Positions 1 through 64,000 of a stretch of DNA of 64,000 nucleotides are shown here, one piece after another. A program made the translations under genes and the position numbers. How positions within the stretch are numbered: position 1 is the first letter of the stretch; each line of letters begins with the position of its first letter. The stretch covers positions 248,001-312,000 of the forward strand of contig NZ_JAMQOT010000001.1 of the NCBI RefSeq assembly GCF_029502005.1, given 5' to 3'. Source of the DNA: Natrinema salsiterrestre (GTDB lineage Archaea > Halobacteriota > Halobacteria > Halobacteriales > Natrialbaceae). Below the pieces are notes generated by a model, which saw nothing but the letters and a program-made list of their open reading frames with translations, was not told the origin of the DNA and ran no database searches.

Positions 1-1581
1 CGATCCGACGACGAAGACGCCGTGATCCCCCAGCGGGACGTACGCGGCGCTTCGCAGGTCGGTTCCCGGCTTCGAGAGCGACGGGGAGTCGTGAACGTTC
101 GCGAAGAATCGACTCTCGCCGTCGACGAAGACGCGACCGGGAATGCTGTCGTCCGTCGCCCGGTGGTCGCGGACCGGCCCGTGTAACTGCTCCGTCCCCG
201 GTGCGGACGCGGCCGCCCGCAACACGTTCTCGTCCGTATCGAACAGGTACGCGGCGCTCGCTTCGAGGTCGAGGACGTCCGTCGCGTCCTCGACGACGAT
301 GTCGGCGATCTCGCGGTCGGTTTCGGCGTACAGGAGGTCTCGGGCGGTTCGGTGAAGCGCCGTCAGCGCCTCCTCACGGCGCTTTCGCTTCGTCACGTCC
401 CGGCAACTGTAGAGGGTCGTCCCGCCCTGAATCGAGACTTCGCGGACGTTGACCAGCAACGTGTGCTCGCGCCCTGCCCGGTCGGTCGCCGTACACTCGA
501 TGTTGGTCAACACGCCCGCCGCCTCGAGGTCGTCGCGATCGTAGAGGTCAGCACCGAGCAGTTCGTCGATCGTCCCCATTTCGCGAATTTCCTCGTCCGA
601 ATAGCCGAAGATGAAGTGGACGTTCGGACAGACGTAGGTGAACGCGCCGTCGTCGTCCGTGATGAGGACGGTGTCGGTCATGTTGTTGAGCGTCACCCGG
701 TGGAGCTCCTCGGACTCGCGGAGCTCCCGCTCGAGTCGGGCGCGTTCGGTGACGTCGGTCGCCCGGGCGAGCAGCGAGACGACGGTACCGGAGTCGTCGC
801 GGACCGGCCGGACCGTCACCTCGAAGGTGTCCGCATCGGTCGGATCGGCGGGTTCGCTCGCGGATTCGCCGCCGTCACCCTCCGTCCCCCCGGCGCCGTC
901 GGCGCGGACTCGCGTCAGGTCACGGTGTGCGATCTCGCCGCTCGCCGCCCGTTCGACTGCCTCACGGATCGCAGTCCGACCGTCCGCGGTCTCCCGCCAC
1001 CAGGGGAGGTCCCGAAACGGCCGGCCCCGGACGTCGCTCGCGGCCGCGCCGATCGCCTCGAGCGCCGGCTCGCTGGCCCGCTGCACGGTGCCGTCCGGCT
1101 CCAGAACCCACGAGTACGTCTCCGGATCCTCGAAGATCGCGTCGAACCGGCGCGCACGCGTTCGCAGTCGGCGTTGCTCGCGGCCCGTCGAGACCGCTCG
1201 TTCGATCGCCGCCCGATACTCCTCGGTCGGGTCGCCGGTGCCGTCGGATGAAACGTACGCCGTGACGCCCGCGGCGATCGCCTCCCCGGCCAGTGACTCG
1301 CTCCCGTCGTCCGGGGCGAGCACGACCGGGAGGTCAGGATTTCGCTCGCGAATCGTCTCGAGGAGATCCAGTCCGGTCGCGTCTCCGTCCGGAAGGGACT
1401 GTGCGGTCAGGAGACAGTCGACGGGGTTCCTCTCGAGGTAGTCGACCGCGGCGGCTGCGGTCGATACCGTGGTAACGTCCAGCGGCCGGTCCTCGAGGGC
1501 GCTATCGAGCGCATCGAGTCCCCGCTCGGGGAGCGCGACGGCGAGGAGTCGGGCGTCGTCGCGCGGTCGTACGGGAGGCAT
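1..1581 (-). CDS. PAS/GAF multi-domain signal-sensing protein with pseudo-receiver (C-terminus beyond window)
   Basis: The frame is open from an ATG at 1581 to the left edge, giving 527 visible residues. In order these look like a receiver-like domain (about 1-115), a PAS domain (about 135-275), a second PAS domain (about 280-385) and the start of a GAF domain (about 400 on). The receiver lacks the usual phospho-acceptor Asp: the segment reads DCLLTAQSLPD where a D is expected two residues after the hydrophobic strand. The output domain is outside the window, so it could be a histidine kinase or a Bat-type HTH_10 regulator; both share this architecture in haloarchaea. The gene is divergent from the ERCC4 nuclease at 1679 and shares a 97-bp intergenic region with it. 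Confidence 0.85.
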   Translation of the reverse strand, partial: MPPVRPRDDARLLAVALPERGLDALDSALEDRPLDVTTVSTAAAAVDYLERNPVDCLLTAQSLPDGDATGLDLLETIRERNPDLPVVLAPDDGSESLAGEAIAAGVTAYVSSDGTGDPTEEYRAAIERAVSTGREQRRLRTRARRFDAIFEDPETYSWVLEPDGTVQRASEPALEAIGAAASDVRGRPFRDLPWWRETADGRTAIREAVERAASGEIAHRDLTRVRADGAGGTEGDGGESASEPADPTDADTFEVTVRPVRDDSGTVVSLLARATDVTERARLERELRESEELHRVTLNNMTDTVLITDDDGAFTYVCPNVHFIFGYSDEEIREMGTIDELLGADLYDRDDLEAAGVLTNIECTATDRAGREHTLLVNVREVSIQGGTTLYSCRDVTKRKRREEALTALHRTARDLLYAETDREIADIVVEDATDVLDLEASAAYLFDTDENVLRAAASAPGTEQLHGPVRDHRATDDSIPGRVFVDGESRFFANVHDSPSLSKPGTDLRSAAYVPLGDHGVFVVGS

Positions 1582-1678
1582 TCGTCTCCCGTACGGTCCC
1601 CTGCGGATAGAAAGCATCGTTCCGTCCGCGCTCGCCGCGACCGACACCCGTTCACCGCTCGAGTCCGTACGAACGCCC

Positions 1679-2341
1679 ATGCGCGTTGCCGTCACCGTCG
1701 ACGATCGGGAACCCGCCGGACTCGCCGAGGCGGTCCGAACCCATTCCGACGTCGTCGACGTGACCGTCGAACGGCTGTCGAGTGGCGACCTCGCCATCGG
1801 TTCGGTCGGGTTCGAACGCAAGACGCCCCGGGACTACGTCTCCAGTGCCATGAGCCGAAGCGGACCGGACCTCACCGACCAGGTCAAGCGAATGGCGGAC
1901 TCGTACGACCACGCCTACGTCCTGCTCGAGGGGGAGTTCGCCGATCTCGAGTCGCTTCGAACCACCGTCTCTCCGGCGTCGGTTCGGGGGTCGATGGCGT
2001 CGATTACCGCCCGGCAGGGGGTCCCCGTCATCCCCTGTACGGACCGCCGACGGCTGATCGACTTCGCGATCCGACTCGGTCGGAAACACGTCGAAGATCC
2101 GACGACGGTCCGGCTCCCGACCGGGTCGGTCCCGAGCCGCCGTGAACCCACGACGAAGCGGATGTACGGTTGCGTCGAGGGGATCGGTCCCGAGCTCGCG
2201 GCGACGCTGTACGATCGGTATCCGACCGTCGAGTCCTTGCTCGAGGCGAGCCGCCACGATCTCACCGCGATCGACGGAATCGGTCCCACGCGAGCCGAGA
2301 CGATTTACTCGGCGGTTCGTGACGACGGAAGTCGCGACTAA
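1679..2341 (+). CDS. ERCC4-domain structure-specific endonuclease (XPF-like) with helix-hairpin-helix tail
   Basis: This 220-residue protein is predicted to cut branched or flap DNA in repair or fork restart. The ERCC4 nuclease fold is visible: VDDREP at about 8-13, and GDLAIGSVGFERKTPRD (about 36-52), which carries the catalytic GD..ERKxxxD signature. The last 60 residues contain two helix-hairpin-helix segments (GCVEGIGPELAATL and AIDGIGPTRAETI). The size fits stand-alone archaeal XPF-type nucleases and not Hef, which carries an N-terminal helicase. The ATG at 1679 starts directly at the conserved first strand; longer in-frame versions are arginine-rich and unlikely. Confidence 0.9.
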   Translation: MRVAVTVDDREPAGLAEAVRTHSDVVDVTVERLSSGDLAIGSVGFERKTPRDYVSSAMSRSGPDLTDQVKRMADSYDHAYVLLEGEFADLESLRTTVSPASVRGSMASITARQGVPVIPCTDRRRLIDFAIRLGRKHVEDPTTVRLPTGSVPSRREPTTKRMYGCVEGIGPELAATLYDRYPTVESLLEASRHDLTAIDGIGPTRAETIYSAVRDDGSRD

Positions 2342-2384
2342 CGTCGTTCGTCGTATCGCGGCCGCAAAAACCGTCCGAAGCGCC

Positions 2385-2558
2385 CTATCGGATCTCGTCC
2401 ACCGAGACGGCCTCGTGCTCGGAGACGGCGATCCAGGCGTCGTCTCGAGCGATGTCGGCGATAACGAGGTGCGATCGACCGTCGATCTCGTCGATCGCCG
2501 CGACGACGTCGCTCGACCCTTCCGCCTCCCGTCCGACCGATGTCGCTTCGGGTGCCAT
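2385..2558 (-). CDS. Small acidic haloarchaeal protein (resembles DUF7556)
   Basis: A 57-residue acidic protein with a core of the type DVVAAID...HLVIADIARDDAWIAV, typical of a short haloarchaea-only family of unknown function; the DUF7556 assignment is from memory. The ATG at 2558 gives the usual family length. An in-frame ATG at 2585 would add MTGVCEYLN. An AT-rich stretch around 2634-2648 (CTAAATAG on the minus strand) is a possible promoter. No catalytic motif is visible. Confidence 0.6.
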   Translation of the reverse strand: MAPEATSVGREAEGSSDVVAAIDEIDGRSHLVIADIARDDAWIAVSEHEAVSVDEIR

Positions 2559-2704
2559 GTTCAGATATTCACACACTCCGGTCATGAATGTTCCGGAATA
2601 GCCCGAGATAGTAGTTGAACATAGATTTGACTTCGGCTATTTAGTTTACATTCGGAACTTATATGCGGAGTTCTCGAACGGCGGGCTTCGCGACGGGGAA
2701 CTCG

Positions 2705-2911
2705 TCAGTCGTCGGGTACGACCGACCGGACGTGGCCGACGGCACCGCTTTTCAGCTTCACGTGTGCGCCGTCCGGCTCGTCGCCGTGGATCGTTCCGAT
2801 CTCGCCGATGATCGGCTCCGTATCCTCGGACTGCGGATCCGCATCGTCCTGTACGATTTCCACGGTCATCCCCTGTCGCAACTCGTCGGCGGTCGGGCGG
2901 TCGGTAGACAT
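2705..2911 (-). CDS. YwbE family protein (DUF2196)
   Basis: A 68-residue protein with the YwbE pattern: LRQGMTVEIVQ at about 12-22, then a strand-rich segment with GEIGTI, HVKLKSGAVGHV and a short acidic tail. The fold is a small beta-barrel of unknown biochemical function found in bacteria and haloarchaea. The ATG at 2911 is the only start that gives the family length; the longer in-frame version reads into the shadow of msrB. It lies 89 bp downstream of msrB on the same strand and may be co-transcribed with it. Confidence 0.8.
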   Translation of the reverse strand: MSTDRPTADELRQGMTVEIVQDDADPQSEDTEPIIGEIGTIHGDEPDGAHVKLKSGAVGHVRSVVPDD

Positions 2912-3000
2912 GGGAGGAGGTGAGCCGGGTATTTCGAAAAGCGTGGTGCCTGCACTCGCTTCTCCTCCCGAAGCGTGCGCTCCGGGTCGAACGACTCGCG

Positions 3001-3405
3001 TTACTCGTCGTCGTCGAACTCGAGGGCGACGGAGTTGATGCAGTAGCGCTTGCCCGTCGGATCCGGGCCGTCCTCGAAGACGTGGCCGAGGTGGCCCCCG
3101 CAGTCGGCACACAGGACCTCGGTGCGGCGCATGCCGTGGCTCGTGTCGGTTCGGGTTTCGACTCGGTCGTCGTCGACGTCGTAGAAGCTCGGCCAGCCGC
3201 AGCCGGAGTCGAACTTCGTCTCCGAATCGAACAGTTCGGCCCCGCAGCCGGCACAGGCGTACGAGCCATCCTCCTTGTGATCGACGAACTCACCACTAAA
3301 CGGGGTTTCAGTGCCTGCTTCGCGGAGGATTCGATACTCTTCCTCGCTCAGTCGGTCGCGCCACTCGTCGTCCGTCGTCGGACCGTGATCTGCCTCGTTG
3401 CTCAT
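3001..3405 (-). CDS. msrB: Peptide-methionine (R)-S-oxide reductase
   Basis: Cytosolic repair enzyme that reduces the R-epimer of methionine sulfoxide in proteins using thiols. All MsrB landmarks are present in 134 residues: zinc-binding CxxC pairs C51/C54 and C99/C102, the SGCGWPSF segment at 67-74, the GHLGHVF segment at about 104-110, and the catalytic cysteine C122 in RYCINS. C69 is a candidate resolving cysteine. Length and motif order match the single-domain family. The start at 3405 is the only ATG before the conserved [14 protein letters not shown] helix. Confidence 0.96.
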
Positions 3406-3515
3406 GGTCGCTCTTGGGGCGAGACGTTCAAGAGTCTGTCTGCGTCGTCGGTCCGAGCGCGATCACTGGACGGGTGAAGAGGAACGGCCGCATCGAATCG
3501 CCCGTTCGAGCGACG

Positions 3516-3674
3516 TCACCGACTTGTGATGACGTCCGTGCTCTCGCAGTCGGGACACTGGGTCATCCGACCGAGTTTCGGGACCTCGATCCGCCGCCAC
3601 TCGTCGTCACCGCCCGGCGCTTCGAACCCGCAGTTCCGACACCGTGACAGTTCGTGCGTGATCTGGCTTCCCAT
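3516..3674 (-). CDS. 52-residue double-CxxC zinc-ribbon protein
   Basis: The ORF reads from ATG at 3674 to TGA at 3516. Two zinc knuckles, CRNC (12-15) and CPDC (about 40-43), bracket an EWRRIEVPKLGRMTQ segment, which is the layout of a small rubredoxin-like or zinc-ribbon fold. The third codon position is GC-rich as in neighbouring genes. Such mini zinc proteins are common in haloarchaea, and most have no assigned role. It lies downstream of the divergent Bat-like gene and upstream of msrB on the same strand. Confidence 0.7.
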   Translation of the reverse strand: MGSQITHELSRCRNCGFEAPGGDDEWRRIEVPKLGRMTQCPDCESTDVITSR

Positions 3675-4185
3675 ATGTCGGACTATGCTGTAGACTCACA
3701 TAGGCGTTTGTTCGCACGGTCGAGACCGTCACGGGTTCCAACGGGTCCCGCGACCGATCGCCGGGAGACGACCGGTCGCCGGAACGCCACGGGTGACAGG
3801 GTGTGCGTGGACACTGCGGTTCGTTCGAGCCGGACACGGCCACGCGAGTCGTGCGTGAACCGACCCGTCCGGTTCCGCTGGTTTCGATCGGAGATCGTCT
3901 CGTCGGAAGCGCCATCGGCGCTCGAGTCGTCGTCGAACTGATGAACGTCCGGCAGCCCTGATCTCCATGCATGTCATCCACAAACGGTCATAAAAGCGTT
4001 GCCCGGGCGTATCCTCGGAAGAACCGGTACGACAGACGGTCGGGATAGGGACACGCCGTGTCGAACGAGCAGACCGCCGACGAGCCCGGCGAGCGCAGTC
4101 ACAGCGGCGGGCGCTCCGAATCCGACGCGCCTCGTGATCACGCGTGCCAATCATATTAAGCTGGATCAGATCGTACCCCCGGGCG
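3675..4185. other. Intergenic region without a supported gene; Bat-like gene promoter
   Basis: About 510 bp between divergent genes. The open frames here are arginine- and proline-rich, unlike acidic halophilic proteins, so I call no gene. CATATTAA at 4152-4159 sits 26-33 bp before the ATG at 4186 and is a good TATA candidate. CATAAAAG at 3989-3996 is a second AT element of unknown use. Confidence 0.6.
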
Positions 4186-5781
4186 ATGGTCTCTCGGAAC
4201 GAACTCACTGCAGCGACGCTCGACACGCTCCCGATCACCGTCGCCGTCCTCGACGACGAGGGCGAAATCCTGCTGACCAACCGATCGTGGCGCGAGTTCG
4301 GCTCCGGGACTGACGACCACGTCGGCGCCGACTACATCGCGACTACGGCGACCGCGGACGACGAACACGCTCGCCGAGCGGTGACGGGAATCGAAGCCGT
4401 CCTCGCTGGCGATCGAGACTCGTTCACGATGGAGTATCCGTGCCACTCGCCCGATCAAAAGCGGTGGTTCATGATGCGCGCCAGTCCGTTTCACGAGGAC
4501 GGGGATCGGCTGGTCTCGCTCGTCCACCTCGATATCACCGAGCGGAAACTGGCGGAGATCGCCGCCGAGGAAAACGCCAGGCAGGTACGCGAGGAACGAG
4601 AGGCGCTCGAGCACGTCCTCGAGCGGGTCGACGGCCTCGTTCGGAACGTCACCGACGCGGCCGTCGGTGCGGAGACGCGCGAAGCGATCGAGCGCGAGGT
4701 CTGTACGTGTCTCGCGGAGACCGATCCGTACGTCCTCGCGTGGATCGGCCGAGCCGACGTGACGAATCAGCGACTCTCACCGCGAGAGTGGGCCAGTCAG
4801 GGAACGGTCCCGCTGGAGGACGACGAACTCATCATCGGGACCGACGAGACACATCCGGCCGTTCGAGCGTTCGCGGACGGCGAAGCGCAGGTGACTCGGG
4901 ACCTCGACGCGTTCGAGGAGGCCGACCGATGGTGGCCGACGGGAGCGAGCGAGCACTTCCAGTCCGTCGCCGCCCTCCCCCTTACGTACGGCGATATCAC
5001 GTACGGCGTGCTGGTCGTCTTCGCGAGCGAGACCGACGCGTTCGACGAGCGGGAATTGCTCGTCCTCGAGTCGCTGAGCGAAACGATCGCGACCGCGATG
5101 AACGCGCTCGAGGTCAGGCGGATGCTCACGACCGAAACCGTCGTCTCGATCGAGGTCGCGATCGAGGACCCGTCGCTGTTCGTCACCGGCCTGTCCGAGA
5201 CGCTCGACACCGCGATCAGCTATCGGGGGCTGACGTACGACGCGGACGGTACCCCGCTCCTGTTCCTCCACGCCGATCGCGAGATCGATGCCGACAGCGT
5301 CGAAGACACCGCTCTGGACGGCTCCGACGTGACGATCCTCTCCGAGACCGAGGACGGAGCCGTCCTCGAGGTCGCCGCCGAGGACGGCCTGGTAACGGCA
5401 CTGAGCGAGCACGGCGGCGTGATTCGGGAGCTGACGGTCACTGATACCGTCGCGGACCTCTCCGTCGAACTACCGGACGGCCGGTCCGCGCGATCGGCGT
5501 ACGACCTCCTCGAAGACCGATACGACCGCGTCGAACTCGTCAGCTACCACGAAACCGAGGAACCGGCCCAGACTCGACAGGACGTCACGTCGCGACTCGA
5601 GTCCTCGTTGACGGACCGACAGCTCATGGCGGTACGCAAGGCCTATTACGCGAACTACTTCGAGTGGCCCCGCGACGTGTCGGGCGAGGAATTGGCCGAA
5701 TCGATGGACATCTCCCGATCGACGTTCCACCAGCACCTGCGGACCGCCCAGCGAAAACTACTCGACGAAGTGCTCGAGTGA
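4186..5781 (+). CDS. Bat-like transcriptional regulator (PAS-GAF-BAT-HTH_10)
   Basis: A 531-residue sensor-regulator of the bacterio-opsin activator type, cytoplasmic and presumably DNA-binding. Visible domains: PAS at about 5-125 (LDTLPITVAVLDDEGEI to VHLDITERKLAE), GAF at about 150-300, the BAT-associated domain at about 305-460, and a C-terminal HTH_10 helix-turn-helix (LTDRQLMAVRKAYYANYF ... MDISRSTFHQHLRTAQRKL). In Halobacterium, Bat responds to light and oxygen and activates bop and carotenoid genes. Lying just upstream of crtB suggests this paralogue controls carotenogenesis, but that is inference. The start at 4186 fits leaderless transcription from the TATA at 4152-4159; a longer in-frame start at 4144 overlaps that element. 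Confidence 0.88.
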   Translation: MVSRNELTAATLDTLPITVAVLDDEGEILLTNRSWREFGSGTDDHVGADYIATTATADDEHARRAVTGIEAVLAGDRDSFTMEYPCHSPDQKRWFMMRASPFHEDGDRLVSLVHLDITERKLAEIAAEENARQVREEREALEHVLERVDGLVRNVTDAAVGAETREAIEREVCTCLAETDPYVLAWIGRADVTNQRLSPREWASQGTVPLEDDELIIGTDETHPAVRAFADGEAQVTRDLDAFEEADRWWPTGASEHFQSVAALPLTYGDITYGVLVVFASETDAFDERELLVLESLSETIATAMNALEVRRMLTTETVVSIEVAIEDPSLFVTGLSETLDTAISYRGLTYDADGTPLLFLHADREIDADSVEDTALDGSDVTILSETEDGAVLEVAAEDGLVTALSEHGGVIRELTVTDTVADLSVELPDGRSARSAYDLLEDRYDRVELVSYHETEEPAQTRQDVTSRLESSLTDRQLMAVRKAYYANYFEWPRDVSGEELAESMDISRSTFHQHLRTAQRKLLDEVLE

Positions 5782-5887
5782 GCCCGTCGGAGGGGGCAGG
5801 TTGAACATAGTGAGGGGCTGGTACTTTATACGTATCTCTCGTATCGTGTATATCCGTTCACCGTCGGCGAGGTCAACGAGACAGAGA

Positions 5888-6841
5888 ATGCAACAGGAAC
5901 ACATCGACGCAGGCAAGGCGATACAGAAACGGACCGGGAAGACGTTCTATCTCGCGACGCGGTTCCTTCCCGAGCGAGTGCGTCACGCCACGCACGTTCT
6001 CTACGCGTTCTTCCGAATCGCGGACGAGGTCGTCGACGACGCCGACGACGTGGATCCGGACGTCCAGTGGGCGCAACTCGAGGATCTCCGGGCCCAGGCG
6101 CTCGGCGACCAACCGCCCGACGACCCGGTCCTCGAGGCGTTCGTCGAACTCAAAGCGGAGTACGGGATCGAGGACGCGGAGGTCGAGACGTTCATCGATG
6201 CGATGGCCACCGACATCGAAACCAGCCGGTACGAAACCTACAGCGAGCTCGAGTCCTACATGCGAGGGTCGGCCGCATCGGTCGGGGTGATGATGACCGC
6301 GATCATGGAACCCGAGGCCGAGGCGGCCGCGATTCCCCACGCCGTCAAGCTCGGCGAGGCGTTCCAGATGACGAATTTCCTCCGCGACGTCCGCGAGGAC
6401 ATCGTCGAGCGCGATCGGATCTACGTGCCACAGGAGACGCTTCGGGACCACGGCGTCGACCCGGCTCAGATCGAACGACTCGAGCACTCCGAGTCGTTCG
6501 GGGCGGCGATGGCCGCCGAACTCCAGCGCACCGAGGACCTCTATCGGGAGGGGGTCGCCGGCATCCGGTACCTGCCGGAGGACTGCCAGCTCCCGGTCTT
6601 GCTGGCGGCGGTCCTCTACGCGGAACACCACACCGTCATCCGCGCACAGGAGTACGACGTGCTCTCGGCGGAGCCGTCGCTGTCGACGGCCCGGAAACTG
6701 TGGTGTCTCGCGAAGACGCGCTGGCACTGGCACTGGAACCGGGATCCCGAGGCGGTGTTCCAGCGGGTCTCGGCGGTTCCGGCGGCCGAACACGGGCGCC
6801 GGAGCTCCGAACACGGGGACGGCGTTCCCACCCGGTCGTAA
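5888..6841 (+). CDS. crtB: Phytoene synthase
   Basis: Joins two geranylgeranyl diphosphates head-to-head into phytoene, the first committed step of carotenoid synthesis. The 317-residue protein shows the trans-isoprenyl diphosphate synthase pattern: FYLATRFLP near 20-28, a first Asp-rich motif in RIADEVVDD (about 43-51), and a second in FLRDVREDI (about 163-171) followed by RIYVPQETL. Length is normal for the family. The ATG at 5888 begins before the conserved AGKAIQKRTGKTFYLA segment. CTTTATA near 5823-5829 is an upstream TATA candidate, implying a short leader. Confidence 0.95.
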   Translation: MQQEHIDAGKAIQKRTGKTFYLATRFLPERVRHATHVLYAFFRIADEVVDDADDVDPDVQWAQLEDLRAQALGDQPPDDPVLEAFVELKAEYGIEDAEVETFIDAMATDIETSRYETYSELESYMRGSAASVGVMMTAIMEPEAEAAAIPHAVKLGEAFQMTNFLRDVREDIVERDRIYVPQETLRDHGVDPAQIERLEHSESFGAAMAAELQRTEDLYREGVAGIRYLPEDCQLPVLLAAVLYAEHHTVIRAQEYDVLSAEPSLSTARKLWCLAKTRWHWHWNRDPEAVFQRVSAVPAAEHGRRSSEHGDGVPTRS

Positions 6842-6910
6842 TCTTCGGCATATCAAACCCCATAATATAGTGGCTCTTCTTTCGTAGGTCCCGCGCTCGA
6901 ACACGGGAGT

Positions 6911-7063
6911 ATGTCCACGAAATCGAACTCGGAGATCGTACACGAGGAACGACGGATGGCCCGAACGACGGCGATCGGTCTCGGCGTGTGGCTCGCCCTG
7001 ACGATCGCCGCCGTGGTCCTGTTGCTCGCGTTCGGGGACGCCATCTCGAGTCTCTTCGTCTGA
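6911..7063 (+). CDS. 50-residue single-pass membrane protein next to crtB
   Basis: The ORF runs from ATG 6911 to TGA 7063. A charged N-terminus (residues 1-18, with HEERRMAR) precedes one strongly hydrophobic segment (about 19-43, IGLGVWLALTIAAVVLLLAF). It follows crtB by 69 bp, and an AT-rich CATAATATAG at 6860-6869 could give it its own promoter. I recall similar mini-proteins in other haloarchaea but no function. Its place inside the carotenoid cluster makes a membrane or scaffold role conceivable, with no direct evidence. Confidence 0.65.
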   Translation: MSTKSNSEIVHEERRMARTTAIGLGVWLALTIAAVVLLLAFGDAISSLFV

Positions 7064-7090
7064 GGAGCGTCGACGATCCGTCCGGCCGAT

Positions 7091-7252
7091 TCACTCGGAG
7101 ATATCGTCGGTCGTCAGGGCCGTCGTTTCCGCCACGATGAACTTCGCCAGCTTCCGTTTGGGGTGTTTGTCGACGAGGTGATCCTCGAGTTGCTGGCCGG
7201 GGGACGGCAGGTCGCGACAGACCGGACACTCGATCGGCTCACGGGATGCCAT
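7091..7252 (-). CDS. 53-residue C2H2-type zinc finger mini-protein
   Basis: The ORF runs from ATG 7252 to TGA 7091. Residues 9-12 are CPVC, followed after twelve residues by HLVDKH, giving a CxxC-x12-HxxxxH zinc finger. A lysine/arginine cluster (HPKRKLAKF) follows, then an acidic tail. Haloarchaeal mini zinc-finger proteins of this kind have been linked to regulation in some species, but I cannot name this one. It lies 80 bp downstream of cruF on the same strand, so it may share the crtD-lyeJ-cruF transcript. Confidence 0.7.
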   Translation of the reverse strand: MASREPIECPVCRDLPSPGQQLEDHLVDKHPKRKLAKFIVAETTALTTDDISE

Positions 7253-7332
7253 ATCAGTGACTGGGCACTCGGGACCAAAAGCCGTCTGCCGGCATGCTCG
7301 TCTCGTCGTCCGAGAGGACGTCGCGGGGGTCG

Positions 7333-8307
7333 CTATCGCCCTCGAAGGCGCTCGGGCAGCGCCCCGATCACCATCTCCGGGCCGTAGCGATCCGTCCGAA
7401 GGAGACCGAGACAGAACAGGCCGGCGACCCCGGCAGCCAGCCAGTTTCCGAAGAGTACGTTGATCGTCCCCCAGAGCAAGACGAAGCTCACCAGATCGTC
7501 CAGGGCGAACTCGCAGGTCCGAACGCGCTCGAGCACGGCGTCCCGGTCGAACGCGAGATCCACGAGGACGACGGCGACGGTCCCCGAGAGGAGCCACCCC
7601 CAGTAGTTCGACGCGGGGACGCCGTAGTAGCCTCCGGGCGGGACGTACGCCCAGAAGCCGATGGCGACGGCCGCGGGGTCGAGCACCAGATCGACCGCGA
7701 CGACGGCGGCGATCGCCGCGAGGAGACGGGGGAGGACCCGCGTCGCCCGCTCGCGGAGCACGAGGAGCGTGAGCAGGTACGCGTTCAGTACGAGGGGCAC
7801 GAAAAACAGCGGCAGCGCGAGAGGGACCTCGCCGCCCAGCATCGGCCCGAGCCGAATCCCGTACTCGAACGCGCCGTAGGGCCAGTCCGTTCTGACGCCG
7901 ACGAGTTCGATCGCGTAGGTGTAGCCCGTTAGAATTCCCAGAAACCCGACCGCCCGTCGGTCGAACGTCGGCAGCAGGGCGACGACCAGCGGCGAGCGCA
8001 TCACCAGCGTGCCGAACAGGATCAGCAGGGGATTGTACGCCAGCGGTTCCGGAAGAATCTCCAAGGCGCTGCCGACCAGCGTTATCGCCCCGATAACGGG
8101 GAAGACCACCGCGATGGTGAACCGGTTCTCGCGGACGAGGGCCTCGAGGCAACGCTGGACCCGCTCTCGCGTCGTCTCCGCACCGGATTCGTGGGACTCG
8201 GTGTCCAGTCGGTCATCGCTGTCGCCGTCGCCGTCGCGACCGTGCCGCCTCGAGTCGGGAGCCGACTCCGGGCTCGAGGGCGAGCGAGTCGGGTCCCCGC
8301 TATCCAT
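7333..8307 (-). CDS. cruF: Carotenoid hydratase CruF (bisanhydrobacterioruberin hydratase)
   Basis: Integral membrane protein of 324 residues with seven or eight hydrophobic segments after a hydrophilic, acidic, poorly conserved 60-residue N-terminus. The conserved core includes RTDWPYGAFEYG, GPMLGGEVPLALPLFF and GFWAYVPPGGYYGVPASNYWGW, the pattern of CruF carotenoid 1,2-hydratases. In Haloarcula japonica, CruF adds water to bisanhydrobacterioruberin in the last steps to bacterioruberin. The start overlaps the end of lyeJ by 8 bp, so the genes are translationally linked. An internal start after the acidic N-terminus cannot be excluded. Confidence 0.9.
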   Translation of the reverse strand: MDSGDPTRSPSSPESAPDSRRHGRDGDGDSDDRLDTESHESGAETTRERVQRCLEALVRENRFTIAVVFPVIGAITLVGSALEILPEPLAYNPLLILFGTLVMRSPLVVALLPTFDRRAVGFLGILTGYTYAIELVGVRTDWPYGAFEYGIRLGPMLGGEVPLALPLFFVPLVLNAYLLTLLVLRERATRVLPRLLAAIAAVVAVDLVLDPAAVAIGFWAYVPPGGYYGVPASNYWGWLLSGTVAVVLVDLAFDRDAVLERVRTCEFALDDLVSFVLLWGTINVLFGNWLAAGVAGLFCLGLLRTDRYGPEMVIGALPERLRGR

Positions 8308-9172
8308 AGAGCAGCCTCCAGAGACCGCCCATCGTCAGGACCGCGCCGACGACCGTGTTGATCGCCGGGAACCACCAGTAGGCGCGATCGACGGCGACGC
8401 TCGCGGTGGCGATCGCGGCCACGAGCGCCGGGTAGACCAGCATGAGTGCGCCCAGCCGAACGTCGAGCGCGCCGAAGGCGGCGGCGCTCGCGAGCCAGCA
8501 CGCGCCGCAGTAGGCGTAGGTTCGGCGTTCACCGAGGACCGTCGCGGTGGTTCGGGTTCCCGTTTCGCGATCGGGTTCGATGTCGGGAATCGCCGAAAAC
8601 GTGTGCATCCCCATCGCCCAGAGCCAGCCGCCCGCGATCGCGAGCAGCGGCGGCTGGCTGCCGGCGACGGCGGCGTACGCGGCCGCGCCCGGCGTAATGT
8701 AGAGCCCGTTCGAGACGGAGTCGAGGAGCGGCGTCGTCTTGAACCGGGCCGGCGGCGCGCTGTACGCCGCGCCGAGGACGAGAAAGGCGACGAGCCACGG
8801 CACCGCGGCCGTCCCGACCAGCGGGACGAGGGGGATCGGCAGGGCTGCACAGAGCCCGACGGCCGCGGGAACGTATCCTTGCCCCCGATAGCGCGCCTCC
8901 TTCGTCTCCTTCTTCGGGTTCGCCGCGTCGATCTCCCGGTCATAGATATCGTTGATTCCGTAGAGGAACACGTTCGCCGGCAGGAGGAAGTACGCGAACA
9001 GGCCGATCACAGTCGGGGAAAACAGGTCCTCGACGGACGCGGCGGCGTAGGCGACGCCGACGACGACCGGGCCGGCCAGATACAGCCAGAATCGCGGCCG
9101 CGAGAGCGTCAGCAGGTACGACAGCTGTTCGCCGACGCTGACCTCGCTCGGGGCCGCCGATTCCTGAGTCAT
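8300..9172 (-). CDS. lyeJ: Lycopene elongase/hydratase (UbiA-family prenyltransferase)
   Basis: Membrane prenyltransferase of 290 residues that adds C5 units from DMAPP to both ends of lycopene, with hydration, to build the C50 bacterioruberin skeleton. The UbiA signature NDIYDREIDAANPKK is at about 74-88 and a second Asp-rich motif, AIPDIEPDRETG, at about 195-206. About eight transmembrane segments are visible. Order and overlap with cruF (8 bp) and the upstream crtD match the bacterioruberin cluster described in Haloarcula japonica. It starts 109 bp after the end of crtD. Confidence 0.93.
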   Translation of the reverse strand: MTQESAAPSEVSVGEQLSYLLTLSRPRFWLYLAGPVVVGVAYAAASVEDLFSPTVIGLFAYFLLPANVFLYGINDIYDREIDAANPKKETKEARYRGQGYVPAAVGLCAALPIPLVPLVGTAAVPWLVAFLVLGAAYSAPPARFKTTPLLDSVSNGLYITPGAAAYAAVAGSQPPLLAIAGGWLWAMGMHTFSAIPDIEPDRETGTRTTATVLGERRTYAYCGACWLASAAAFGALDVRLGALMLVYPALVAAIATASVAVDRAYWWFPAINTVVGAVLTMGGLWRLLYG

Positions 9173-9281
9173 GGGTGGTGTCTCGAGCGCGCAGTGCCGT
9201 TCGTCCGCGAACGAGCGGATCGTCTCGAACGGACCGCTGTCGGACGCGTTCGGGCAGCCCGGTGGCCTCGTCGCGGTCCCG

Positions 9282-10778
9282 TCACGGCCGGGGTTCGATG
9301 CCGTGGTCCTCGAGTACCGCCTCGGCCGTCAGATCGCCGCTGATGAGACACATCGGGACGCCGATGCCGGGTGTGGTGTCACCACCCGCGAAGTAGAGTC
9401 CATCGACTTCGCTCGACCGGTGGGGCGGTCGGAAGAGGGCCGTCTGCCGAAGGGTGTGGGCCAGTCCCAGCGCCGTTCCCTCGCGGCTGTTGTACCGACT
9501 CGCGAAGTCGTCGACCGAGAACCGCTCCTCGAGGACGATCCGATCCCGGAGCTCCGTCCCGGTGTTCGCGGCGATATCGTCGAGGACGACGTCGCGATAC
9601 TGCTCGCGGATCTCGGGGGTGTCCTCGAGTCCCGGTGCGATCGGGACGAGGACGAACAGGGCGCTGTGACCGTCGGGAGCGACGTCGTCGTCGGTCTCCG
9701 AGGGGACACAGCAGTAGTAGGCGGGGTCGTCCGGCCACTGCGGGTCCTCGAAGATCTGGTCGAAGTGGTCCTCCCACTCCGTCGGCAAGACGAGCGTGTG
9801 GTGGGCGAGTTCGTCGACGTCGCCCTCGACGCCCAGATAGAGCAGGAACGCGGAGGGCGCGTACGTTCGGTCTTCCCAGTAGTCGTCGTCGTGGCCGCGC
9901 CGTTCGGGCGTGAGTAGCTCCTGCTCGGTGTGGGCGTAATCGGCGTTGCTCACGACCAGGTCCGCCCGCACCGGCCCCGTCGGCGTTTCGACCTCGAACC
10001 CGCCCGTGCGGCCCTTGATCTCCGTCGCCGGACGATCGGTCTCGTACTCGACGCCGAGTTCCGCGCCCATGTCGACGATCCCGTCGATGACCGCGCCGAT
10101 CCCGCCGTCGGGGTACCAGACGCCGAGGTTGAAATCGACGTGGCTCATCAGGTTGTACAGCGCCGGCGTGTTCGTCGGGGACCCGCCGAGGAACACCAGC
10201 GTGTACTGCATGATCTGCTGGAGTTTCGGGTGGTCGAAATAGCCCTCCACGTGGCCCTGCATCGAGCCGAGCAGCGAGAGCCCGCGGGCCTGCCGCGCCA
10301 CGTCGAGGTCGAGATAGTCGCGCAGCTTCGTCCGATCCTCGTAGACGAAGTGTTCCATCCCGACCTCGTAGTTCTCCTTGGACTTCGCGAGGTAGCGCTC
10401 GAGCGCGTCGCCGGCACCCGCCTCGTACTCCTCGAAGACGGCCTTCGTTCGCTCGAGGTCCGGCGTGATGTCCACCTGGTCGCCGTCTTTGAAGAAAATC
10501 CGGTAGTGGGGATCGAGATGCGAGAGTTCGTAGTAGTCGCTCGGCGTCCGATCGAAATCGGCGAAGAACCGCTCGAAGACGTCCGGCATCAGATACCACG
10601 AGGGACCCATGTCGAATTTGAACCCGTCCTTCTCGAGACGGCTCGCTCGGCCACCCAGCTGTTCGTTCTTCTCGATGACGCGGACGTCGGCACCCGCGTC
10701 GGCGAGGTAACAGGCCGTCGAGAGCCCACCGATCCCGCTCCCGATTACGACCACCGACTCGTCCGCCAGCGATTGCAT
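9282..10778 (-). CDS. crtD: Carotenoid desaturase (CrtD-type, CrtI family)
   Basis: FAD-dependent desaturase of 498 residues. The N-terminal dinucleotide fold reads VVVIGSGIGGLSTACYLADAG (about 9-29), followed by the acidic ribose-binding IEKNEQLGGRA. The C-terminal CrtI signature GLYFAGGDTTPGIGVPMC is at about 462-479. Phytoene desaturase CrtI and 3,4-desaturase CrtD are close paralogues. Being first in a crtD-lyeJ-cruF unit favours CrtD (desaturation of C45/C50 intermediates), but a phytoene desaturase role is possible because no other desaturase is seen here. GTTTAACA on the minus strand at about 10804-10811 sits at leaderless distance from the start. Confidence 0.88.
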   Translation of the reverse strand: MQSLADESVVVIGSGIGGLSTACYLADAGADVRVIEKNEQLGGRASRLEKDGFKFDMGPSWYLMPDVFERFFADFDRTPSDYYELSHLDPHYRIFFKDGDQVDITPDLERTKAVFEEYEAGAGDALERYLAKSKENYEVGMEHFVYEDRTKLRDYLDLDVARQARGLSLLGSMQGHVEGYFDHPKLQQIMQYTLVFLGGSPTNTPALYNLMSHVDFNLGVWYPDGGIGAVIDGIVDMGAELGVEYETDRPATEIKGRTGGFEVETPTGPVRADLVVSNADYAHTEQELLTPERRGHDDDYWEDRTYAPSAFLLYLGVEGDVDELAHHTLVLPTEWEDHFDQIFEDPQWPDDPAYYCCVPSETDDDVAPDGHSALFVLVPIAPGLEDTPEIREQYRDVVLDDIAANTGTELRDRIVLEERFSVDDFASRYNSREGTALGLAHTLRQTALFRPPHRSSEVDGLYFAGGDTTPGIGVPMCLISGDLTAEAVLEDHGIEPRP

Positions 10779-10803
10779 AGTGAACCGTCAGTCACGGGGC
10801 GAT

Positions 10804-10811
10804 GTTAAACG
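10804..10811 (-). promoter_or_regulatory. TATA-like box of the crtD-lyeJ-cruF unit
   Basis: Minus-strand GTTTAACA lies 26-33 bp upstream of the crtD ATG, the spacing expected for a leaderless archaeal transcript. It is the only AT-rich element near the start. The call rests on spacing and composition only. Confidence 0.4.
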
Positions 10812-10938
10812 TGTATCATACATAGGTAGGGATTCGGACGGGAACCGGTGGCCGTGGCGAGACGGGTGACGGATCGAGCGACGACGTCCGCCCCGACCAG
10901 TCCGGTGGGTTCCTGTAGGCCGGTCCCGTAGGGGAGGT

Positions 10939-11637
10939 ATGGACGGAACGACAGCCGTCGTGACCGGCGGCACTCGCGGCATCGGACGGGCCGTCGCCGA
11001 GGCGTTCGCGGCCGAGGGAGCCGCCGTCGTCGTGGGCGCTCGAGACGGCGACGAGGTCGGGACGACCGTCGACGCGCTCGAGGACGCGGGTGCGACCGCA
11101 GCGGGCCACAGGACCGACGTTCGGGACGAGTACGACGTGGAGCGCCTTACCGAGACCGCCTCGCGAACGGGCGCGGCGTCCGGTATCGACGTCGTCGTTC
11201 CCGCGGCGGGCGTCTACCACGGCGAAGCCGGACACACGCCGACGGACGACGAGTCGTATTCGGCGTTCGACGATCACTGGCGGACGAACGGACGCGGCGT
11301 CTACGCGACGATCCGCGAGTCTCTCCCGCACCTGAACGACGGCGCGCGGGTGCTCGTCCCGACGGGATCGGTGGCTCGAGACGGGATGGCGGGATACGGC
11401 TCCTACGCGATCTCCAAGGCGACCGCGGAGGCGGTAACTCGTGGCTTCGCGGCCGACACCGAGTACGTCGTCGGGTGTCTGGACCCCGGCATCGTCGAGA
11501 CGGACCTTTCAGGAGCGAACGGCCGCGATCCCGACGCCGTCGCGCCGATGTTCGTCTGGGCGGCGCTCGAGGCGGAGCCGGGCGAACTGAACGGAGCGGT
11601 CGTCGGACTGCGCGAGTGGAAAACGGCGACCCGGTGA
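10939..11637 (+). CDS. SDR-family oxidoreductase
   Basis: A 232-residue short-chain dehydrogenase/reductase that uses NAD(P)(H) to interconvert an alcohol and a carbonyl; the substrate is unknown. The cofactor motif TGGTRGIG is at 9-16, a variant of the NNAG motif (PAAG) at 88-91, the catalytic serine at about 144, and YxxxK as Y156/K160 in SYAISKATAEAV. Basic residues after the second strand (GARDGD) hint at NADP(H). The C-terminal PGIVETDL matches the substrate loop. It is divergent from crtD; a link with carotenoid metabolism is possible but unsupported. Confidence 0.88.
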   Translation: MDGTTAVVTGGTRGIGRAVAEAFAAEGAAVVVGARDGDEVGTTVDALEDAGATAAGHRTDVRDEYDVERLTETASRTGAASGIDVVVPAAGVYHGEAGHTPTDDESYSAFDDHWRTNGRGVYATIRESLPHLNDGARVLVPTGSVARDGMAGYGSYAISKATAEAVTRGFAADTEYVVGCLDPGIVETDLSGANGRDPDAVAPMFVWAALEAEPGELNGAVVGLREWKTATR

Positions 11638-11710
11638 CGGTTCAGAAATCGGTCGCGACGGTCGGCGAGGACGGGACGGCTTCAAGTCTCCCGGATGACC
11701 CGCTCGAGTC

Positions 11711-12787
11711 TCAGAACCCGCCGAAGGCCATCAGGAACAGCGCGACGGCGATGATGGCAAACAGCGCACCGACGCCCTTCTTGATCGTCCCCGTATCCAG
11801 CGCGGCGGAGACGTAGGGTGCGATCTGCCCGCCCGTCGCGGCGGCGGGACAGGTCCAGATGACCATGTTCCACGGCGTCGACGCCAGGTTCATCGTGTGA
11901 CCGCCGGGGACTAACCCGCCGCCGAATACGTGGACGACGGAGGCGAGGATGGCCGTCGAGGCGACGACGATGTGATTCGTGCCGATAGCGATTCGGACGG
12001 GGACGTTCGTCCGGAGCATCGAAATGATTCCTAGTTCGCCGATCCCGAAGCCGGCCAGTCCCTGAAAGACGCCGCCGATGCTGTAGTTTGCGAACCGCTC
12101 GAGGTAGCCGCCTCGCGAGTACTCGTAGCCGTTCCCGTCGCGGTCCGCACGGGTCACGGTCCCGTTCTCGGCGGTCCGGACCCCGGCGACGCCGGGTTTG
12201 GTGGCGTCGTTCGGCAGTCCGCCGTCCGTCGCCACCGCCGATTCACCCGACGCGTCCGGTTCGTCGTGGCTGAGGTCGGCTTTGAGCAACAGATACGCGG
12301 CCGCGAGCAGCGCGACCGCCAGCAACGCGTGGAAGACGGGCTCCGGGATGACGAACGAGAGGAACGCGCCGGCGACGACGAACGGGATCCCCCCGAGGAC
12401 GAGACTGAGTGCCAGCCGACGGTCGACGAGCCCGTGCTGGATGAACGCCAGCGACGAACTCGAGAGGCCGAAGGATTCGCTGAGGAGCCCGATTTTCACC
12501 AGCGTCTCGGGTTCCAGGGGATAGGCGAGGAGCGGGAAGATGAAGATGAGGAACGGAACGAAGATCGCTGAGCCGCTGATTCCGACGGTGTTGACGATGG
12601 TCGCACCGATCACGAACGGGATGAAGAGCCACCAGTACTCCAACCAGTAGCCGGTCCCGGTACCGTCCGGTGTCGGTGCGAGGAAATACACCCCGAGGAC
12701 GAACGCCAGTGGTGCGAGGAATACGAGGACGTGCTGATACTTGAGAAACGTCTTCTGAACGCTTGATGACGAAGACGAGGGTGTCAT
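11711..12787 (-). CDS. TSUP-family permease (TauE/SafE, DUF81)
   Basis: Membrane protein of 358 residues with about nine hydrophobic segments in two halves, separated by a polar cytoplasmic loop (about 200-245). The first half contains IVNTVGISGSAIFVPFLIF and the second GGVFQGLAGFGIGELGIISMLRTNVPVRIAIGT, the duplicated TSUP pattern. Members export or import sulfite, sulfonates, thiosulfate or other small anions; the substrate cannot be told from sequence. The ATG at 12787 fits an AT-rich TATA-like stretch on the minus strand at about 12815-12827; an in-frame start at 12892 would add a polar tail reading through that promoter. Confidence 0.88.
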   Translation of the reverse strand: MTPSSSSSSVQKTFLKYQHVLVFLAPLAFVLGVYFLAPTPDGTGTGYWLEYWWLFIPFVIGATIVNTVGISGSAIFVPFLIFIFPLLAYPLEPETLVKIGLLSESFGLSSSSLAFIQHGLVDRRLALSLVLGGIPFVVAGAFLSFVIPEPVFHALLAVALLAAAYLLLKADLSHDEPDASGESAVATDGGLPNDATKPGVAGVRTAENGTVTRADRDGNGYEYSRGGYLERFANYSIGGVFQGLAGFGIGELGIISMLRTNVPVRIAIGTNHIVVASTAILASVVHVFGGGLVPGGHTMNLASTPWNMVIWTCPAAATGGQIAPYVSAALDTGTIKKGVGALFAIIAVALFLMAFGGF

Positions 12788-12973
12788 TGAACCGTGAAGC
12801 CTGCTATTGGAGGTTACAAATAAGAATATTTCCCTCTCCCAGCACTGTGCCAGCCGTTTGCACATTTGAAGGGAGGAAGACGCGACGAGCAAACGCGGGC
12901 GATCGGCTCGAGATCCCGGAAAATCGAAATATCCTCAATATTTATTAGGCCAACCACGGTATATATTACCACA

Positions 12974-13165
12974 ATGAGTTTTCCAGAGGGGTCACGCAAA
13001 CCGGGTGAGCAGTCCGCAGTGGAGGACAGCGGCGATGCAGTCGATCGCGCCCCGACGGACGGACTCGTCGCGACTGTGCTGGAGCCGCTTCGAACGCACG
13101 TCCGGACGTGGGCGGATCGGTACGTGGAGATGCGCGTCGACGCGAGGACCGGGTCTCGAGACTAA
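12974..13165 (+). CDS. Small hypothetical protein, 63 residues
   Basis: The ATG at 12974 lies 27-35 bp after TATTTATTA (12939-12947), an excellent leaderless promoter arrangement. The protein has a polar acidic first half and a second half with LVATVLEPLRTHVRTWADRYVEMRVDAR, which could form one amphipathic helix. No family recognised. It is divergent from the TSUP permease. Confidence 0.55.
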   Translation: MSFPEGSRKPGEQSAVEDSGDAVDRAPTDGLVATVLEPLRTHVRTWADRYVEMRVDARTGSRD

Positions 13166-13302
13166 GGATCCGTCGCAGTTCGTTTCGGTCGCTTCGATAG
13201 CTTCTTTCTGCGTTCCGATGGCTGGCTCTCGAGCCAGCGCGACCGCTACGGGCGGACTGTCGTGCGGAGAAGTCTAGTAGTGAGCGGAACCGAAACCGAG
13301 GT

Positions 13303-13587
13303 TCAATCGATGTGGCCTTCGCGACGCAGTTGATCTGCGTCCTGACCAGTGTAGCGCCATTCGATGGTTGCCTTCTCGTCTTGCCAGTCCCAGGGCTCGG
13401 CGACGACGATGTCGTCTTGCTCGATCCAGGTCCGATATTTCATCCGGCCCGGAATGCGGCCGAGTCGCTCCTCGCCGTCCTCACAGCGGAGGCGGACGTG
13501 GTTGCCACCGAGGTGTTCGGTTACGACGGCGAATACTTCATCGCTGTTGGGCATACGGAGGTTCCGTCGCCCGGAGTCTTCTGTCAC
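13303..13587 (-). CDS. eif1a: Translation initiation factor aIF-1A
   Basis: Archaeal orthologue of eIF1A (94 residues), binding the small subunit A site and promoting start-codon selection. The N-terminus [17 protein letters not shown] and the S1-type OB-fold core ([43 protein letters not shown]) are diagnostic. CATTTAAAC on the minus strand at 13609-13617 is the TATA box, 22-30 bp before the ATG, so the transcript is nearly leaderless. Confidence 0.96.
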
Positions 13588-13755
13588 AGTTCCACTACGT
13601 GCGGTAGACGTTTAAATGGTTGGGGAGTCGTGCTATCGTACGCCAACATAGTGTCAATTCGTTCACCGTACCCCGCGAACGACTCCACGAACGTGACCGT
13701 TCGTCGAAGGAATCACCGCGTCAGTACGTCGAACGAACCGCTGCCACACCGGTCA

Positions 13756-14292
13756 CTACAATTCCCGATCGGAGTCCGGATTCTCGAGTTCCCACAGGAG
13801 TTCCGGCAGGAAGGCCTCGAGGTTGTCGATGACGCTGCGCTCGCTGACGTTCAGCCCCTCGCAGTGCTCGTGGGCGGAATCGCGAATGTCGACGTGGAGG
13901 TCGCCGTCCTCGAGCCAGACGCCGAGCGGAAAGACCGAACACCGGGTCGGTTTCCAGTCCTCCTCGAGGTGGAGCGAACACAGTCCGTCCTCCCGGAGGA
14001 ACGCACAGGCCGAGCCGTCCTCGCCGACGTGCTCGTCGCGGTCCTTCGCCTCGCGCGTGACGAACTTCTCGCCGCGAAACTCCGTCGTGGTCTCGGCGAG
14101 GTTCGCCCGCTGGGCCAGCTCGAGGAGGTCCCTGTCGTAGAGGAGCACGCCGTGGTGACAACACCACGTACAGTCGTCGACGCACTCGAAGGTGAGGTCG
14201 GGATCGAACTCGACGACGACCTCGCGGTCGGGATACACCTCGACGCGTCGGTGGTCAGCGCTCACGACCGTGGAGAGGCGGGTCGGACCCAA
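13756..14292 (-). CDS. YkgJ-family cysteine-cluster protein
   Basis: A 178-residue protein with the metal-binding cysteine pattern of the YkgJ/zinc-iron chelator family: C37, C41, C44 and C45 (FECVDDCTWCCHHGVLL), then C96 and C105 (SACAFLREDGLCSLH), C118 (TRCSVFP) and a late HEHCEGL. The family binds Zn or Fe-S clusters, and most members have no assigned function. The N-terminus is uncertain: the chosen start adds MGPTRLSTV before a GTG at 14265, which could be the true start. Confidence 0.8.
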   Translation of the reverse strand: MGPTRLSTVVSADHRRVEVYPDREVVVEFDPDLTFECVDDCTWCCHHGVLLYDRDLLELAQRANLAETTTEFRGEKFVTREAKDRDEHVGEDGSACAFLREDGLCSLHLEEDWKPTRCSVFPLGVWLEDGDLHVDIRDSAHEHCEGLNVSERSVIDNLEAFLPELLWELENPDSDREL

Positions 14293-14347
14293 GTGCCTTT
14301 CTACCCGTCTATTCCACGGCCGCGTCGCGATCGATTTCGAGGACGAC

Positions 14348-15109
14348 CTACGAGCGAACTCCCTCGGACTCGAGCGGCAGTTTCTCCCGTTCGCTCGAGT
14401 CGACGACGGTGTTGCGGAGCGTGCCGACGCCCTCGTAGGTGATCTCGACGGTGTCGCCGGGTTCGACGAGGCCGGGGTTGGCGGGGCTGCCGAAGGAGAT
14501 CACGTCGCCGGGGCGGAAGGTGAACCGGCGTGAGAGGTGCGAGACGATCTCGTCGGGGTCGAAGAGCATCAGTTCGGTGTTCGCTTCCTGGCGGCGCTCG
14601 CCGGCCACGTCGGTGTACATGTCGATCCCGCTTGGGTCGACGGCGGTCTCGATCCACGGCCCGAGCGGGCCGGAGGCGTCGAAGGCCTTCCGGGCCGTTC
14701 GGCCGCCCTGATCGAGCGCGTCCATATCGTTCAGAATCGTGTAGCCGCGGACGACGTCGGACACCTCGTCTTCGGGGACGTTCCGGCAGGGTTCGTCGAT
14801 GACGGCCGCGAGCTCGCCGGCGTAGGTCACCTCGTCGCTGAAACTGGGGTAGGGAATCGAATCCCCGTGACCGACGAGCGACGCCGGCGGCTTGATGAAG
14901 AAGTCGGGTTCGTCGGGTCGCTCGTACTCCATCTGATCGAGGGTCGCCGCGAAGTTCCGGCCGACGCAGTACAGCGCCGAGGGGTCACAGGGCGGCAGGA
15001 AGTCGCCGTCCGTTTCCACCTCGTAGACGCCGTCGTCTGCGTGAACGACCCCGTCTTCGTACCGTCCGGATACCGGTCCATCGTCCGTCGCGATCCGCGC
15101 GAGTTTCAT
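14348..15109 (-). CDS. Fumarylacetoacetate hydrolase (FAH) family protein
   Basis: A 253-residue single-domain FAH-fold enzyme. Family signatures: YCVGRNFAATLDQM near 47-60, FFIKPPASLVGHGDSI near 70-85, the metal-ligand helix YAGELAAVI, the GYTILNDMDALDQ segment, and the C-terminal FRPGDVISFGSPANPG. Such proteins include 2-keto-4-pentenoate hydratases, oxaloacetate decarboxylases and fumarylpyruvate hydrolases; the actual substrate cannot be read from sequence. The ATG at 15109 is preferred over the GTG at 15112. The neighbours give no pathway. Confidence 0.87.
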   Translation of the reverse strand: MKLARIATDDGPVSGRYEDGVVHADDGVYEVETDGDFLPPCDPSALYCVGRNFAATLDQMEYERPDEPDFFIKPPASLVGHGDSIPYPSFSDEVTYAGELAAVIDEPCRNVPEDEVSDVVRGYTILNDMDALDQGGRTARKAFDASGPLGPWIETAVDPSGIDMYTDVAGERRQEANTELMLFDPDEIVSHLSRRFTFRPGDVISFGSPANPGLVEPGDTVEITYEGVGTLRNTVVDSSEREKLPLESEGVRS

Positions 15110-15250
15110 CACCGGCGGTCTCGGGGCCGGCGGATTAGTGGTACCGGTTTGACGACGAGCCGATCCGATCAGTAACTCAGTTCGCGGCCGCGGTCTCGGG
15201 GCAGATGCAGGGACAGTCTATACCGGATCACCCGACGGAGCGAGAACTGC

Positions 15251-15490
15251 ATGTGCGCTAGCTTCACCGACAACGACGAGGGGAAACGGGTCGTCAACGC
15301 GAACGGAGACGAGATCGGCATGGTGAAAACCGTCAGCGGCGGAACCGCCCATATCGATCCCGATCCCGGCATGACCGACACGATCAAATCCAAACTCGGC
15401 TGGGGCGACCACGACGAGGAGACCTACCCGCTCGACGACGACGACGTCGAATCGATAACTGACGACGAGATCCGACTCCAGCGCCTCTGA
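15251..15490 (+). CDS. PRC-barrel-like small protein
   Basis: A 79-residue acidic protein with a PRC-barrel-type opening, GKRVVNANGDEIGMVKTVSGGTAHIDPD, followed by a Gly/Asp-rich loop and a final EIRLQRL strand. PRC-barrel mini-proteins are abundant in haloarchaea and are thought to be RNA- or protein-interaction modules; this one has no assigned function. The start at 15251 directly precedes the conserved core. Confidence 0.72.
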   Translation: MCASFTDNDEGKRVVNANGDEIGMVKTVSGGTAHIDPDPGMTDTIKSKLGWGDHDEETYPLDDDDVESITDDEIRLQRL

Positions 15491-15655
15491 GCGACGACCG
15501 AGCTGTTTATCGAGACGCGAGAGCGTCCGCTGTCAGTCGGCAGGGAAGACCCCACAGTCCCGATCACCGAAGGACGCCAAGCAGCTCACCGGAAAATTCT
15601 CCTCGAGGGTCTGCAAGCGGACGTTCAGTTACGTCTCGATCTCGAGATCGGCACC

Positions 15656-15892
15656 TCACTCCTCGATCAGCAGGTACGTTCGGCCGCCGCGGTGCTCGAG
15701 CGAAACGGCGTCCGTCTCGAGGTTCGAGCGGACGTATTCGCGGATCTCCGTCGTATGAACGTCGGAGACGTCGATCCGTCGTCGCTGGTCGGCCGTCCGG
15801 GCGTCCCGGTCGTCGCTCGACTGGGGCTCGCGTCGAGTACCGTTCTCGGTATGTTCGGTACGGGTATCAGTCTCCTCGACGATCAGTGGCAT
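15656..15892 (-). CDS. Hypothetical acidic protein, 78 residues
   Basis: Begins MPLIVEETD at 15892. A charged, probably disordered middle (about 8-45) leads to a structured-looking C-terminus (VHTTEIREYVRSNLETDAV ... RTYLLIEE). I do not recognise the family. The acidic composition fits a real haloarchaeal gene. Confidence 0.5.
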   Translation of the reverse strand: MPLIVEETDTRTEHTENGTRREPQSSDDRDARTADQRRRIDVSDVHTTEIREYVRSNLETDAVSLEHRGGRTYLLIEE

Positions 15893-15980
15893 ACGTCTCA
15901 ATTGGAGAGATAGTACGTCAAACCGACCCGTCCGGAGTGAAAGTGAAAGTGCGAGACGGCGTCTTGGTCCCGGCCGACTC

Positions 15981-16397
15981 CTATCCGAGCGGTTTGAGCT
16001 CGATCCGGTGTGGGCCGTCATCCGTCTCGAGCGTAACCGAATCGGCGATCGCCTCGCGGGCCCGGGCCTGCCAGTCGTCGACGGCCTCGGCGTGTCGCTC
16101 CCGGACGCGGTCGGCTTCGTCCGCGTCCGCGTTCTCGAGTGCGGACTCGAGGTCGGGGTAGTCGGCGACGACGTCGTCCGCGATGACGTCGGCGGGCGAC
16201 AGGTGGACCGCGCCGGTCAGTTCGGTGTCGTCGACGCGGTAGACGTGGATGCGGGCCCGCATCCGGCCGTGAAACGGCGGCGTCACCCGGAGGACGGCGT
16301 CCCCCGGGTTCTCCCGACTGTAGATGTAGGCGTCGACGGCGTCCTCCGGCGACAGTGCGATCGAACGGATCGCTGACGGGTCGTCGTCCTCGACCAT
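15981..16397 (-). CDS. Conserved haloarchaeal protein of unknown function, 138 residues
   Basis: The start at 16397 gives an acidic protein with a helix (SIALSPEDAVDAYIYSREN), a strand region VLRVTPPFHGRMRARIHVYR, a segment AVHLSPADVIADDVVADYPDLE, and a long charged helix ending WQARAREAIADSV. I recall similar proteins in many haloarchaea without a function. The pattern looks soluble. It is 151 bp downstream of the cobalamin operon in the opposite-end orientation (same strand, after cbiZ) and could be a last, distant member, though nothing in it suggests a B12 role. Confidence 0.6.
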   Translation of the reverse strand: MVEDDDPSAIRSIALSPEDAVDAYIYSRENPGDAVLRVTPPFHGRMRARIHVYRVDDTELTGAVHLSPADVIADDVVADYPDLESALENADADEADRVRERHAEAVDDWQARAREAIADSVTLETDDGPHRIELKPLG

Positions 16398-16548
16398 CGG
16401 CCGACGCTTGGAGTCGCGACGAGTTAACTGTCGGGTCCGGAGTGACCGCCGAAGTCCGGGAGACGACTCTCCGGCCGGCCCAGACGGTGACGGACCACCG
16501 TCTTCGCTTCGGCTGCCAGCGGCGAGTGCTCGCCGCTCGTGGCACCCG

Positions 16549-17346
16549 TCACTCGTCCGTCGACCGACCGTCGAAATCCTCGAGCGGGGGTCGAAAAACC
16601 GTCCCCCGGCCGTCCGTCGAAACGCCGTAGGGCGCGTCGGCGACCGATTCCGGACAGCTCGAATCGGCGTCCCGGTAGTGGGCACGGAGCGATGCCCGAA
16701 CGGCGTCCCGAACGCAGGCGCGCGTCGCCGCGCCGACGGTGGTTCCGCTTCCCGAAAACTCGGCCGGCGACCCCGCCGGATCGTGACCGACGACGATCGC
16801 GTCCGTCGTCGTCCCGGGGAAGCCGGTTTCGGCGAGTAACGTCGCCGCCTTCGCCTCCGCGGCGACCGCGATTAGGTTGGCCAACGCACCCGGTGCGAGC
16901 GCGCGCGTGGTCCCGACGATGACGTTGACGGTACCCCGGCCCTGCTCGAGCCCGGCCCCCTCGGATTCCTCTCCCTCGGCATCGACCGCCTCGGCGGGAG
17001 CCGGCTGCATCGGTAACGCGGCGGGGTTGGAAATCCCGGCGGTCGCATAGGCCGTCACCGGACCCCGACGAGCACCGCGAGCGTCCGCGATGTCGACGCC
17101 CGTCAACAGAATCGGTCCGGCAGGAGCTCCGTCGGGCGTCCCGAACCCCGCCCGCTCGAGTCGCTCGTCGACGTAGCGCTCGAGGTCAGTCCGGTCCCAG
17201 CCCTCGGGAACCGAGACGTTGTACGCGCGGTCCGCCGTACAGCGGCCGCCGTCCCAGCCGGTCGAGAGCCATTCGGTGCCCCGCCGACGAACCCGAAGCA
17301 CGCCGTCCCGCCGAAGCGAATCGTAGTCGAGGTCCGGCTCGGTCAT
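16549..17346 (-). CDS. cbiZ: Adenosylcobinamide amidohydrolase
   Basis: CbiZ cleaves the amide bond of adenosylcobinamide to adenosylcobyric acid so that imported incomplete corrinoids can be remodelled, the archaeal salvage route. The 265-residue protein carries the family core TGVDIADARGARRGPVTAYATAGISNPAAL and TVNVIVGTTRALAPGALANLIAVAAEAKAATLLAE, and GTTTDAIVVGHDP near the C-terminus. A polar insertion at about 118-135 is not conserved. Its ATG overlaps the end of cobD by 4 bp (17343-17346), so it is the last clear gene of the cobalamin operon. Confidence 0.93.
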   Translation of the reverse strand: MTEPDLDYDSLRRDGVLRVRRRGTEWLSTGWDGGRCTADRAYNVSVPEGWDRTDLERYVDERLERAGFGTPDGAPAGPILLTGVDIADARGARRGPVTAYATAGISNPAALPMQPAPAEAVDAEGEESEGAGLEQGRGTVNVIVGTTRALAPGALANLIAVAAEAKAATLLAETGFPGTTTDAIVVGHDPAGSPAEFSGSGTTVGAATRACVRDAVRASLRAHYRDADSSCPESVADAPYGVSTDGRGTVFRPPLEDFDGRSTDE

Positions 17347-18401
17347 GACTCCGTTTCGGGGTCGACATCGTCGTGACTGCGAACGCCCAGCGCGGCGAGC
17401 AGTCGATCGTTTGCCGGTCGGTCCTTGACCGCGACCCGGACGTGCGAATCGAGGGTGCGGAAGGTCGTCGCGTCGCGAACGGCGACGCCGGCGGCTCGGG
17501 CATCGTCGATCACCCTCGAGACGTCGCGGTCGCCGACGTCACAGAGGAGGAACGGTGCATCGGACTCGTGAACGTCGAATTCGTCCTCGAGCGCGTCGCG
17601 CATCCGTTCGCGCTCGCCGGCGACGCGAGCGCGCGTCTCGCGAACGAACTCGTCCCGTCGCAGGCAGTGTGCGCCGACGCTGGCGGCCGGCGTCCCGAGC
17701 GACCACGCGCGGCGCGCCGTCGCGAGCGCGTCGCGTCGCTCGCCGGTCGCGACGGCGAAGCCGGCGCGGAGTCCGGGCAGACCGAACAGTTTGGTGAGCG
17801 AACGAGCGACGACGACGTGCTCGCGATCGAGTTCGGCCGCCGACGAGCGATCGGTAAACCCGAGGAACGCCTCGTCGACGAGGAGCGTCGTCCCGGCGTC
17901 CCCACAGCGGGCGGCGAACGACTCGAGCGCGTCCGGATCGACCGCGTCTCCGGTCGGATTGTTCGGCGTGCAGACCACCGCGAGGGCGCACGGCTCGAGG
18001 ACGGTCGATCCGATCTCGAACAGGTCGTCGTACCGGACAAACCTCGGCGTCGCCCCCTGTAGCCGGACTTCGCGTGCGTATTCCCCGAAGCTGGGGTAGG
18101 GGACCAGCGCCTCGTCGCCCGGCTCGAGGACGCACTCCATCGCGAGCCGGATCGCCGCCAGCCCGCCGGCGGTGGGAATCACTCGCTCCGGCTCGCAGCC
18201 GACGAATTCGCCGGCGGCGGCCCGGAACTCGGAATAGTCGTCGTCCGGATAGCGGCGGGACTCCTCGAGGGCGGCGGTATAGACGTCGCCGACGCCCTCG
18301 GGCGTACGCGGGTTGGTGTTGGCCGAGAAATCCAGCAGGTCGCGCTCCGATTCCCCGCCGTGGGGGACTCGCTCTCCCGTTCGGATCGAGTCAGGGTCCA
18401 C
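17343..18401 (-). CDS. cobD: L-threonine-O-3-phosphate decarboxylase
   Basis: PLP enzyme making (R)-1-amino-2-propanol phosphate for the cobalamin nucleotide loop. Fold-type I hallmarks: HGG and LLDFSANTNP near the N-terminus, CTPNNPTGD, LLVDEAFLGF and the PLP lysine in ARSLTKLFGLPGLRAGF (about residue 204). The homologous histidinol-phosphate aminotransferase is the alternative, excluded by operon context and the HGG opening. I use the GTG at 18401: GGAGG lies 6 nt upstream and the gene then overlaps cobT by only 11 bp. An ATG at 18467 would add 22 proline-rich residues. Confidence 0.9.
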   Translation of the reverse strand: MDPDSIRTGERVPHGGESERDLLDFSANTNPRTPEGVGDVYTAALEESRRYPDDDYSEFRAAAGEFVGCEPERVIPTAGGLAAIRLAMECVLEPGDEALVPYPSFGEYAREVRLQGATPRFVRYDDLFEIGSTVLEPCALAVVCTPNNPTGDAVDPDALESFAARCGDAGTTLLVDEAFLGFTDRSSAAELDREHVVVARSLTKLFGLPGLRAGFAVATGERRDALATARRAWSLGTPAASVGAHCLRRDEFVRETRARVAGERERMRDALEDEFDVHESDAPFLLCDVGDRDVSRVIDDARAAGVAVRDATTFRTLDSHVRVAVKDRPANDRLLAALGVRSHDDVDPETES

Positions 18402-19446
18402 GAGTCCCCTCCGCGGTGGCGTCGGATTCGGTACGCGGTTCGGTCTCGGCGGCGCCCTCGTCGTCATCGATGCCGAGTCGAGCGCAGACCGTCTCGAGTC
18501 GATCCCTGACCTCGCCCATCCGGCCGTCGGGGACGAGCGAGAGCGCGCCGCCCATGCCGACGCCCTCCTTGGCCTCGCCGGCGCAGTAGCGTCGCATCGC
18601 GACGTGGTCGCGTCCGTCGAAGCCGGGATCGGTGACGGTGAGCTCGCAGTCGAACCGTTCGCAGGCCTCGCGGAGTCGATCGCCCTGCTCGTCGGCCACG
18701 AACGACGTGGTCGCGATCGAGAGGGGTGCGTCGATTCCGGCCTGACGCAACGCGGCGGCGACGGCGACCATCTGGGTCCCGCCCGCCAGCGTTACCTCGG
18801 TGCCGGACTCGAGCGCACCGGCGGCGATTCCGGCGACCACCGGTTGGACGGGATCACCGACCGCTTCGATCGCCTCGAGGGGTGCACCGTCGCAGTCGCC
18901 CGGCTCGAGGTCGCTCGCGGCCAATGCCTCCTCGACGACCCGGCGCTTGCGTTCGATCGGGTTCGTCGGCAGGGACGAGGAGACGCGCGTCGGCTCCCCG
19001 AGCGCGGTCAGGACGCCGAGCGCGGTCGTCGTCCCGCCGGGGACCGTCTCGCCGATCAGCAGTTCGTCGTCCGGGAGACTCGCACCGTAATCGTACGCTC
19101 GATCGAAGGCGGCGTTCGCGTCCGGAACCGCCGACTCCACCCGGATGTCGGACCCGGGCTCGGCGCCCAGCTCGACGGTCGGCGCGGCCGTCGGTCGGCT
19201 GAGACCCGCATCGATCACGGACACGTCGAAGCCGACGACCTCCCGAACGGCCCGGGTCACGGCGGCGGGCGTCGGACAGCCGTTCGGACTCACCGGCGTC
19301 ACCGGCGACGCGACCGGTTCGCCGTACTCGAGGATCTCGACGTCGGCCGACGGGGTATGTGCCATCAGTTCCGGGGCGGCCCCGGCGGCGCTGATGCCGT
19401 CGATCAGTGCCGTCTCGGTCGTTCCGGCGGGGAGGAGCAGGCGCAT
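18391..19446 (-). CDS. cobT: Archaeal CobT-like nicotinate-nucleotide:base phosphoribosyltransferase
   Basis: Predicted to activate the lower-ligand base (for example 5,6-dimethylbenzimidazole) to the alpha-ribotide used by CobS. The 351-residue protein has the archaeal CobT features: NGCPTPAAVTRAVRE, LLIGETVPGGTTTALGVLTALG, VTLAGGTQMVAVAAALRQAG and the C-terminal GEAKEGVGMGGAL. The last 25 residues are a disordered acidic tail. It starts directly after the cobY stop (19447), with no intergenic bases. Confidence 0.9.
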   Translation of the reverse strand: MRLLLPAGTTETALIDGISAAGAAPELMAHTPSADVEILEYGEPVASPVTPVSPNGCPTPAAVTRAVREVVGFDVSVIDAGLSRPTAAPTVELGAEPGSDIRVESAVPDANAAFDRAYDYGASLPDDELLIGETVPGGTTTALGVLTALGEPTRVSSSLPTNPIERKRRVVEEALAASDLEPGDCDGAPLEAIEAVGDPVQPVVAGIAAGALESGTEVTLAGGTQMVAVAAALRQAGIDAPLSIATTSFVADEQGDRLREACERFDCELTVTDPGFDGRDHVAMRRYCAGEAKEGVGMGGALSLVPDGRMGEVRDRLETVCARLGIDDDEGAAETEPRTESDATAEGTRGP

Positions 19447-20049
19447 CTACCGGCCCTCCGCGGACCGGCGCTGCAGCCGGTCGGCCGCGACGGCGGCGTC
19501 TTCGAGTCGGTTCACGTTCACTGCGAGTCGCGAATCGTCGTATACGTCTGTCATAGTCGTCGTGTCGTCGGTACTGCCGACCACGTTGACCCCGGTCGGC
19601 GCGAGGTGGTCGTCGGCCTCGAGTCGCGAGTCGATACTGACCCCGAGACGCCGTTTGAGCGCAACGGGAACGCAGACGGTCCGCGAGGCGGTGTTGTCGC
19701 CATGGGCCGCGAGTATTCCGTCGAGAACGGGTCCCTCGAGCAGCGGCAGATCCGCGGCGACGGTCAGGAGCGGCGGCGAGGGGTCGGGTCGCTCGAGGAG
19801 TGCCATCAGATCGGCGACGTAGCCGTCGCCGGCCGTCTCGATGGTCGTCACGCCGTCGGCCGCCTCGAGATGAGCACGGGTGTCCGGCGCGTTCGGCGAG
19901 ACGGCGGCATAGATCGTCTCGATCTCGCTCTCCCGCAGGGCCGCCAGTACGCGATCGATCATCGCCGTCCCCTCGATCGGGTGGAGCGGCTTCTCGTGGC
20001 GGCTCTCGAGGCGGGTCCCCTTTCCGCCGCACATCACAATAGCGTCCAC
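19447..20049 (-). CDS. cobY: GTP:adenosylcobinamide-phosphate guanylyltransferase
   Basis: Archaeal, non-orthologous replacement for bacterial CobU: makes AdoCbi-GDP from AdoCbi-phosphate and GTP. The nucleotidyltransferase opening MDAIVMCGGKGTRLES is at 1-16, followed by the KPLHPIEGTAMI segment, and LLTVAADLPLLEGPVL around 95-110, the metal-binding strand. Length (200) matches CobY. The start is a GTG at 20049 that overlaps the end of cobS by 16 bp, implying translational coupling. Confidence 0.93.
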   Translation of the reverse strand: MDAIVMCGGKGTRLESRHEKPLHPIEGTAMIDRVLAALRESEIETIYAAVSPNAPDTRAHLEAADGVTTIETAGDGYVADLMALLERPDPSPPLLTVAADLPLLEGPVLDGILAAHGDNTASRTVCVPVALKRRLGVSIDSRLEADDHLAPTGVNVVGSTDDTTTMTDVYDDSRLAVNVNRLEDAAVAADRLQRRSAEGR

Positions 20050-20798
20050 GCGATCACCCCCAGATGGACGCCGGCGACGCGGCCGACTTCGTTGGCGGCA
20101 CCGAAGATATCGCCGTTGACGCCGCCGAGATGCCGGTTGGCCCAGTACCAGGGAAGCACGCCGCCGGCGAGGGCTCCACAGAGGGCGACCGCACCCGGGT
20201 TCGGCCAGGCGAACGCGGCTGCAGAGAGCGCGACGACCAGCGGGAGGAAGAAGGATCCCGGGGTCGCTCCGTCGATGAACTGTTCGCCCATCCCCTCGGA
20301 CGCGGCGGTCCCGTAGGCGGCCATCCCTGCCATTCCGAGTTTCGTCCCGACTTCGGCCCCGATCGCGACGCCGACCGCCGCCAGAACGGGGAGTTCGGCC
20401 AGTCCGAGGCCCCCCAGCGCCAGCGCGGCGACGGTGATCGATACCGCCAGCAGCGCACCGACGCCGGTCGTCGTGTCCTTCAGCACCTCACGACGGCGCT
20501 CCGCGTCGCCGTGAACCACCAGCGCGTCGCCCAGGTCGGCGACCCCGTCGAGGTGGTGAATACCGGTCACGGCGTACACCGAAAGCAGATACCCTACTGC
20601 GACGGTCGGCGCTGCGAGTCGGTCGATCGCGAGCAGCGGTATCGCCGCCAACACGCCTGCGACGAGGCCGACAGCCGGGAACGCCGCCGGCGTCGACCGG
20701 AACGCGTCCCAATCGCCGTCGCGGTGTCGAACCGGGAGTCGCGTCAGGAATCCGAGGCCGCCCCGGACGGCACCGAGCCAGCGGCCGATTACAGCCAT
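20034..20798 (-). CDS. cobS: Adenosylcobinamide-GDP ribazoletransferase (cobalamin synthase)
   Basis: Membrane enzyme joining AdoCbi-GDP with alpha-ribazole (phosphate), 254 residues with about seven hydrophobic segments. Signatures include GLGFLTRLPV near the N-terminus, the Asp-rich HHLDGVADLGDALVVHGDAERRREVLKDTTTGVGA, and the C-terminal GGVNGDIFGAANEVGR, typical of CobS. The ATG at 20798 overlaps the cbiB stop by 10 bp, and GGAGGTG lies just upstream as a ribosome-binding site. The membrane location matches CbiB. Confidence 0.95.
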   Translation of the reverse strand: MAVIGRWLGAVRGGLGFLTRLPVRHRDGDWDAFRSTPAAFPAVGLVAGVLAAIPLLAIDRLAAPTVAVGYLLSVYAVTGIHHLDGVADLGDALVVHGDAERRREVLKDTTTGVGALLAVSITVAALALGGLGLAELPVLAAVGVAIGAEVGTKLGMAGMAAYGTAASEGMGEQFIDGATPGSFFLPLVVALSAAAFAWPNPGAVALCGALAGGVLPWYWANRHLGGVNGDIFGAANEVGRVAGVHLGVIAWTLL

Positions 20799-21766
20799 CC
20801 GTCGCCCACCTCCGCGATTCGTCGACCGACCGACTCGAGGGGCGGCGATCCGGCGACGATCGCCGCCAGAACGATGGCGACGACGATCGTGACGACGGCC
20901 GCACGGCCGACGACGGTGACGGCTCGCTCGCCGTCCGCGACGCTCGGGAGCGCGGCGTCGGGATTGAGGACGTAGACGCCAGCCTTCTCGAGGCGGACAG
21001 TGAGCGCGCAGGCGAGCGCCGCCATCGGCCAGCCGGAGTTGGGGGACGGCGGAGCCCGCGCCCACCGTCGGGCGCGAGCGAGCGCGAACGGATCGGCCGC
21101 AGCGACGGCGATCGACGCGGCCGCGAGTCTGGCCGGGAGGTACATGACGAAGTCGTCCAGGTGCGCGCTCGCGGTACCGACCGGCTTCGAGGGGTAGCCC
21201 AGCATCGAATCCAGCGTGTTGACGCCCTTTATCCACGCGGCGACCGCCGCAGCGGCCGGCAGCGAGATCGGCGCGAGCACGGCGAACGGCACCAGAGTCG
21301 CGACGAATCCGTCCGCGAGGTTCTCGCCAGCGCTCTCGACCGCCGCGCTGCGAAGCTCGCCGGCCGAGAGCGTCGCCGTGTCTCGGCCGACGAGTCCCCG
21401 CACCCGCTCGCGAGCCCGGTCGAGATCGCCGTCGGTCGCCGCGACGACGTCCTCAGTGAGCTCGAGCAGCGAGCGGAGGCTCGTCGTCAGGAAGAGGACG
21501 AGCGCGGCGGCCACGCCGCCGCCCATCGGATGCAGCGCGGCCGCCGCGAGAACGACGCCGCCCGCGACCGCGGCGGGAACGAGCGGGGCGACGGCGGCGA
21601 TTGCGACGCCGACCAGTCGCTGGCGGCGTTCGTCGGCGCTCCACTGCCGATCGACCGCGCCGACGAGCCGGCCGAACCACGCCACCGGATGGGCCGCAGT
21701 CGGCGGCTCGCCGAGCAGTAGGTCGAGGCTGAACGCCAGGCCGATGACCGCGAGCGTCGTCAACAC
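20789..21766 (-). CDS. cbiB: Adenosylcobinamide-phosphate synthase
   Basis: Integral membrane enzyme that attaches aminopropanol (phosphate) to adenosylcobyric acid. The conserved opening LDLLLGEPPTAAHPVAWFG is near 14-32, and later segments include SAAVESAGENLADGFVATLVPF, WIKGVNTLDSMLGYPSKPVG and PARLAAASI. About five transmembrane segments. I choose the GTG at 21766, 10 nt after GGAGG. An ATG at 21796 would add MCRQHGGEDG, a polar stretch not expected before the first membrane helix. Confidence 0.92.
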   Translation of the reverse strand: MLTTLAVIGLAFSLDLLLGEPPTAAHPVAWFGRLVGAVDRQWSADERRQRLVGVAIAAVAPLVPAAVAGGVVLAAAALHPMGGGVAAALVLFLTTSLRSLLELTEDVVAATDGDLDRARERVRGLVGRDTATLSAGELRSAAVESAGENLADGFVATLVPFAVLAPISLPAAAAVAAWIKGVNTLDSMLGYPSKPVGTASAHLDDFVMYLPARLAAASIAVAAADPFALARARRWARAPPSPNSGWPMAALACALTVRLEKAGVYVLNPDAALPSVADGERAVTVVGRAAVVTIVVAIVLAAIVAGSPPLESVGRRIAEVGDGWL

Positions 21767-21805
21767 TCCGTCCTCGCCTCCATGCTGTCGACACAACGGC
21801 GGCGC

Positions 21806-22453
21806 TCAGTCATGACTGCTGTGTTCGTCGGCCGTCAGCGCTGCCAGCCGTTCCGGAACCCCCTCGAGCGATCGGTTCTCGAGCAACACCGCCGTCCCGC
21901 CGACGGCGTCGATACCGCCGTCGGTTCGCGGATCGTCACCGACGTGGACGAGGTCGGACGCGGCGACGCCGAGTTCGTCCGCGGTCAGTTCGAAGATCTC
22001 GGGTGCGGGCTTGCGCCAGCCACAGCCGACGCTCGTGACGATCGCGTCGAAGTCGTCGCGCTCGAACTCGCTCCTGACGAGCGTCCGGCCGACCAGTTCG
22101 GGCACGCTGCAGTTCGAACAGATCGCGACCGGCCCCCGCTCTCGAGCGGCGTCGACGGCGTCGAGAGCTCCCGATCTGGTCTCGACGGCCGGATCGAACG
22201 CCGCGACGACGGCCCGTCTGGCCGCGTTCCGGTCGTAGTCGACATCGCGGCTCGCCAGTGCGCGCGAGACGTGGGCCGGCAGCGGGACCTCCGCCCCGTC
22301 GGGTGCGTCGACGTGCACCTCGGTATAGGCCTCGGCCCAGTCGTCGGGAACTGCGACGTCCCGCTTCGCTAATTCGGCTGCGACGGCCGCAGCCGGATCG
22401 TCGGGCCGATCGGCGGTCACGAGCGTTCCGAAGAGGTCGAACGATACTCCCAC
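21806..22453 (-). CDS. HAD-superfamily hydrolase, first gene of cobalamin operon
   Basis: A 215-residue haloacid-dehalogenase-like phosphatase. Motif I is FDLFGTLV (5-12), motif II is around ICSNCS (about 110-115), the motif III lysine is in GWRKPAPEIFEL, and motif IV is HVGDDPRTD. The start is a GTG at 22453 lying within the palindrome 22446-22459. It is 39 bp upstream of cbiB on the same strand. A phosphatase is needed to finish cobalamin (adenosylcobalamin 5'-phosphate or alpha-ribazole 5'-phosphate dephosphorylation), and no CobC or CobZ homologue is seen here, so it is a candidate for that step by inference only. Confidence 0.85.
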   Translation of the reverse strand: MGVSFDLFGTLVTADRPDDPAAAVAAELAKRDVAVPDDWAEAYTEVHVDAPDGAEVPLPAHVSRALASRDVDYDRNAARRAVVAAFDPAVETRSGALDAVDAARERGPVAICSNCSVPELVGRTLVRSEFERDDFDAIVTSVGCGWRKPAPEIFELTADELGVAASDLVHVGDDPRTDGGIDAVGGTAVLLENRSLEGVPERLAALTADEHSSHD

Positions 22454-22459
22454 GGGAGT
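22446..22459. promoter_or_regulatory. Palindrome over the start codon of the cobalamin operon
   Basis: ACTCCC (22446-22451) and GGGAGT (22454-22459) form a 6-bp inverted repeat covering the GTG start of the HAD gene. It could be a small operator or an mRNA hairpin. The region up to 22564 is the shared divergent promoter with the winged-helix gene. I see no cobalamin riboswitch. Confidence 0.3.
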
Positions 22460-22564
22460 GTGACTAGGACAAGCTCACTTTAACTTCGCGGTCCGGTGGC
22501 GGGCGGTTGTTTGGACGGTTTTGTGCATACGCCTTTTATTACGTAGTTGTCATCTGGAACTACG

Positions 22565-23062
22565 ATGAACCGACGACACTCACCGTTCCCCATCGAACTC
22601 GGAACCGCCGTCGAACGGACGATTCGTTCCTGTATCGGCGCGATAGGCGCGATCAGCGCCGATCCGCGTGCCGACGATGCGAGCGGCGGCGCTCGAAGCG
22701 ATTCGGGACCGACGGGAACGGCTCGCCGCGCGAGCAGCGACACCGCCGCGAGAGGTCCGATTTCCGAATCGGACGACGACCGGTCGATGACGACCGGACT
22801 CGTCGACCCCGACGACGGCCCCACGAGCAGGCGTGCCATTTTCGAGCACGGCTTCACGCCCGAGGAGTACGTCCGCGCGGTCCTGCTCGAACACGGCGGC
22901 CGGATCAAACAGCGGCGGTTCGCCGACCGCTACGGCTGGTCGGACGCCACCCTCAGTCGGCTCCTGTCGGAACTCGAGGACGGCGAGGCGATCGAACGCT
23001 ATCGCGTCGGCCGCGAGAAGGTCGTCTGTCTCCCGGCCGCCCTCCCCGAATCGGTGCGGTGA
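22565..23062 (+). CDS. Winged-helix DNA-binding protein (DUF7343-like)
   Basis: A 165-residue protein with a polar, probably disordered region (about 30-90) and a C-terminal winged helix: TPEEYVRAVLLEHGGRIKQRRFADRYGWSDATLSRLLSELEDGEAIERYRVGREKVVCLP. TTTTATTA at 22534-22541 lies 24-31 bp upstream of this ATG, so transcription is probably leaderless; an in-frame ATG at 22547 is too close to the TATA. It is divergent from the cobalamin operon and may regulate it, which is inference from position. Confidence 0.78.
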   Translation: MNRRHSPFPIELGTAVERTIRSCIGAIGAISADPRADDASGGARSDSGPTGTARRASSDTAARGPISESDDDRSMTTGLVDPDDGPTSRRAIFEHGFTPEEYVRAVLLEHGGRIKQRRFADRYGWSDATLSRLLSELEDGEAIERYRVGREKVVCLPAALPESVR

Positions 23063-23128
23063 GGGGTCGGGAGTCCGTGGGTCACGGAGACGCGATGCCG
23101 GAGAAACCGAACGAATCGAACCGCGTGC

Positions 23129-23740
23129 TCAGTCGAGCCGGGCGAACGCCAGGTTGCCCGAGATGTTCTTGATGTAGATGTCCACGACGTCGCCCTCCTC
23201 CGCGCCGGGGACGAAGATCGTGTAGCTGCCCTTCTCCGCGACGCCGTCGCCCTTGCGACCGGTCCCGGTGATCTCGACCGTGTAGGTGTTACCTTCCTCG
23301 ACGGCGTCTTGCTGTTGTTGCTGCTGGCTGCTGGTCGAGCGCTTGGTGACCGGTCGGAAGGCACCGCAGGCGTCACAGCGCAGCATCGGCGTCCGGTCCT
23401 CGCGGACGAGACGCGTGTCGGGTAGGCCACACTCCGAACAGAGGACGTACTCGTCGACGTAGGCGTCGATCGCCGCGTCGAGGTCCGTCTGGGAGAAGGT
23501 CCCGTTGTACCGGCCGCGGCCGTCCTCGAGTTTGCCGCTGGTCCCCAGCTCGCGCTGGATGAACCGGTGGAGGTGTTCGGTGTCCCGGGAGAGGACGTCG
23601 GCGATCTCGTCGAGGTTCGTCACTCGCGTGAACGCGCCGTCCTTCTGGGGCTGGGGATCGGGGATCTGCAGTCGCTGTTCGTCGCCCCCGATGTCGGGGA
23701 CGTCCTCCATCGCTCGGTCGAGACTCGATTCGTAATCCAT
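23129..23740 (-). CDS. Translation initiation factor aIF-2 beta with C-terminal TRAM domain
   Basis: A 203-residue protein. Residues 1-135 are aIF2-beta: an N-terminal alpha/beta region (RVTNLDEIADVLSRDTEHLHRFIQRELGTSGKLEDGRGRYNGTFSQ) and a zinc ribbon CSECGLPDTRLVREDRTPMLRCDACGAF. A glutamine-rich linker (QQQQQQ) follows, then a TRAM domain at about 148-203 (TYTVEITGTGRKGDGVAEKGSYTIFVPGAEEGDVVDIYIKNISGNLAFARL). aIF2-beta normally works with alpha and gamma to deliver Met-tRNAi; the TRAM fusion adds an RNA-binding module and is known in haloarchaea. Confidence 0.93.
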   Translation of the reverse strand: MDYESSLDRAMEDVPDIGGDEQRLQIPDPQPQKDGAFTRVTNLDEIADVLSRDTEHLHRFIQRELGTSGKLEDGRGRYNGTFSQTDLDAAIDAYVDEYVLCSECGLPDTRLVREDRTPMLRCDACGAFRPVTKRSTSSQQQQQQDAVEEGNTYTVEITGTGRKGDGVAEKGSYTIFVPGAEEGDVVDIYIKNISGNLAFARLD

Positions 23741-23840
23741 ACGCGAAAACAGGGGGCGGGAACGTAAATCCGTTCTGCTATCACGTTCTCCTCGACGGCG
23801 CTGCAATCCGCCGATTCGGCGGCGATCGACGACTTCCGGC

Positions 23841-24227
23841 TCAGTCCGTCCCGCTCCCGCTCTCGCCGAGCGACCCCTGCTGCTCGTCGTCCAGTTCGTC
23901 GAGATCGCGCTCGGCGTTGGCCTCGTCGGGGCTGCCGGCTTCCCCCGTTATCTCGCCGTATGCAGCCTCCCGGACCTCTTCGGGCGAGTCGTACTCTTCG
24001 TCCACCAGCCGCTCGAAGACGCTCCCCAGCGATTCCGTCTCGTTGGGCATGTCGATCGGTTCGTTCGCGTACTCCGTCGCCAGCTCCTCGCTGGTGACCG
24101 GATACTCCAGCTCGCCGAGGTCGTGTTCGACGTCCTCGAGGATCGATTCGGTGTGGTCCGCGACCGCGGATTTCCGTTGTTCGGCACGATCCTGGACGCG
24201 ATCGTGGCTCCGTTCGTCGTCGCTCAT
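23841..24227 (-). CDS. DUF5789 family protein
   Basis: A 128-residue, very acidic haloarchaeal protein. The conserved middle reads EDVEHDLGELEYPVTSEELATEYANEPIDMPNETESLGSVFERLVDEEYDSPEEVREAAYGEIT, which I recognise as DUF5789 (no known function). The first 35 residues are charged and helical, and the tail is disordered. The ATG at 24227 (MSDDERSHD) is preferred to much longer arginine-rich in-frame extensions. It lies 100 bp downstream of the aIF2-beta gene on the same strand. Confidence 0.78.
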   Translation of the reverse strand: MSDDERSHDRVQDRAEQRKSAVADHTESILEDVEHDLGELEYPVTSEELATEYANEPIDMPNETESLGSVFERLVDEEYDSPEEVREAAYGEITGEAGSPDEANAERDLDELDDEQQGSLGESGSGTD

Positions 24228-24539
24228 GAGCGGACGTACCACCAGCCGTCGGAAAAGGGACCGGCCGGCGTTCGCGCGGGGTGGGCGAGCGGGCCTTCGA
24301 CGCTGCACTCGAGTGCATCGCCCGGAGTGATCGCTGGACTGGGAGCCGGTGTGGGTGGACGGCTTCGATGCTCTCGACACGCCGCCGGGACGGGACCGGT
24401 AGGGGAGACCTGCGCGTCGGTTTCGGTCGGCCTTCGATCGGATGGGGCTACTCAAACGACGGTCTACTCCGAATAGCACTCCGCTACTCCTCGAGTACGC
24501 TGCTCATATATAGAACGGTAACTCCGATACCTTGGTTCG
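24228..24539. other. Intergenic region with TATA element for the surface-protein transcript
   Basis: About 310 bp without a supported gene. CATATATAG at 24505-24513 is a strong TATA-like element on the plus strand, 27 bp before an ATG at 24540 and about 116 bp before the start of the PGF-CTERM gene. Confidence 0.55.
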
Positions 24540-24626
24540 ATGATCAGTCCCTCCACACGACTGTCGTCGTCACGAAAGAGTCGTCCGATCGAGTCAGTTG
24601 TCGTCGATACCGGTCTCGGTGAGTGA
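24540..24626 (+). CDS. Putative leaderless upstream ORF, 28 codons
   Basis: ATG at 24540 to TGA at 24624-24626, starting MISPSTRLSS and ending VVVDTGLGE, in a different frame from the next gene. It lies 27 bp after the TATA element at 24505-24513, the normal leaderless spacing, and stops 2 bp before the ATG at 24629. That arrangement suggests translation coupled to the surface-protein gene. It is short, Ser/Arg-rich and unlike other haloarchaeal proteins, so it may act only through its translation, or may simply be a long 5' leader that happens to be open. Confidence 0.35.
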   Translation: MISPSTRLSSSRKSRPIESVVVDTGLGE

Positions 24627-24628
24627 TC

Positions 24629-25588
24629 ATGGCCGGGAAACGAAATCCCGCCTCGAGTACGCGACGGACGCTCCTCGCGCTCGGGGTCGGACTGGCCGTG
24701 ATCGCGAGTCTCGTCGCGACGGGTGCTGCGGGCGCGTCAGCGGCTCCCGTCGATCCCGAGCCGAACGGAACCGTCTCGGAGGAGGCGTACCTCGAGCCGG
24801 CCCCGGAGCCGGGCGATCCCTACTTCGAGGCGGCGGCCGACGACGGAAGCTGGGTCAGTTACGAGAATCCGCGCGACGAGTATCGGACTCCCTATCTCGG
24901 AGACGGGTCAGGGAAAATCTGCGTGACGCTGGTCAACGAAAACGGAAAGCCCGTCATCGGAGAATCCGTGCCGAACACGTCCGTGACGATCCCGACGAAC
25001 GACGCCACGAGCTGGCATCCGGACGCGGACCCGATGACCGTGGAGTTCCCGATGAACGACCACTACCAGTTCCCGCTCGACGGCGATCAGTTCGGGACCC
25101 ACCCGGACGTCGCACAGGGCGACGGCTACATGGACTCCCACTGCATCGAGTTCCACGGCTTCTCCGAAGACGCGACCGTCGAGTACGGCGAAGCGCAGCT
25201 CAGCGGCGAGCACGCCGACCGGATCGACGTCGCCGGCTACATCCAACAGATCCCCGAGGGCGAGGGCTGGGACACGGACATCGATCCGGTCGCGGCCGCG
25301 GAACCGTACGAAGAAGCCGGTGGCGGCTGGACCTACGACGCGGCCGAGAACGCGACTCACGCCCAGGTGACGGTCGTCCTCCAGCTCGAGGCGGCGACCG
25401 ACGAGCGGCCGGCTTCCGACGGTGCGAACACCTCGGATTCCGAGCGGAACGGGAGTAGTTCGACGACCGCGACCGACCGGCAGACCGACGAGAGCGATCC
25501 CGACGATACCGACGAAATGCCCGGGTTCGGCGTCGCTGTCGCCCTCCTCGCGCTGTCGGTTGCCACACTCGCTCGCTACCGGGACTGA
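24629..25588 (+). CDS. Secreted PGF-CTERM protein of unknown function
   Basis: A 319-residue surface protein. Residues 7-40 are a Sec-type signal (basic SSTRRTLL, then a hydrophobic run ending near GASA). The mature part is acidic and has recognisable strands (KICVTLVNENGKPVIGESVPNTSVTIPT; VEFPMNDHYQFPLDGDQFGTHPDVAQGDGYMDSHCIEFHGF). A Ser/Thr/Asp-rich stretch (about 255-295) suitable for glycosylation precedes the C-terminal sorting tail: PGF at 298-300, a membrane helix and ARYRD. PGF-CTERM proteins are processed and lipidated by archaeosortase ArtA. I do not recognise the middle domain. Confidence 0.85.
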   Translation: MAGKRNPASSTRRTLLALGVGLAVIASLVATGAAGASAAPVDPEPNGTVSEEAYLEPAPEPGDPYFEAAADDGSWVSYENPRDEYRTPYLGDGSGKICVTLVNENGKPVIGESVPNTSVTIPTNDATSWHPDADPMTVEFPMNDHYQFPLDGDQFGTHPDVAQGDGYMDSHCIEFHGFSEDATVEYGEAQLSGEHADRIDVAGYIQQIPEGEGWDTDIDPVAAAEPYEEAGGGWTYDAAENATHAQVTVVLQLEAATDERPASDGANTSDSERNGSSSTTATDRQTDESDPDDTDEMPGFGVAVALLALSVATLARYRD

Positions 25589-26029
25589 GTTCGATCGCCG
25601 GACGATCTCCCAGTCTCCCCGCTACGCGTCTAGTCCGGCCCAGCGGGTTTCCGAAAGCGTCGTCACTCCGCTCGATGGACGGGCCGGACCGAAAGACAGG
25701 GAACGGCTACGGATGTAGCCGGGAACCATGGAGTTCCTCGCACGTCGTGACGGGGCGGACGGATCGAGTGGGGTGTCCCACCAGCAGACTGTCGTACCCC
25801 CGTCTACCGGGTTGTCCGGCCGGATCGACATAATACTACCGGCTGACTACTGAATTCCGTGACGAAAACGGGCGGGAGAACCCGTGAGAAGGAAATATGC
25901 GTTAACGTGCCTCATTCCAACTGCGATTTCGATCGTCGCGCCTCGCCGCGACAGTCTGGCGATACCGACGGGATCCGGCCGCCGTCGGAACCAATTAGGT
26001 TTTGACGGTCGCCACGAGATACGCGACAA
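25589..26029. other. Intergenic region, no gene supported
   Basis: About 440 bp between two plus-strand genes. No acidic ORF is seen. ACGGGC...ACCCGT-type complementarity near 25868-25885 may form a weak hairpin, and CCAATTAGGTTTT at 25989-26001 is a promoter candidate for the next gene. Confidence 0.5.
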
Positions 26030-26257
26030 ATGACGAACACAAGCGAGCCGGACGAGGAGACGCCCCGCGTCCCCGTCGTCTGTCCGGACTGCGAGACGAC
26101 TTCCCGCGTTCCGCTCTCGGACGTCGCCGACGCCATCGAGCGACACAACGACCAGCTCCACGACGGCGACGACGTCGCCGAGGTCGATCCCGACATCGCC
26201 GATCGGATCGCGGACCTCGCCGCCACCGAGCTCGGACTCCTCGAGGACACGGACTGA
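26030..26257 (+). CDS. Small CxxC zinc-binding protein, 75 residues
   Basis: The acidic protein carries CPDCETTSRVPL at about 18-29, half of a zinc knuckle, followed by a helix-rich part (DVADAIERHNDQLHDGDDVAEVDPDIADRIADLAATELGLLED). With one CxxC plus a nearby HxxxxxH (H39/H44) it may bind one zinc or dimerise on one. Similar small proteins occur widely in haloarchaea without a function. The AT-rich element at 25989-26001 fits leaderless spacing. Confidence 0.7.
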   Translation: MTNTSEPDEETPRVPVVCPDCETTSRVPLSDVADAIERHNDQLHDGDDVAEVDPDIADRIADLAATELGLLEDTD

Positions 26258-26463
26258 CCGACCGACTCCCTCGAGATCCGGTGGGGACGAGCGACACCAA
26301 CGTGCGAGCGGACGGTCGAGTAGTCACGAGCGACCGGTATCGAAACGCGACCCCGGCCGTCCGAGATTACGGCAGTGTATCGCTCGAGAAGATGTATTTC
26401 GGGTTTTCTTACCGTTACGTCAGTGAGAAAGTTTATGCTACCGTGCCCGACTCTGTCCAGTAT

Positions 26464-26901
26464 ATGGCACCCGAGAAAGCGACAGTTGACGACGATACCA
26501 GTCGATTTGTGGCTAATAACGAGATCGAGGACGCGTCTCCGATCGGCACCGAAACGACCGCGACGGCGACGATCGCAGCGATCGGGACGGGATCCGCTAC
26601 CGCTCGCACGGACGCCGACTTCCCGAATACGCTGACGATCATCGGGCAGGGGACGCCCTCGAGTTTCGAGGTGACCGTCGACGGCGAGATCGAGGTGACC
26701 GACGAGACGCGGGCGAGCGACGCGACCGTCCTCTCGGGAACAACGGTCGAAGGAACGGTCGAGAACGGGACGGTAACGTTCCGGTTCCGCGGCGATCTGA
26801 CCGACGTCACGTTCGTCGACCGTTCGATCACGGGTCTGGATCCCGCGAGCGCCCCGAACGTCCACGTCGATTACGACGCGCCCGAGCAGCCGGAAGCGTA
26901 A
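26464..26901 (+). CDS. Conserved haloarchaeal protein of unknown function, 145 residues
   Basis: GTTTATGC at 26433-26440 lies 24-31 bp before the ATG at 26464, supporting this start over an in-frame ATG at 26390. The N-terminal third is Thr/Ala-rich (TETTATATIAAIGTG); the rest looks like a small beta domain: TIIGQGTPSSFEVTVDGEIE, TVLSGTTVEGTVENGTVTFRFRGDLTDVTFVDRSITGLDP, then VHVDYDAPEQPEA. I recall related haloarchaeal proteins with the same FEVTVDGEIE...FRFRGDLTD pattern, all uncharacterised. No clear signal peptide. Confidence 0.65.
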   Translation: MAPEKATVDDDTSRFVANNEIEDASPIGTETTATATIAAIGTGSATARTDADFPNTLTIIGQGTPSSFEVTVDGEIEVTDETRASDATVLSGTTVEGTVENGTVTFRFRGDLTDVTFVDRSITGLDPASAPNVHVDYDAPEQPEA

Positions 26902-27004
26902 CTCGACGCCGCCCCCGGTCGCGCTGCCACTCGTTGCCGGCGTCGGTTGGGGGGTCTCGATCGAGAAGTAAACATACTCTTTGGCGGGGCCCGAACCGCC
27001 ACGC

Positions 27005-27445
27005 ATGGACGACCCTACTTCCGACCCCGACAGCGACACCAGCGACGAGGGTGACGCCGAGACCCCGGTCCACCCCGCCGTCGAGGTCGATACGGAAGTC
27101 GGAGCCGGCGACGATGGGGAGACCGGAACCGTCATCGACACCGTGGCGGGGACGCCGGTCTACACCGACCCCGAAGCCGACCCCGAGGAGGAAACCGATG
27201 CCGACTGGATGGAGCCCGTCGACAGGCGACTCCTCGAGTTCATGCACTCCGAAGACGTCTTCGAACCGACCGAAATCGAGGAGGAAGGGATCTGTCCGGC
27301 CAAGTACGCGGCCTACCGGTGTCGCGAAATGAGCAAGTACGGTCTCCTGAATCGCCTCATGCCCGGCGTGTACGAGGTCACCGATGCGGGAGAGCGATAC
27401 CTCGCGGACGACCTCGACCCGAGCGAGCTCGAGCCCGACGAGTAG
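27005..27445 (+). CDS. PhiH1-repressor-like winged-helix protein
   Basis: A 146-residue protein with an acidic, probably disordered first 65 residues and a C-terminal winged helix: MEPVDRRLLEFMHSEDVFEPTEIEEEGICPAKYAAYRCREMSKYGLLNRLMPGVYEVTDAGERYLADDL. Haloarchaea have many such MarR/PhiH1-like regulators; no target is known. The ATG at 27005 is 25-34 bp after the AT-rich AACATACTCT (26971-26980). Tail-to-tail with the helicase gene, 5 bp apart. Confidence 0.8.
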   Translation: MDDPTSDPDSDTSDEGDAETPVHPAVEVDTEVGAGDDGETGTVIDTVAGTPVYTDPEADPEEETDADWMEPVDRRLLEFMHSEDVFEPTEIEEEGICPAKYAAYRCREMSKYGLLNRLMPGVYEVTDAGERYLADDLDPSELEPDE

Positions 27446-27450
27446 GCTCG

Positions 27451-29991
27451 TTACGAGATCGACGCGGGCGGTCGGCGTTCGTCTCGTTCGTCGGCGGCCG
27501 TCTCGCGGGTCGTTGTTCGGTCCGTGATAGCGCCGTCGCCGAGCAGCGTCTCGAGCACGTCCGTCGCCGCGGGCGCGTACAGCGGTCGGTTGTCGTTGCC
27601 ACAGCGGTCGCTCATGAGGCAGGCCGGACACCCTTCGTCGCGACCGCAGCCGCAGTCCGTCACGAGGTCCCGAGCCCTGCGGGCGACCGCCTCGTACTCC
27701 TCGTAAATCCGTCGCGAAAAGCCCAGCCCGCCCTCGACGCCGTCGTAAATGAACCAGCCGCTCTTCTCGGGGGTATCAGGCAGCCGATTGGTCGCGAGAC
27801 CGCCGAGGTCCGCCGCGTCGACCGTCAGCTCGAGCGGCGCGACGGCGATCATTGCGTGTTCGACGGCGTGAATCCCGCCGAGGTAGCCGTGGAGCCGCGG
27901 CGGCAGGTCCTCGCAGCCGTCATTGTGGTAGTCACTGTGTGCGGTCGTCACGGCGCGTTCGACGTCGTTCGGCACTTCGGCCCAGCACAGCTGGGTGCGC
28001 ATCTCAAGGGGCGGGACGCCGGTCTCGAGGCCGACCGCGCGAACGTCGCCCGAGCCGATTTCCCGTTTCATGAACGTCCCGTGGTGGACCGTGACTGTTC
28101 CGTATCCCCAGTTGAGTCGGAACGGGCCGACGTCGCGGGACTCCTCGATCTCGGTATCGTAAATCGTCGTCTGGCGCTGGGATTGCGTGTAGTAGTCGAC
28201 GTCGCACCGCTCGAGCGCCACGTACGGCTGCGGTCGGTCCTCGCGGAGTTCGACGACCTCGTACTGGTCGCCCCGATAGAGGACCGTCGCACCCTCGTGA
28301 TAGTCCCGGTACGCGCGCGCCGTGCCGATCGGCTCGTGATCGAACGACTCCTCGCCGGCCAGCCGGACCTCGAACGAGTCCCCGCCGGAGGCGTAGAGAT
28401 CGATCCCGTCCTGGGGTCGATCGCGGTGGGCGTAGGTCACCCCGCCCTCGAGCGATCCCTCGAAGTCGCCCGTCCGCCGACCGTACTCGACGGCCCGCTC
28501 GAGGCGATCGCTTCCGCCGAACCGGGCCGCGTCCTCGCGGCGCAGGGGCAGTTCCTGTGCCGCACAGCGCAGGTGCTGGAGGTAGACCGGGTTGTTCTCG
28601 AGGTCGACCACTGCGCTCTCGGGCTCCTCCTCGAGGACGTACTCGGGATGGCGGAGGATGTACTGATCGAGCGTCGAGTGGCTCGGAACGAACACGGAGA
28701 GCGCCTCCCGTTCGTCGCGTCCCGAACGGCCGATCCGCTGCCAGAACGACTGTCTCGAGCCCGGATAGCCCAACAGGACGGTGCCGTCGATGCCGCCGAC
28801 GTCGATCCCGACCTCGAGCGCGCTCGTCGTCGCGACGCCATCGAGCGCGCCGCTCTTGAGTCGGTTCTCCGTTCCGCGTCGGGATTTCTTCCCGTGGCCC
28901 GCGTTGTAGGCGGCGAGGTCGGTCGCGTCTCGGTACGGGAGGCCCGGAGTCTCGAGGTACTCTCGCGCCCGCCCGACTGCCAGTTCGGTCTGCTTTCGCG
29001 AGTCACAGAACAGCAGCGACGGGACGCCGCGATCACAGCAGTGGGCCCAGACCTCGGGCGCTTCGACGGTCGCGGGGCGTTTGCCGGGCGACCACTCGGA
29101 GTCGGCGTCGTCGGAATCGCCTTCATTCGATCCGTCGCCGTATCCGCTATCGTCCGCTGGCGGGTCCCAGAAGAGGAGGTGCCGACGGCCGCTGGGCGAG
29201 CCGTCCTCGTCGATCACCGCCGCCGGCTCGCCGGTCAGCGCCTGCGCGTGCTCGGCGGGGTTGCCGATCGTCGCGGTCGTCAGCACGTACTGGGGGTCGC
29301 CGCCGTACCAGTCGATCAGTCGCCGAATCCGACGGAGGATCCAGGCGGCGTGCATCCCGCTGATCCCGGTCCACGCGTGGGCCTCGTCGATCACGATCAG
29401 GTCGCAGTTCGAATGGAACGCGGCCCAGCGGTGGTGGCCCTCGAGATACTGATTCAACCCCGCGAAGTTCGTGATGACGACGTTCGCCTCCTCGCGGATG
29501 CGCGACTTCTCCCCTCGCTTCGTGTCGCCGTCGTAGACGCCGACCGTGACGTCCAGCCCCAGCGCGTCGTAGAGGTCGTTGAGCTCGCGCTCCTGATCGC
29601 GGCTGAGCGCTTTCGTCGGATAGACGAGGAGCGCACGAACGTCGGGATTTTCTCGAAATTGTCGGGCGATCTCCAGTCCGTAGACGTAGGTCTTGCCCGA
29701 CGACGTCGAGGTCGCGACGCAGACGTTCTCCCCGCCCTCGAGGGCCTCGAGGGCCTCGGCCTGGTGGCTCCACGGATCGACGTCGAGTTTCGCCGCGAGA
29801 TCCGCCGGCAACACCTCTCGAGCCGGGACGTGGCTGGCGGACTCCGCGGACAGGGTGACCCGCTCGCGGGCCTGTCCGTGGTAGCGCTTCGACGGATACG
29901 TTTCGATCAGTTCCTCGCCCGTCAGTGCGAGGTCGTTCGATCCGGTGTCGTCCCACCCGTCAGTCAGGGGTTCAGTGTCGTCAGTTGGCAT
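27451..29991 (-). CDS. DEAD/DEAH-box helicase with DUF1998/MZB zinc domain (MrfA/Hrq1-like)
   Basis: An 846-residue superfamily 2 DNA helicase. Motif I is TSTSSGKT (94-101), the box is DEAH (202-205), motif III is TAT (239-241), and motif VI is QRIGRSGRDER in the second RecA domain. The C-terminus has the MZB cysteine module CGCGRDEGCPACLMSDRCGND (about 780-800). This layout is that of Bacillus MrfA (YprA) and eukaryotic Hrq1, 3'-5' helicases that act on crosslinks and mitomycin lesions. An acidic insertion at about 288-310 is halophile-specific. It is 2 bp downstream of the exonuclease gene, so the pair is almost certainly one operon. Confidence 0.9.
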   Translation of the reverse strand: MPTDDTEPLTDGWDDTGSNDLALTGEELIETYPSKRYHGQARERVTLSAESASHVPAREVLPADLAAKLDVDPWSHQAEALEALEGGENVCVATSTSSGKTYVYGLEIARQFRENPDVRALLVYPTKALSRDQERELNDLYDALGLDVTVGVYDGDTKRGEKSRIREEANVVITNFAGLNQYLEGHHRWAAFHSNCDLIVIDEAHAWTGISGMHAAWILRRIRRLIDWYGGDPQYVLTTATIGNPAEHAQALTGEPAAVIDEDGSPSGRRHLLFWDPPADDSGYGDGSNEGDSDDADSEWSPGKRPATVEAPEVWAHCCDRGVPSLLFCDSRKQTELAVGRAREYLETPGLPYRDATDLAAYNAGHGKKSRRGTENRLKSGALDGVATTSALEVGIDVGGIDGTVLLGYPGSRQSFWQRIGRSGRDEREALSVFVPSHSTLDQYILRHPEYVLEEEPESAVVDLENNPVYLQHLRCAAQELPLRREDAARFGGSDRLERAVEYGRRTGDFEGSLEGGVTYAHRDRPQDGIDLYASGGDSFEVRLAGEESFDHEPIGTARAYRDYHEGATVLYRGDQYEVVELREDRPQPYVALERCDVDYYTQSQRQTTIYDTEIEESRDVGPFRLNWGYGTVTVHHGTFMKREIGSGDVRAVGLETGVPPLEMRTQLCWAEVPNDVERAVTTAHSDYHNDGCEDLPPRLHGYLGGIHAVEHAMIAVAPLELTVDAADLGGLATNRLPDTPEKSGWFIYDGVEGGLGFSRRIYEEYEAVARRARDLVTDCGCGRDEGCPACLMSDRCGNDNRPLYAPAATDVLETLLGDGAITDRTTTRETAADERDERRPPASIS

Positions 29992-29993
29992 GA

Positions 29994-31490
29994 TCAGAAG
30001 TCGGCGAGGCCGGTCTGCGTCGCGTCGCTCGTCGATTCATCTCCGTTCTCGGCTGTCGTGTCCCCTCTTTCGGGCGGGGCTGCCACGATCGCGTCGTAGA
30101 CTGCGGCCAGTTCGCGAACGTCGGCTTCGCAGTAGCCTCGAGCGGCGTCCCAGTCGATCTCCGAGGGGGATTCGGTACTCTCGTCCGTATCGGATCGACG
30201 CGAACGCGAGCCCTCGAGCGACCGCCGAATCCGCTCCGCCAGCGTCTTCCCGTCGAGCGCTGCCGCGGCTCCCGCCCGCTCACAGCCCAGCGCCTCGGCC
30301 ACGTCTTCGAGACGGTTCGTTCGGCCCGGTAAGACGGCGTTCTTCCGCCGGACGGCCCAGTCGTAGGGATCGTACGTCGAGACGTGCTCGCGCCAGAAGT
30401 CGCGGTACTCGGGGACGTAACTGGCGACGAACCGCTCGAGGTGTTCGTAATCGAACCCGTGACCGTTCCACGCGACCAGCGACGGCGCATCGTACTCGGC
30501 GGCCAGCCACGAGACGAACTCGCGGGTCGCGGCGCCCGGCTCGTCGCGGCTCGGGTCGGTGTCGACGAAGTCGACGTACTCGTCGCGAGCGGGATCGTAG
30601 ACGCCGACGAGCCAGATGATCGTCGGCTGGAGCCCGTCGGTTTCGATGTCGACGAACAGCGGCGTCGCCGTTTCGGCCGCCGGCGGAACGGACTCGTCCG
30701 TCCGGCGGATCACTTCGGAGCCGGCGAGCGCACGCGCGCTCTGTGCCAGTTCCCGTGCCGTAGTCGCGCCGATCCCGGGGAGCGAACGCAGGTCCGGCTC
30801 GGCGGCCTCCGCGACGGCCGCGCGCGTGTCGTAGCCGTTCTCTCGGAGCCGCGCTGCCGTCGCCGGTCCGACGCCGGCGAGCGCCCGCAGTCCGAACCGG
30901 TCCGCCGGCACGGACGAGACCGCGACCGAGCCGCGCCGGTCGCAGGTGAGGCAGGCGAGTTCCGCCGCCCCGGAGCGCCGCAACGGGGCGACGCCGCGTA
31001 CCGGCAGCCGAACCGGCCGGCCGTCGACGGTCGCGTCCCAGACGTGATCGTAGCTCGCCTCGAGCGCACCGGTGAGGACGGTCGGCGACTCGCTCGCTCG
31101 AACGTGGTAGCGGGCGACGGACTTTCCACCGGCGAGGGTCGCCTCCAGCGCGACGGCGTCCGTCGTCGGCTCGATATCGTCGCAGACGATGAAGTCGGCG
31201 GGCGGTGCGTCGTCGAGAGCGTCCTCGAGCAGCGCCGCCGAACCCGCGAAGACGAACGAGACACCAGCTACCGTCTCCGTCCGACCGTCGGCGGGGCCGC
31301 TCGCGGCGACGACCGGCCCGTCGAACGCGCGACGGACGCGGCTCAGGACGCGGACGTCCGCGGATTCGCGAACGACGTAGACGAGATCGGGGTCGAAGTA
31401 CTCCAGTACGTCTCGCAGCGCTGCCGCTCCCAGATCGGACACGGCATCACAGCGGAGTGCCAACAGCTCGGCACCGACCTCGTCGGCCAT
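29994..31490 (-). CDS. DEDD exonuclease with RNase H-like fold and HhH repeats (MrfB/YprB-like)
   Basis: A 498-residue protein. The C-terminal half (about 276-470) is an RNase_H_2/YprB-type exonuclease: FVDIETDG with D281 and E283, NGHGFDYEHL with D347, and YCEADVREL with D457 and Y453 (a DEDDy arrangement). Between 200 and 260 are two helix-hairpin-helix segments (LAGVGPATAARL, LPGIGATTARELA). The first 190 residues are less conserved and contain CLTC (180-183), possibly metal-binding. In Bacillus subtilis MrfB is the exonuclease partner of MrfA. The order exonuclease-helicase with a 2-bp gap mirrors that pair; the HhH and N-terminal parts differ from MrfB. Confidence 0.85.
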   Translation of the reverse strand: MADEVGAELLALRCDAVSDLGAAALRDVLEYFDPDLVYVVRESADVRVLSRVRRAFDGPVVAASGPADGRTETVAGVSFVFAGSAALLEDALDDAPPADFIVCDDIEPTTDAVALEATLAGGKSVARYHVRASESPTVLTGALEASYDHVWDATVDGRPVRLPVRGVAPLRRSGAAELACLTCDRRGSVAVSSVPADRFGLRALAGVGPATAARLRENGYDTRAAVAEAAEPDLRSLPGIGATTARELAQSARALAGSEVIRRTDESVPPAAETATPLFVDIETDGLQPTIIWLVGVYDPARDEYVDFVDTDPSRDEPGAATREFVSWLAAEYDAPSLVAWNGHGFDYEHLERFVASYVPEYRDFWREHVSTYDPYDWAVRRKNAVLPGRTNRLEDVAEALGCERAGAAAALDGKTLAERIRRSLEGSRSRRSDTDESTESPSEIDWDAARGYCEADVRELAAVYDAIVAAPPERGDTTAENGDESTSDATQTGLADF

Positions 31491-31598
31491 TGGTGGGGTG
31501 TACGAGCGAGCAGGGATAAGCGTTCGTGGCCGCTCGAGCGACGCGTCTCCTCCCTACACCCGATCGACAGCGGGTCGATATCGAGGAGACCGACTGCG

Positions 31599-31958
31599 TT
31601 AGCTCGTCGGTTCGGCCTCGACCGCGGTCGGAACGTGGTCCTCGAGGAAGTCGGTCACGGCGTCGCCGCCCTGGAACCCCTCCGCGAGCCGCGCGGTCTC
31701 GGTCCCGTCTTCGAACAGGATCAGGGTGGGAACCGACCGGATGTCGAACCGGTCGACGAGGTCGATATCGTCGCCGGGATTGACCATGCCGATCGAGACG
31801 GCCGTCGCCCGCGCGACGTTCCCCAGTACCGGTTCCATCGCCTGACACAGCGCACACCCGCTGGTGTAGAACTCCACGAGCGCCACGTCGCGGCTCGTCA
31901 CGAAGTCGTCGAGGTCGTCGCCCGTCTCGAGTCGGGTCGGCTTGCTGGTCGCGGCCAT
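31599..31958 (-). CDS. Thioredoxin-fold protein
   Basis: A 119-residue thioredoxin domain. The active-site CxxC is in EFYTSGCALCQAMEPVL (about 29-45), so CALC and not the classic CGPC; the cis-Pro region is RSVPTLILFEDG. Likely a dithiol-disulfide oxidoreductase in the cytoplasm. The start at 31958 (MAATSKPTR) is preferred over an arginine-rich extension. It is 108 bp downstream of the exonuclease start, oriented away from glnA. Confidence 0.88.
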   Translation of the reverse strand: MAATSKPTRLETGDDLDDFVTSRDVALVEFYTSGCALCQAMEPVLGNVARATAVSIGMVNPGDDIDLVDRFDIRSVPTLILFEDGTETARLAEGFQGGDAVTDFLEDHVPTAVEAEPTS

Positions 31959-32402
31959 ACTCGAGAGTTGGTGGTCGCGGCGGAAACCTGTGACGCCACG
32001 TCCAGTCGGGTCCGGTGCTCGGCTCGCATACTCGGCCGACCGGATCGCGGTACGATCCCGCACTGCTCGGACCGGCTGACGGTATCGGAGACGTGCGAGA
32101 GAAGCGCGTCGTCGCCCGCTCGAGTGGCCGGCGTGGCCGCGAGCGCTGCGTCGATCCGCGCGCGATCCGCGGAGCCGGATTCGGTGAGGAAGCGTGCGGG
32201 AACGTGTGTCGAATACGCCGGTCGTCCGAGCTATCACTGCACGATTATGCAGTTCAGATCGCACTTTTTCGGTCGATGTAATCCACAGATCGGATATGCC
32301 ATATTATAATCCACATTCGTTTGTTTTCTGTCTAATTTGCGTATATTCGCCCACAACAGTAGAGCTTTAATAGTAGAATCCGTTGTCGTAGTCGAGCAGA
32401 AG
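31959..32402. other. Intergenic region upstream of glnA, AT-rich promoter
   Basis: About 440 bp. Positions 32260-32400 are strikingly AT-rich for this genome. CTTTAATA at 32365-32372 lies 31-38 bp before the glnA ATG and is the best TATA candidate. GTATATTC at 32341-32348 is a second AT element. No Lrp/AsnC regulator gene, often beside haloarchaeal glnA, is found in this interval. Confidence 0.55.
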
Positions 32403-33755
32403 ATGACGAACGGAAATCTGACCGCTGCGGAAGAGGAGGTACTGGACGAAATCGAGGCCGAGGACATCGACTTCCTCCGGCTGCAGTTCACCGACATCTT
32501 GGGGACCGTCAAGAACGTCTCCGTGCCGGCCCGACAGGCCGAGAAGGCGTTCACCGAGGGGATCTACTTCGACGGCTCCTCGATCGAAGGCTTCGTGCGC
32601 ATTCAGGAGTCGGACATGCGACTCAAGCCCGATCCCGACACGTTCGCGGTTCTCCCGTGGCAAAAGCGCGAGGACGGCGCGTCGGCCCGCATGATCTGTG
32701 ACGTCATCGATACGTCGACGGGCGAACCCTTCGAGGGCGATCCGCGCCGCGTCCTCAAGAACGCCCTCGAGCGCGCCGACGACCTGGGCTACACGGTCAA
32801 TGCCGCGCCGGAACCCGAGTTCTTCCTCTTCGAGGAGGACGAGGACGGCCGCGCGACGACCGAGACGGGCGACCACGGCGGCTATTTCGACCTCGCGCCG
32901 AAAGACCTCGCCAGCGACGTCCGCCGCGACATCATCTACGGGCTCGAGGACATGGGCTTCGAGATCGAAGCGAGCCACCACGAGGTCGCGCGCGGCCAAC
33001 ACGAGATCAACTTCGAGTACGACGACGCGCTCTCGACGGCCGACAACGTCGGCACCTTCCGCACCGTCGTCCGCGCGATCGCCGCCCAGCACGACCAGCA
33101 CGCGACGTTCATGCCCAAGCCGATCCCGCGCATCAACGGCTCGGGGATGCACACGCACCTCTCGCTGTTCGAGGACGGCGAGAACGCGTTCCACGACGCG
33201 GACGACGAGTTCGACCTCTCGGAGACCGCCCACTCCTTCATCGCCGGGATTCTCGAGCACGCGCCCGCGATCACGGCGATCGCGAACCCGACGGTCAACA
33301 GCTACAAGCGACTGGTGCCGGGCTACGAGGCACCGGTGTACGTCGCCTGGTCGGACCGCAACCGCTCGGCGCTGATCCGGAAGCCGGCGGCCCGCGTCCC
33401 CGCGGCGTCGCGCGTCGAACTCCGCTCGCCGGATCCGTCCTGTAACCCGTACCTCGCCTTCGCCGCCATGATCCACGCCGGTCTCGACGGCATCGAACAG
33501 GACCTCGAGTGTCCCGACCCGGTCCGGGAGAACATCTACGACTTCGACGAAGCAAAGCGCGACGAGTACGGCATCGATACGCTCCCGACGAACCTCGGCG
33601 AGGCCGTCGACGCCCTCGAGGAGGACGAGGTCATCTACAACGCGCTCGGTGACCACGTCGGACCGAAGTTCGTCGAAGCCAAGCGTCAGGAGTTCCAGGA
33701 CTACCTCGTCGACGTCTCCGACTGGGAACTCGACCGCTACCTCGAAACGTTCTGA
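32403..33755 (+). CDS. glnA: Glutamine synthetase (type I)
   Basis: ATP-dependent ligation of ammonia to glutamate, the main ammonium-assimilation enzyme. The 450-residue protein has the GS-I landmarks: [10 protein letters not shown] (about 51-60), the metal-binding PEPEFFLF, the [15 protein letters not shown] segment, [42 protein letters not shown] and the [24 protein letters not shown] region. Length fits the GS-I alpha type without an adenylylation loop (the NLYDLP/Y-type motif is not seen), as expected for archaea. ATG 32403 is the family start; a longer frame to 32337 crosses the promoter. Confidence 0.97.
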
Positions 33756-33883
33756 CGGGTCGACTACGGCGGCAACTGCCCCGACTGTCCCCCGTCGGCA
33801 CCCGCGGCGACGCGGCTCGCTGTGCTCACCGTTCGGTTTCGAGGGCTACGCCCGCAGGATCAGCGGCAATTCCCGTCTCGAGA

Positions 33884-34117
33884 TCAGTTCGGAACGACGT
33901 ACTCCGATCCCGCCTGTTCGACGTGGCCGGCGCTCGAGAGCGAGTTCAACACGCTCAGAATGTCGATCTTCTTCATCACCAGTATCTCCCCGAGCTCGTC
34001 GATCGTCGCGCCCTCGGCCACGTCGAGGTAGAGATAGACGAGTTTCGCCTGTGCCGACTCGAGGTCGTCTGGAACCGGATCGATCCGTGGTGCTGAGCGG
34101 TGTTTCTGTGACGCCAT
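33884..34117 (-). CDS. Small winged-helix regulator (TrmB/ArsR-like), 77 residues
   Basis: A single HTH domain: LESAQAKLVYLYLDVAEGATIDELGEILVMKKIDILSVLNSLSSAGHVEQAGSEYVVP. The ATG at 34117 is 27-36 bp downstream of the minus-strand TATA ATTTATATA (34144-34153), a model leaderless promoter. It lies tail-to-tail with glnA; no evidence links it to nitrogen control. Confidence 0.78.
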   Translation of the reverse strand: MASQKHRSAPRIDPVPDDLESAQAKLVYLYLDVAEGATIDELGEILVMKKIDILSVLNSLSSAGHVEQAGSEYVVPN

Positions 34118-34285
34118 TGTCAGCAATAGCCACCTCGTTTCCGTATATAAATCCATACGCCGGCCGATATTAACGGATATTAGGCCTCAATACGATGGAC
34201 GTCAACGCCTCTCAACCCGTAGCGAGCGAAGCGATACCGAACCGAAAGTCGACGTTTTACGGTCGCCCCGCTCCCAGCGGGAGAC

Positions 34286-34600
34286 ATGACTGCGGACGAG
34301 CGACCGACCGTGCCGCCGGACCTGGACCCCGTGAGCCGCGAAGCGGTCCGCGAACTCGCCGACCGAGAGCCGGCGACGCTCAGGTCGGCGAGCGACTATC
34401 TCGAGGCACTGGCGGCGTGGAAAGCACGGCGAGACGAGGGTGCGGAGGACACGGCGACAGACGATTCGGAGCCGGACGCGTATCCCGACGGCGTGCCCGA
34501 GCACGCGACCGTTTCGGTGACGGAGATCGGTGACATCGAGTACTACTATTACCAGTGGCGCGAGGGTGACGAAATCCGGTCGGAAACGGTAGAACGGTAA
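34286..34600 (+). CDS. Conserved haloarchaeal protein, 104 residues
   Basis: An acidic protein with the helix DLDPVSREAVRELADREPATLRSASDYLEALAAWKARR, a variable acidic linker, and a conserved end, HATVSVTEIGDIEYYYYQWREGDEIRSETVER. I recall this closing motif in other haloarchaeal proteins without a known function. It starts at ATG 34286; no membrane segment. Confidence 0.65.
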   Translation: MTADERPTVPPDLDPVSREAVRELADREPATLRSASDYLEALAAWKARRDEGAEDTATDDSEPDAYPDGVPEHATVSVTEIGDIEYYYYQWREGDEIRSETVER

Positions 34601-34679
34601 TCCGACTCCGAATCGCGTTCGGTACCGCTCGGCTACTGGTGGCGATTCCGCAAATCGGAAGATCGGTACTCGAACGGCG

Positions 34680-35495
34680 CTACTCGACTTCTGCTGTGGA
34701 CTCGAGTACCCGTCCGATTGCGTCGGCTACCCGCTGGGGGTTCGTCATCGTCTTCGTAGCACACCGAATCGGAAGCGGCAAGGGGAGTCCGCGACGGATC
34801 CTGAGACGACCGTCCGTGAGGTCGACTGACCGCAGCTGGATCCCGGGAACGAACTGGTGATTGAGCGTCTTCGATCGGTGAACGCACAGCCCGCTATCGA
34901 ATAGCGTGTACGTTCGACGTCTGCCCCCGGCGATGGATTGGCCGATCATCGCACCGCCGAATCCGGGAAGCGGATTTACCACGGGGTCGAGTGCGAGGCC
35001 GCCGATAAAACAGACACAGCCGAAAGCGAACTGGAGCCCATAAAGGAGTCGCCGGTATCTGGTATCGGGGTACGACGTCCACTCGGCCAGAACCGATTCC
35101 CGTTCATGAAGGGACGCGACGTGTCGGTTCATCGTGACGAGATAGAAGAGCATTCCTGCGAGCGCGAGGACGAGATACTCGACGAACCAGACCGTCATCC
35201 ACGTCTCGTAGCCGCGGATCCCGACCAGTACGAGAAGCGGAATCACGAAGATTGGGACGAGTACGATTGCAATCGGGAAGAGGTACAGCCGGGTTCGGAC
35301 GAGTACGGTCGCAGGAGCCGTCCATGTGTAATTCCGGTGCGCCACGAGAAGTCCGACGCACCCACCCGCCGCCGCGGGCCACAGCGTCACGTACCCCGAT
35401 CCGAGTACGAGGGCCGTCGCACCCAGCGTGAGGAGGCCGACGTAACTCCCAGCAGCGATCGAAAAGAACGCCGCGGACGGTTGACGGAACGACAT
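34680..35495 (-). CDS. Polytopic membrane protein of unknown function
   Basis: A 271-residue protein with about six hydrophobic segments in the first 185 residues (for example SYVGLLTLGATALVLGSGYV, LFPIAIVLVPIFVIPLLVLVGI) and a soluble C-terminal part with strands TYTLFDSGLCVHRSKTLNHQFVPGIQLRSVDLTDGRLRI that resembles a bacterial PH-like domain. No transporter signature. The ORF has more AT-rich codons than its neighbours, and its upstream region (35520-35565) is very AT-rich; GTATTTTACT around 35519-35528 on the minus strand is a TATA candidate. Confidence 0.7.
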   Translation of the reverse strand: MSFRQPSAAFFSIAAGSYVGLLTLGATALVLGSGYVTLWPAAAGGCVGLLVAHRNYTWTAPATVLVRTRLYLFPIAIVLVPIFVIPLLVLVGIRGYETWMTVWFVEYLVLALAGMLFYLVTMNRHVASLHERESVLAEWTSYPDTRYRRLLYGLQFAFGCVCFIGGLALDPVVNPLPGFGGAMIGQSIAGGRRRTYTLFDSGLCVHRSKTLNHQFVPGIQLRSVDLTDGRLRIRRGLPLPLPIRCATKTMTNPQRVADAIGRVLESTAEVE

Positions 35496-35601
35496 ATTCC
35501 CACTTGAACGGTCGACAGTAAAATACCTTGTATTTATATATTTTTAAAAGAAATAATGATGGGCTAACTTCGTTATCGCGATCGAACCACTAGTCGTTAC
35601 C

Positions 35602-36435
35602 CTACACTGAGTCGTACGAGCCGAGTCGCGTCCCATCTAGCAGATAGGCCTCGCCCTCGGCCAGCCCCGACGGCAGAAACGGCGAGAGAAACGACTGGCC
35701 GGTCACGTTGATCCACGTTCCGCCGACGAGGTCGTTGAACGCCGGAAAGACGACCACGCGCGGTGATTCGTCGTCCCCCTCGAGCCACGACATCCCCTCG
35801 TATTCGGGCCGATCAGCGAACGCGGCGGGATCGAGCCGCCCGCGGAGCCACGCGCGCTCGACGCGGCTGCCGCCGACCTCGTCCTCGAGTCGCACACAGG
35901 GATGTTCGTGACCCAGACAGAGCACGTCGCTCTCGAGGGCGGCCGGTGACGGCCACGTGTGCCCGTGACAGACGCCGACGTCACCGAGCGCAACCCCCTC
36001 GCCGGGGACGATGTCGACGATCGCGTCGATATCCTCGCCCTCCGCGAGCCAGGTTTCGATTCGGCCGTCGTGGTTCCCCTTCACGACGGTGACCGCGAGG
36101 TCACTCGCGAACGATTCGAACAACACTTCGAGCTCGCCGCGCTCGGCCCCGCCCGGCTCGCCGATCGAGTGCATGAGATCGCCGAGGACGACCAGTCGGT
36201 CGGGACGGGTTCGCTCGAGCAGCGACAGTAACCGGTCTCTGCGATCGGGTGCCCGGCTGGGAACGTCGACGCCGCGCTCGTATCGCAGTCCGGCCTCGTA
36301 CCCGGCGTGGTAGTCGGCGACGAACAGGGCGCGTTCGCTCCCGATGGTTGCAGTCGCGGCCGGTTCACCCGGAACGGGTTCGACGCGAGGGGGCGTCGAT
36401 TCGGAGGGGGAGACAGGGCGGGACTCGTCTCGCAT
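35602..36435 (-). CDS. Calcineurin-like metallophosphoesterase, RPA operon
   Basis: A 277-residue metallophosphoesterase. The dinuclear-metal motifs are present: DYHAGYE (D41, H43), LVVLGDLMHS (GD), VVKGNHDGR (GNHD), a CHGHTW segment and CLGHEHP. This is the phosphoesterase-type partner found in the rpa1 operon of Haloferax volcanii, where it is co-transcribed with RPA and its associated protein; its biochemical substrate is not established to my knowledge. It ends the three-gene operon, 10 bp after the RPAP gene. Confidence 0.86.
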   Translation of the reverse strand: MRDESRPVSPSESTPPRVEPVPGEPAATATIGSERALFVADYHAGYEAGLRYERGVDVPSRAPDRRDRLLSLLERTRPDRLVVLGDLMHSIGEPGGAERGELEVLFESFASDLAVTVVKGNHDGRIETWLAEGEDIDAIVDIVPGEGVALGDVGVCHGHTWPSPAALESDVLCLGHEHPCVRLEDEVGGSRVERAWLRGRLDPAAFADRPEYEGMSWLEGDDESPRVVVFPAFNDLVGGTWINVTGQSFLSPFLPSGLAEGEAYLLDGTRLGSYDSV

Positions 36436-36445
36436 CGTCGCTCGA

Positions 36446-38209
36446 TCAGATCGCCTTCAGCGTTTCGTCGTCGGGCTCGTAACACTGACCGCCCATCAGC
36501 GCGTCCTGGATCGCGTCTTCCACCTCGTCGGTGGCTGCACCGGTGTCCGCGGCGACCGTCTCGATCACGTCGGTCCGGGCAGCACCGTCGCCGTCGTCGA
36601 GCTCCTCCATCGTCTCGACGACGTAGTCCTCCAGATCGACGTCGTCGGCCGGCTCCTCGTCGCTTTCGGAGTCGTCCCCTTCGGGTTCGTCCGCAGTCGA
36701 CGACTCGTCCGCGTCCGGTTCCGATTCCGGTTCGTCCGTCGCCGTGGCTTCCGCCTCGGGTGAGTCGTCCGACTCGTCTTCGTCTGCACTCTCGAGTCCG
36801 GATTCGGGCGGGGCACCGAGATCGTCGTCCGCCTCTTCGGAGACGGATTCCGCGCCCTCGTCCTCGCCCGCTGCCGGATCGCCCTCCAGGTCGTCGGCCT
36901 CGGGGACGTCGATGTCGGCCTCGCCGGGGTCGTCGACCTCGCTCCCGGTTGTGAACTCCGCACCGAACTCCTCCTCGAGCTCTTCGCGTTCCTCCTCGTC
37001 CATCTCGTACATGCTGTCGTCGACGTCGCCGGCATCGAAGTCGCCGGGGTCGTCACCCTCGTCGTCCTCGCCGGACTGATCGGGCTCGTCGGACTTGTCG
37101 CCCGCCGAAGCGTCGGCGGTTTCGCCGTCGACTGCAGCCGTCGCGTCGTCGGTCTCGTCCGTGGCCGTAGTAGCAGAGTCCGTATCGGTACTCTCGGGTT
37201 CGGATTCGTCACCGCTCGAGTCCCCGTCGAGGTCGGCACCGTCTGCGTCGGTCTCGGGGTCGGCCGCAGCCGTCTGCGTGTCGGATCCGCCGTCGATCTC
37301 GGTCGCCGCGACCGAATCCGAGCCGTCGCTCGTCGCCGTTCCGGCCGCGGATCCCGAATGTGCGTCCTCGGGATCGACCGCTGCGTCGCTTCCGCCGACC
37401 GTCGCTACGGCCGGGTCAGCCTGCCGTGCGCCCGCCTCGGACTCGATATCGACGCCGTCGAGATCGGCCAGCGAGTCGAAGGTCGTATCGAACTCGGGAC
37501 TCGTCCCACCGGGAGCGACGTCGAGGCCGCTCACCTGATCGCGATCGCCCGCGACGACCTCGCACGCCTCGAGGGCGCAGTGTCGCAGGGCCGCAAGATA
37601 GGACGCCGTGGTCCCGTAGTGGTCCTGCGCGAGCGGAATCCCCGCCGCCAGCCCGGACTCGATTCCGGCCTCGAGCAGCGCATCGGTCAGCGCCTCGCCG
37701 TTCGCGTTCAGTTCTGCGGCACCGGCGTAGGTGCCGATACGGTCGATCGTCTGCTCGGCCGCGCTGACGACCCAGCGGTCCCGGGTGTCGGCGTCGACCG
37801 TCGCGATGCTCTCCGGGCGAATCGAGGTGTAGACCTGGTCCGAATCGTCGGGCTGGAAGGTCCGGGCCTTGCCCGTCACCGCGACGAACGCGGGCGGTTC
37901 CGTCTGCTCGAGGAAGGCCAGTTCGTCGGGCTGGTACTGGCCGGCGTAGACCACGAACGCGCCGGTCGGGTCGACGACGCGGGCGCGGACCATCTCGTCG
38001 TTGACGGAGGTGACCTCGGTCAGCGTGCCGACGGCGAAGACGCGGTTGAGCCGCGCGCCGGTCGGGGTAATCACGTAGTTCGGCGCGCGTTCCTCGTCGC
38101 TCTCCGCGTAGGAGAGCGTCGCGTCGTCGTACTCCGCGGCGAAGAGCCGATAGGCGATCTCTCGCCCTGGGACCTCCTCGTCGCCGTCGCCGGTACCGTT
38201 CGCGCTCAT
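36446..38209 (-). CDS. RPA-associated protein (RPAP1-type)
   Basis: A 587-residue protein. The first 200 residues include an OB-fold-like region (LNRVFAVGTLTEVTSVNDEMVRARVVDPTGAFVVYAGQYQPDELAFLEQ). From about 225 to 520 it is an extremely acidic, Asp/Glu/Ser/Thr-rich, probably disordered linker, and the last 60 residues look like a winged-helix module (LEDYVVETMEELDDGDGAARTDVIETVAADTGAATDEVEDAIQDALMGGQCYEPDDE). This matches the RPAP partners of haloarchaeal single-stranded-DNA binding complexes. Its ATG overlaps the RPA stop (4 bp, 38206-38209). Confidence 0.82.
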   Translation of the reverse strand: MSANGTGDGDEEVPGREIAYRLFAAEYDDATLSYAESDEERAPNYVITPTGARLNRVFAVGTLTEVTSVNDEMVRARVVDPTGAFVVYAGQYQPDELAFLEQTEPPAFVAVTGKARTFQPDDSDQVYTSIRPESIATVDADTRDRWVVSAAEQTIDRIGTYAGAAELNANGEALTDALLEAGIESGLAAGIPLAQDHYGTTASYLAALRHCALEACEVVAGDRDQVSGLDVAPGGTSPEFDTTFDSLADLDGVDIESEAGARQADPAVATVGGSDAAVDPEDAHSGSAAGTATSDGSDSVAATEIDGGSDTQTAAADPETDADGADLDGDSSGDESEPESTDTDSATTATDETDDATAAVDGETADASAGDKSDEPDQSGEDDEGDDPGDFDAGDVDDSMYEMDEEEREELEEEFGAEFTTGSEVDDPGEADIDVPEADDLEGDPAAGEDEGAESVSEEADDDLGAPPESGLESADEDESDDSPEAEATATDEPESEPDADESSTADEPEGDDSESDEEPADDVDLEDYVVETMEELDDGDGAARTDVIETVAADTGAATDEVEDAIQDALMGGQCYEPDDETLKAI

Positions 38210-39480
38210 GCGTCCACCTCCTCGAGGAAGGCCGACGCACGGGCGGCCGGATCGTCGTCGCTCTCTTCGAACGTCTCGGCGTCCAGGTTCGCGCCGTACT
38301 CGTCGACCGAGAGGTGACCGCGGATGCGGTACTCACGACCGACGATTCGCTCGCGGATCCGGTCTGCGACGACCTCCTGGTCCATGGCCTCGCGAGCCTG
38401 CTCGAGGGCGTCGTCCAGGGTTCCGCCGTAGACCCGTTCGGTGAGCTCGTCGTCGAGGACGACGGTGACGGTGCCGGTCCCGTCGTCGAGGATCGCCTTG
38501 ACCCGCAGGTCGTCGATCCCGTCGACGTCGCCGTGAGTCCGGCACTGTCCCTTCTGAACGACCCGGTAGCACTCGGGACAGCGCTGGATGAGCCCGGAGC
38601 CGTCACGGACCGCGAGCAAGTTCCCCACGACCTCGACGTCGTAGATTCCGCCGGTGCCGACGGCATCCCCGACGTCCATCGTCGAGGTGTCGCTCCCGAC
38701 CTCGATCTCCCGATCGAGCTCCGTGACAGTCGAGAACTCCGAGACGTTGACCTCTGGGACGCCGCGGAACTCCTGTACGTAGGCGTTCTCGATGCGAACC
38801 GCGCCGCCGTCTTCGATCTCCGGCGCGGGGTCCCAGTTCGTAAAGGGGAGCCGCCCGCTCTCGTCACCGAACACGCCGCTCAGGATGTCCGTCTCGCCGT
38901 CGCGACCGTCGATCGTCTTGCGCTCGCACTCGAGGACGGTGACCTCGATAGTAACTGCGCGGTCGCCGGTCCGGAGGTCGGCCAGTTCCGCCTCGCCGCC
39001 GATCTCGTAGGGCACCTCGAGCGAGTCGTCCTGAAACGAGAGCGAGGTGCTCTCGCCGAGGTTGAGCTCGGGTTCGCCGTCCCACTCGCGGACGCCCGCG
39101 TTGCCCGCGGTGATCGCGTCGCCGGGCTCGAGGCCGAAGTCCTCCCACGCGGTGTAGTCGATGACGCCGGTCTCGTCGGCCAGTCGGCCTTCGACGATGA
39201 CGTGATCGGAGCCCTGATACCGGATCGAGCGCTCGCCCGCCGTCAGGACGACGCCCGTCACGGTGACGTTGCCGTCGTCGGGCGTGATCTCGGCGATGTC
39301 CTTCGCGGACGGCGTACCACCGCCGCCCCCGGAGTCGTCGCCGTACTTCCGTCGGAGGCTCTGCGTGGCCTCGTCGACCGGGACGCTGTACTCCACCAGA
39401 TTCTGCAGGTCGGATTTGACCTCCTCTTTGTCAACACCGAGGTCGGAGGCGAGATCCTCGGCATGATCGTCGAGTTCCAT
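38206..39480 (-). CDS. rpa1: Replication factor A (RPA), multi-OB-fold with zinc finger
   Basis: Single-stranded DNA-binding protein for replication and repair. The 424-residue protein has a helical N-terminus (1-45) and about three OB folds: about 65-150 (VTVTGVVLTAG), 168-255 (AVTIEVTVLECERK) and 275-380. A zinc finger sits inside the third: C301, C304, C313 and H316 in CPECYRVVQKGQCRTH. Operon partners and size fit Haloferax RPA1. I take the ATG at 39480. TTTTTTAAG on the minus strand at 39502-39510 is the TATA box, 22-30 bp upstream. A longer in-frame ORF to 39636 crosses this promoter. Confidence 0.9.
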   Translation of the reverse strand: MELDDHAEDLASDLGVDKEEVKSDLQNLVEYSVPVDEATQSLRRKYGDDSGGGGGTPSAKDIAEITPDDGNVTVTGVVLTAGERSIRYQGSDHVIVEGRLADETGVIDYTAWEDFGLEPGDAITAGNAGVREWDGEPELNLGESTSLSFQDDSLEVPYEIGGEAELADLRTGDRAVTIEVTVLECERKTIDGRDGETDILSGVFGDESGRLPFTNWDPAPEIEDGGAVRIENAYVQEFRGVPEVNVSEFSTVTELDREIEVGSDTSTMDVGDAVGTGGIYDVEVVGNLLAVRDGSGLIQRCPECYRVVQKGQCRTHGDVDGIDDLRVKAILDDGTGTVTVVLDDELTERVYGGTLDDALEQAREAMDQEVVADRIRERIVGREYRIRGHLSVDEYGANLDAETFEESDDDPAARASAFLEEVDA

Positions 39481-39906
39481 CATCGGCCTTTCGAGGTGGG
39501 GCTTAAAAAACGTTCCCGGAGGAAGGTGGAAGTGAACACGTCGAACGAATCGAGGGAGTCGTCGTCGAGAGCCGACACCCTCCCGCTCGACGAAGGACCA
39601 ACAGTCGACGATTCCGCGATTTTTCGTGTCAAACACTCTTGAGGCGCAATTCAGGAAGCAGAACCCCCGGTATTACTCCCGACCGGTCAAGCGACGTGCG
39701 GTGGCGCGCGCTGACGGCTGGCCGAACGAGAGTGAGGCCAGCCGACGATACTGCGCGAGGGATGAGCGAACGCCAGCAGGCGTGAGCGAATCGGCTGGGG
39801 AGGGTGTGGAAATTCCATGTTGCCATGATAGCAGGATACTCCGGCTCACACAGTCTCAGTAGAAGCAGCCTCCCACAACAAGACGAACAGGCAACACTAA
39901 CGGGAG
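39481..39906. other. Intergenic region between the RPA and phoU-like operons
   Basis: About 425 bp with no supported gene. The first 40 bp carry the RPA promoter. From about 39690 to 39835 is a GC-rich structured sequence, listed separately, whose composition differs from the flanking AT-balanced DNA. Confidence 0.6.
39690..39805. repeat. Putative dispersed haloarchaeal repeat / structured element
   Basis: The stretch contains an 8-bp inverted repeat GGCTGGCC (39716-39723)/GGCCAGCC (39736-39743) with a 12-nt loop, a small hairpin CGCC AGCA GGCG (39771-39782), and a direct repeat TGAGCGAA at 39763-39770 and 39783-39790 around it, ending in TCGGCTGGGGAGGG. I recall sequences of this type (a GAGCGAA...GGCTGGGGAGG block) dispersed in haloarchaeal genomes, but cannot search. 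It could be a mobile-element relic, a repeat family or a structured RNA. No copy is evident elsewhere in this window. Confidence 0.4.
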
Positions 39907-40902
39907 TCAGGGCCGCGGTGCGGCCTTCTGCAGCGCCGTCTCCGCGATGTTGCCGCCGTAGTCCGCGCTCCGTGACAGCGAGTCGACGATCAGCCCCAGC
40001 GACTGGGCCTGCACCGGCTCGAGGTCCCGGAGCATATCGTCGATCTGGCGCGTGTGTTCGTCGATCTCGAGGACGGCCTCGTGGGCGTCGTGCCCGAGCC
40101 GGTTCGCTTTGTCCGGTTCCTCAGCGAACAACGCGTCCATCGACTTCTCGAGGACGGTGGCGGCATCGGCCTGAAGTTCCTCGAGCGCATCGGCGACGGG
40201 TTCGGGGATCTCCTCGAGTTTCAGCGCGATGTTGCTGATCTTGGTCGCGTGATCGGCCACCCGCTCGAGTTGCCGGGCGCTCGAGTGGAAGTCGAAACAG
40301 TCCTCCCGAGGGACGCCGAGCTCTTCGGCGGCGCGAGGCGATCGGAGCGTCGCCCGAAAGATGCGAGAGACGACCAGCCAGAGCCGGTCGACGTCGTCGT
40401 CGCGCTCGATCACGTCGCGAGCGATGTCGTCGTCGTCCGCGATCAACGCCCGGACGGCGTCCTCGAGCATCGACTGGGCGATCAACCGCATGCGCGTGAC
40501 GGCGTTGACGATCGACAGCTCCGAGGAATCGAGGAGATCCTGCATGACGACGCTGTCGGTCGTCTCCTCGAGCACTTCGACGCCGACCAGCCCCTGCGTC
40601 GCGTCGCGGATCGCCCGGCGCTGGTCGGTCGTGATCCGGCCCGCCTCGAGTCGGATGATATCGAAGCCGCTGACGTACATCGTCATCACCGCTCGCGTCA
40701 GCCGTTCGTCCTCGAGGTTGGAAATGTCGAGGGTTCCCTCCTGTCGTTTCGTCTCGCTCTGGGGCGTCAGGAGGAGGGTGTCGTCCTCGGGATAGAATTC
40801 GACGGTCGTCCCGGCGCTGACGTCGTTTTCCGTCGCCCACGTCTTCGGCAGTGAGACGGTGTACGTCGACCCACCAGTCACCTGAACCTTGCGCGTCTCC
40901 AT
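39907..40902 (-). CDS. AbrB-PhoU fusion, candidate phosphate regulator
   Basis: A 331-residue protein. Residues 1-45 are a SpoVT/AbrB-type DNA-binding swapped hairpin (RKVQVTGGSTYTVSLPKTWATENDVSAGTTVEF). From about 95 to the end are two PhoU-like helical bundles (for example SARQLERVADHATKISNIALKLEEIPEP and YGGNIAETALQKAA). In bacteria PhoU couples Pst to PhoR signalling; archaea lack PhoR/PhoB, and the AbrB fusion could bind DNA directly. It is divergent from the first pst operon, with a minus-strand TATA (ATATTTATATTCG, 40921-40933) at leaderless distance. It is a good candidate for the regulator that reads the palindrome at 41033-41082. Confidence 0.85.
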   Translation of the reverse strand: METRKVQVTGGSTYTVSLPKTWATENDVSAGTTVEFYPEDDTLLLTPQSETKRQEGTLDISNLEDERLTRAVMTMYVSGFDIIRLEAGRITTDQRRAIRDATQGLVGVEVLEETTDSVVMQDLLDSSELSIVNAVTRMRLIAQSMLEDAVRALIADDDDIARDVIERDDDVDRLWLVVSRIFRATLRSPRAAEELGVPREDCFDFHSSARQLERVADHATKISNIALKLEEIPEPVADALEELQADAATVLEKSMDALFAEEPDKANRLGHDAHEAVLEIDEHTRQIDDMLRDLEPVQAQSLGLIVDSLSRSADYGGNIAETALQKAAPRP

Positions 40903-41032
40903 GTGATGCGGTTTCGACTACTCGAATATAAATATGGATGCGTCTATAGAGTAGTGCGAATAATTCCAGACGGGCTCCGGATTGAAGCGATTTGAGTCGG
41001 CTTTTCGGACCCACATTCACGGTGCAAATGTG

Positions 41033-41082
41033 TCGATACAGGTTGTATAATATAGATCTATATAGTTATACAACCGTATCGA
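41033..41082. promoter_or_regulatory. Large nested palindrome upstream of pstS1 (candidate phosphate operator)
   Basis: Three nested inverted repeats share almost one centre: TCGATAC (41033-41039)/GTATCGA (41076-41082), GGTTGTATA (41041-41049)/TATACAACC (41067-41075), and the perfect palindrome ATATAGATCTATAT (41050-41063). The core TAGATCTATATAG (41053-41065) is repeated exactly upstream of pstS2. The centre lies about 120 bp before pstS1 and 155 bp before the divergent AbrB-PhoU gene. Phosphate-responsive elements upstream of pst operons are known in Halobacterium; I do not claim the same sequence. Confidence 0.7.
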
Positions 41083-41178
41083 TACGACCATTTACCGATC
41101 CGTGCAGTACGGATGCAACATATCTGCTTGTACCCCTATTATAAACCGCTTTAGTATGCGATCGAGGGTATTCAGGTG

Positions 41179-42270
41179 ATGGCACACGACTCAGAGCGTC
41201 TGTCCGGGCTGGTATCACGGCGGAAATTCATGATGGCTTCGGGTGCGAGCGGTGCCGCGGCGCTCGCCGGCTGTTCGAGTCAAGGGTCGGAAGGAACGAA
41301 TACGAGCGCGAGCGACGGCAACGGCGGCTCGGAGCCGTCTTCGCTGACCGCCGACGGATCCTCGACGGTGTACCCGATCACGAACCGTGCGTCGTCACTG
41401 TGGAACGGGAATCCACCGGCCGACGACCAGGAGTACTGGGGCCCCGGTCAGTACGATATCGACACGGATCAGAACCTCGCCGACTACTGGGCCGGCCTCT
41501 ACGGATTCGAACCCACCGAAGAGCGCAGTGTTCCGCCGTTCCAGACGCAGATCGCACTCAGCCACTCCGGGACGGGTGTCGAAGGGGTCATCAACGACCG
41601 CGTCGACATCGGCGACGCCAGCTCGACCGCCGAGTCGATCCTCGGCGAGGACAACGAGGAACTGGAGAACATCGTCGACCACGTCGTCGGCGTCGACGGG
41701 CAGCCCATCGTCGTGAGCCGGGAGATCTACGAAGCCGGCGTCGAGGAGATCACCGGTGAAGAGCTCAAGGACATCTATATGAAAGAGATCACCAACTGGA
41801 GCGAAGTCGGTGGGCCCGATAAGGACATTTACGCGATCGGGCGGGCGGAGGACTCCGGGACGGACACCGCGTTCCGCGCCAATCTCTACGGCGACCCCGA
41901 CGCACCGATCGAACCCGACACCCGGAAAGGCCAGAATCAGCAGGTGGCGGAGCTCGTCGGCCAGAACGACAACGCCATCGCGTACATCGCCCTGGCGTTC
42001 GTCGAGCCCGACGGTGCCACGCCGCCCATCAGCCTCGACATCGGCGGGACGGTTTACGAGTACGGGAAGAACCTCGGCGCGAAGGAGTATCCGCTCAACC
42101 GCGACCTCCACTGTTACACCTACGAGGATACCGACGAGCGTGAGAGCGCATTCATCAACATGATCCTCTCGGACTTCGGTCAGGAGAAGTTCGTCGCGCC
42201 CAACAACTACTTCAAACTCCCCGAGGAGCGCCTCGAGGAGGAGCGAGCGAAGCTCGCCGACCAGGTCTAA
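41179..42270 (+). CDS. pstS1: Phosphate-binding protein PstS (copy 1)
   Basis: A 363-residue exported lipoprotein that captures phosphate outside the membrane. It has a Tat signal SRRKFMM (13-19), then a hydrophobic run ending in a lipobox, LAGC, with C32 as the lipidated cysteine. The PstS signatures DGSSTVYPIT, SHSGTGVEGVINDRVDIGDAS and GRAEDSGTDTAFR (phosphate-contacting Ser/Thr/Arg) are present. A linker rich in Ser/Gly/Asn follows the lipobox. TATTATAAAC at 41138-41147 is the TATA region. ATG 41179 is preferred over the in-frame GTG at 41176. Confidence 0.94.
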   Translation: MAHDSERLSGLVSRRKFMMASGASGAAALAGCSSQGSEGTNTSASDGNGGSEPSSLTADGSSTVYPITNRASSLWNGNPPADDQEYWGPGQYDIDTDQNLADYWAGLYGFEPTEERSVPPFQTQIALSHSGTGVEGVINDRVDIGDASSTAESILGEDNEELENIVDHVVGVDGQPIVVSREIYEAGVEEITGEELKDIYMKEITNWSEVGGPDKDIYAIGRAEDSGTDTAFRANLYGDPDAPIEPDTRKGQNQQVAELVGQNDNAIAYIALAFVEPDGATPPISLDIGGTVYEYGKNLGAKEYPLNRDLHCYTYEDTDERESAFINMILSDFGQEKFVAPNNYFKLPEERLEEERAKLADQV

Positions 42271-42342
42271 TCCCGAATCCCCGTCCTCTGCACTCGATCG
42301 CCAGCGGGCTGATCGGGTGTTCGGGATAACTCTACACTTATC

Positions 42343-43452
42343 ATGTTCGAAATACATACGAGAATCTCGCAAGCGATACCGTCGATGCGGCGTCAGGCGA
42401 TCGCGGTGATCCGGACGGCGGCGGACCTGGATCGACCGAGTTTCTTCCTCGTGACGGCGCAGATACTGCTGATCACCGGGACGTTTGCCGGCTTCCTGCT
42501 GCAGTCGGGGTGGACCGTCACACTCCTCTATGGCTTCCTGCTGGTCGCGGGAATCGGCTGGGTTACCCGCCAGGCGCTGACAGCGAAGGTGGTGACGTTC
42601 CTGATGACGGCGACGACGCTGTTGACGCTCGGTCTCATCGCCGCGTTTCTGGTCCTGGAGTCGATGCCGGTATTTCGTCACGCCGGCCTCGGGCTCGTGT
42701 GGCCGTTCGGTTCGACCGAATGGAGCAGCTCTCAGGGCCAGTTCTCGCTCGTCCCGATGATCTGGGGCACCGCCCTCACGACGGCGGTCGCGATCCTCGT
42801 GGCGGCGCCGTTCGGGGTCGCGGGCGCGCTGTTCATCAGCGACATCGCTCCCGACTGGCTCCGCGAAATCGTCAAGCCGGCGGTCGAGCTTCTGGCCGGT
42901 ATCCCCTCGATCGTGTACGGGTTCATCGGCTTCACGGTCATCAATCCCTACGTCGGCGATCTCTTCTCGGTCAACCCCGGTGCGTTGGCCGCGATCGGAC
43001 TGGTCATCGGGTTCATGGCGCTGCCGACGGTCGTCTCGGTGGCCGAGGACGCCCTCTCAGCCGTTCCCGAGTCGATGAAGGACGGCTCGGTGGCGATGGG
43101 CGTGACGGACTGGCAGACGATGAAAAGCGTCTCCGTCCCGACGGCGTTCTCCGGCATCTCGGCGGGCGTGCTCCTCGGAATCGGTCGCGCGATCGGTGAA
43201 ACCATGGCCGCGACCGTCATGATCTCGCACAGCCGTCGCTTACCCGAGCCCGAACTATACAACGTCTTCGACAGTACGGAGACGTTGACGACCTTCATCG
43301 CCGCCAGCTACGGGCACGTGACGCCCGGAGAGCTGTTCTGGAGCGCACTGTTCGCAGCTGGCGTCTTCCTGATGGTGATCGTCACGGGCCTTGGCATCGT
43401 CTCGCAACTCATCGAGCGGCGGATGCACCGCAAGCTACGGGAGGGACAATGA
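42343..43452 (+). CDS. pstC1: Phosphate ABC transporter permease PstC (copy 1)
   Basis: A 369-residue inner-membrane permease with about eight hydrophobic segments; the first 100 residues are an extra membrane region before the standard PstC core. The core has GIPSIVYGFIGFTVI and the cytoplasmic EAA loop (VAEDALSAVPESMKDGSVAMGVTDWQTMKSVSVPTAFSGISAGVLLGIGRAIGETMAATVM). Together with PstA it forms the channel. The start is 72 bp after pstS1 and the end overlaps pstA1 by 4 bp. Confidence 0.93.
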   Translation: MFEIHTRISQAIPSMRRQAIAVIRTAADLDRPSFFLVTAQILLITGTFAGFLLQSGWTVTLLYGFLLVAGIGWVTRQALTAKVVTFLMTATTLLTLGLIAAFLVLESMPVFRHAGLGLVWPFGSTEWSSSQGQFSLVPMIWGTALTTAVAILVAAPFGVAGALFISDIAPDWLREIVKPAVELLAGIPSIVYGFIGFTVINPYVGDLFSVNPGALAAIGLVIGFMALPTVVSVAEDALSAVPESMKDGSVAMGVTDWQTMKSVSVPTAFSGISAGVLLGIGRAIGETMAATVMISHSRRLPEPELYNVFDSTETLTTFIAASYGHVTPGELFWSALFAAGVFLMVIVTGLGIVSQLIERRMHRKLREGQ

Positions 43453-45638
43453 GCGACGCGTATCACTCACAGCTCGTCAACGATGGGGGCACGACCTACG
43501 AACGGTTCGCGATGGCCGTCGTGGCCGGAGCGTTCGCGGCGTTCGTTCTCGCCGCGGGAACGCTGTTCGGCTGGGTTTCGCTCGGCGGCCACGTCGGGAA
43601 CGTACCGGTAGCGAACGTCGTCGCCGTCGGCGTGCTCGCGCTTGGCGCCGGGACCGGAACGCTGGGCGTTCTCTCTCGCTGGGGCGGCGTGCGGACGACG
43701 CCCGACCGCTCGCCCGGGCTCGGTGTCGGCATCGTCCAGACGGGACTCTGGCTGGTCACGGCCGGGTTGATAGCCAGTCACACGCTCGGACTCGGAGGGG
43801 TCGGCTGGCTCGTCGCCGTTCCCGTCGGGGTGTTCGTCGGCTACCTCACGATCGGTACACGAGAGGATGTCGGTGCGACGCTCCCCGCTGCGGCGTTCAT
43901 CTGTCTCGTAGGTGCCGTACTCGTGACCGGACTGATTACGCCGGCGTGGACCTGGGAACCCGAGGCGTTCGACGCCACCATCCCCGGGACGATCGTGATC
44001 CCGTTGCTGACGATGCTCAGCGGCCTCCTCGCCGGGTGGGCCGGTGCGTCGGCCTCCGAGCGGTTCGGCACGCGCGGCAGGCAGAACGGAGCGTTCCTCC
44101 TGATCGCCCTCGTCGTGTTGCTCGTCCTCTCGGTTCTCGTGTTCCTCCTCGTGTTCGTGTTCGAGCGTGGCATCGCCGTCGTCCTCGAGAACCTCACCGT
44201 CGGCGCCGGGACGGTGCTGTTGCTCCTCGGAACGGCGCTCGTCTTGCTCGTCAAATTCGGGAACGTCCGGCCAGCGACGTCGGATAGCACCGACAAGATC
44301 GCCGCGTTCGTCAATCTGGCCGGAGCAATCGTCATCGCTCTCGTCGGTAGCGTTCTCGCCTACACCATCGGTGTGAATCGCGCCATCTCGGGCTATGCGG
44401 TCACGATCGAGCCGATCACCGCCATCGGTGCGATCCCGGGCCTGGTCGTCGGTATCGTCCTCGTCGGTGTTCTCCGACAGTCGGACGCGACGTGGGTTCC
44501 CGCCACCGAAGCGGGTCGACGAGTGAGTCAGGGTCTCCGACTCGGCACCGGACTGCTGGCTGGTGCTCTGTTCCTCGAGGTCGTGACGTGGTCCGAGCTC
44601 GCCGTCGCGGGTGTTGCGATCGTCCCGACACTCGCGATTGCGGTGGGCGTAATTGCGGTGGGATTACTCTTGGTAAACCGAGTAGCTTCCCTGTCCGACA
44701 CGCTCACTTCGCCAACGTGGCTGCCGCCGCTGTCGCGGACTGCGACCGTCGCACTGTGGGCGTTCCTCGGTCTCTGTCTTCACGTCGCGATCACGGGATA
44801 TCCCGTCGTCCTCGGACCGGTCGGCATTCTCGCCAGCGGGTCGGTCGACTGGCCGTTCGTGATGAACCCGTCCCAGGGCCTCGGCATCCAGAAGGGCGTG
44901 ATGCCGGCGATGCTCGGGACGATCTGGATCGTTCTCGGCGCCGTCGCGTTCGCCGTTCCGCTGGCCGTCGGCGCCGCCGTCTATCTCACCGAATACGCCG
45001 AGGACAGCGCGTTCACGCGGGCGGTCGACGTCGCTACCAACGGACTCTGGAGTACGCCGAGCATCGTCTTCGGACTCTTCGGGCTCGCCTTCCTGGTTCC
45101 GCGGTTCGGTGGCAACCCCTCGATATTCGCCGCCCAGCTCGTTCTGGGGTTCATGTTGCTCCCGCTCGTCCTCATCACGAGCCGGGAGGCGATGAAGAGC
45201 GTCCCCGACGAGTACCGCGACGCGAGTGCCGCGCTCGGCGTTTCGAAGTGGGACACGATCCGTAGCGTCGTCATCCCCGCGGCGATGCCGGGCGTTATCA
45301 CCGGCGTTATCCTCGGCGTCGGTCGAATCGCGGGCGAAACGGCACCGCTGCTGCTCGTCCTCAACGGACCGAATTTCCCGAACTCGGCACCCGGCGTTAT
45401 CTCGGGCTTTACGGTCGATTTCGGGCTGCAGCCACCGTTCGTTCACGTCTCGAACCCCGCGCTGCTCGAGCGGGCGAGCGCTCTTCCCTATCAGCTGTAT
45501 GCGATCATCACCGCCGGCGTCGGCGCCGAGGAATCCTTCGGCTGGGGCACGACGCTCGTTCTGCTGGGAGTCGTCCTCGCGTTCTTCGCGATGGGGATCG
45601 CCAGCCGGCGGTACTTCAGGAGGAAACTACACCAATGA
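43449..45638 (+). CDS. pstA1: Phosphate ABC transporter permease PstA (copy 1), unusually long
   Basis: A 729-residue permease. The PstA core is at about 455-729 ([30 protein letters not shown] loop [58 protein letters not shown]). Bacterial PstA has only about 280-300 residues, so residues 1-450 are extra: roughly twelve hydrophobic segments of unknown role. The copy in the second operon is 537 residues, so the N-terminal extension differs between paralogues. The gene overlaps pstC1 (4 bp) and pstB1 (4 bp); no frameshift is evident, and the extension has normal codon composition. Confidence 0.9.
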
Positions 45639-46561
45639 CGGAATCCAGTATGAACACCACGACGGCGGACCGAACCGAGTCAGACGGAGCGACGTCGAGT
45701 ACCGAAACGACCACCGGAGAGAGCGACGAACGGACGAACGCAGCGTGGCGAGAGTACTCCTTCGCCGGCGATCCGGTCCTCTCGGTCGCGGACCTGAACG
45801 TCTGGTACGACGACGATCACGCCTTGAAAGACATCTCGATCGACATCCCAGAAAAGAGCGTCACGGCGCTCATCGGGCCCTCGGGGTGCGGCAAATCCAC
45901 GTTCCTCCGGTGTCTCAATCGGATGAACGACCGGATCAAGAGCTGCCGTGTCGAGGGCTCCGTCGCGTTCAACGGACAGGATATCTACGCCGACGGGACG
46001 AACCTCGTCGAACTTCGAAAGCGGATCGGCATGGTGTTCCAGCATCCGAATCCGTTCCCGAAATCGATACGAGACAACGTCGCTTACGCCCCGCGGAAAC
46101 ACGGTGATCTCGACCGCGGCCTCGTCCCGAGACTGCTCGGTCGGGAAGAGACGGAAAAGGAGAACGAACTGGTAGAGCGGTGTCTACGTGATGCAGCCCT
46201 CTGGAGCGAGGTCGAAGGCCGTCTCGACGACAACGCCCTTGGACTCTCCGGCGGTCAGCAACAGCGACTGTGCATCGCCCGCTGTCTCGCCGTCGATCCC
46301 GAAATCATTCTGATGGACGAACCGGCCTCGGCGCTCGACCCGATCGCCACCGCGAAGATCGAGGACCTCATCGAGGACCTCGCCGAGGAGTACACCGTCG
46401 TCATCGTCACGCACAACATGCAACAGGCCGCCCGTATCTCCGACCAGACTGCTGTCTTCCTCACCGGCGGCGAACTCGTCGAGTACGGCGACACCGATCA
46501 AGTGTTCGAAAACCCGCGGAGTCAGCGCGTCGAGGACTACATCACCGGCAAGTTCGGGTAA
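45635..46561 (+). CDS. pstB1: Phosphate ABC transporter ATP-binding protein PstB (copy 1)
   Basis: A 308-residue ATPase. Walker [10 protein letters not shown] (about 83-91), the Q-loop in VFQHPNPFP, the signature LSGGQQQR, Walker [13 protein letters not shown], and the H-loop [12 protein letters not shown] are all present. A 50-residue polar N-terminus is extra, as in haloarchaeal PstB. An insertion of about 15 residues ([21 protein letters not shown]) before the signature is not in PstB2. It overlaps pstA1 by 4 bp and phoU1 by 1 bp. Confidence 0.95.
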
Positions 46562-47277
46562 TGCCTCGCGAGGCCTACCGGAAACGCCTCGAGCGGCTTC
46601 GCGACGCCGTCGTCGCGATGGGCGATCGCGTCTACGAGCAACTCGACGATGCCGTTACCGCGCTGTTTACCGACGATTGCGCGCTCGCACGCGACATCGT
46701 CGAGACCGACGCCACCGTCAACGACCGCTGTCTCGAGATCGAACGCGAGTGTCTCGACCTGCTCGCGTTACACCAGCCGGTCGCGGGCGACCTCCGCTTC
46801 GTCGTGGCCGCGTTCCAGATCGTCACCGACCTCGAGCGGATCGGAGATCTCGCGACGAACCTGGCCGAGTACACGCTGGCTTCGACCGGCTCCGCCTCGC
46901 CGCTTCCCGACGTCGATTTCGAGCGGATCGCCGCGCTCGCGCTCGCGCAGGTCGACCGCGCGCTCGAGGCGTTCGTCACTGACGACGCCGAGGCCTGTTT
47001 CGCGGTCGCCGACCGCGACGACGAACTCGACGCCCGCTGTGTCAGGGTCGCCGAGCGGGTCGTGCGGACGCTCGTCGAGTTACACGTCGACCACGAGTCG
47101 AACGGCGAGCAGCGAGTCGGACACGGGACGAGGACGCCGCCCGTCGCGGACGTGATCGCGAACGTGTCCAGAACGCTCGTGATCGCGCGCGACCTCGAGC
47201 GAGTCGGCGACCACGCGGTGAACGTGGCCGCTCGGACGCTGTACGCCCTCGAGAACAGCGAGGAGTTGCTCCGTTGA
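46561..47277 (+). CDS. phoU1: PhoU phosphate-signalling protein (copy 1)
   Basis: A 238-residue all-helical cytoplasmic protein with two PhoU bundles; the metal/phosphate-related signature occurs twice: FQIVTDLERIGDLATNLAEY and ARDLERVGDHAVNVAARTLY. In the second bundle an insertion (DHESNGEQRVGHGTRTPP) makes it longer. It follows pstB1 with a 1-bp TAATG overlap and closes the first operon. A longer upstream frame is only a shadow of pstB1. Confidence 0.92.
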   Translation: MPREAYRKRLERLRDAVVAMGDRVYEQLDDAVTALFTDDCALARDIVETDATVNDRCLEIERECLDLLALHQPVAGDLRFVVAAFQIVTDLERIGDLATNLAEYTLASTGSASPLPDVDFERIAALALAQVDRALEAFVTDDAEACFAVADRDDELDARCVRVAERVVRTLVELHVDHESNGEQRVGHGTRTPPVADVIANVSRTLVIARDLERVGDHAVNVAARTLYALENSEELLR

Positions 47278-47377
47278 CGCTCGGTGGGTGGGCTGACTGG
47301 CCGGTGACGAGACCGACCACTCTGGCGCGCCCACCCGCGAACGACTAATCCCCACACGATCGATCACTACCGAACTC

Positions 47378-47821
47378 ATGTCCACAGACACCGATTCCAC
47401 CGATCCGATTCGTATCGCCTTCATGTGCGTCCAGAACGCCGGCCGCTCCCAGATGGCCACGGCCTTCGCGGAGCGCGAACGCGAGCGACGGGGGTTCGAC
47501 GACGTCGAACTCCTGACCGGCGGGACGGATCCGGCGGACCGCGTCCACGAGGACGTGATCGACGCCATGGCCGACGCCGGATTCGATCTCTCCGATCGAA
47601 CGCCGCGAGAGATCGCGCTCGAGGAGCTCCGATCGTGCGACTACGTCGCGACGATGGGCTGTTCGACGCTCGAGGTCGGCGAGGTCGGGAGCGACGTCGA
47701 CGTTCGCGACTGGGGGCTCGACGACCCCGACGGTCGCGACCCCGAGCGCGTCCGCGAGATCCGCGACGAGATCGAACGGCGAGTGATCGCGCTGTTCGAC
47801 GAGTTCAGTAGCGGCGAGTGA
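47378..47821 (+). CDS. Arsenate reductase / low-molecular-weight protein tyrosine phosphatase family
   Basis: A 147-residue protein with the LMW-PTP/ArsC P-loop FMCVQNAGRSQMA: catalytic Cys at about 17 and Arg at 23 (CX5R). Later parts are shorter than classical thioredoxin-linked ArsC, but a CDYVATMGC segment with extra cysteines follows, and there is the DW..DDP acid motif. Its place 100 bp after the first pst-phoU operon suggests a link with phosphate/arsenate handling, since Pst also lets arsenate in. It may instead act on phosphoproteins. Confidence 0.85.
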   Translation: MSTDTDSTDPIRIAFMCVQNAGRSQMATAFAERERERRGFDDVELLTGGTDPADRVHEDVIDAMADAGFDLSDRTPREIALEELRSCDYVATMGCSTLEVGEVGSDVDVRDWGLDDPDGRDPERVREIRDEIERRVIALFDEFSSGE

Positions 47822-48103
47822 TCGTCCCGCTCGAGTACGATCTCGGTCGTTGCCCGTTGCCGTCCGGGAGACGATCCGTCCGTCGCCGGTTCCAAAGCGT
47901 TAGGAGTCGTCACCGGACCGAGCGAGATCGAGCGCGCTCTCGATCCCAACGAACTCCGGACGGCAGTGCACGATCGAAGCTGCGCGAATTGCCGCGGGTT
48001 CGGAACGTATCGTCACCGACCTGAGCGCGTGTGGCGGGTCCGTCGCACCGTGTCGGAACGTCTTTGTACTGCCGGCGTCGATTCTCGAATTCGAGCGTCG
48101 AAT

Positions 48104-48128
48104 ACTATAGTTCTGGGAAATCTATAGT
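48104..48128. promoter_or_regulatory. Inverted repeat ACTATAG-N11-CTATAGT upstream of pst operon 2
   Basis: Perfect 7-bp arms (48104-48110 and 48122-48128) separated by 11 nt, about one helical turn. It sits about 200 bp before pstS2 and 140 bp before the shared 13-mer, so it could be a distal operator or unrelated. Confidence 0.4.
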
Positions 48129-48268
48129 CCCGTCCGACCACAGCTGCCTGTATACCGAGTTGACGATTCTATCCGTTTCGTCCAGATTTGCTTTTTCAGT
48201 CCCTACTGGGCCTGAGACGCAATATCTGAAAATTATTTGGTGGGAGGGCATCCGCGATTACGAGTATG

Positions 48269-48281
48269 TAGATCTATATAG
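48269..48281. promoter_or_regulatory. Second copy of the pst 13-mer TAGATCTATATAG
   Basis: Exactly the same 13 bases as at 41053-41065. Here it lies 20 bp upstream of the TATA box CTATATA (48301-48307), itself 19-25 bp before ATG 48326. Placement just upstream of the TATA box is where archaeal activators or repressors act. The longer arms of the first copy are not conserved here. Confidence 0.65.
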
Positions 48282-48325
48282 CCAACATAGCATCGTATTT
48301 CTATATACGGACGAACTTTCACGTG

Positions 48326-49297
48326 ATGACTGACACCCAGATGGACCGCTCGGCTCGCTCAGTTTCTCGACGGAAGTTCCTGGCAGCGACGGGGACAGTG
48401 AGCGCTCTCTCGCTTGCCGGCTGTACCGAAAACACCGGTGGCAACGGCGGAGAGAACGAGCGCGTTATCGTCACGGGGAGCAGTACGGTGTTCCCCGTTT
48501 CCGATACGCTCGCCGAGGCGTTCATGGAGGACAACGGCAACGTGAACGTCACCACCGACTCGACCGGAACCGGCGGCGGATTCAGTAATAACTTCTGTCC
48601 CGGCGATTCCGACATCAACGGCGCATCGCGGCCGATTCAGGACGCCGAGGTCCAGACCTGTAACGACAACGGCGTCGAACCGCTCGAGTTCCAGATCGGG
48701 AGCGACGCCGTCACCATGGCCGTCCACAACGATTCGCCGATCGATTGCGTCACCTACGACGAACTCGCCCAGATCTGGAGCGAGGGCGGTGCGGAAACGT
48801 GGGCCGACGTCAACTCCGACTGGCCCGACGAGGAGATCCAGCGCTTCGGGCCACCGTCCACGTCCGGGACGTTCGACTGGTTCAGAAACAACGTAATCGG
48901 TGACAGCGGGAGTCACATCACCCAGTACGAAAAGACCGAAAACGACAACGAACTCGTTCAGGGCATCTCGACGACGGAAAACGCGATCGGCTACTTCGGC
49001 TACGCGTATTATCGGGAGAATCAGGATCAGCTCAAGGCCCTCGAAATAAAAGAAAACGAGGACGGCGAGTGTACCCCGCCGAGCATCGACGCCGCACAGT
49101 CGGGGGCGTACCCGATGGCGCGACCGCTGTACATCTACGTCAGCCAGGAGTCGCTCCAGCGGGACCCGGTCTATAACTTCGTCGAGTTCTACATCGAAGA
49201 GTCCTCGACCGATACCATCAGCGAGGTCGGTTACGTTCCGGCGAACGAAGACATGGTCGAGTCGAACCTCGAGAAGCTCGAGAACGCAGTGAACTGA
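48326..49297 (+). CDS. pstS2: Phosphate-binding protein PstS (copy 2)
   Basis: A 323-residue lipoprotein with a Tat signal SRRKFLA (14-20) and lipobox SLAGC (C33). PstS signatures: VTGSSTVFPVSDTLAEAF, STGTGGGFSNNFCPGDSDINGASRP and FGPPSTSGTFDWFRN. It is shorter and clearly diverged from copy 1, so the two operons may differ in affinity or in ligand selectivity. The ATG at 48326 fits the TATA at 48301-48307. Confidence 0.94.
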   Translation: MTDTQMDRSARSVSRRKFLAATGTVSALSLAGCTENTGGNGGENERVIVTGSSTVFPVSDTLAEAFMEDNGNVNVTTDSTGTGGGFSNNFCPGDSDINGASRPIQDAEVQTCNDNGVEPLEFQIGSDAVTMAVHNDSPIDCVTYDELAQIWSEGGAETWADVNSDWPDEEIQRFGPPSTSGTFDWFRNNVIGDSGSHITQYEKTENDNELVQGISTTENAIGYFGYAYYRENQDQLKALEIKENEDGECTPPSIDAAQSGAYPMARPLYIYVSQESLQRDPVYNFVEFYIEESSTDTISEVGYVPANEDMVESNLEKLENAVN

Positions 49298-49346
49298 GCG
49301 CGGCGAACCGAACGATTCACGATGGTCATCCAACTATCCCCTATCA

Positions 49347-50288
49347 ATGAGTGAGCGATCGATCGACGTCGACCTGACGCGAACGTCGTCGGGTCAAGTC
49401 GTCAAAGAACGCATCTACAAGTGGCTGCTCTTCGGTTGTGCGGCGTTGACGGTGTTCGTCACGGCGAGTATCATCGTCACGCTCGCAGCCGACGCGCTCA
49501 CGTTCTTCAGCATGGTCTCCCCGGTGGAGTTCTTCACCGGAACGGAGTGGTTCGTCCGCGGAGACGGCGGGACCTACGGCGTCTGGCCGCTCGTAACCGC
49601 GACGCTGATAATCACCGTCGTGTCGGCCATCGTCTCGGTGCCGACCGGCGTCGCGGCCGCCGTCTACCTCAGCGAATATGCGAGCGACCGAATGCGGTCG
49701 GTCCTGAAACCGGCCCTCGAGGTGCTCGCCGGGATCCCGACGGTCGTCTACGGCTACCTCGCGCTCGTGTATCTCACGCCCGCACTCCAGTGGGTCGGGA
49801 TTCCGGTCAGCACGTTCAACCTGCTGAGCGCGTCGATCATGGTCGGGATCATGATCATCCCGATGGTGTCGTCGCTGTCCGAGGACGCGATGAGCTCCGT
49901 TCCCGACTCGCTCAGGCAAGCGGGCTACGGGATGGGGGCGACGAAGTACGAAGTGTCGACGGGAATCGTCATTCCGGCGGCCGTCTCCGGGATCTTCTCG
50001 TCGTTCATTCTCGCGCTCTCGCGGGCGATCGGCGAAACCATGATCGTCGTCATGGCCGCCGGCCTGCGACCGCGGATGTTCAATTTCGCGAATCCCCTCG
50101 ACAATCTGCTCAGTTCCGGCCAGCCGATGACCGCGGGGATGGTCAACGCGGTGACGAGCGACGCGACCGGCGGCTCGGCGACGTACCTGAGCATGTTCGC
50201 GCTCGGACTGACGCTGTTTACGATCACGTTCGCGATGAATCTCGCGAGCGATTACGTCGCAGCACGCTATCAGGAGGAGTACCAATGA
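49347..50288 (+). CDS. pstC2: Phosphate ABC transporter permease PstC (copy 2)
   Basis: A 313-residue permease with about six membrane segments, the standard PstC length. Signatures: VLAGIPTVVYGYLALVYLTP and the EAA loop (LSEDAMSSVPDSLRQAGYGMGATKYEVSTGIVIPAAVSGIFSSFILALSRAIGETMIVVMAAG). It lacks the extra N-terminal membrane region of copy 1. It starts 49 bp after pstS2. Its stop overlaps a 15-codon mini-ORF. Confidence 0.94.
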   Translation: MSERSIDVDLTRTSSGQVVKERIYKWLLFGCAALTVFVTASIIVTLAADALTFFSMVSPVEFFTGTEWFVRGDGGTYGVWPLVTATLIITVVSAIVSVPTGVAAAVYLSEYASDRMRSVLKPALEVLAGIPTVVYGYLALVYLTPALQWVGIPVSTFNLLSASIMVGIMIIPMVSSLSEDAMSSVPDSLRQAGYGMGATKYEVSTGIVIPAAVSGIFSSFILALSRAIGETMIVVMAAGLRPRMFNFANPLDNLLSSGQPMTAGMVNAVTSDATGGSATYLSMFALGLTLFTITFAMNLASDYVAARYQEEYQ

Positions 50289-50332
50289 CCGGCACCGACG
50301 CAACCACCGCGACCGACGAGGTGTACCGATAA
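50285..50332 (+). CDS. 15-codon mini-ORF bridging pstC2 and pstA2
   Basis: ATG 50285 overlaps the pstC2 stop (ATGA), and its own stop TAA overlaps the pstA2 start (TAATG). It encodes MTGTDATTATDEVYR, in a different frame from both neighbours. The double overlap would allow ribosomes to pass from pstC2 to pstA2. Without it the gap is 43 bp. It may be a translational coupler or a chance ORF. Confidence 0.35.
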   Translation: MTGTDATTATDEVYR

Positions 50333-51945
50333 TGGCGACCAACCAGGGGACCGGGGAGTGGTACGGCACGGACGAAGCGGTCAGTCGCGTTCGCGGTCAA
50401 GCGTTCAAAACGCTCTGTCTCGGCGCGACGCTGCTCGCCTTGCTGGCCGTCTTCGTTCTCCTCCTGTACGTCGCAAACGACGCGTTCAGGCCGTTATCCG
50501 CGGATATCGGCTGGCTTCTTTCGTTCGCCGCGACGGTAGTTCTCCCCGTACTCGCGGCGGTAGGCTACTACTATACGCGCGACACGAAGGCGGGCGAAAC
50601 CGCAACTATCGCACTCGGATTGCCGGTTATCTGCCTCCTGCTCGCCGGGGGGGTATTCATCACGTTCGAACACATCGTCAGCGTCTATCAGTGGCTCTCG
50701 ATCCTCGTCTCTCTCGGTATCGCCGCCGCGATCGTGGCCGCTCACAACCGCGTTCGAGCGGACGCCGATCTCGAGCGGTTCGCGGTCATCGTCGGCGTGC
50801 CGGCGCTCCTCCTCTGGTACGTTCCGGACGTCATTCTCTCGTTACCCGTGTTGCCGACCCAGTCGCTCGCACTGCTGGGATCGTTCGCCGTGCCGATCGC
50901 ACTCGCTACCGGCTGGTTCGTGCGGAGACAGCGCGAGAGCGATCGCGACGGTGCTATTGCGGCGGCAGTGACGATCGTCGGTGCGGCAGCAGGCTTGGGA
51001 GTGGCACCCGTCGTCGGGCTCAGCCCGTTCGTCTGGATGCTACTCGTGACGATCACCGGCGTTCCCGTCGGGCTCTACGTCGAAAGCGTCTTCCGCCGCG
51101 GTGCCGGCGTCAGCGGGCTCGCGTTCCCGGTCCTCGTCGGCGGCGGGATCCTCATGGGCGTGGTCATCACGAACGCGCTCGGGTTCACCGGTCCGAACCC
51201 GTGGCTCGACTGGGGATTCCTCACGAGTTCGCCCTCGAGAACGCCCGAAGACGCCGGCTTCTACCCGCCGCTGGTCGGTTCGGTGATGATGTTGCTCGTC
51301 ATCGTCGTCTCCGCGTTCCCAGTCGGCGTCGGTGCTGCGATTTACCTCGAGGAATACGCCCCGAAACGGGGTCTCCTGGGACGCGTCGTCGACCTGATCG
51401 AAGTCAACATCGGGAACCTCGCCGGTGTTCCGTCGGTCGTCTACGGTGTCCTCGGACTCGCCCTGTTCATCCGGTGGGGCGGACTCGGTTCCGGGACCGC
51501 TCTGGTCGGCGGGTTTACCATCGGACTGCTGATCCTTCCGATCGTCATCATCTCCTCGCAGGAGGCGATCCGCGCCGTCCCCGACTCGATGCGACAGGCA
51601 TCGTACGGGATGGGTGCGACGAAGTGGCAGACGACGCGCAACGTCGTGCTCCCGGAGGCACTGCCGGGGATCATGACTGGCAACATCCTCGCGATGGGAC
51701 GAGCGATCGGTGAGACCGCTCCGCTGCTCATCATCGGTGCGCCGGCGGTCGTTCGCATCGCGCCGGCGTCGTTCACCAATAAGTTCAGCGCGATGCCCCG
51801 CCAGATCTACACCTGGTCGAGCGAGATCGACGTGGCGTTCCGACACGGCGTCCTCGCGGCCGGCGTCGTCACGCTGTTGGTCGTTCTCCTCCTGATGAAC
51901 GGGGCCGCCATCATCATCCGCAACAAGTATCAACGCAGGGATTGA
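50332..51945 (+). CDS. pstA2: Phosphate ABC transporter permease PstA (copy 2)
   Basis: A 537-residue permease. The PstA core is at about 300-537 (GSVMMLLVIVVSAFPVGVGAAIYLEEYAPK; EAA loop EAIRAVPDSMRQASYGMGATKWQTTRNVVLPEALPGIMTGNILAMGRAIGETAPLLII). Residues 1-290 are an additional membrane region with about eight hydrophobic segments, typical of haloarchaeal PstA but shorter than in copy 1. It is 3 bp upstream of pstB2. Confidence 0.93.
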   Translation: MATNQGTGEWYGTDEAVSRVRGQAFKTLCLGATLLALLAVFVLLLYVANDAFRPLSADIGWLLSFAATVVLPVLAAVGYYYTRDTKAGETATIALGLPVICLLLAGGVFITFEHIVSVYQWLSILVSLGIAAAIVAAHNRVRADADLERFAVIVGVPALLLWYVPDVILSLPVLPTQSLALLGSFAVPIALATGWFVRRQRESDRDGAIAAAVTIVGAAAGLGVAPVVGLSPFVWMLLVTITGVPVGLYVESVFRRGAGVSGLAFPVLVGGGILMGVVITNALGFTGPNPWLDWGFLTSSPSRTPEDAGFYPPLVGSVMMLLVIVVSAFPVGVGAAIYLEEYAPKRGLLGRVVDLIEVNIGNLAGVPSVVYGVLGLALFIRWGGLGSGTALVGGFTIGLLILPIVIISSQEAIRAVPDSMRQASYGMGATKWQTTRNVVLPEALPGIMTGNILAMGRAIGETAPLLIIGAPAVVRIAPASFTNKFSAMPRQIYTWSSEIDVAFRHGVLAAGVVTLLVVLLLMNGAAIIIRNKYQRRD

Positions 51946-51948
51946 CTC

Positions 51949-52872
51949 ATGACACACGATTCAATGACCGACTCGGACAGCGGCACTGACACCCAAGCGA
52001 CCGACGGGGGGCGAGAGAGCCTCGCAAGTAACGACCTCGAGGGATCCGATCCGACGACCGAACCCCTCGTCGATTCGTCGATCGACGTCGACGGCCGCTC
52101 GGACGCGCCCGCGAGCGCCGATCGGACTGTCATCGAGTCGAACGATCTCGACGTCTATTACGACGACGTACAGGCGCTGCAGTCGATCGACATCGAAATC
52201 CCGGCCGAGAAGGTGACGGCGATTATCGGTCCGTCGGGCTGCGGAAAGTCGACGTTCCTGCGGTGTATCAACCGGATGAACGACCTCGTCGACGCCGCGC
52301 GGATCGACGGCGAGTTGCTCTTCGAGGGGAAGAACGTCTACGACGACGACGTCGATCCGGTCGTCCTCCGACGGAAGATCGGCATGGTGTTTCAGGCACC
52401 CAACCCGTTCCCGAAGAGCATCTACGACAACGTCGCCTACGGACTCGAGGTCCAGGGCATCGAGGGCGACTACGACGAGATCGTCGAAGAGGCACTCCGA
52501 CGAGCCGCGCTCTGGGACGAGGTCAAAGATCAACTCGACTCGAGCGGGCTGGACCTCTCGGGCGGGCAACAACAGCGGCTCTGCATCGCGCGGGCGATCG
52601 CGCCCGATCCGGACGTCATCCTGATGGACGAGCCGGCCTCGGCGCTGGATCCGGTCGCGACCTCGAAGATCGAAGATCTGATCGAGGACCTCGCCGAGGA
52701 GTACACGGTCATCATCGTCACGCACAACATGCAGCAGGCGGCCCGGATCTCGGACAAGACCGCGGTCTTCCTGACCGGCGGCGAACTGGTCGAGTTCGAC
52801 GACACCAACAAGATCTTCGAGAATCCCGAGCACGACCGCGTCGAGGACTACATTACCGGCAAGTTCGGCTGA
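51949..52872 (+). CDS. pstB2: Phosphate ABC transporter ATP-binding protein PstB (copy 2)
   Basis: A 307-residue ATPase with a 60-residue acidic N-terminal extension. Walker [10 protein letters not shown] (about 92-100), LSGGQQQR, Walker [13 protein letters not shown] and [12 protein letters not shown] are present. It lacks the insertion of PstB1 before the signature and is closest to bacterial PstB. It is the last gene of the closely packed pst operon 2. The Met at 51964 is an alternative start. Confidence 0.95.
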
Positions 52873-53052
52873 TTCGAATCGGCGAGTCCGTCGAGTTTCG
52901 AGTCGGTCGGATTGAGATACCGTCGCGTTCGGTTGCCGTACATATCTTCCTACTAATAAATCGCGTAGCCGTGAAAGACGGTCCAGAAAGCGTTATAGTG
53001 TGTTTTACCGATAGCATGATTTATTATTCGACACGTCCTGAATCGAAAGACG

Positions 53053-53544
53053 ATGGTCGCTGACGGGGTGCACATTCTCTTCAGTCTGGCACTGGTCTTG
53101 CTACTGTTCCGGTCGAACCGGCCCGAGCCGTACCTCGTCACGGCGCTCGCGGCCGCGTTTCCCGATATCGATATCGTCCTGTTTCCGCTACTGGCGGATT
53201 TCGGGTACGAAGCGGGGGTCCTGTGGAGCCACCGGGCGCTGACACACTCGCTTCTGGCCGGAGTCGTCGTGGTCGGTCTGCTATCGGTATTCGGTCCCTG
53301 GCGGGCCGCCGCCGTCGGATTCGGTTCCCACATCCTGATGGATCTCCTGAGCGGTGGTGTTCGGCTGTTCGCCCCGCTCGACGCCACCCTGTACGGGCTG
53401 TCGATCGATTGGTTACTCTTGAACATGCTGACGTCGGTCTTCGCGGTAACCGTCCTTCTGGGCGGCCTGTTCGGTATGAAATACGATTTCGGACCGCGGG
53501 GATACCCGCGGTCTCCGAGAGCCGCACTCGAGCGGTTTCGGTAA
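53053..53544 (+). CDS. YdjM-like membrane protein (PF04307 / DUF457)
   Basis: A 163-residue protein with about four membrane segments and the family pattern HILFSLAL, AFPDIDIVLFPLL and the metal-ligand-like HRALTHSLL, then GFGSHILMDLLSGGVRLF. The family covers putative membrane-bound metal-dependent hydrolases; YdjM is an SOS-regulated E. coli member. ATTTATTAT at 53020-53028 gives leaderless spacing to ATG 53053, so it has its own promoter. It sits between pstB2 and phoU2; a phosphate link is only positional. Confidence 0.82.
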   Translation: MVADGVHILFSLALVLLLFRSNRPEPYLVTALAAAFPDIDIVLFPLLADFGYEAGVLWSHRALTHSLLAGVVVVGLLSVFGPWRAAAVGFGSHILMDLLSGGVRLFAPLDATLYGLSIDWLLLNMLTSVFAVTVLLGGLFGMKYDFGPRGYPRSPRAALERFR

Positions 53545-53646
53545 CCGTCCTCGTCGATCGACTCGCGACGGTACATCTAACGCCGTGGGCGGCGAGAGAT
53601 GGGTTCGCACGCAGTCTTTATGAGTGACGAGCGAGCTTTCAACAGT

Positions 53647-54318
53647 ATGGCCAGACAATCGTATCAGGACAAGCTCACGGAAGTCCGTGAGGACGTTCTC
53701 TACATGAGCGAGGTCGTCATGGAACGGCTTCGGATGGGACTCGACGCGCTCGAGCAGAAAGACGACGAGCTCGCCCGCGAAGTGATCGAGGGCGACGGCG
53801 AGATCAACCGGATGTACCTCGACCTCGAGCAGGACTGTATCGACCTGCTCGCGCTCCAGCAGCCGGTCGCGAGCGACCTGCGATTCATCGCCGCGTCGTT
53901 CAAGATCATCACCGACCTCGAGCGGATCGCCGATCTGGCGACCAACCTCGGCGAGTACACGCTCGACGCCGAACGGGACCTGTTCCCCGACGTGGACGTC
54001 CAGGAGATGGGCGACCTGACGCTGGATATGCTCGAGGACGCGATGATCGCTTACGACACCGAGAACACCGACAGCTGTCGGGAGTTAGCCGCCCGCGACG
54101 ACGAACTCGACCAGTTCGCCGAACGGGCGAGCGAGATCGTCGTCCGGGACCTCATCGAGCGCGAACTCGAGTCGGCCGACGAGGTCGAACAGATCCTGCA
54201 GGACGTCTCGCGGCTCCTGTTGACGATCCGCGACCTCGAGCGCGTCGGCGATCACACGGTCAACATCGCTGCGCGGACGCTCTACATGGTCGAGAACGAC
54301 GACGAACTCATCTACTGA
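53647..54318 (+). CDS. phoU2: PhoU phosphate-signalling protein (copy 2)
   Basis: A 223-residue PhoU with both signature bundles: FKIITDLERIADLATNLGEY and TIRDLERVGDHTVNIAARTLYMVEN. It is compact, without the insertion of PhoU1. CTTTATGA at 53614-53621 lies 26-33 bp before ATG 53647, so it is likely a separate leaderless transcript and not the end of the pst2 mRNA. A longer in-frame ORF from 53599 would overlap the promoter. Confidence 0.92.
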   Translation: MARQSYQDKLTEVREDVLYMSEVVMERLRMGLDALEQKDDELAREVIEGDGEINRMYLDLEQDCIDLLALQQPVASDLRFIAASFKIITDLERIADLATNLGEYTLDAERDLFPDVDVQEMGDLTLDMLEDAMIAYDTENTDSCRELAARDDELDQFAERASEIVVRDLIERELESADEVEQILQDVSRLLLTIRDLERVGDHTVNIAARTLYMVENDDELIY

Positions 54319-54363
54319 TACGTCCCGTTTCGAAGGCTGTGCACCGGTAGTTGCGAAAGACCG

Positions 54364-55017
54364 TTATCCGGTCGTTTCGTTGTCACTCTCGTTGTCGGTT
54401 TCGTTGCCGGTTTCGTTCCCTGTCTCGTTACCGGTTTCGTTACCGGTCTCGTTCCCCGTCTCGTTGCCCTCGGTCTCGTTGCCAGCACCACCGTCACCGC
54501 CCTCGACCTGGAACTCGCCGCGCATCTGGGCCGCGTGCGGCTGGCAGACGTACTCGGCCATTTCGCTGCTCACCGTGATGTCCAGCATCTGATCCGGGCC
54601 GGGTTCCGAGACCACTTCGGTCTGGAGGTCGTCGACGACTTCGTCGTTCTCGTTGCGGATCTCTATGTTGTGGGGCTGGCCGTTGCCTTCCGACCATCCG
54701 ATCGTGTAGTCTTCGCCCTCCTGCAGGATGAGCGTCGGATTTTCCATGCCTTCGATATCGGACGGGGCGAGGCCTTCCCAGTGACTGGTCTGACCGCTGA
54801 AATCGATCTCCGTCCCGGGATCGATTTCGACGCCACCGTTACCACCGCCGTTGCCGCCGCCGTTACCGGTCTCGTCGCCGTTACCACCGTTGCCACCGTT
54901 ATCGCCATTGCCACCGTTACCACCGCCACCACCGCAGCCTGCGATGAACGCTGTCGATGCTGCGGCACCTGTAACCTGAAGCATTCGCCGTCGGGATAAC
55001 CGATCGTCTCGTGCCAT
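54364..55017 (-). CDS. Blue copper (halocyanin-like) lipoprotein with Gly/Asn linker and N-E-T tail
   Basis: A 217-residue exported electron-carrier candidate. Tat signal SRRRMLQ (8-14), lipobox with C28. Residues 29-62 are a Gly/Asn linker. The type I copper domain has ligands H116 (QPHNIEI), C158, H161 and M165 (YVCQPHAAQM). Residues 180-217 are a repeat of N-E-T/S sequons, nine in total. The copper site is normal for halocyanins. The repetitive tail is unusual; it is encoded by near-identical 12-nt units and may vary by slippage. It is convergent with phoU2. Confidence 0.9.
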   Translation of the reverse strand: MARDDRLSRRRMLQVTGAAASTAFIAGCGGGGGNGGNGDNGGNGGNGDETGNGGGNGGGNGGVEIDPGTEIDFSGQTSHWEGLAPSDIEGMENPTLILQEGEDYTIGWSEGNGQPHNIEIRNENDEVVDDLQTEVVSEPGPDQMLDITVSSEMAEYVCQPHAAQMRGEFQVEGGDGGAGNETEGNETGNETGNETGNETGNETGNETDNESDNETTG

Positions 55018-55180
55018 CAGGTTGACTTTGTGCCCAACAGGAATAGCCGAATACCCGTCACCTGCGTGGCAGTCAAGTACGGGCCGATTTGCGACCGGAC
55101 CGCACCGAGTTCCCCGCGCGACGCGATAGCGGCGATTCCAGCCCGAACCGCTACTCCGTCGGGTACGACCCGGGATCGCG

Positions 55181-55558
55181 TCAGGGCACGCGCGTCAGCA
55201 GTCGTGCCGTGTCGACGATGTTTCGCGTCTCGAGTAACAGCTCCGCCGCCTCGCGAACGGTGAATTCCGCCTCGAGATCGACGCCGTGACAGATCGCGTA
55301 GCACTCGAGCCAGCGGTTCATGGCGTCCTCGAGGGCGCCGAACTCGGCGTCGGTGAGCGGAACCATGCGACCGCCGGTCCGCGCGTCGACGTAGAGCCCC
55401 ACGGCCTGACCCGCCCCGTCCCGAAGGTACGCGTCGGCCTCGTCGGAGGTGACCGGAACGCTCGTCTCGTCGTCCCCTCGGCCGGCGGTCCCGAGCGCGG
55501 CTCGCTCGCGCTCGGCGCGGCGAGCGAGGGCGGCGATGCGGGGGCCGTACCGGCTCAT
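55181..55558 (-). CDS. Hypothetical protein following FixCX, 125 residues
   Basis: Starts at ATG 55558, 1 bp after the fixC-X stop, so it is co-transcribed. The protein is helical, with ADAYLRDGAGQAVGLYVDARTGGRMVPLTDAEFGALEDAMNRWLECYAICHGVDLEAEFTVREAAELLLETRNIVDTARLLTRVP. Two cysteines (ECYAICHG) are 4 apart. I recall conserved haloarchaeal proteins of this kind but no name. Coupling to the Fix operon suggests a link with electron bifurcation, unproven. Confidence 0.65.
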   Translation of the reverse strand: MSRYGPRIAALARRAERERAALGTAGRGDDETSVPVTSDEADAYLRDGAGQAVGLYVDARTGGRMVPLTDAEFGALEDAMNRWLECYAICHGVDLEAEFTVREAAELLLETRNIVDTARLLTRVP

Positions 55559-55559
55559 G

Positions 55560-57233
55560 TCACCCCTCGCGGTACTCGACGCCCTTGCCGCCCCGGGGGT
55601 GTTCCCACTCGGTATCGGCGACGACCGCACAGGTCCCACACTCGACGCAGGGCTGGGTGTCGAGGCTGACGAGCGTCTCTTCGGTCCCGTTGGTCTTGAC
55701 CGCCTCCGTGCGGTAGCAGCCGCCGCCGAAGTCCCGTGCACTGACCGGACACGCGCTGACCGCCGCCCCGCTCGCGGCGGCGGACTGGTCCCTGAGTTCG
55801 ATGTGGGGATTACCTACGTCGGTGTCGTACGTGAGGTCGCCGATGCGCTCCGCGAGCGTCGGCGGCTCGATCTCGTTCTCCCAGTAAATCGTCTTCCCGT
55901 GTTCCTCGGCGATCAGCGTCGGCAGGGAGACGTAGCCGGTCTCCGTGTCGGGCAGCATCGACACCAGGAACGGCGAGTTGTACGCCCGCTGTAGCAGGCG
56001 GTCCGCGATCGGGTTGCCGACCGCGAGCGAACCGAGCCGCGACTCGAGAACCCGCTCGACCGCGTTCGTCACGGCGTCGTGTTCGCCGACGGTCCGGGTG
56101 AGTTCGTATCGACGAGGACGGAGTTTGTCCATCGTGCCGGAGTCCTCGAGCAGCTTCGCGTAGCGGCGGCCGGCGGCCTCTGGGTCGGCGTTGCCGCGGG
56201 TCACGGCGAACGCGTCGGCCGCGAGCGCGCCGGCGGTGACGGCGTGGTTCATCCCCTTGATGATCGGTCCCTGAGCCTGCATCTGGCCGGCGGCGTCGCC
56301 GACGAGGACGAGCCGGTCTCGGTACGGTTCGCGGTGAGCGACCTTCTTGGAGTCGGGAACGAGCTTCGCCGCGTACTCGCGCTCGCGATACTCGTTTTTG
56401 AACCAGCCCGCGAGCAGCGGATGGGTCAGCAGGGCGTCGAGCAGTTCGTGCGGTTCGGCCTCCCGCTCGACGAGGCTGTCGAGGTGGAAGACGGTCCCGA
56501 TCGAGAGCGAGTCCTCGTTCGTGTAGAGGAAGCCGCCGCCCCGGACGTCCTCGAAGAGATCGCCCGAGAACAGGTGTGCAGCGCCCTCGTTCGGGCCGAT
56601 GTCGAACCGGTCGTCGATCGCGTCCGGATCCATGTCCACGACGGCCTTGACGCCCTGGAACCACTCGTCGGGTTCCTCCCAGTCCATCAACCCGGCGTCG
56701 CGAGCGAGCTCGGAGTTGACGCCGTCGGCCGCGACGATCAGATCGGCCGTGATGGGGTCGAGTTCGTCGCAGGTCACGCCGACGATCTCTCCGTCTTCGC
56801 GCAGGAGGCCGTTCACTCGAACGTTCGTCAGGACGCCGCCGCCCACCTCGCTCGTCTTCTCGTGGACTCGCTTCTCGAGCCACGAGTCCAGCTGCCGGCG
56901 GAGCACGGCGTCGCACCAGTCGGTGTCGTGCTCGTGGAGGTCGCCCAGATCGTACGTCTTGACCGAATTGCCGGCCACGTTGTGGATGTAGTAGTCCGTG
57001 ACGGGGCGTTCGGTCGCCTCCTCCCGGACGCCGTCGAAGAGGTCCTCGAGCGTGTACGGCGCGGAGTCCTCGGCGTAGAGCAGCCCGCCGGAGACGTTCT
57101 TCGAGCCCGCCTCGGTCCCGCGCTCGAGGACGAGCGTCTCGACGCCGTGATCGGCAAGCCGCGCAGCCGCAGCCGCCCCGCCGGGGCCACAGCCGACGAC
57201 GACGGCCTCGTAATGTTCGGCTCCGTCAGTCAT
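55560..57233 (-). CDS. fixC: FixC-FixX fusion (ETF:quinone oxidoreductase with ferredoxin domain)
   Basis: A 557-residue flavoprotein. Residues 8-35 have the FAD fold VVVGCGPGGAAAAARLADHG, and the middle has ADGVNSELARDAG and LVLVGDAAGQMQAQGPIIKGMNHAVTAG, as in FixC. The C-terminus (about 480-557) is a FixX ferredoxin: ACPVSA, then GCYR, CVECGTC and the ending EWEHPRGGKGVEYREG; the four cluster cysteines (one in ACP, three in CVECGTC) are kept. FixC and FixX are separate genes in bacteria, so this is a fusion. It passes electrons from FixAB to quinone and ferredoxin. It overlaps fixB by 8 bp. Confidence 0.92.
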   Translation of the reverse strand: MTDGAEHYEAVVVGCGPGGAAAAARLADHGVETLVLERGTEAGSKNVSGGLLYAEDSAPYTLEDLFDGVREEATERPVTDYYIHNVAGNSVKTYDLGDLHEHDTDWCDAVLRRQLDSWLEKRVHEKTSEVGGGVLTNVRVNGLLREDGEIVGVTCDELDPITADLIVAADGVNSELARDAGLMDWEEPDEWFQGVKAVVDMDPDAIDDRFDIGPNEGAAHLFSGDLFEDVRGGGFLYTNEDSLSIGTVFHLDSLVEREAEPHELLDALLTHPLLAGWFKNEYREREYAAKLVPDSKKVAHREPYRDRLVLVGDAAGQMQAQGPIIKGMNHAVTAGALAADAFAVTRGNADPEAAGRRYAKLLEDSGTMDKLRPRRYELTRTVGEHDAVTNAVERVLESRLGSLAVGNPIADRLLQRAYNSPFLVSMLPDTETGYVSLPTLIAEEHGKTIYWENEIEPPTLAERIGDLTYDTDVGNPHIELRDQSAAASGAAVSACPVSARDFGGGCYRTEAVKTNGTEETLVSLDTQPCVECGTCAVVADTEWEHPRGGKGVEYREG

Positions 57234-58554
57234 CGTCGTCACCCCCGTCGGCGACGGCCTCGGGCTCGAGCGCCGTCTCACCGGCTTCGACGGCCGCCGT
57301 GAGACGCGGCAGGACCTCGAAGAGATCGCCCTCGATGAAGTAGTCGCTGAAGTCCCCGATGCGGGCGTCGGTGTCGGTGTTGATCGCGACGACCGTGTCG
57401 GACTCGTCCATCCCGACCTTGTGCTGGACGGCACCCGAGACGCCGGCCGCGATGTAGAGGTCGGGCGCGACGACCTGCCCGGTCTCGCCGATCTGGCGTT
57501 CCTCCTTCGAGTACGCCTCGACGTGGCCCTCGAACTGGTACGACGAGGTGACGATTCCCCGCGTGATCCCGAGTTCGGCGTCCTCGAACGCGTCTACGAG
57601 ATCGAGTCCGAGCTCCATGCCCGCGGTCGGATCGTCGGCGATCCCGCGACCGAGACAGACGATCACGTCGTGCCCGGTGAGATCGATCCCGGCCTCGAGC
57701 CGATCGTAGTCGGTGATCTCGACCCGGAACCAGTCGTCGGGGATATCCATCTCGTGTTCGACGACCAGCCCCTCTCGGTCGGAATCCGGCTCCAGCGGTT
57801 CGAAGCTCCCCGGAATGACCGACGCGCCCTGCGGGTGGAAATCCCGGTCCGGATTGTCGAGACAGAGGATCGTCGAGTACTCGAAGCCCGAGAAGTCGGG
57901 CCGCTTCATGTGCAGGACTTTCTCGACGGTCTTCTTGACGCCGGGTTCGCCGGTCTTGACGGGGTTCGACACCTCGTTCTCCTCGATGAACAGGTCCGAA
58001 CAGTCCGACGCGAGTCCGGAGTCGAGTTCGGCCTGGACCTTCGCCGAGAGGTCGCGGCCGTTGTTCGTCGCCGGGAACAGGATGTACCGCGGCTCGTCGT
58101 ACTCGCGCCAGTCGGTACTCTCGACGGTTCCCTCACCGCGAGCCATGTGCGCCGCGATTTCCGTGTAGGGCTTGTGCAGGAACCGCTCGAGGCGCTCGTC
58201 GTCGTGATAGACGGCGACGTCGGCCCCGTACGCGATGCACTCCTCGGCGAGGCCCTCGCAGTCGTCGCCCATCAGGAAGGCGACGACGTCCTCTTCGTCG
58301 CCGTAGTCCTCCTCGAACTGGTCCATCAGCGCTCGGGCCTTGCCGAGCATCTCTTTCGAGACCTCGAGCAACTCCCCGCCCTGGGTCTCACAGAAGACCC
58401 ACATGTCCGCGTAGTCGCCGTCGGTAAGCGCACGGACGTGCTTCTTGTCGCGGGTGGGGTGGGAGAGTCCGTCGTCCGATTCGGTCTCGTTCGGTTCACC
58501 GTCGTCCGATTCGGTCTCGTCCGGTTCGGGTTCGGAGTCGTCGTTCGTCGTCAT
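57226..58554 (-). CDS. fixB: Electron-transfer flavoprotein alpha subunit (FixB/EtfA)
   Basis: A 442-residue protein. The N-terminal 40 residues are a repeated acidic stretch (ETESDDGEPNETESDDG). Then come the ETF-alpha domain I (ADMWVFCETQGGELLEVSKEMLGKARAL) and the C-terminal FAD domain with DVIVCLGRGI, GITRGIVTSSYQFEGHVEAYSKEERQIGETGQVVAPDLYIAAGVSGAVQHKVGM and VVAINTDTDARIGDFSDYFIEGD. Size and operon point to a Fix-type bifurcating ETF. ATG 58554 is 1 bp after the fixA stop; a GTG at 58563 is alternative. Confidence 0.93.
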   Translation of the reverse strand: MTTNDDSEPEPDETESDDGEPNETESDDGLSHPTRDKKHVRALTDGDYADMWVFCETQGGELLEVSKEMLGKARALMDQFEEDYGDEEDVVAFLMGDDCEGLAEECIAYGADVAVYHDDERLERFLHKPYTEIAAHMARGEGTVESTDWREYDEPRYILFPATNNGRDLSAKVQAELDSGLASDCSDLFIEENEVSNPVKTGEPGVKKTVEKVLHMKRPDFSGFEYSTILCLDNPDRDFHPQGASVIPGSFEPLEPDSDREGLVVEHEMDIPDDWFRVEITDYDRLEAGIDLTGHDVIVCLGRGIADDPTAGMELGLDLVDAFEDAELGITRGIVTSSYQFEGHVEAYSKEERQIGETGQVVAPDLYIAAGVSGAVQHKVGMDESDTVVAINTDTDARIGDFSDYFIEGDLFEVLPRLTAAVEAGETALEPEAVADGGDDDD

Positions 58555-58555
58555 T

Positions 58556-59419
58556 TCATTCACCCGCCTCCGCGGCGTAGGGCTGCATTTCCTCGAGTAC
58601 CTCGCCCATGCCGTCCTCGGGATCGAGCATCGTCGCCTCCCGATCGGAGGACGCCTTGGGGATCGGATCGACCGAGGAGACGATCGTGGGCGAGCCGTCG
58701 AGCCCGATGTAGTCGGGATCGAGGTTCAGGTCGGTGTGATCCCACGTCGTCAGGTGGTCGTCGTGTTCGGCCGCCCGCTCCTCGGTTTCCGCCCGCAGCT
58801 CTTTGTGCGTCAGCCGATGCGAGGCCGTCCGATACGTCGGCTCGAACTCCGGATCGGTGACGACGAAACAGGGAAGGGGGACCTCGACGGTCTCGATCTC
58901 GTCGACATCCCCTTCCACGAGCCGCTTCGCTCGCAGCGTCCGTTCCTCGGGATCGATGTCGAGTGCGACGACGTGGGTAACGATCGGCCAGTCCAGCGCC
59001 CAGCACGTCTGCGGCCCGGTCTGCCCGGTCTCCCCGTCCGCAGTTTTGAACCCCGCGAAGACGATATCGACGTCCGCGACCTCCTCGTCGTACTTCTCGA
59101 GGCCCGCGCTGAGCGTGATCGCCGTCGCCCACGTGTCGGAGGCGGCGAGCTCCCGATCGGAAAGCAGGTAGCTGTCGTCGGTGTAGACCGACGCCATCGC
59201 GTCCTGCAACACGTCGGCGTACCCCGGCGGTCCCATGCTTATCCCGCTGACGTGACCCCCGTGGCGAACCTTCGTCTGGAGCGCGGCTTCCAGCGCGAGT
59301 TCGTCGTTCGGGTTCATCACCGTCGGCGTCTTCCCCCGCTCGAGGTGGCCGTCCTCGTCGAACGAGACGGCCCCCTCCGAGAAGTCCGGAACCCCTTTGG
59401 TCAGTACGATCGAGCGCAT
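58556..59419 (-). CDS. fixA: Electron-transfer flavoprotein beta subunit (FixA/EtfB)
   Basis: A 287-residue protein with the ETF-beta pattern: MRSIVLTKGVPDFSEGAV, MNPNDELALEAALQTKV, GHVSGISMGPPGYADVLQDAMA and the domain III motif ADVDIVFAGFKTADGETGQTGPQTCWALDWP. Forms the flavin heterodimer with FixB. The start at 59419 is preferred to 59467 (16 extra polar residues). First gene of fixABCX, with an AT-rich CAAAAGTA at about 59446 on the minus strand as a TATA candidate. Confidence 0.93.
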   Translation of the reverse strand: MRSIVLTKGVPDFSEGAVSFDEDGHLERGKTPTVMNPNDELALEAALQTKVRHGGHVSGISMGPPGYADVLQDAMASVYTDDSYLLSDRELAASDTWATAITLSAGLEKYDEEVADVDIVFAGFKTADGETGQTGPQTCWALDWPIVTHVVALDIDPEERTLRAKRLVEGDVDEIETVEVPLPCFVVTDPEFEPTYRTASHRLTHKELRAETEERAAEHDDHLTTWDHTDLNLDPDYIGLDGSPTIVSSVDPIPKASSDREATMLDPEDGMGEVLEEMQPYAAEAGE

Positions 59420-59685
59420 GGCTCCCTCCGTCGACGTAGTGTGCCTACTTTTGACATACGGTGGCACTGTATCATGGTCTCAGTGTTAAGAATAGGGGTC
59501 AAAATCACCGACAGATTCTGTCGGAAACGGTGACAAGAGCGCTGAAACCGGAGGGCAGAGACTCGATACGACCGATCGTCTCGTGACGATCGCGGGACGG
59601 AATCGATACGCGCTCACGGGAAGGGGTCGGCACGCTCGAGAGAGAAGCCAAGCGACTCGAACGGTCAAAACCGACTCGAACGACG

Positions 59686-60543
59686 TTACTCGCGCTCGCG
59701 TTCGGTCGTCCGCATCGTGATCTCGCCGTCGGCTCGGATCGTCCCGTCGACCTCGGCGTCGGGCCCGAGATCGAGGTCGCCACAGGAGACGTCCCCGAGG
59801 ACGCGGGCGTCGCCCTCGATGATGACGTCGCCCTCGCGGGTGGTCACGTCGCCGTGGATACGAGTCCCGTCACCGACGGTGACGTCGCCGCGGGCCCGGA
59901 GGCTGCCGAAGATGTTGCAGTCCGCGCCGACATCGATCGTCTCGGCGCGGACGTTGCCGTGGAGTCGACAGTCGTCGCCGATCGTCGCGGGCGTCGAGAC
60001 GCGCCAGGCGTCGTCGCCGACGGTCGCGTTCCTGGGGATCACGAGAGGCTCCGCGTCGGGCTCGTCGTCCCCTTCGTCGATGAGTTCGGAGATTAGTCGC
60101 TGCGCCGCGTCTTCGTCGCCGACCAGGAGCAGGTGTTTGAGGTAGACGAAGAGAAAAACGATCGTGGGCATCGGGTTCCGGATGACGATCCAGCCGTTGG
60201 CTTCGAACCCCTCCTCGATCTCGACGTCGTCGCCGATGTCGAGATCGCCGGCGACTTTCAGCCTGCCGCCGATGTGAACGCGCTCGCCGATGTAGGCGTC
60301 TTCCCCGACCAGTACGTTCTCGGTCACGTCGCACCACATGTCGAGCCGACAGTCGCCGTCCGCCTCGATCGCACCGCCGAACTCGGCCGACTCCCCGGCC
60401 AGCACGTTTCGGCCGCGGACCCCGAACTCGACGGTCGATCGACCGCCCACGAGGACGTCCCCGTCGGTCACGAGGTCGCGTTCCTGGGCTTCCGTTCCGT
60501 CGGGAACGACGAGTTCGTCGAGGGGATCCCTACTGAAGGCCAC
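59686..60543 (-). CDS. Bactofilin-like polymer-forming protein
   Basis: About 285 residues with the right-handed beta-helix repeat of bactofilins on both sides: VLVGGRSTVEFGVRGRNVLAGESAEFGGAIEADG and HIGGRLKVAGDLDIGDDVEI, then a second block VTVGDGTRIHGDVTTREGDVIIEGDARVLGDVSCGDL. Between them lies a hydrophobic, coil-like segment (MPTIVFLFVYLKHLLLV) and an acidic loop. Bactofilins polymerise without nucleotide to form cytoskeletal filaments or scaffold membranes. I use GTG 60543: TTTATTA around 60571-60577 is 28-34 bp upstream. A GTG at 60567 is alternative. Confidence 0.82.
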   Translation of the reverse strand: MAFSRDPLDELVVPDGTEAQERDLVTDGDVLVGGRSTVEFGVRGRNVLAGESAEFGGAIEADGDCRLDMWCDVTENVLVGEDAYIGERVHIGGRLKVAGDLDIGDDVEIEEGFEANGWIVIRNPMPTIVFLFVYLKHLLLVGDEDAAQRLISELIDEGDDEPDAEPLVIPRNATVGDDAWRVSTPATIGDDCRLHGNVRAETIDVGADCNIFGSLRARGDVTVGDGTRIHGDVTTREGDVIIEGDARVLGDVSCGDLDLGPDAEVDGTIRADGEITMRTTERERE

Positions 60544-60689
60544 ACTCGCATCCAAAGGGGGTACCACCTAATAAACCTCGCGCGTCGTCTGTCGTCCGTC
60601 TGACGCCCGTCTGCCTTCTCGAGCCCTCGCCGCGGGTCGAGTCGACCACAGTCGGCCCGCTTTTACACCCCCGCCGCATACGAGAACCT

Positions 60690-60887
60690 ATGACTACGCT
60701 CGCATTCGACGACAAGGGCGTCGACGTCGTCTACGAAGGCACCGAGTTCCGCCTCGAGCAGGAGCTCATCGAGGAAGCCACCGAGAAGTCCTACTACGAC
60801 GTGACCGACCACGAGGTCCTCCAGATCGTCGCCGAACAGCCGAACCTGCAGGGCGAGCCCCGCCGCATCGGCGACATTCTGGACTGA
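60690..60887 (+). CDS. DUF5800 family protein
   Basis: A 65-residue haloarchaeal protein: MTTLAFDDKGVDVVYEGTEFRLEQELIEEATEKSYYDVTDHEVLQIVAEQP, recognised as DUF5800. Soluble and acidic, function unknown. The start at 60690 gives the family length. A small hairpin CTGTT...AACAG (60889-60904) follows the stop and may aid termination. Confidence 0.85.
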   Translation: MTTLAFDDKGVDVVYEGTEFRLEQELIEEATEKSYYDVTDHEVLQIVAEQPNLQGEPRRIGDILD

Positions 60888-60888
60888 C

Positions 60889-60904
60889 CTGTTTTCGAGA
60901 ACAG
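60889..60904 (+). terminator. Short hairpin after DUF5800 gene
   Basis: CTGTT (60889-60893) pairs with AACAG (60900-60904) around a 6-nt loop with T-rich sequence, directly after the DUF5800 stop. It could be a weak terminator or processing site; archaeal termination mainly uses T tracts. Confidence 0.25.
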
Positions 60905-60943
60905 CTGTGTACCGACCGAGCGACCGCATCCGGTCGCGATCGA

Positions 60944-61507
60944 TCAATAGACGACGTGCAACAGCACGAAGACGACGATCCCGAGCGAGAACGAGACGAG
61001 CCACAGCGTCGCCGCGACCCGGCCCACGCGGGCGTGACTCGTCCGGGGCAACTCCGCGATCGGACGGGAGAGCGCGAGCAGGAGGACGTAGTAGAGCAGC
61101 GGGATACAGACCACCGCGAGGAGGATGTGAACCGCCAGCAGCGGTAGGTAGACGAACTGGTAGACCGCGTCGGGACCGGGGAACGGCTGCGGACCGCCGG
61201 TCACCGTCAGCCGGTAGAGATAGAGGGCGAGAAAGGCGACGAACAGCCCGAACGAGGCGATCATCGCGACGCGATGGCGCTCGATCCGACCGCGACGGAT
61301 CGCCCGCCAGCCGACCGCGATCGTCCCGATCGCGACCGCGCTGATCACGGCGTTGACGAGCGGGATCGTCTCGATGATCCACGCCGGAGCCGCCGGTACG
61401 CTCGAGGACGGAATCCGCCCGCCGGCGGCTGCGAAGACGACCGCCAGCGACACGACGCTCAAGATACCGGTGAGGAGGCGCACGCGCTCTCGAGGGACGT
61501 ATTCCAT
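60944..61507 (-). CDS. DUF420 family membrane protein
   Basis: A 187-residue protein with five hydrophobic segments: TGILSVVSLAVVFAAAGG, WIIETIPLVNAVISAVAIGTIAVGW, VAMIASFGLFVAFLALYLYR, VYQFVYLPLLAVHILLAVVCIPLLYYVLLLAL and AATLWLVSFSLGIVVFVLLHVVY. Several membrane histidines (HRVAM, VHILLAV, LLHVV) fit the DUF420/CtaM-like family, connected with heme-copper oxidase assembly in bacteria (CtaM in Bacillus). No oxidase genes are in the window. Confidence 0.85.
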   Translation of the reverse strand: MEYVPRERVRLLTGILSVVSLAVVFAAAGGRIPSSSVPAAPAWIIETIPLVNAVISAVAIGTIAVGWRAIRRGRIERHRVAMIASFGLFVAFLALYLYRLTVTGGPQPFPGPDAVYQFVYLPLLAVHILLAVVCIPLLYYVLLLALSRPIAELPRTSHARVGRVAATLWLVSFSLGIVVFVLLHVVY

Positions 61508-61627
61508 GGATATTCGTTCGAGCGCAGCGGGAAAGGGGTTACCGTCTCTGACCGACTGCCAATAGCGACCGGGTGAAATCGCTCTTCAACCGCCACGGCT
61601 AAGAGCTTCTCGTCAGACCGAAATCAT

Positions 61628-62161
61628 ATGGGGTTTTACTTGCTACCGGCTGACGAGGCCGCCGTCCGCCGCTACGTCGGCGACCTATGGCTCCCGTATC
61701 ACCGCGAACTCGAGGCGATCGTCGACGCCCACGCGCTCGCGGACACCGATACTACGGACCTCCTCGCCGCGGAAGTCGAGTTCCGGCTCGAGCGCCTCGA
61801 GACGAACGACTATCGGACGTGGGTCGCCGTCGACGAGAGCTGTGACGGGGACTCGGGCGGTCGACCCCTCGCCGACGGCGAGCTCGCCGGCTTCGTGGCG
61901 ACCGAGATCGACGAGTCGCCGCCTGTCTTCGACCGGCCGGACCGACTGGTCGTTACCGACATCTACGTTCGCGAACCCTATCGCGGTACCGGTCTGGCCG
62001 ATGACTTGATCGACCGTGCCACGAAGCGAGCGCGGGAGGCGACGTGTACGGAACTCGCACTCGAGGTCGACGTCGATAACGATCGCGCCATCGCCTTCTA
62101 CGAGAAACGAGGCTTCGAGACGGATCGCCGTCGGATGACGATGTCCGTCGACGGCTCGTAA
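61628..62161 (+). CDS. GNAT-family N-acetyltransferase
   Basis: A 177-residue acetyltransferase. The GNAT core is at about 95-170: RLVVTDIYVREPYRGTGLADDLIDRATKRA (motif A, acetyl-CoA binding R-x-x-G-x-G/A) and LEVDVDNDRAIAFYEKRGFE (motif B). An N-terminal helical domain with YHRELEAIVDAHALADT and a polar insertion (CDGDSGGRPLADGE) come first. Acceptor unknown. Start ATG 61628. Confidence 0.86.
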   Translation: MGFYLLPADEAAVRRYVGDLWLPYHRELEAIVDAHALADTDTTDLLAAEVEFRLERLETNDYRTWVAVDESCDGDSGGRPLADGELAGFVATEIDESPPVFDRPDRLVVTDIYVREPYRGTGLADDLIDRATKRAREATCTELALEVDVDNDRAIAFYEKRGFETDRRRMTMSVDGS

Positions 62162-62328
62162 GCCGTCCGTTTAGGAGAGATTGGCAGTAGAAATCGCAGA
62201 GAATCGATAGCGTATCGATCGACGGATCTATCGCTCATCAATGTAGCACCGGAAAGGATTATGCGTGGGTGATGTCCTCGAAGGGAGATCACCTGCATCG
62301 TAGTTGGCGGTGTTTCCGCCGTATGCGA

Positions 62329-62413
<85 letters not shown>

Positions 62414-62662
62414 TCGCGGTCTCTGTCTGCACTCAATCGTATCCAGTGTGATTATAAAAGCCCTTTCCTTTGGGTCGGCGACTGCGGCCGGGTCCCACGG
62501 GATTGGCCCCCGCGAACCGGGGGACGACGGAACCGAGTGAACGGAGTCGGGTGCTGTCAGCGTTCGAATTCCTCGGCTCGTCCGATACCCGTTCCTCAGC
62601 GTATCGTCCGTCGAACCCTGACAGACACAAAGGTTTCAATACTCGAGCGAGAGGTTCGACCG

Positions 62663-63415
62663 ATGTCGGTGTCGACGGCCCGGATGCGCGTCATCGCAGG
62701 AGCCATCGTGGCCACCGGAATGGTCGTCGCGGGCGTCCTCGTCTCGCCGTCGACGGCGATCGGAACCGTCGACTCGCTCGCCGCGGACCCGCTCCTGTTC
62801 GGGGTCGTCGTCGCCGGACTCTATCTCGTCCGGCCGTTCCTCGCGTGGCCGACGACGCCCCTCGCAGTCGTCGTCGGCTACGGCTTCGGCGTCGCGGTCG
62901 GCGTGCCGGTCGCACTCGCCGGCATCGTCGTCACCGTCCTTCCCGTCTTCGTCGCCGCTCGCTTGCTGAGCGCCGATGACGGCGAGGGAGACCCAGATGC
63001 TCGAGTCGCCGCCGGTACCTGCGAAAGCGACGACGGGACGGGCTTTCTCGAGCGGGCCCGCGATACGGTCGGGCGCTATTACGAAACGGCCGGCCCGCTC
63101 CGCGGCGTCACCGCCTCGCGACTGGCGCCGATCCCGTCGGACGTCGCGACGTGTGCCGCGGCGATCAGCGGCGTCTCGCTGCGTCAGTTCGTTCTCGGAA
63201 CGGTGATCGGCGAGCTCCCGTGGACGATCGCCGCGGTCGTCGTCGGCGCCTCGGCGGCGACGATCACCGCGGGCGGGTTCGGCGAACTGGGACTGGTGTT
63301 TTCGGTCGGCTGTGCCGTTGCTGCCGCTTTCCTGCTTGCTGGCCCCATCTACCGGACGATGTGGACGAAAAACGGACCGCAAACGGAGAGCACGACCCGA
63401 TCGACCGACAGCTAG
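62663..63415 (+). CDS. VTT-domain (TVP38/DedA-like) membrane protein
   Basis: A 250-residue protein with about six hydrophobic segments. Motifs typical of the VTT family: PTTPLAVVVGYGFGVAVGVPVALAGIVV near 65-95 and a second conserved region LAPIPSDVATCAAAISGVSLRQFVLGTVIGELPWTIAAVVVGASA (about 165-210). Family members include lipid scramblases or proton-coupled transporters; no specific role can be assigned. A polar loop (about 105-140, DDGEGDPDARVAAGTCESDDGT) is halophilic. Start ATG 62663. Confidence 0.83.
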   Translation: MSVSTARMRVIAGAIVATGMVVAGVLVSPSTAIGTVDSLAADPLLFGVVVAGLYLVRPFLAWPTTPLAVVVGYGFGVAVGVPVALAGIVVTVLPVFVAARLLSADDGEGDPDARVAAGTCESDDGTGFLERARDTVGRYYETAGPLRGVTASRLAPIPSDVATCAAAISGVSLRQFVLGTVIGELPWTIAAVVVGASAATITAGGFGELGLVFSVGCAVAAAFLLAGPIYRTMWTKNGPQTESTTRSTDS

Positions 63416-63501
63416 TCTCGCCGTCGTTTCAGAAAACCGAAGAGAACACCGCGTTCTCACAACATGCGGTCCGTCGACACCGAATGAAAGGGGAGAATCG
63501 G

Positions 63502-64000
63502 TTACTCGCCGAGGTCCTCGACCAGCGAATCGCTCATCTCCTTGAGCTCCGACTCGAGTCGCTGGTAGGCCTCGGTATCCGTCAGTTCCTCGACGGAGTG
63601 TTCGTCCTCTAAGGTCTCCATCTTGTTCGAGATGGACTCGAGTTCGCGTCGGTCGTCGTCACCGTACCGCGACTGGACGCGCAGGTTCTCGATGATGCGG
63701 GTCAGCTGCGCCCGCGTGACCGGCTTCGTGACGTAGTCGTCGAGGTCCAGTTCCACGATATCGAGTCCGGGATCGACGGCGGTCACCATGATCACCCAGC
63801 AGTCGTAGTCCGACGCTCGGATCTCCTGAAGTACTCGGTCTCCGGTGATATCGGGCATGTGCCTATCGAGCAACACGACGTCGATCGCGTCGCTCATTCG
63901 CTCGAGGGCCGTGGTCCCGTCGTAGGCGGTCACTACCTCGTAATCCTCGCCGACCCACATCGCGTAGAGGTCGGCGAGCTCCCGTTCGTCGTCGACGACG
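63502..64000 (-). CDS. HalX-type response regulator (N-terminus beyond window)
   Basis: The frame runs off the right edge; 165 residues are visible. It opens in a receiver domain: VVDDERELADLYAMW carries the acidic DD pair, VLLDRHMPD carries the phospho-acceptor Asp, and the KP of YVTKPVTRAQL follows. The C-terminal 65 residues (YGDDDRRELESISNKMETLEDEHSVEELTDTEAYQRLESELKEMSDSLVEDL) are a HalX helical domain, a haloarchaeal response-regulator partner. An internal Met at 63960 is not the true start. Confidence 0.88.
   Translation of the reverse strand, partial: VVDDERELADLYAMWVGEDYEVVTAYDGTTALERMSDAIDVVLLDRHMPDITGDRVLQEIRASDYDCWVIMVTAVDPGLDIVELDLDDYVTKPVTRAQLTRIIENLRVQSRYGDDDRRELESISNKMETLEDEHSVEELTDTEAYQRLESELKEMSDSLVEDLGE

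Follow-up and report, generated by a model that had tools for sequence, protein, structure and literature searches.

A conserved helicase-exonuclease gene pair

Two adjoining genes lie on the minus strand at positions 27451-31490 of the window, that is, of the whole stretch of 64,000 nucleotides from Natrinema salsiterrestre that was analysed. The first of the pair encodes an exonuclease and the second a helicase, and their features, given by genomic position, are the following:

27451..29991 (-): YprA/MrfA-type helicase gene, 846 aa, second of the pair (ORF, Pfam domains, PDB match, tree)
27454..27477 (-): conserved C-terminal peptide of the helicase, RRPPASIS (tails of relatives)
27616..27864 (-): MZB (MrfA Zn-binding) domain, residues 710-792 (PF09369, 4e-19; Cys 780/782/788/791)
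28489..28608 (-): HRQ1-type winged-helix region, residues 462-501, partial match (PF22982, WHD_HRQ1, 7.3e-7)
28717..29028 (-): helicase RecA2 (Pfam Helicase_C), residues 322-425 (PF00271, 5.7e-10)
29260..29769 (-): helicase RecA1 (DEAD), residues 75-244 (PF00270, 1.2e-25)
29994..31490 (-): exonuclease gene, 498 aa, first of the pair (ORF; PF13482 and HhH; adjoining helicase)
29997..30017 (-): PIP-like (candidate PCNA-binding) motif QTGLADF, residues 492-498 (conservation, background, Fen1 likeness)
30069..30674 (-): DEDDy exonuclease domain, residues 273-474, with D281, E283, D347, Y453 and D457 (PF13482, PolB-type fold, conservation)
30720..30890 (-): tandem helix-hairpin-helix motifs, residues 201-257 (HHH_5 and two HHH stretches)
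30897..31490 (-): N-terminal domain, residues 1-198, with a predicted metallophosphoesterase fold lacking the metal-binding motifs (AF2, Foldseek, VIA, conservation)

Gene order, domain make-up, conservation, phylogeny and co-inheritance of the pair were computed. In the ORF calls two intergenic bases separate the end of the exonuclease gene from the helicase gene, as a previous reading of the sequence alone had described, and the operon proposed there proved to be conserved: a helicase gene adjoins the exonuclease gene at 80 of 80 loci of other haloarchaea, which were picked by the exonuclease alone, and the gene order is fixed. The pairwise identities of exonucleases and helicases run closely together (r = 0.97, 76 loci), and near-identical pairs are found across different families. 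Adjacency and co-inheritance of the two genes are well beyond chance. The pair is patchily distributed (48 of 122 good genomes), is frequently plasmid-borne and occurs twice in the window's own genome. In Halobacterium salinarum R1 it is carried by pHS3 (OE_RS12870/OE_RS12865). On Natrinema-type chromosomes it is flanked by housekeeping genes (glnA, thioredoxin).

Lineages and domains of the two proteins

The MrfA/Hrq1 layout attributed earlier to the helicase was recovered with Pfam as an SF2 core, a WHD_HRQ1 region and a four-Cys C-terminal MZB. The closest solved structure in a PDB search is that of Bacillus subtilis MrfA (6znp, E 8.6e-105). In the helicase tree, where the defence sequences are two only and both long-branched, the window protein falls on the MrfA/YprA side with respect to the Druantia DruE-type outgroup; however, the haloarchaeal paired helicases form a separate monophyletic clade (100/99) that is not nested in bacterial MrfA. 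The window helicase does not have the extra length of the defence YprAs, and its PADLOC scores are low. Judged by sequence, it is a true MrfA/YprA-type helicase, which would be expected to translocate and unwind DNA in the 3'-5' direction.

The exonuclease matches RNase_H_2 (PF13482, 3.8e-17) and HHH_5 (4e-11) together with two HHH stretches, in agreement with the two HhH motifs noticed before. The fold of its exonuclease domain resembles the polymerase-B proofreading exonucleases (Z 13-15). The aspartates D281, D347 and D457 of the sequence-only reading are present, and to them are added E283 and Y453, which had been left unnamed. Y453, the fifth catalytic residue, is invariant in the homology-selected alignment A1 and defines the enzyme as DEDDy, whereas MrfB and the methanogen partner exonucleases carry a histidine at that place (DEDDh). 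A tree of this short domain, built from 32 rows and with long branches, separates the haloarchaeal exonuclease (100/99) from the MrfB proteins of Bacillus and of methanogens and groups the window protein with a phosphoesterase-exonuclease lineage. No MrfB match at E<1 was found by phmmer with the exonuclease, and the profile comparison with MrfB gave 0.075 over part of the domain. MrfB is also absent among the 50 VIA matches listed for the full model, which is no argument against a shared fold. No TPR was matched in the exonuclease by Pfam, and only a low-confidence tail follows the exonuclease domain. Because of its DEDDy site, tree position, PIP-like tail and phosphoesterase-fold N-terminus, the exonuclease is assigned to a different RNase_H_2 lineage and is not an MrfB orthologue; the YprB-type label given to it previously is valid for the superfamily and the DEDD residues, and no further.

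Two other relationships of the exonuclease were considered and discarded. Its HhH and RNase_H_2 part aligns to the TM0106/TIGR03491 model (E 1.2e-9), but an origin from this RecB fusion is not supported, since all haloarchaeal matches are below the cut-off and begin at about model position 206, and the N-terminal domain is phosphoesterase-folded. PfuExo I is reported to have no conserved 3'-5' exonuclease motif and to be confined to Thermococcales (PMC3591345).

The N-terminal domain is modelled by AF2 with a pLDDT of 90.8, and its top VIA rows all belong to the calcineurin-like phosphoesterase superfamily with moderate scores (Z 7.8-10.0). Foldseek matches include 1uf3 (E 8.2e-4) and Vps29 (E 3.0e-4), and the same fold also occurs in polymerase B-subunits. 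None of the D-x-H, GD, GNH, H or GHxH metal motifs is found among the invariant or near-invariant positions of 70 relatives, and a metal-site phosphoesterase activity is ruled out because these motifs are missing. More likely, the domain offers a surface for binding or scaffolding, and the helicase may be what it contacts. The CLTC stretch that had been singled out in this N-terminus is not a conserved feature: of 79 relatives, 14 have Cys in the C180 column and 34 in the C183 column, and it is ruled out as a metal site.

The C-terminus of the exonuclease presents a PIP-like motif, QxxLx(D)F/W, in which Q is found in 79 of 79 relatives, L in 78 of 79 and F/W in 79 of 79; in flanking ORFs the loose pattern occurs in 8 of 576 and the strict one in 1 of 576. 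Residues Q492, L495 and F498 sit in the low-confidence tail of the model, which is otherwise variable. Fen1 of the same genome ends in VTQTGLDRWT, the TQTGL being common to both proteins, although the second aromatic position of a canonical PIP is absent in the exonuclease, whose chain ends at F498. These seven residues suggest that the exonuclease may bind PCNA.

Proposed function and competing explanations

The pair probably acts as one helicase-exonuclease unit, tethered to PCNA, which removes damaged strands or resects them in parallel to UvrABC. The YprA/MrfA-type helicase would translocate 3'-5' and open the DNA at a lesion or a stalled fork, and the exonuclease, gripping the DNA with its HhH motifs and the sliding clamp with its PIP motif, would digest the exposed strand 3'-5' at a polymerase-B-like DEDDy active site. 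This working mode would resemble that of bacterial MrfAB with an exonuclease from a different RNase_H_2 lineage, so that in haloarchaea this type of helicase would work with another partner protein. Enzymatic activity and polarity, formation of a complex and clamp binding are what we infer from the features above, and bulky-adduct or crosslink damage may be the natural substrate; a role in interstrand-crosslink repair likewise stays among the things we infer. UvrA is present in the window's genome, so the pair is not filling in for a missing excision system. In Haloferax volcanii, UvrABC takes part in mitomycin repair, as does the interaction of NreA with PCNA (PMC7776575). The open-access literature searched contained no phenotype or biochemistry of the pair, and the only relevant item on archaeal MrfA/MrfB or YprA/YprB was a 2025 YprA preprint.

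Patchiness and plasmid location, being unlike a core repair pathway, speak against this repair unit and lend some weight to a defence or plasmid-competition module that would degrade invading or rival DNA, the clamp motif steering it to replicating DNA. Several plasmid copies lie near genes of defence or DNA-processing type, namely those for a PLD/tyrosyl-DNA phosphodiesterase, a ThiF/JAB protein with E1-E2 PADLOC matches, pAgo and SIR2, or near Mre11-like and SMC genes and a second YprA-like helicase; the patchy spread, the two pairs in one genome and the near-identical pairs across families fit such a module, and in other branches of YprA the helicases serve defence (PMC12458937). However, metabolic genes surround the window copy and the related chromosomal ones, as well as three other annotated plasmid copies, the helicase has neither the length of the defence YprAs nor a position near DruE, and PADLOC contains no model for the exonuclease. 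A defence role is for these reasons considered rather unlikely. True archaeal orthologues of MrfAB, with a DEDDh MrfB-type exonuclease plus HhH dedicated to interstrand-crosslink repair, would account for the MrfA-like helicase, the shared RNase_H_2 superfamily and the adjacent genes, but the active-site tyrosine in place of histidine, the separation in the domain tree and the failure of phmmer and profile searches to join the exonuclease to MrfB disfavour this explanation as regards orthology, and it is highly improbable. Somewhat less remote, yet still improbable, is a replication-linked trimming of 3' ends or resection of forks when PolB or PolD stall, with no specificity for lesions: the PolB-type DEDDy fold, the PIP-like motif shared with Fen1 and the N-terminal fold found in polymerase B-subunits would suit it, whereas the pair is dispensable in most haloarchaea and its chromosomal context has no link to replication genes.

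A broader formulation of the PCNA-tethered repair unit can be advanced only tentatively: haloarchaea might possess a distinct damage-excision machine in which the partner of a MrfA-type helicase is no longer MrfB but a PCNA-tethered exonuclease made of a metal-less phosphoesterase domain (its fold being known also from the B-subunits of replicative polymerases), HhH motifs and a polymerase-B-type proofreading domain. Such a machine would move as one between chromosomes and plasmids, and the unpaired YprA helicase could take its place and vice versa. In bacteria, MrfAB has recently been described as a way of dealing with mitomycin damage, and to our knowledge little has been established about the partner protein in it, its link to the clamp and its range in archaea. 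If the haloarchaeal pair does the job of MrfAB with a different exonuclease bearing its own PCNA handle, the key property of the partner would be an on-site 3'-5' exonuclease. The pair would then join NreA as a PCNA-linked damage-tolerance factor of haloarchaea and provide an archaeal system where small mutations separate helicase, exonuclease and clamp. Were it instead a plasmid defence module, YprA-type defence would extend outside the branch so far described.

Comparison with known systems

MrfA-MrfB (YprA-YprB) of B. subtilis is alike in its adjacent genes for a helicase and an RNase_H_2-superfamily 3'-5' exonuclease, and in a helicase that combines an SF2 core with an HRQ1-type winged helix and an MZB. 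In the haloarchaeal pair the exonuclease gene is first and the helicase belongs to its own clade. B. subtilis MrfB has a C-terminal TPR domain, whereas the haloarchaeal exonuclease, with no TPR match, is DEDDy and has a phosphoesterase-fold N-terminus, two HhH and a PIP-like tail. Pairs of non-halophilic Halobacteriota keep the same gene order, and their helicases, which form a separate clade from the haloarchaeal ones, are 35-39% identical to that of the window; in contrast, their exonuclease is of about 360 aa, has HN..D (DEDDh) and lacks a C-terminal PIP.

Solo haloarchaeal phosphoesterase-exonucleases (L267, WP_254810564.1) have a phosphoesterase domain, an HhH-like region and a DEDDy RNase_H_2, and match the window exonuclease in profile comparison at 99.5% over 267 columns, but they have no PIP tail and their phosphoesterase domain is recognised by Pfam. 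This Metallophos domain occupies the same position as the N-terminal domain of the window protein; since the profile alignment of the two reaches a probability of only 1.2%, their link rests on fold and position. No helicase partner was seen in two neighbourhoods of the solo genes that were read. An SRAP peptidase gene adjoins the solo gene.

The YprA-like helicases of Druantia (DruE), DISARM (DrmA) and ARMADA share the YprA superfamily core and MZB/DUF1998, but are larger or split, have other partners and are distant in the tree. The unpaired YprA helicases of haloarchaea are of the same family and 33-38% identical, and no exonuclease gene was found beside them in ten neighbourhoods read. Pair and unpaired YprA co-occur in 9 of the 122 good genomes against 17.4 expected (CMH p 3e-6 within families, the control being at family level only), and this mutual avoidance is as expected for overlapping jobs.

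The gene pair and its joint inheritance

In the window, an exonuclease gene is followed by a helicase gene after an intergenic gap of 2 bp:

27451-29991, minus strand, helicase gene (second gene of the pair)
29994-31490, minus strand, exonuclease gene (first gene of the pair)

The Pfam matches of the helicase are the SF2 core, a partial HRQ1 winged helix and MZB, and those of the exonuclease are HhH and RNase_H_2, so that the gene pair proposed by the sequence-only reading is borne out by ORFs and domains. Many relatives were gathered in two independent ways, by searching 146 genomes of the order and by scanning named genomes. The 80 scan loci were picked by the exonuclease only, and in 80/80 the helicase gene lies 3' of it on the same strand, in nearly all overlapping it or separated by at most a few tens of bases, the gap being inexact wherever the ORF start, called mechanically, falls too early. 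Because the between-locus identities of exonuclease and helicase correlate with r = 0.97, and near-identical pairs occur across Haloferax, Halosimplex, Halorarius and Natronolimnohabitans (exonuclease 89-98%, helicase 93-97%), the two genes move as a unit. A second pair lies on contig C1 of the window's genome, its proteins being 35% and 47% identical to those of the window.

The best solved relative of the window helicase is B. subtilis YprA/MrfA (E 8.6e-105, residues 70-795). With two Druantia DruE-type helicases from the same genome as root, outgroup sequences that are long, the tree unites the haloarchaeal paired helicases in a single clade (support 100/99). This clade groups with bacterial MrfA, with the helicases found in other Halobacteriota and with the unpaired YprA of haloarchaea, nested inside none of them and with no resolved branching order among these groups. 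The proposed placement within the MrfA/Hrq1 clade thus holds in a weak sense only, the proteins lying on the MrfA side but forming their own branch. The extreme C-terminus of the helicase is conserved as RRPPASIS/VS in the window clade (window 27454-27477; helicases of the collected loci L074-L153), reads RRPPLFYS/A in a second clade and is absent from a third. In the window's genome, locus L269 (G000:C2:55500-66000) encodes a DruE1-like protein with a Druantia type I score of 1566 bits, and L270 (G000:C1:86500-100000), on the contig of the second pair, a second DruE-like helicase, of 1575 aa.

Domains and tail of the exonuclease

The AlphaFold2 model of the exonuclease (75 relatives as input) reached a pLDDT of 90.5, and its predicted residues 273-474 resemble polymerase-B proofreading exonucleases (best Z 15.0, rmsd 3.0, 170 residues). 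Residues D281, D347 and D457 had been named correctly, and the remaining active-site residues are E283 and Y453. Tyr453, the fifth catalytic residue, is invariant in 22 homology-selected sequences and also in 79 pattern-selected ones, the former count being more trustworthy since the selection patterns span residues around D281 and Y453 and bias the latter.

The CLTC motif noted in the N-terminus is present in the window protein but not conserved among relatives. Folded alone, the N-terminal domain gave a pLDDT of 90.8; metallophosphoesterases fill its whole VIA list (Z 7.8-10.0), including Rv0805, GpdQ, TT1561 and SbcD/Mre11, and Foldseek added Vps29 and the B-subunits of polymerases alpha, zeta and delta. 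Solo 481-aa paralogues of equal layout carry a Pfam-recognised Metallophos domain at the corresponding place and, in a profile comparison, align with the window family across HhH and exonuclease at 99.5% probability. The predicted phosphoesterase fold has moderate Z values but a uniform match list, and is independently supported by these solo proteins. Because a conservation check found metal-binding motifs missing from this domain in the window family, it more probably serves as a binding surface than as an enzyme. The solo genes (L267:1310-2755, L268:4287-5732), which fuse the phosphoesterase to a DEDDy RNase_H_2 domain, lie on plasmids, each divergent from a SRAP (SOS response-associated peptidase) gene.

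Past a linker that is variable and of low model confidence, the protein terminates in a PIP-like sequence, Q492-x-x-L495-x-D-F498, whose three anchor residues lie outside the selection patterns of the 79 sequences. Q is found in 79/79, L in 78/79 and F or W in 79/79, while a similar ending occurs in 8/576 flanking ORFs with a loose pattern and in 1/576 with a strict one. The Fen1 of the same genome ends VTQTGLDRWT (L158); for archaeal PIP boxes the consensus given is QxxLxxFx, and the proteins listed as having one include Fen1 (PMC7776575; PMC4929162). The part of a review that turns to archaeal PCNA binders outside the core set deals with NucS, NreA/NreB and TIP, the haloarchaeal exonuclease not being among those covered there (PMC4929162).

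Genomic setting and possible function

Chromosomal copies close to that of the window have glnA and a small putative winged-helix gene in their vicinity; others adjoin thyA/folA-like genes, the neighbours other than glnA and thioredoxin being named by eye. Plasmid copies L256 (80451-99460 of NZ_CP101159.1), L260, L261 and L266 lie in clusters that variously include a PLD/tyrosyl-DNA phosphodiesterase, a ThiF/JAB protein, small hypothetical proteins, a second YprA-like helicase, pAgo, SIR2 or Mre11-like/SMC genes; a recurrent mobile repair/defence cluster may surround the plasmid pairs. In four loci of one clade (L151:4894-5844; L149, L150, L152) a gene for a 316-aa protein, with no Pfam match (L151), lies 5' of the exonuclease at a distance of about 94 bp, and in Halobacterium salinarum pHS3 a third gene, annotated ribonuclease H-like, lies directly 3' of the pair (L264:10530-11174, OE_RS12860).

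MrfAB combines a 3'-5' helicase with a 3'-5' exonuclease (PMC12458937, PMC11194089). By analogy, the helicase would open the DNA, the exonuclease would then remove a strand and the clamp would keep the exonuclease where replication or repair takes place; such damage processing, all of whose activities we infer, seems fairly probable. Among annotated plasmid copies, 4/7 lie amid repair- or defence-type genes and 3/7 do not. Of the two main rival readings, a defence module is unlikely and a fork-trimming system quite improbable. Mitomycin lesions in H. volcanii are handled by UvrABC together with PCNA-bound NreA (PMC7776575), and since UvrA is present in the window's genome the pair would act in parallel with UvrABC or as an auxiliary to it. 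The pair was found in 48 of 122 good genomes from the order, the unpaired YprA helicase in 64 and both in 9. The two tend to exclude each other within families (9 together vs 17.4 expected, CMH p 3e-6, odds ratio 0.05), with genome lists read by hand and stratification at family level, relatedness inside families not being controlled; this avoidance fits overlapping functions and could also reflect lineage effects.

Comparison with MrfAB

That MrfA and MrfB are associated, and over a wide range, is already published. In the open-access literature searched, no description was found of a haloarchaeal pair whose exonuclease is of DEDDy type, has a phosphoesterase fold and carries a PIP motif. A domain tree, small and with long branches, separates MrfB of Bacillus and of methanogens from the haloarchaeal paired exonucleases and one solo haloarchaeal protein (100/99). 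The fifth catalytic residue of B. subtilis MrfB is His258 (PMC11194089), whereas the window exonuclease has Tyr453, and the 360-aa exonuclease partners of other Halobacteriota show HN..D where the haloarchaeal exonuclease has Tyr. The separation suggested by the tree agrees with this active-site residue, and both argue against the YprB/MrfB type to which the sequence-only reading had assigned the exonuclease.
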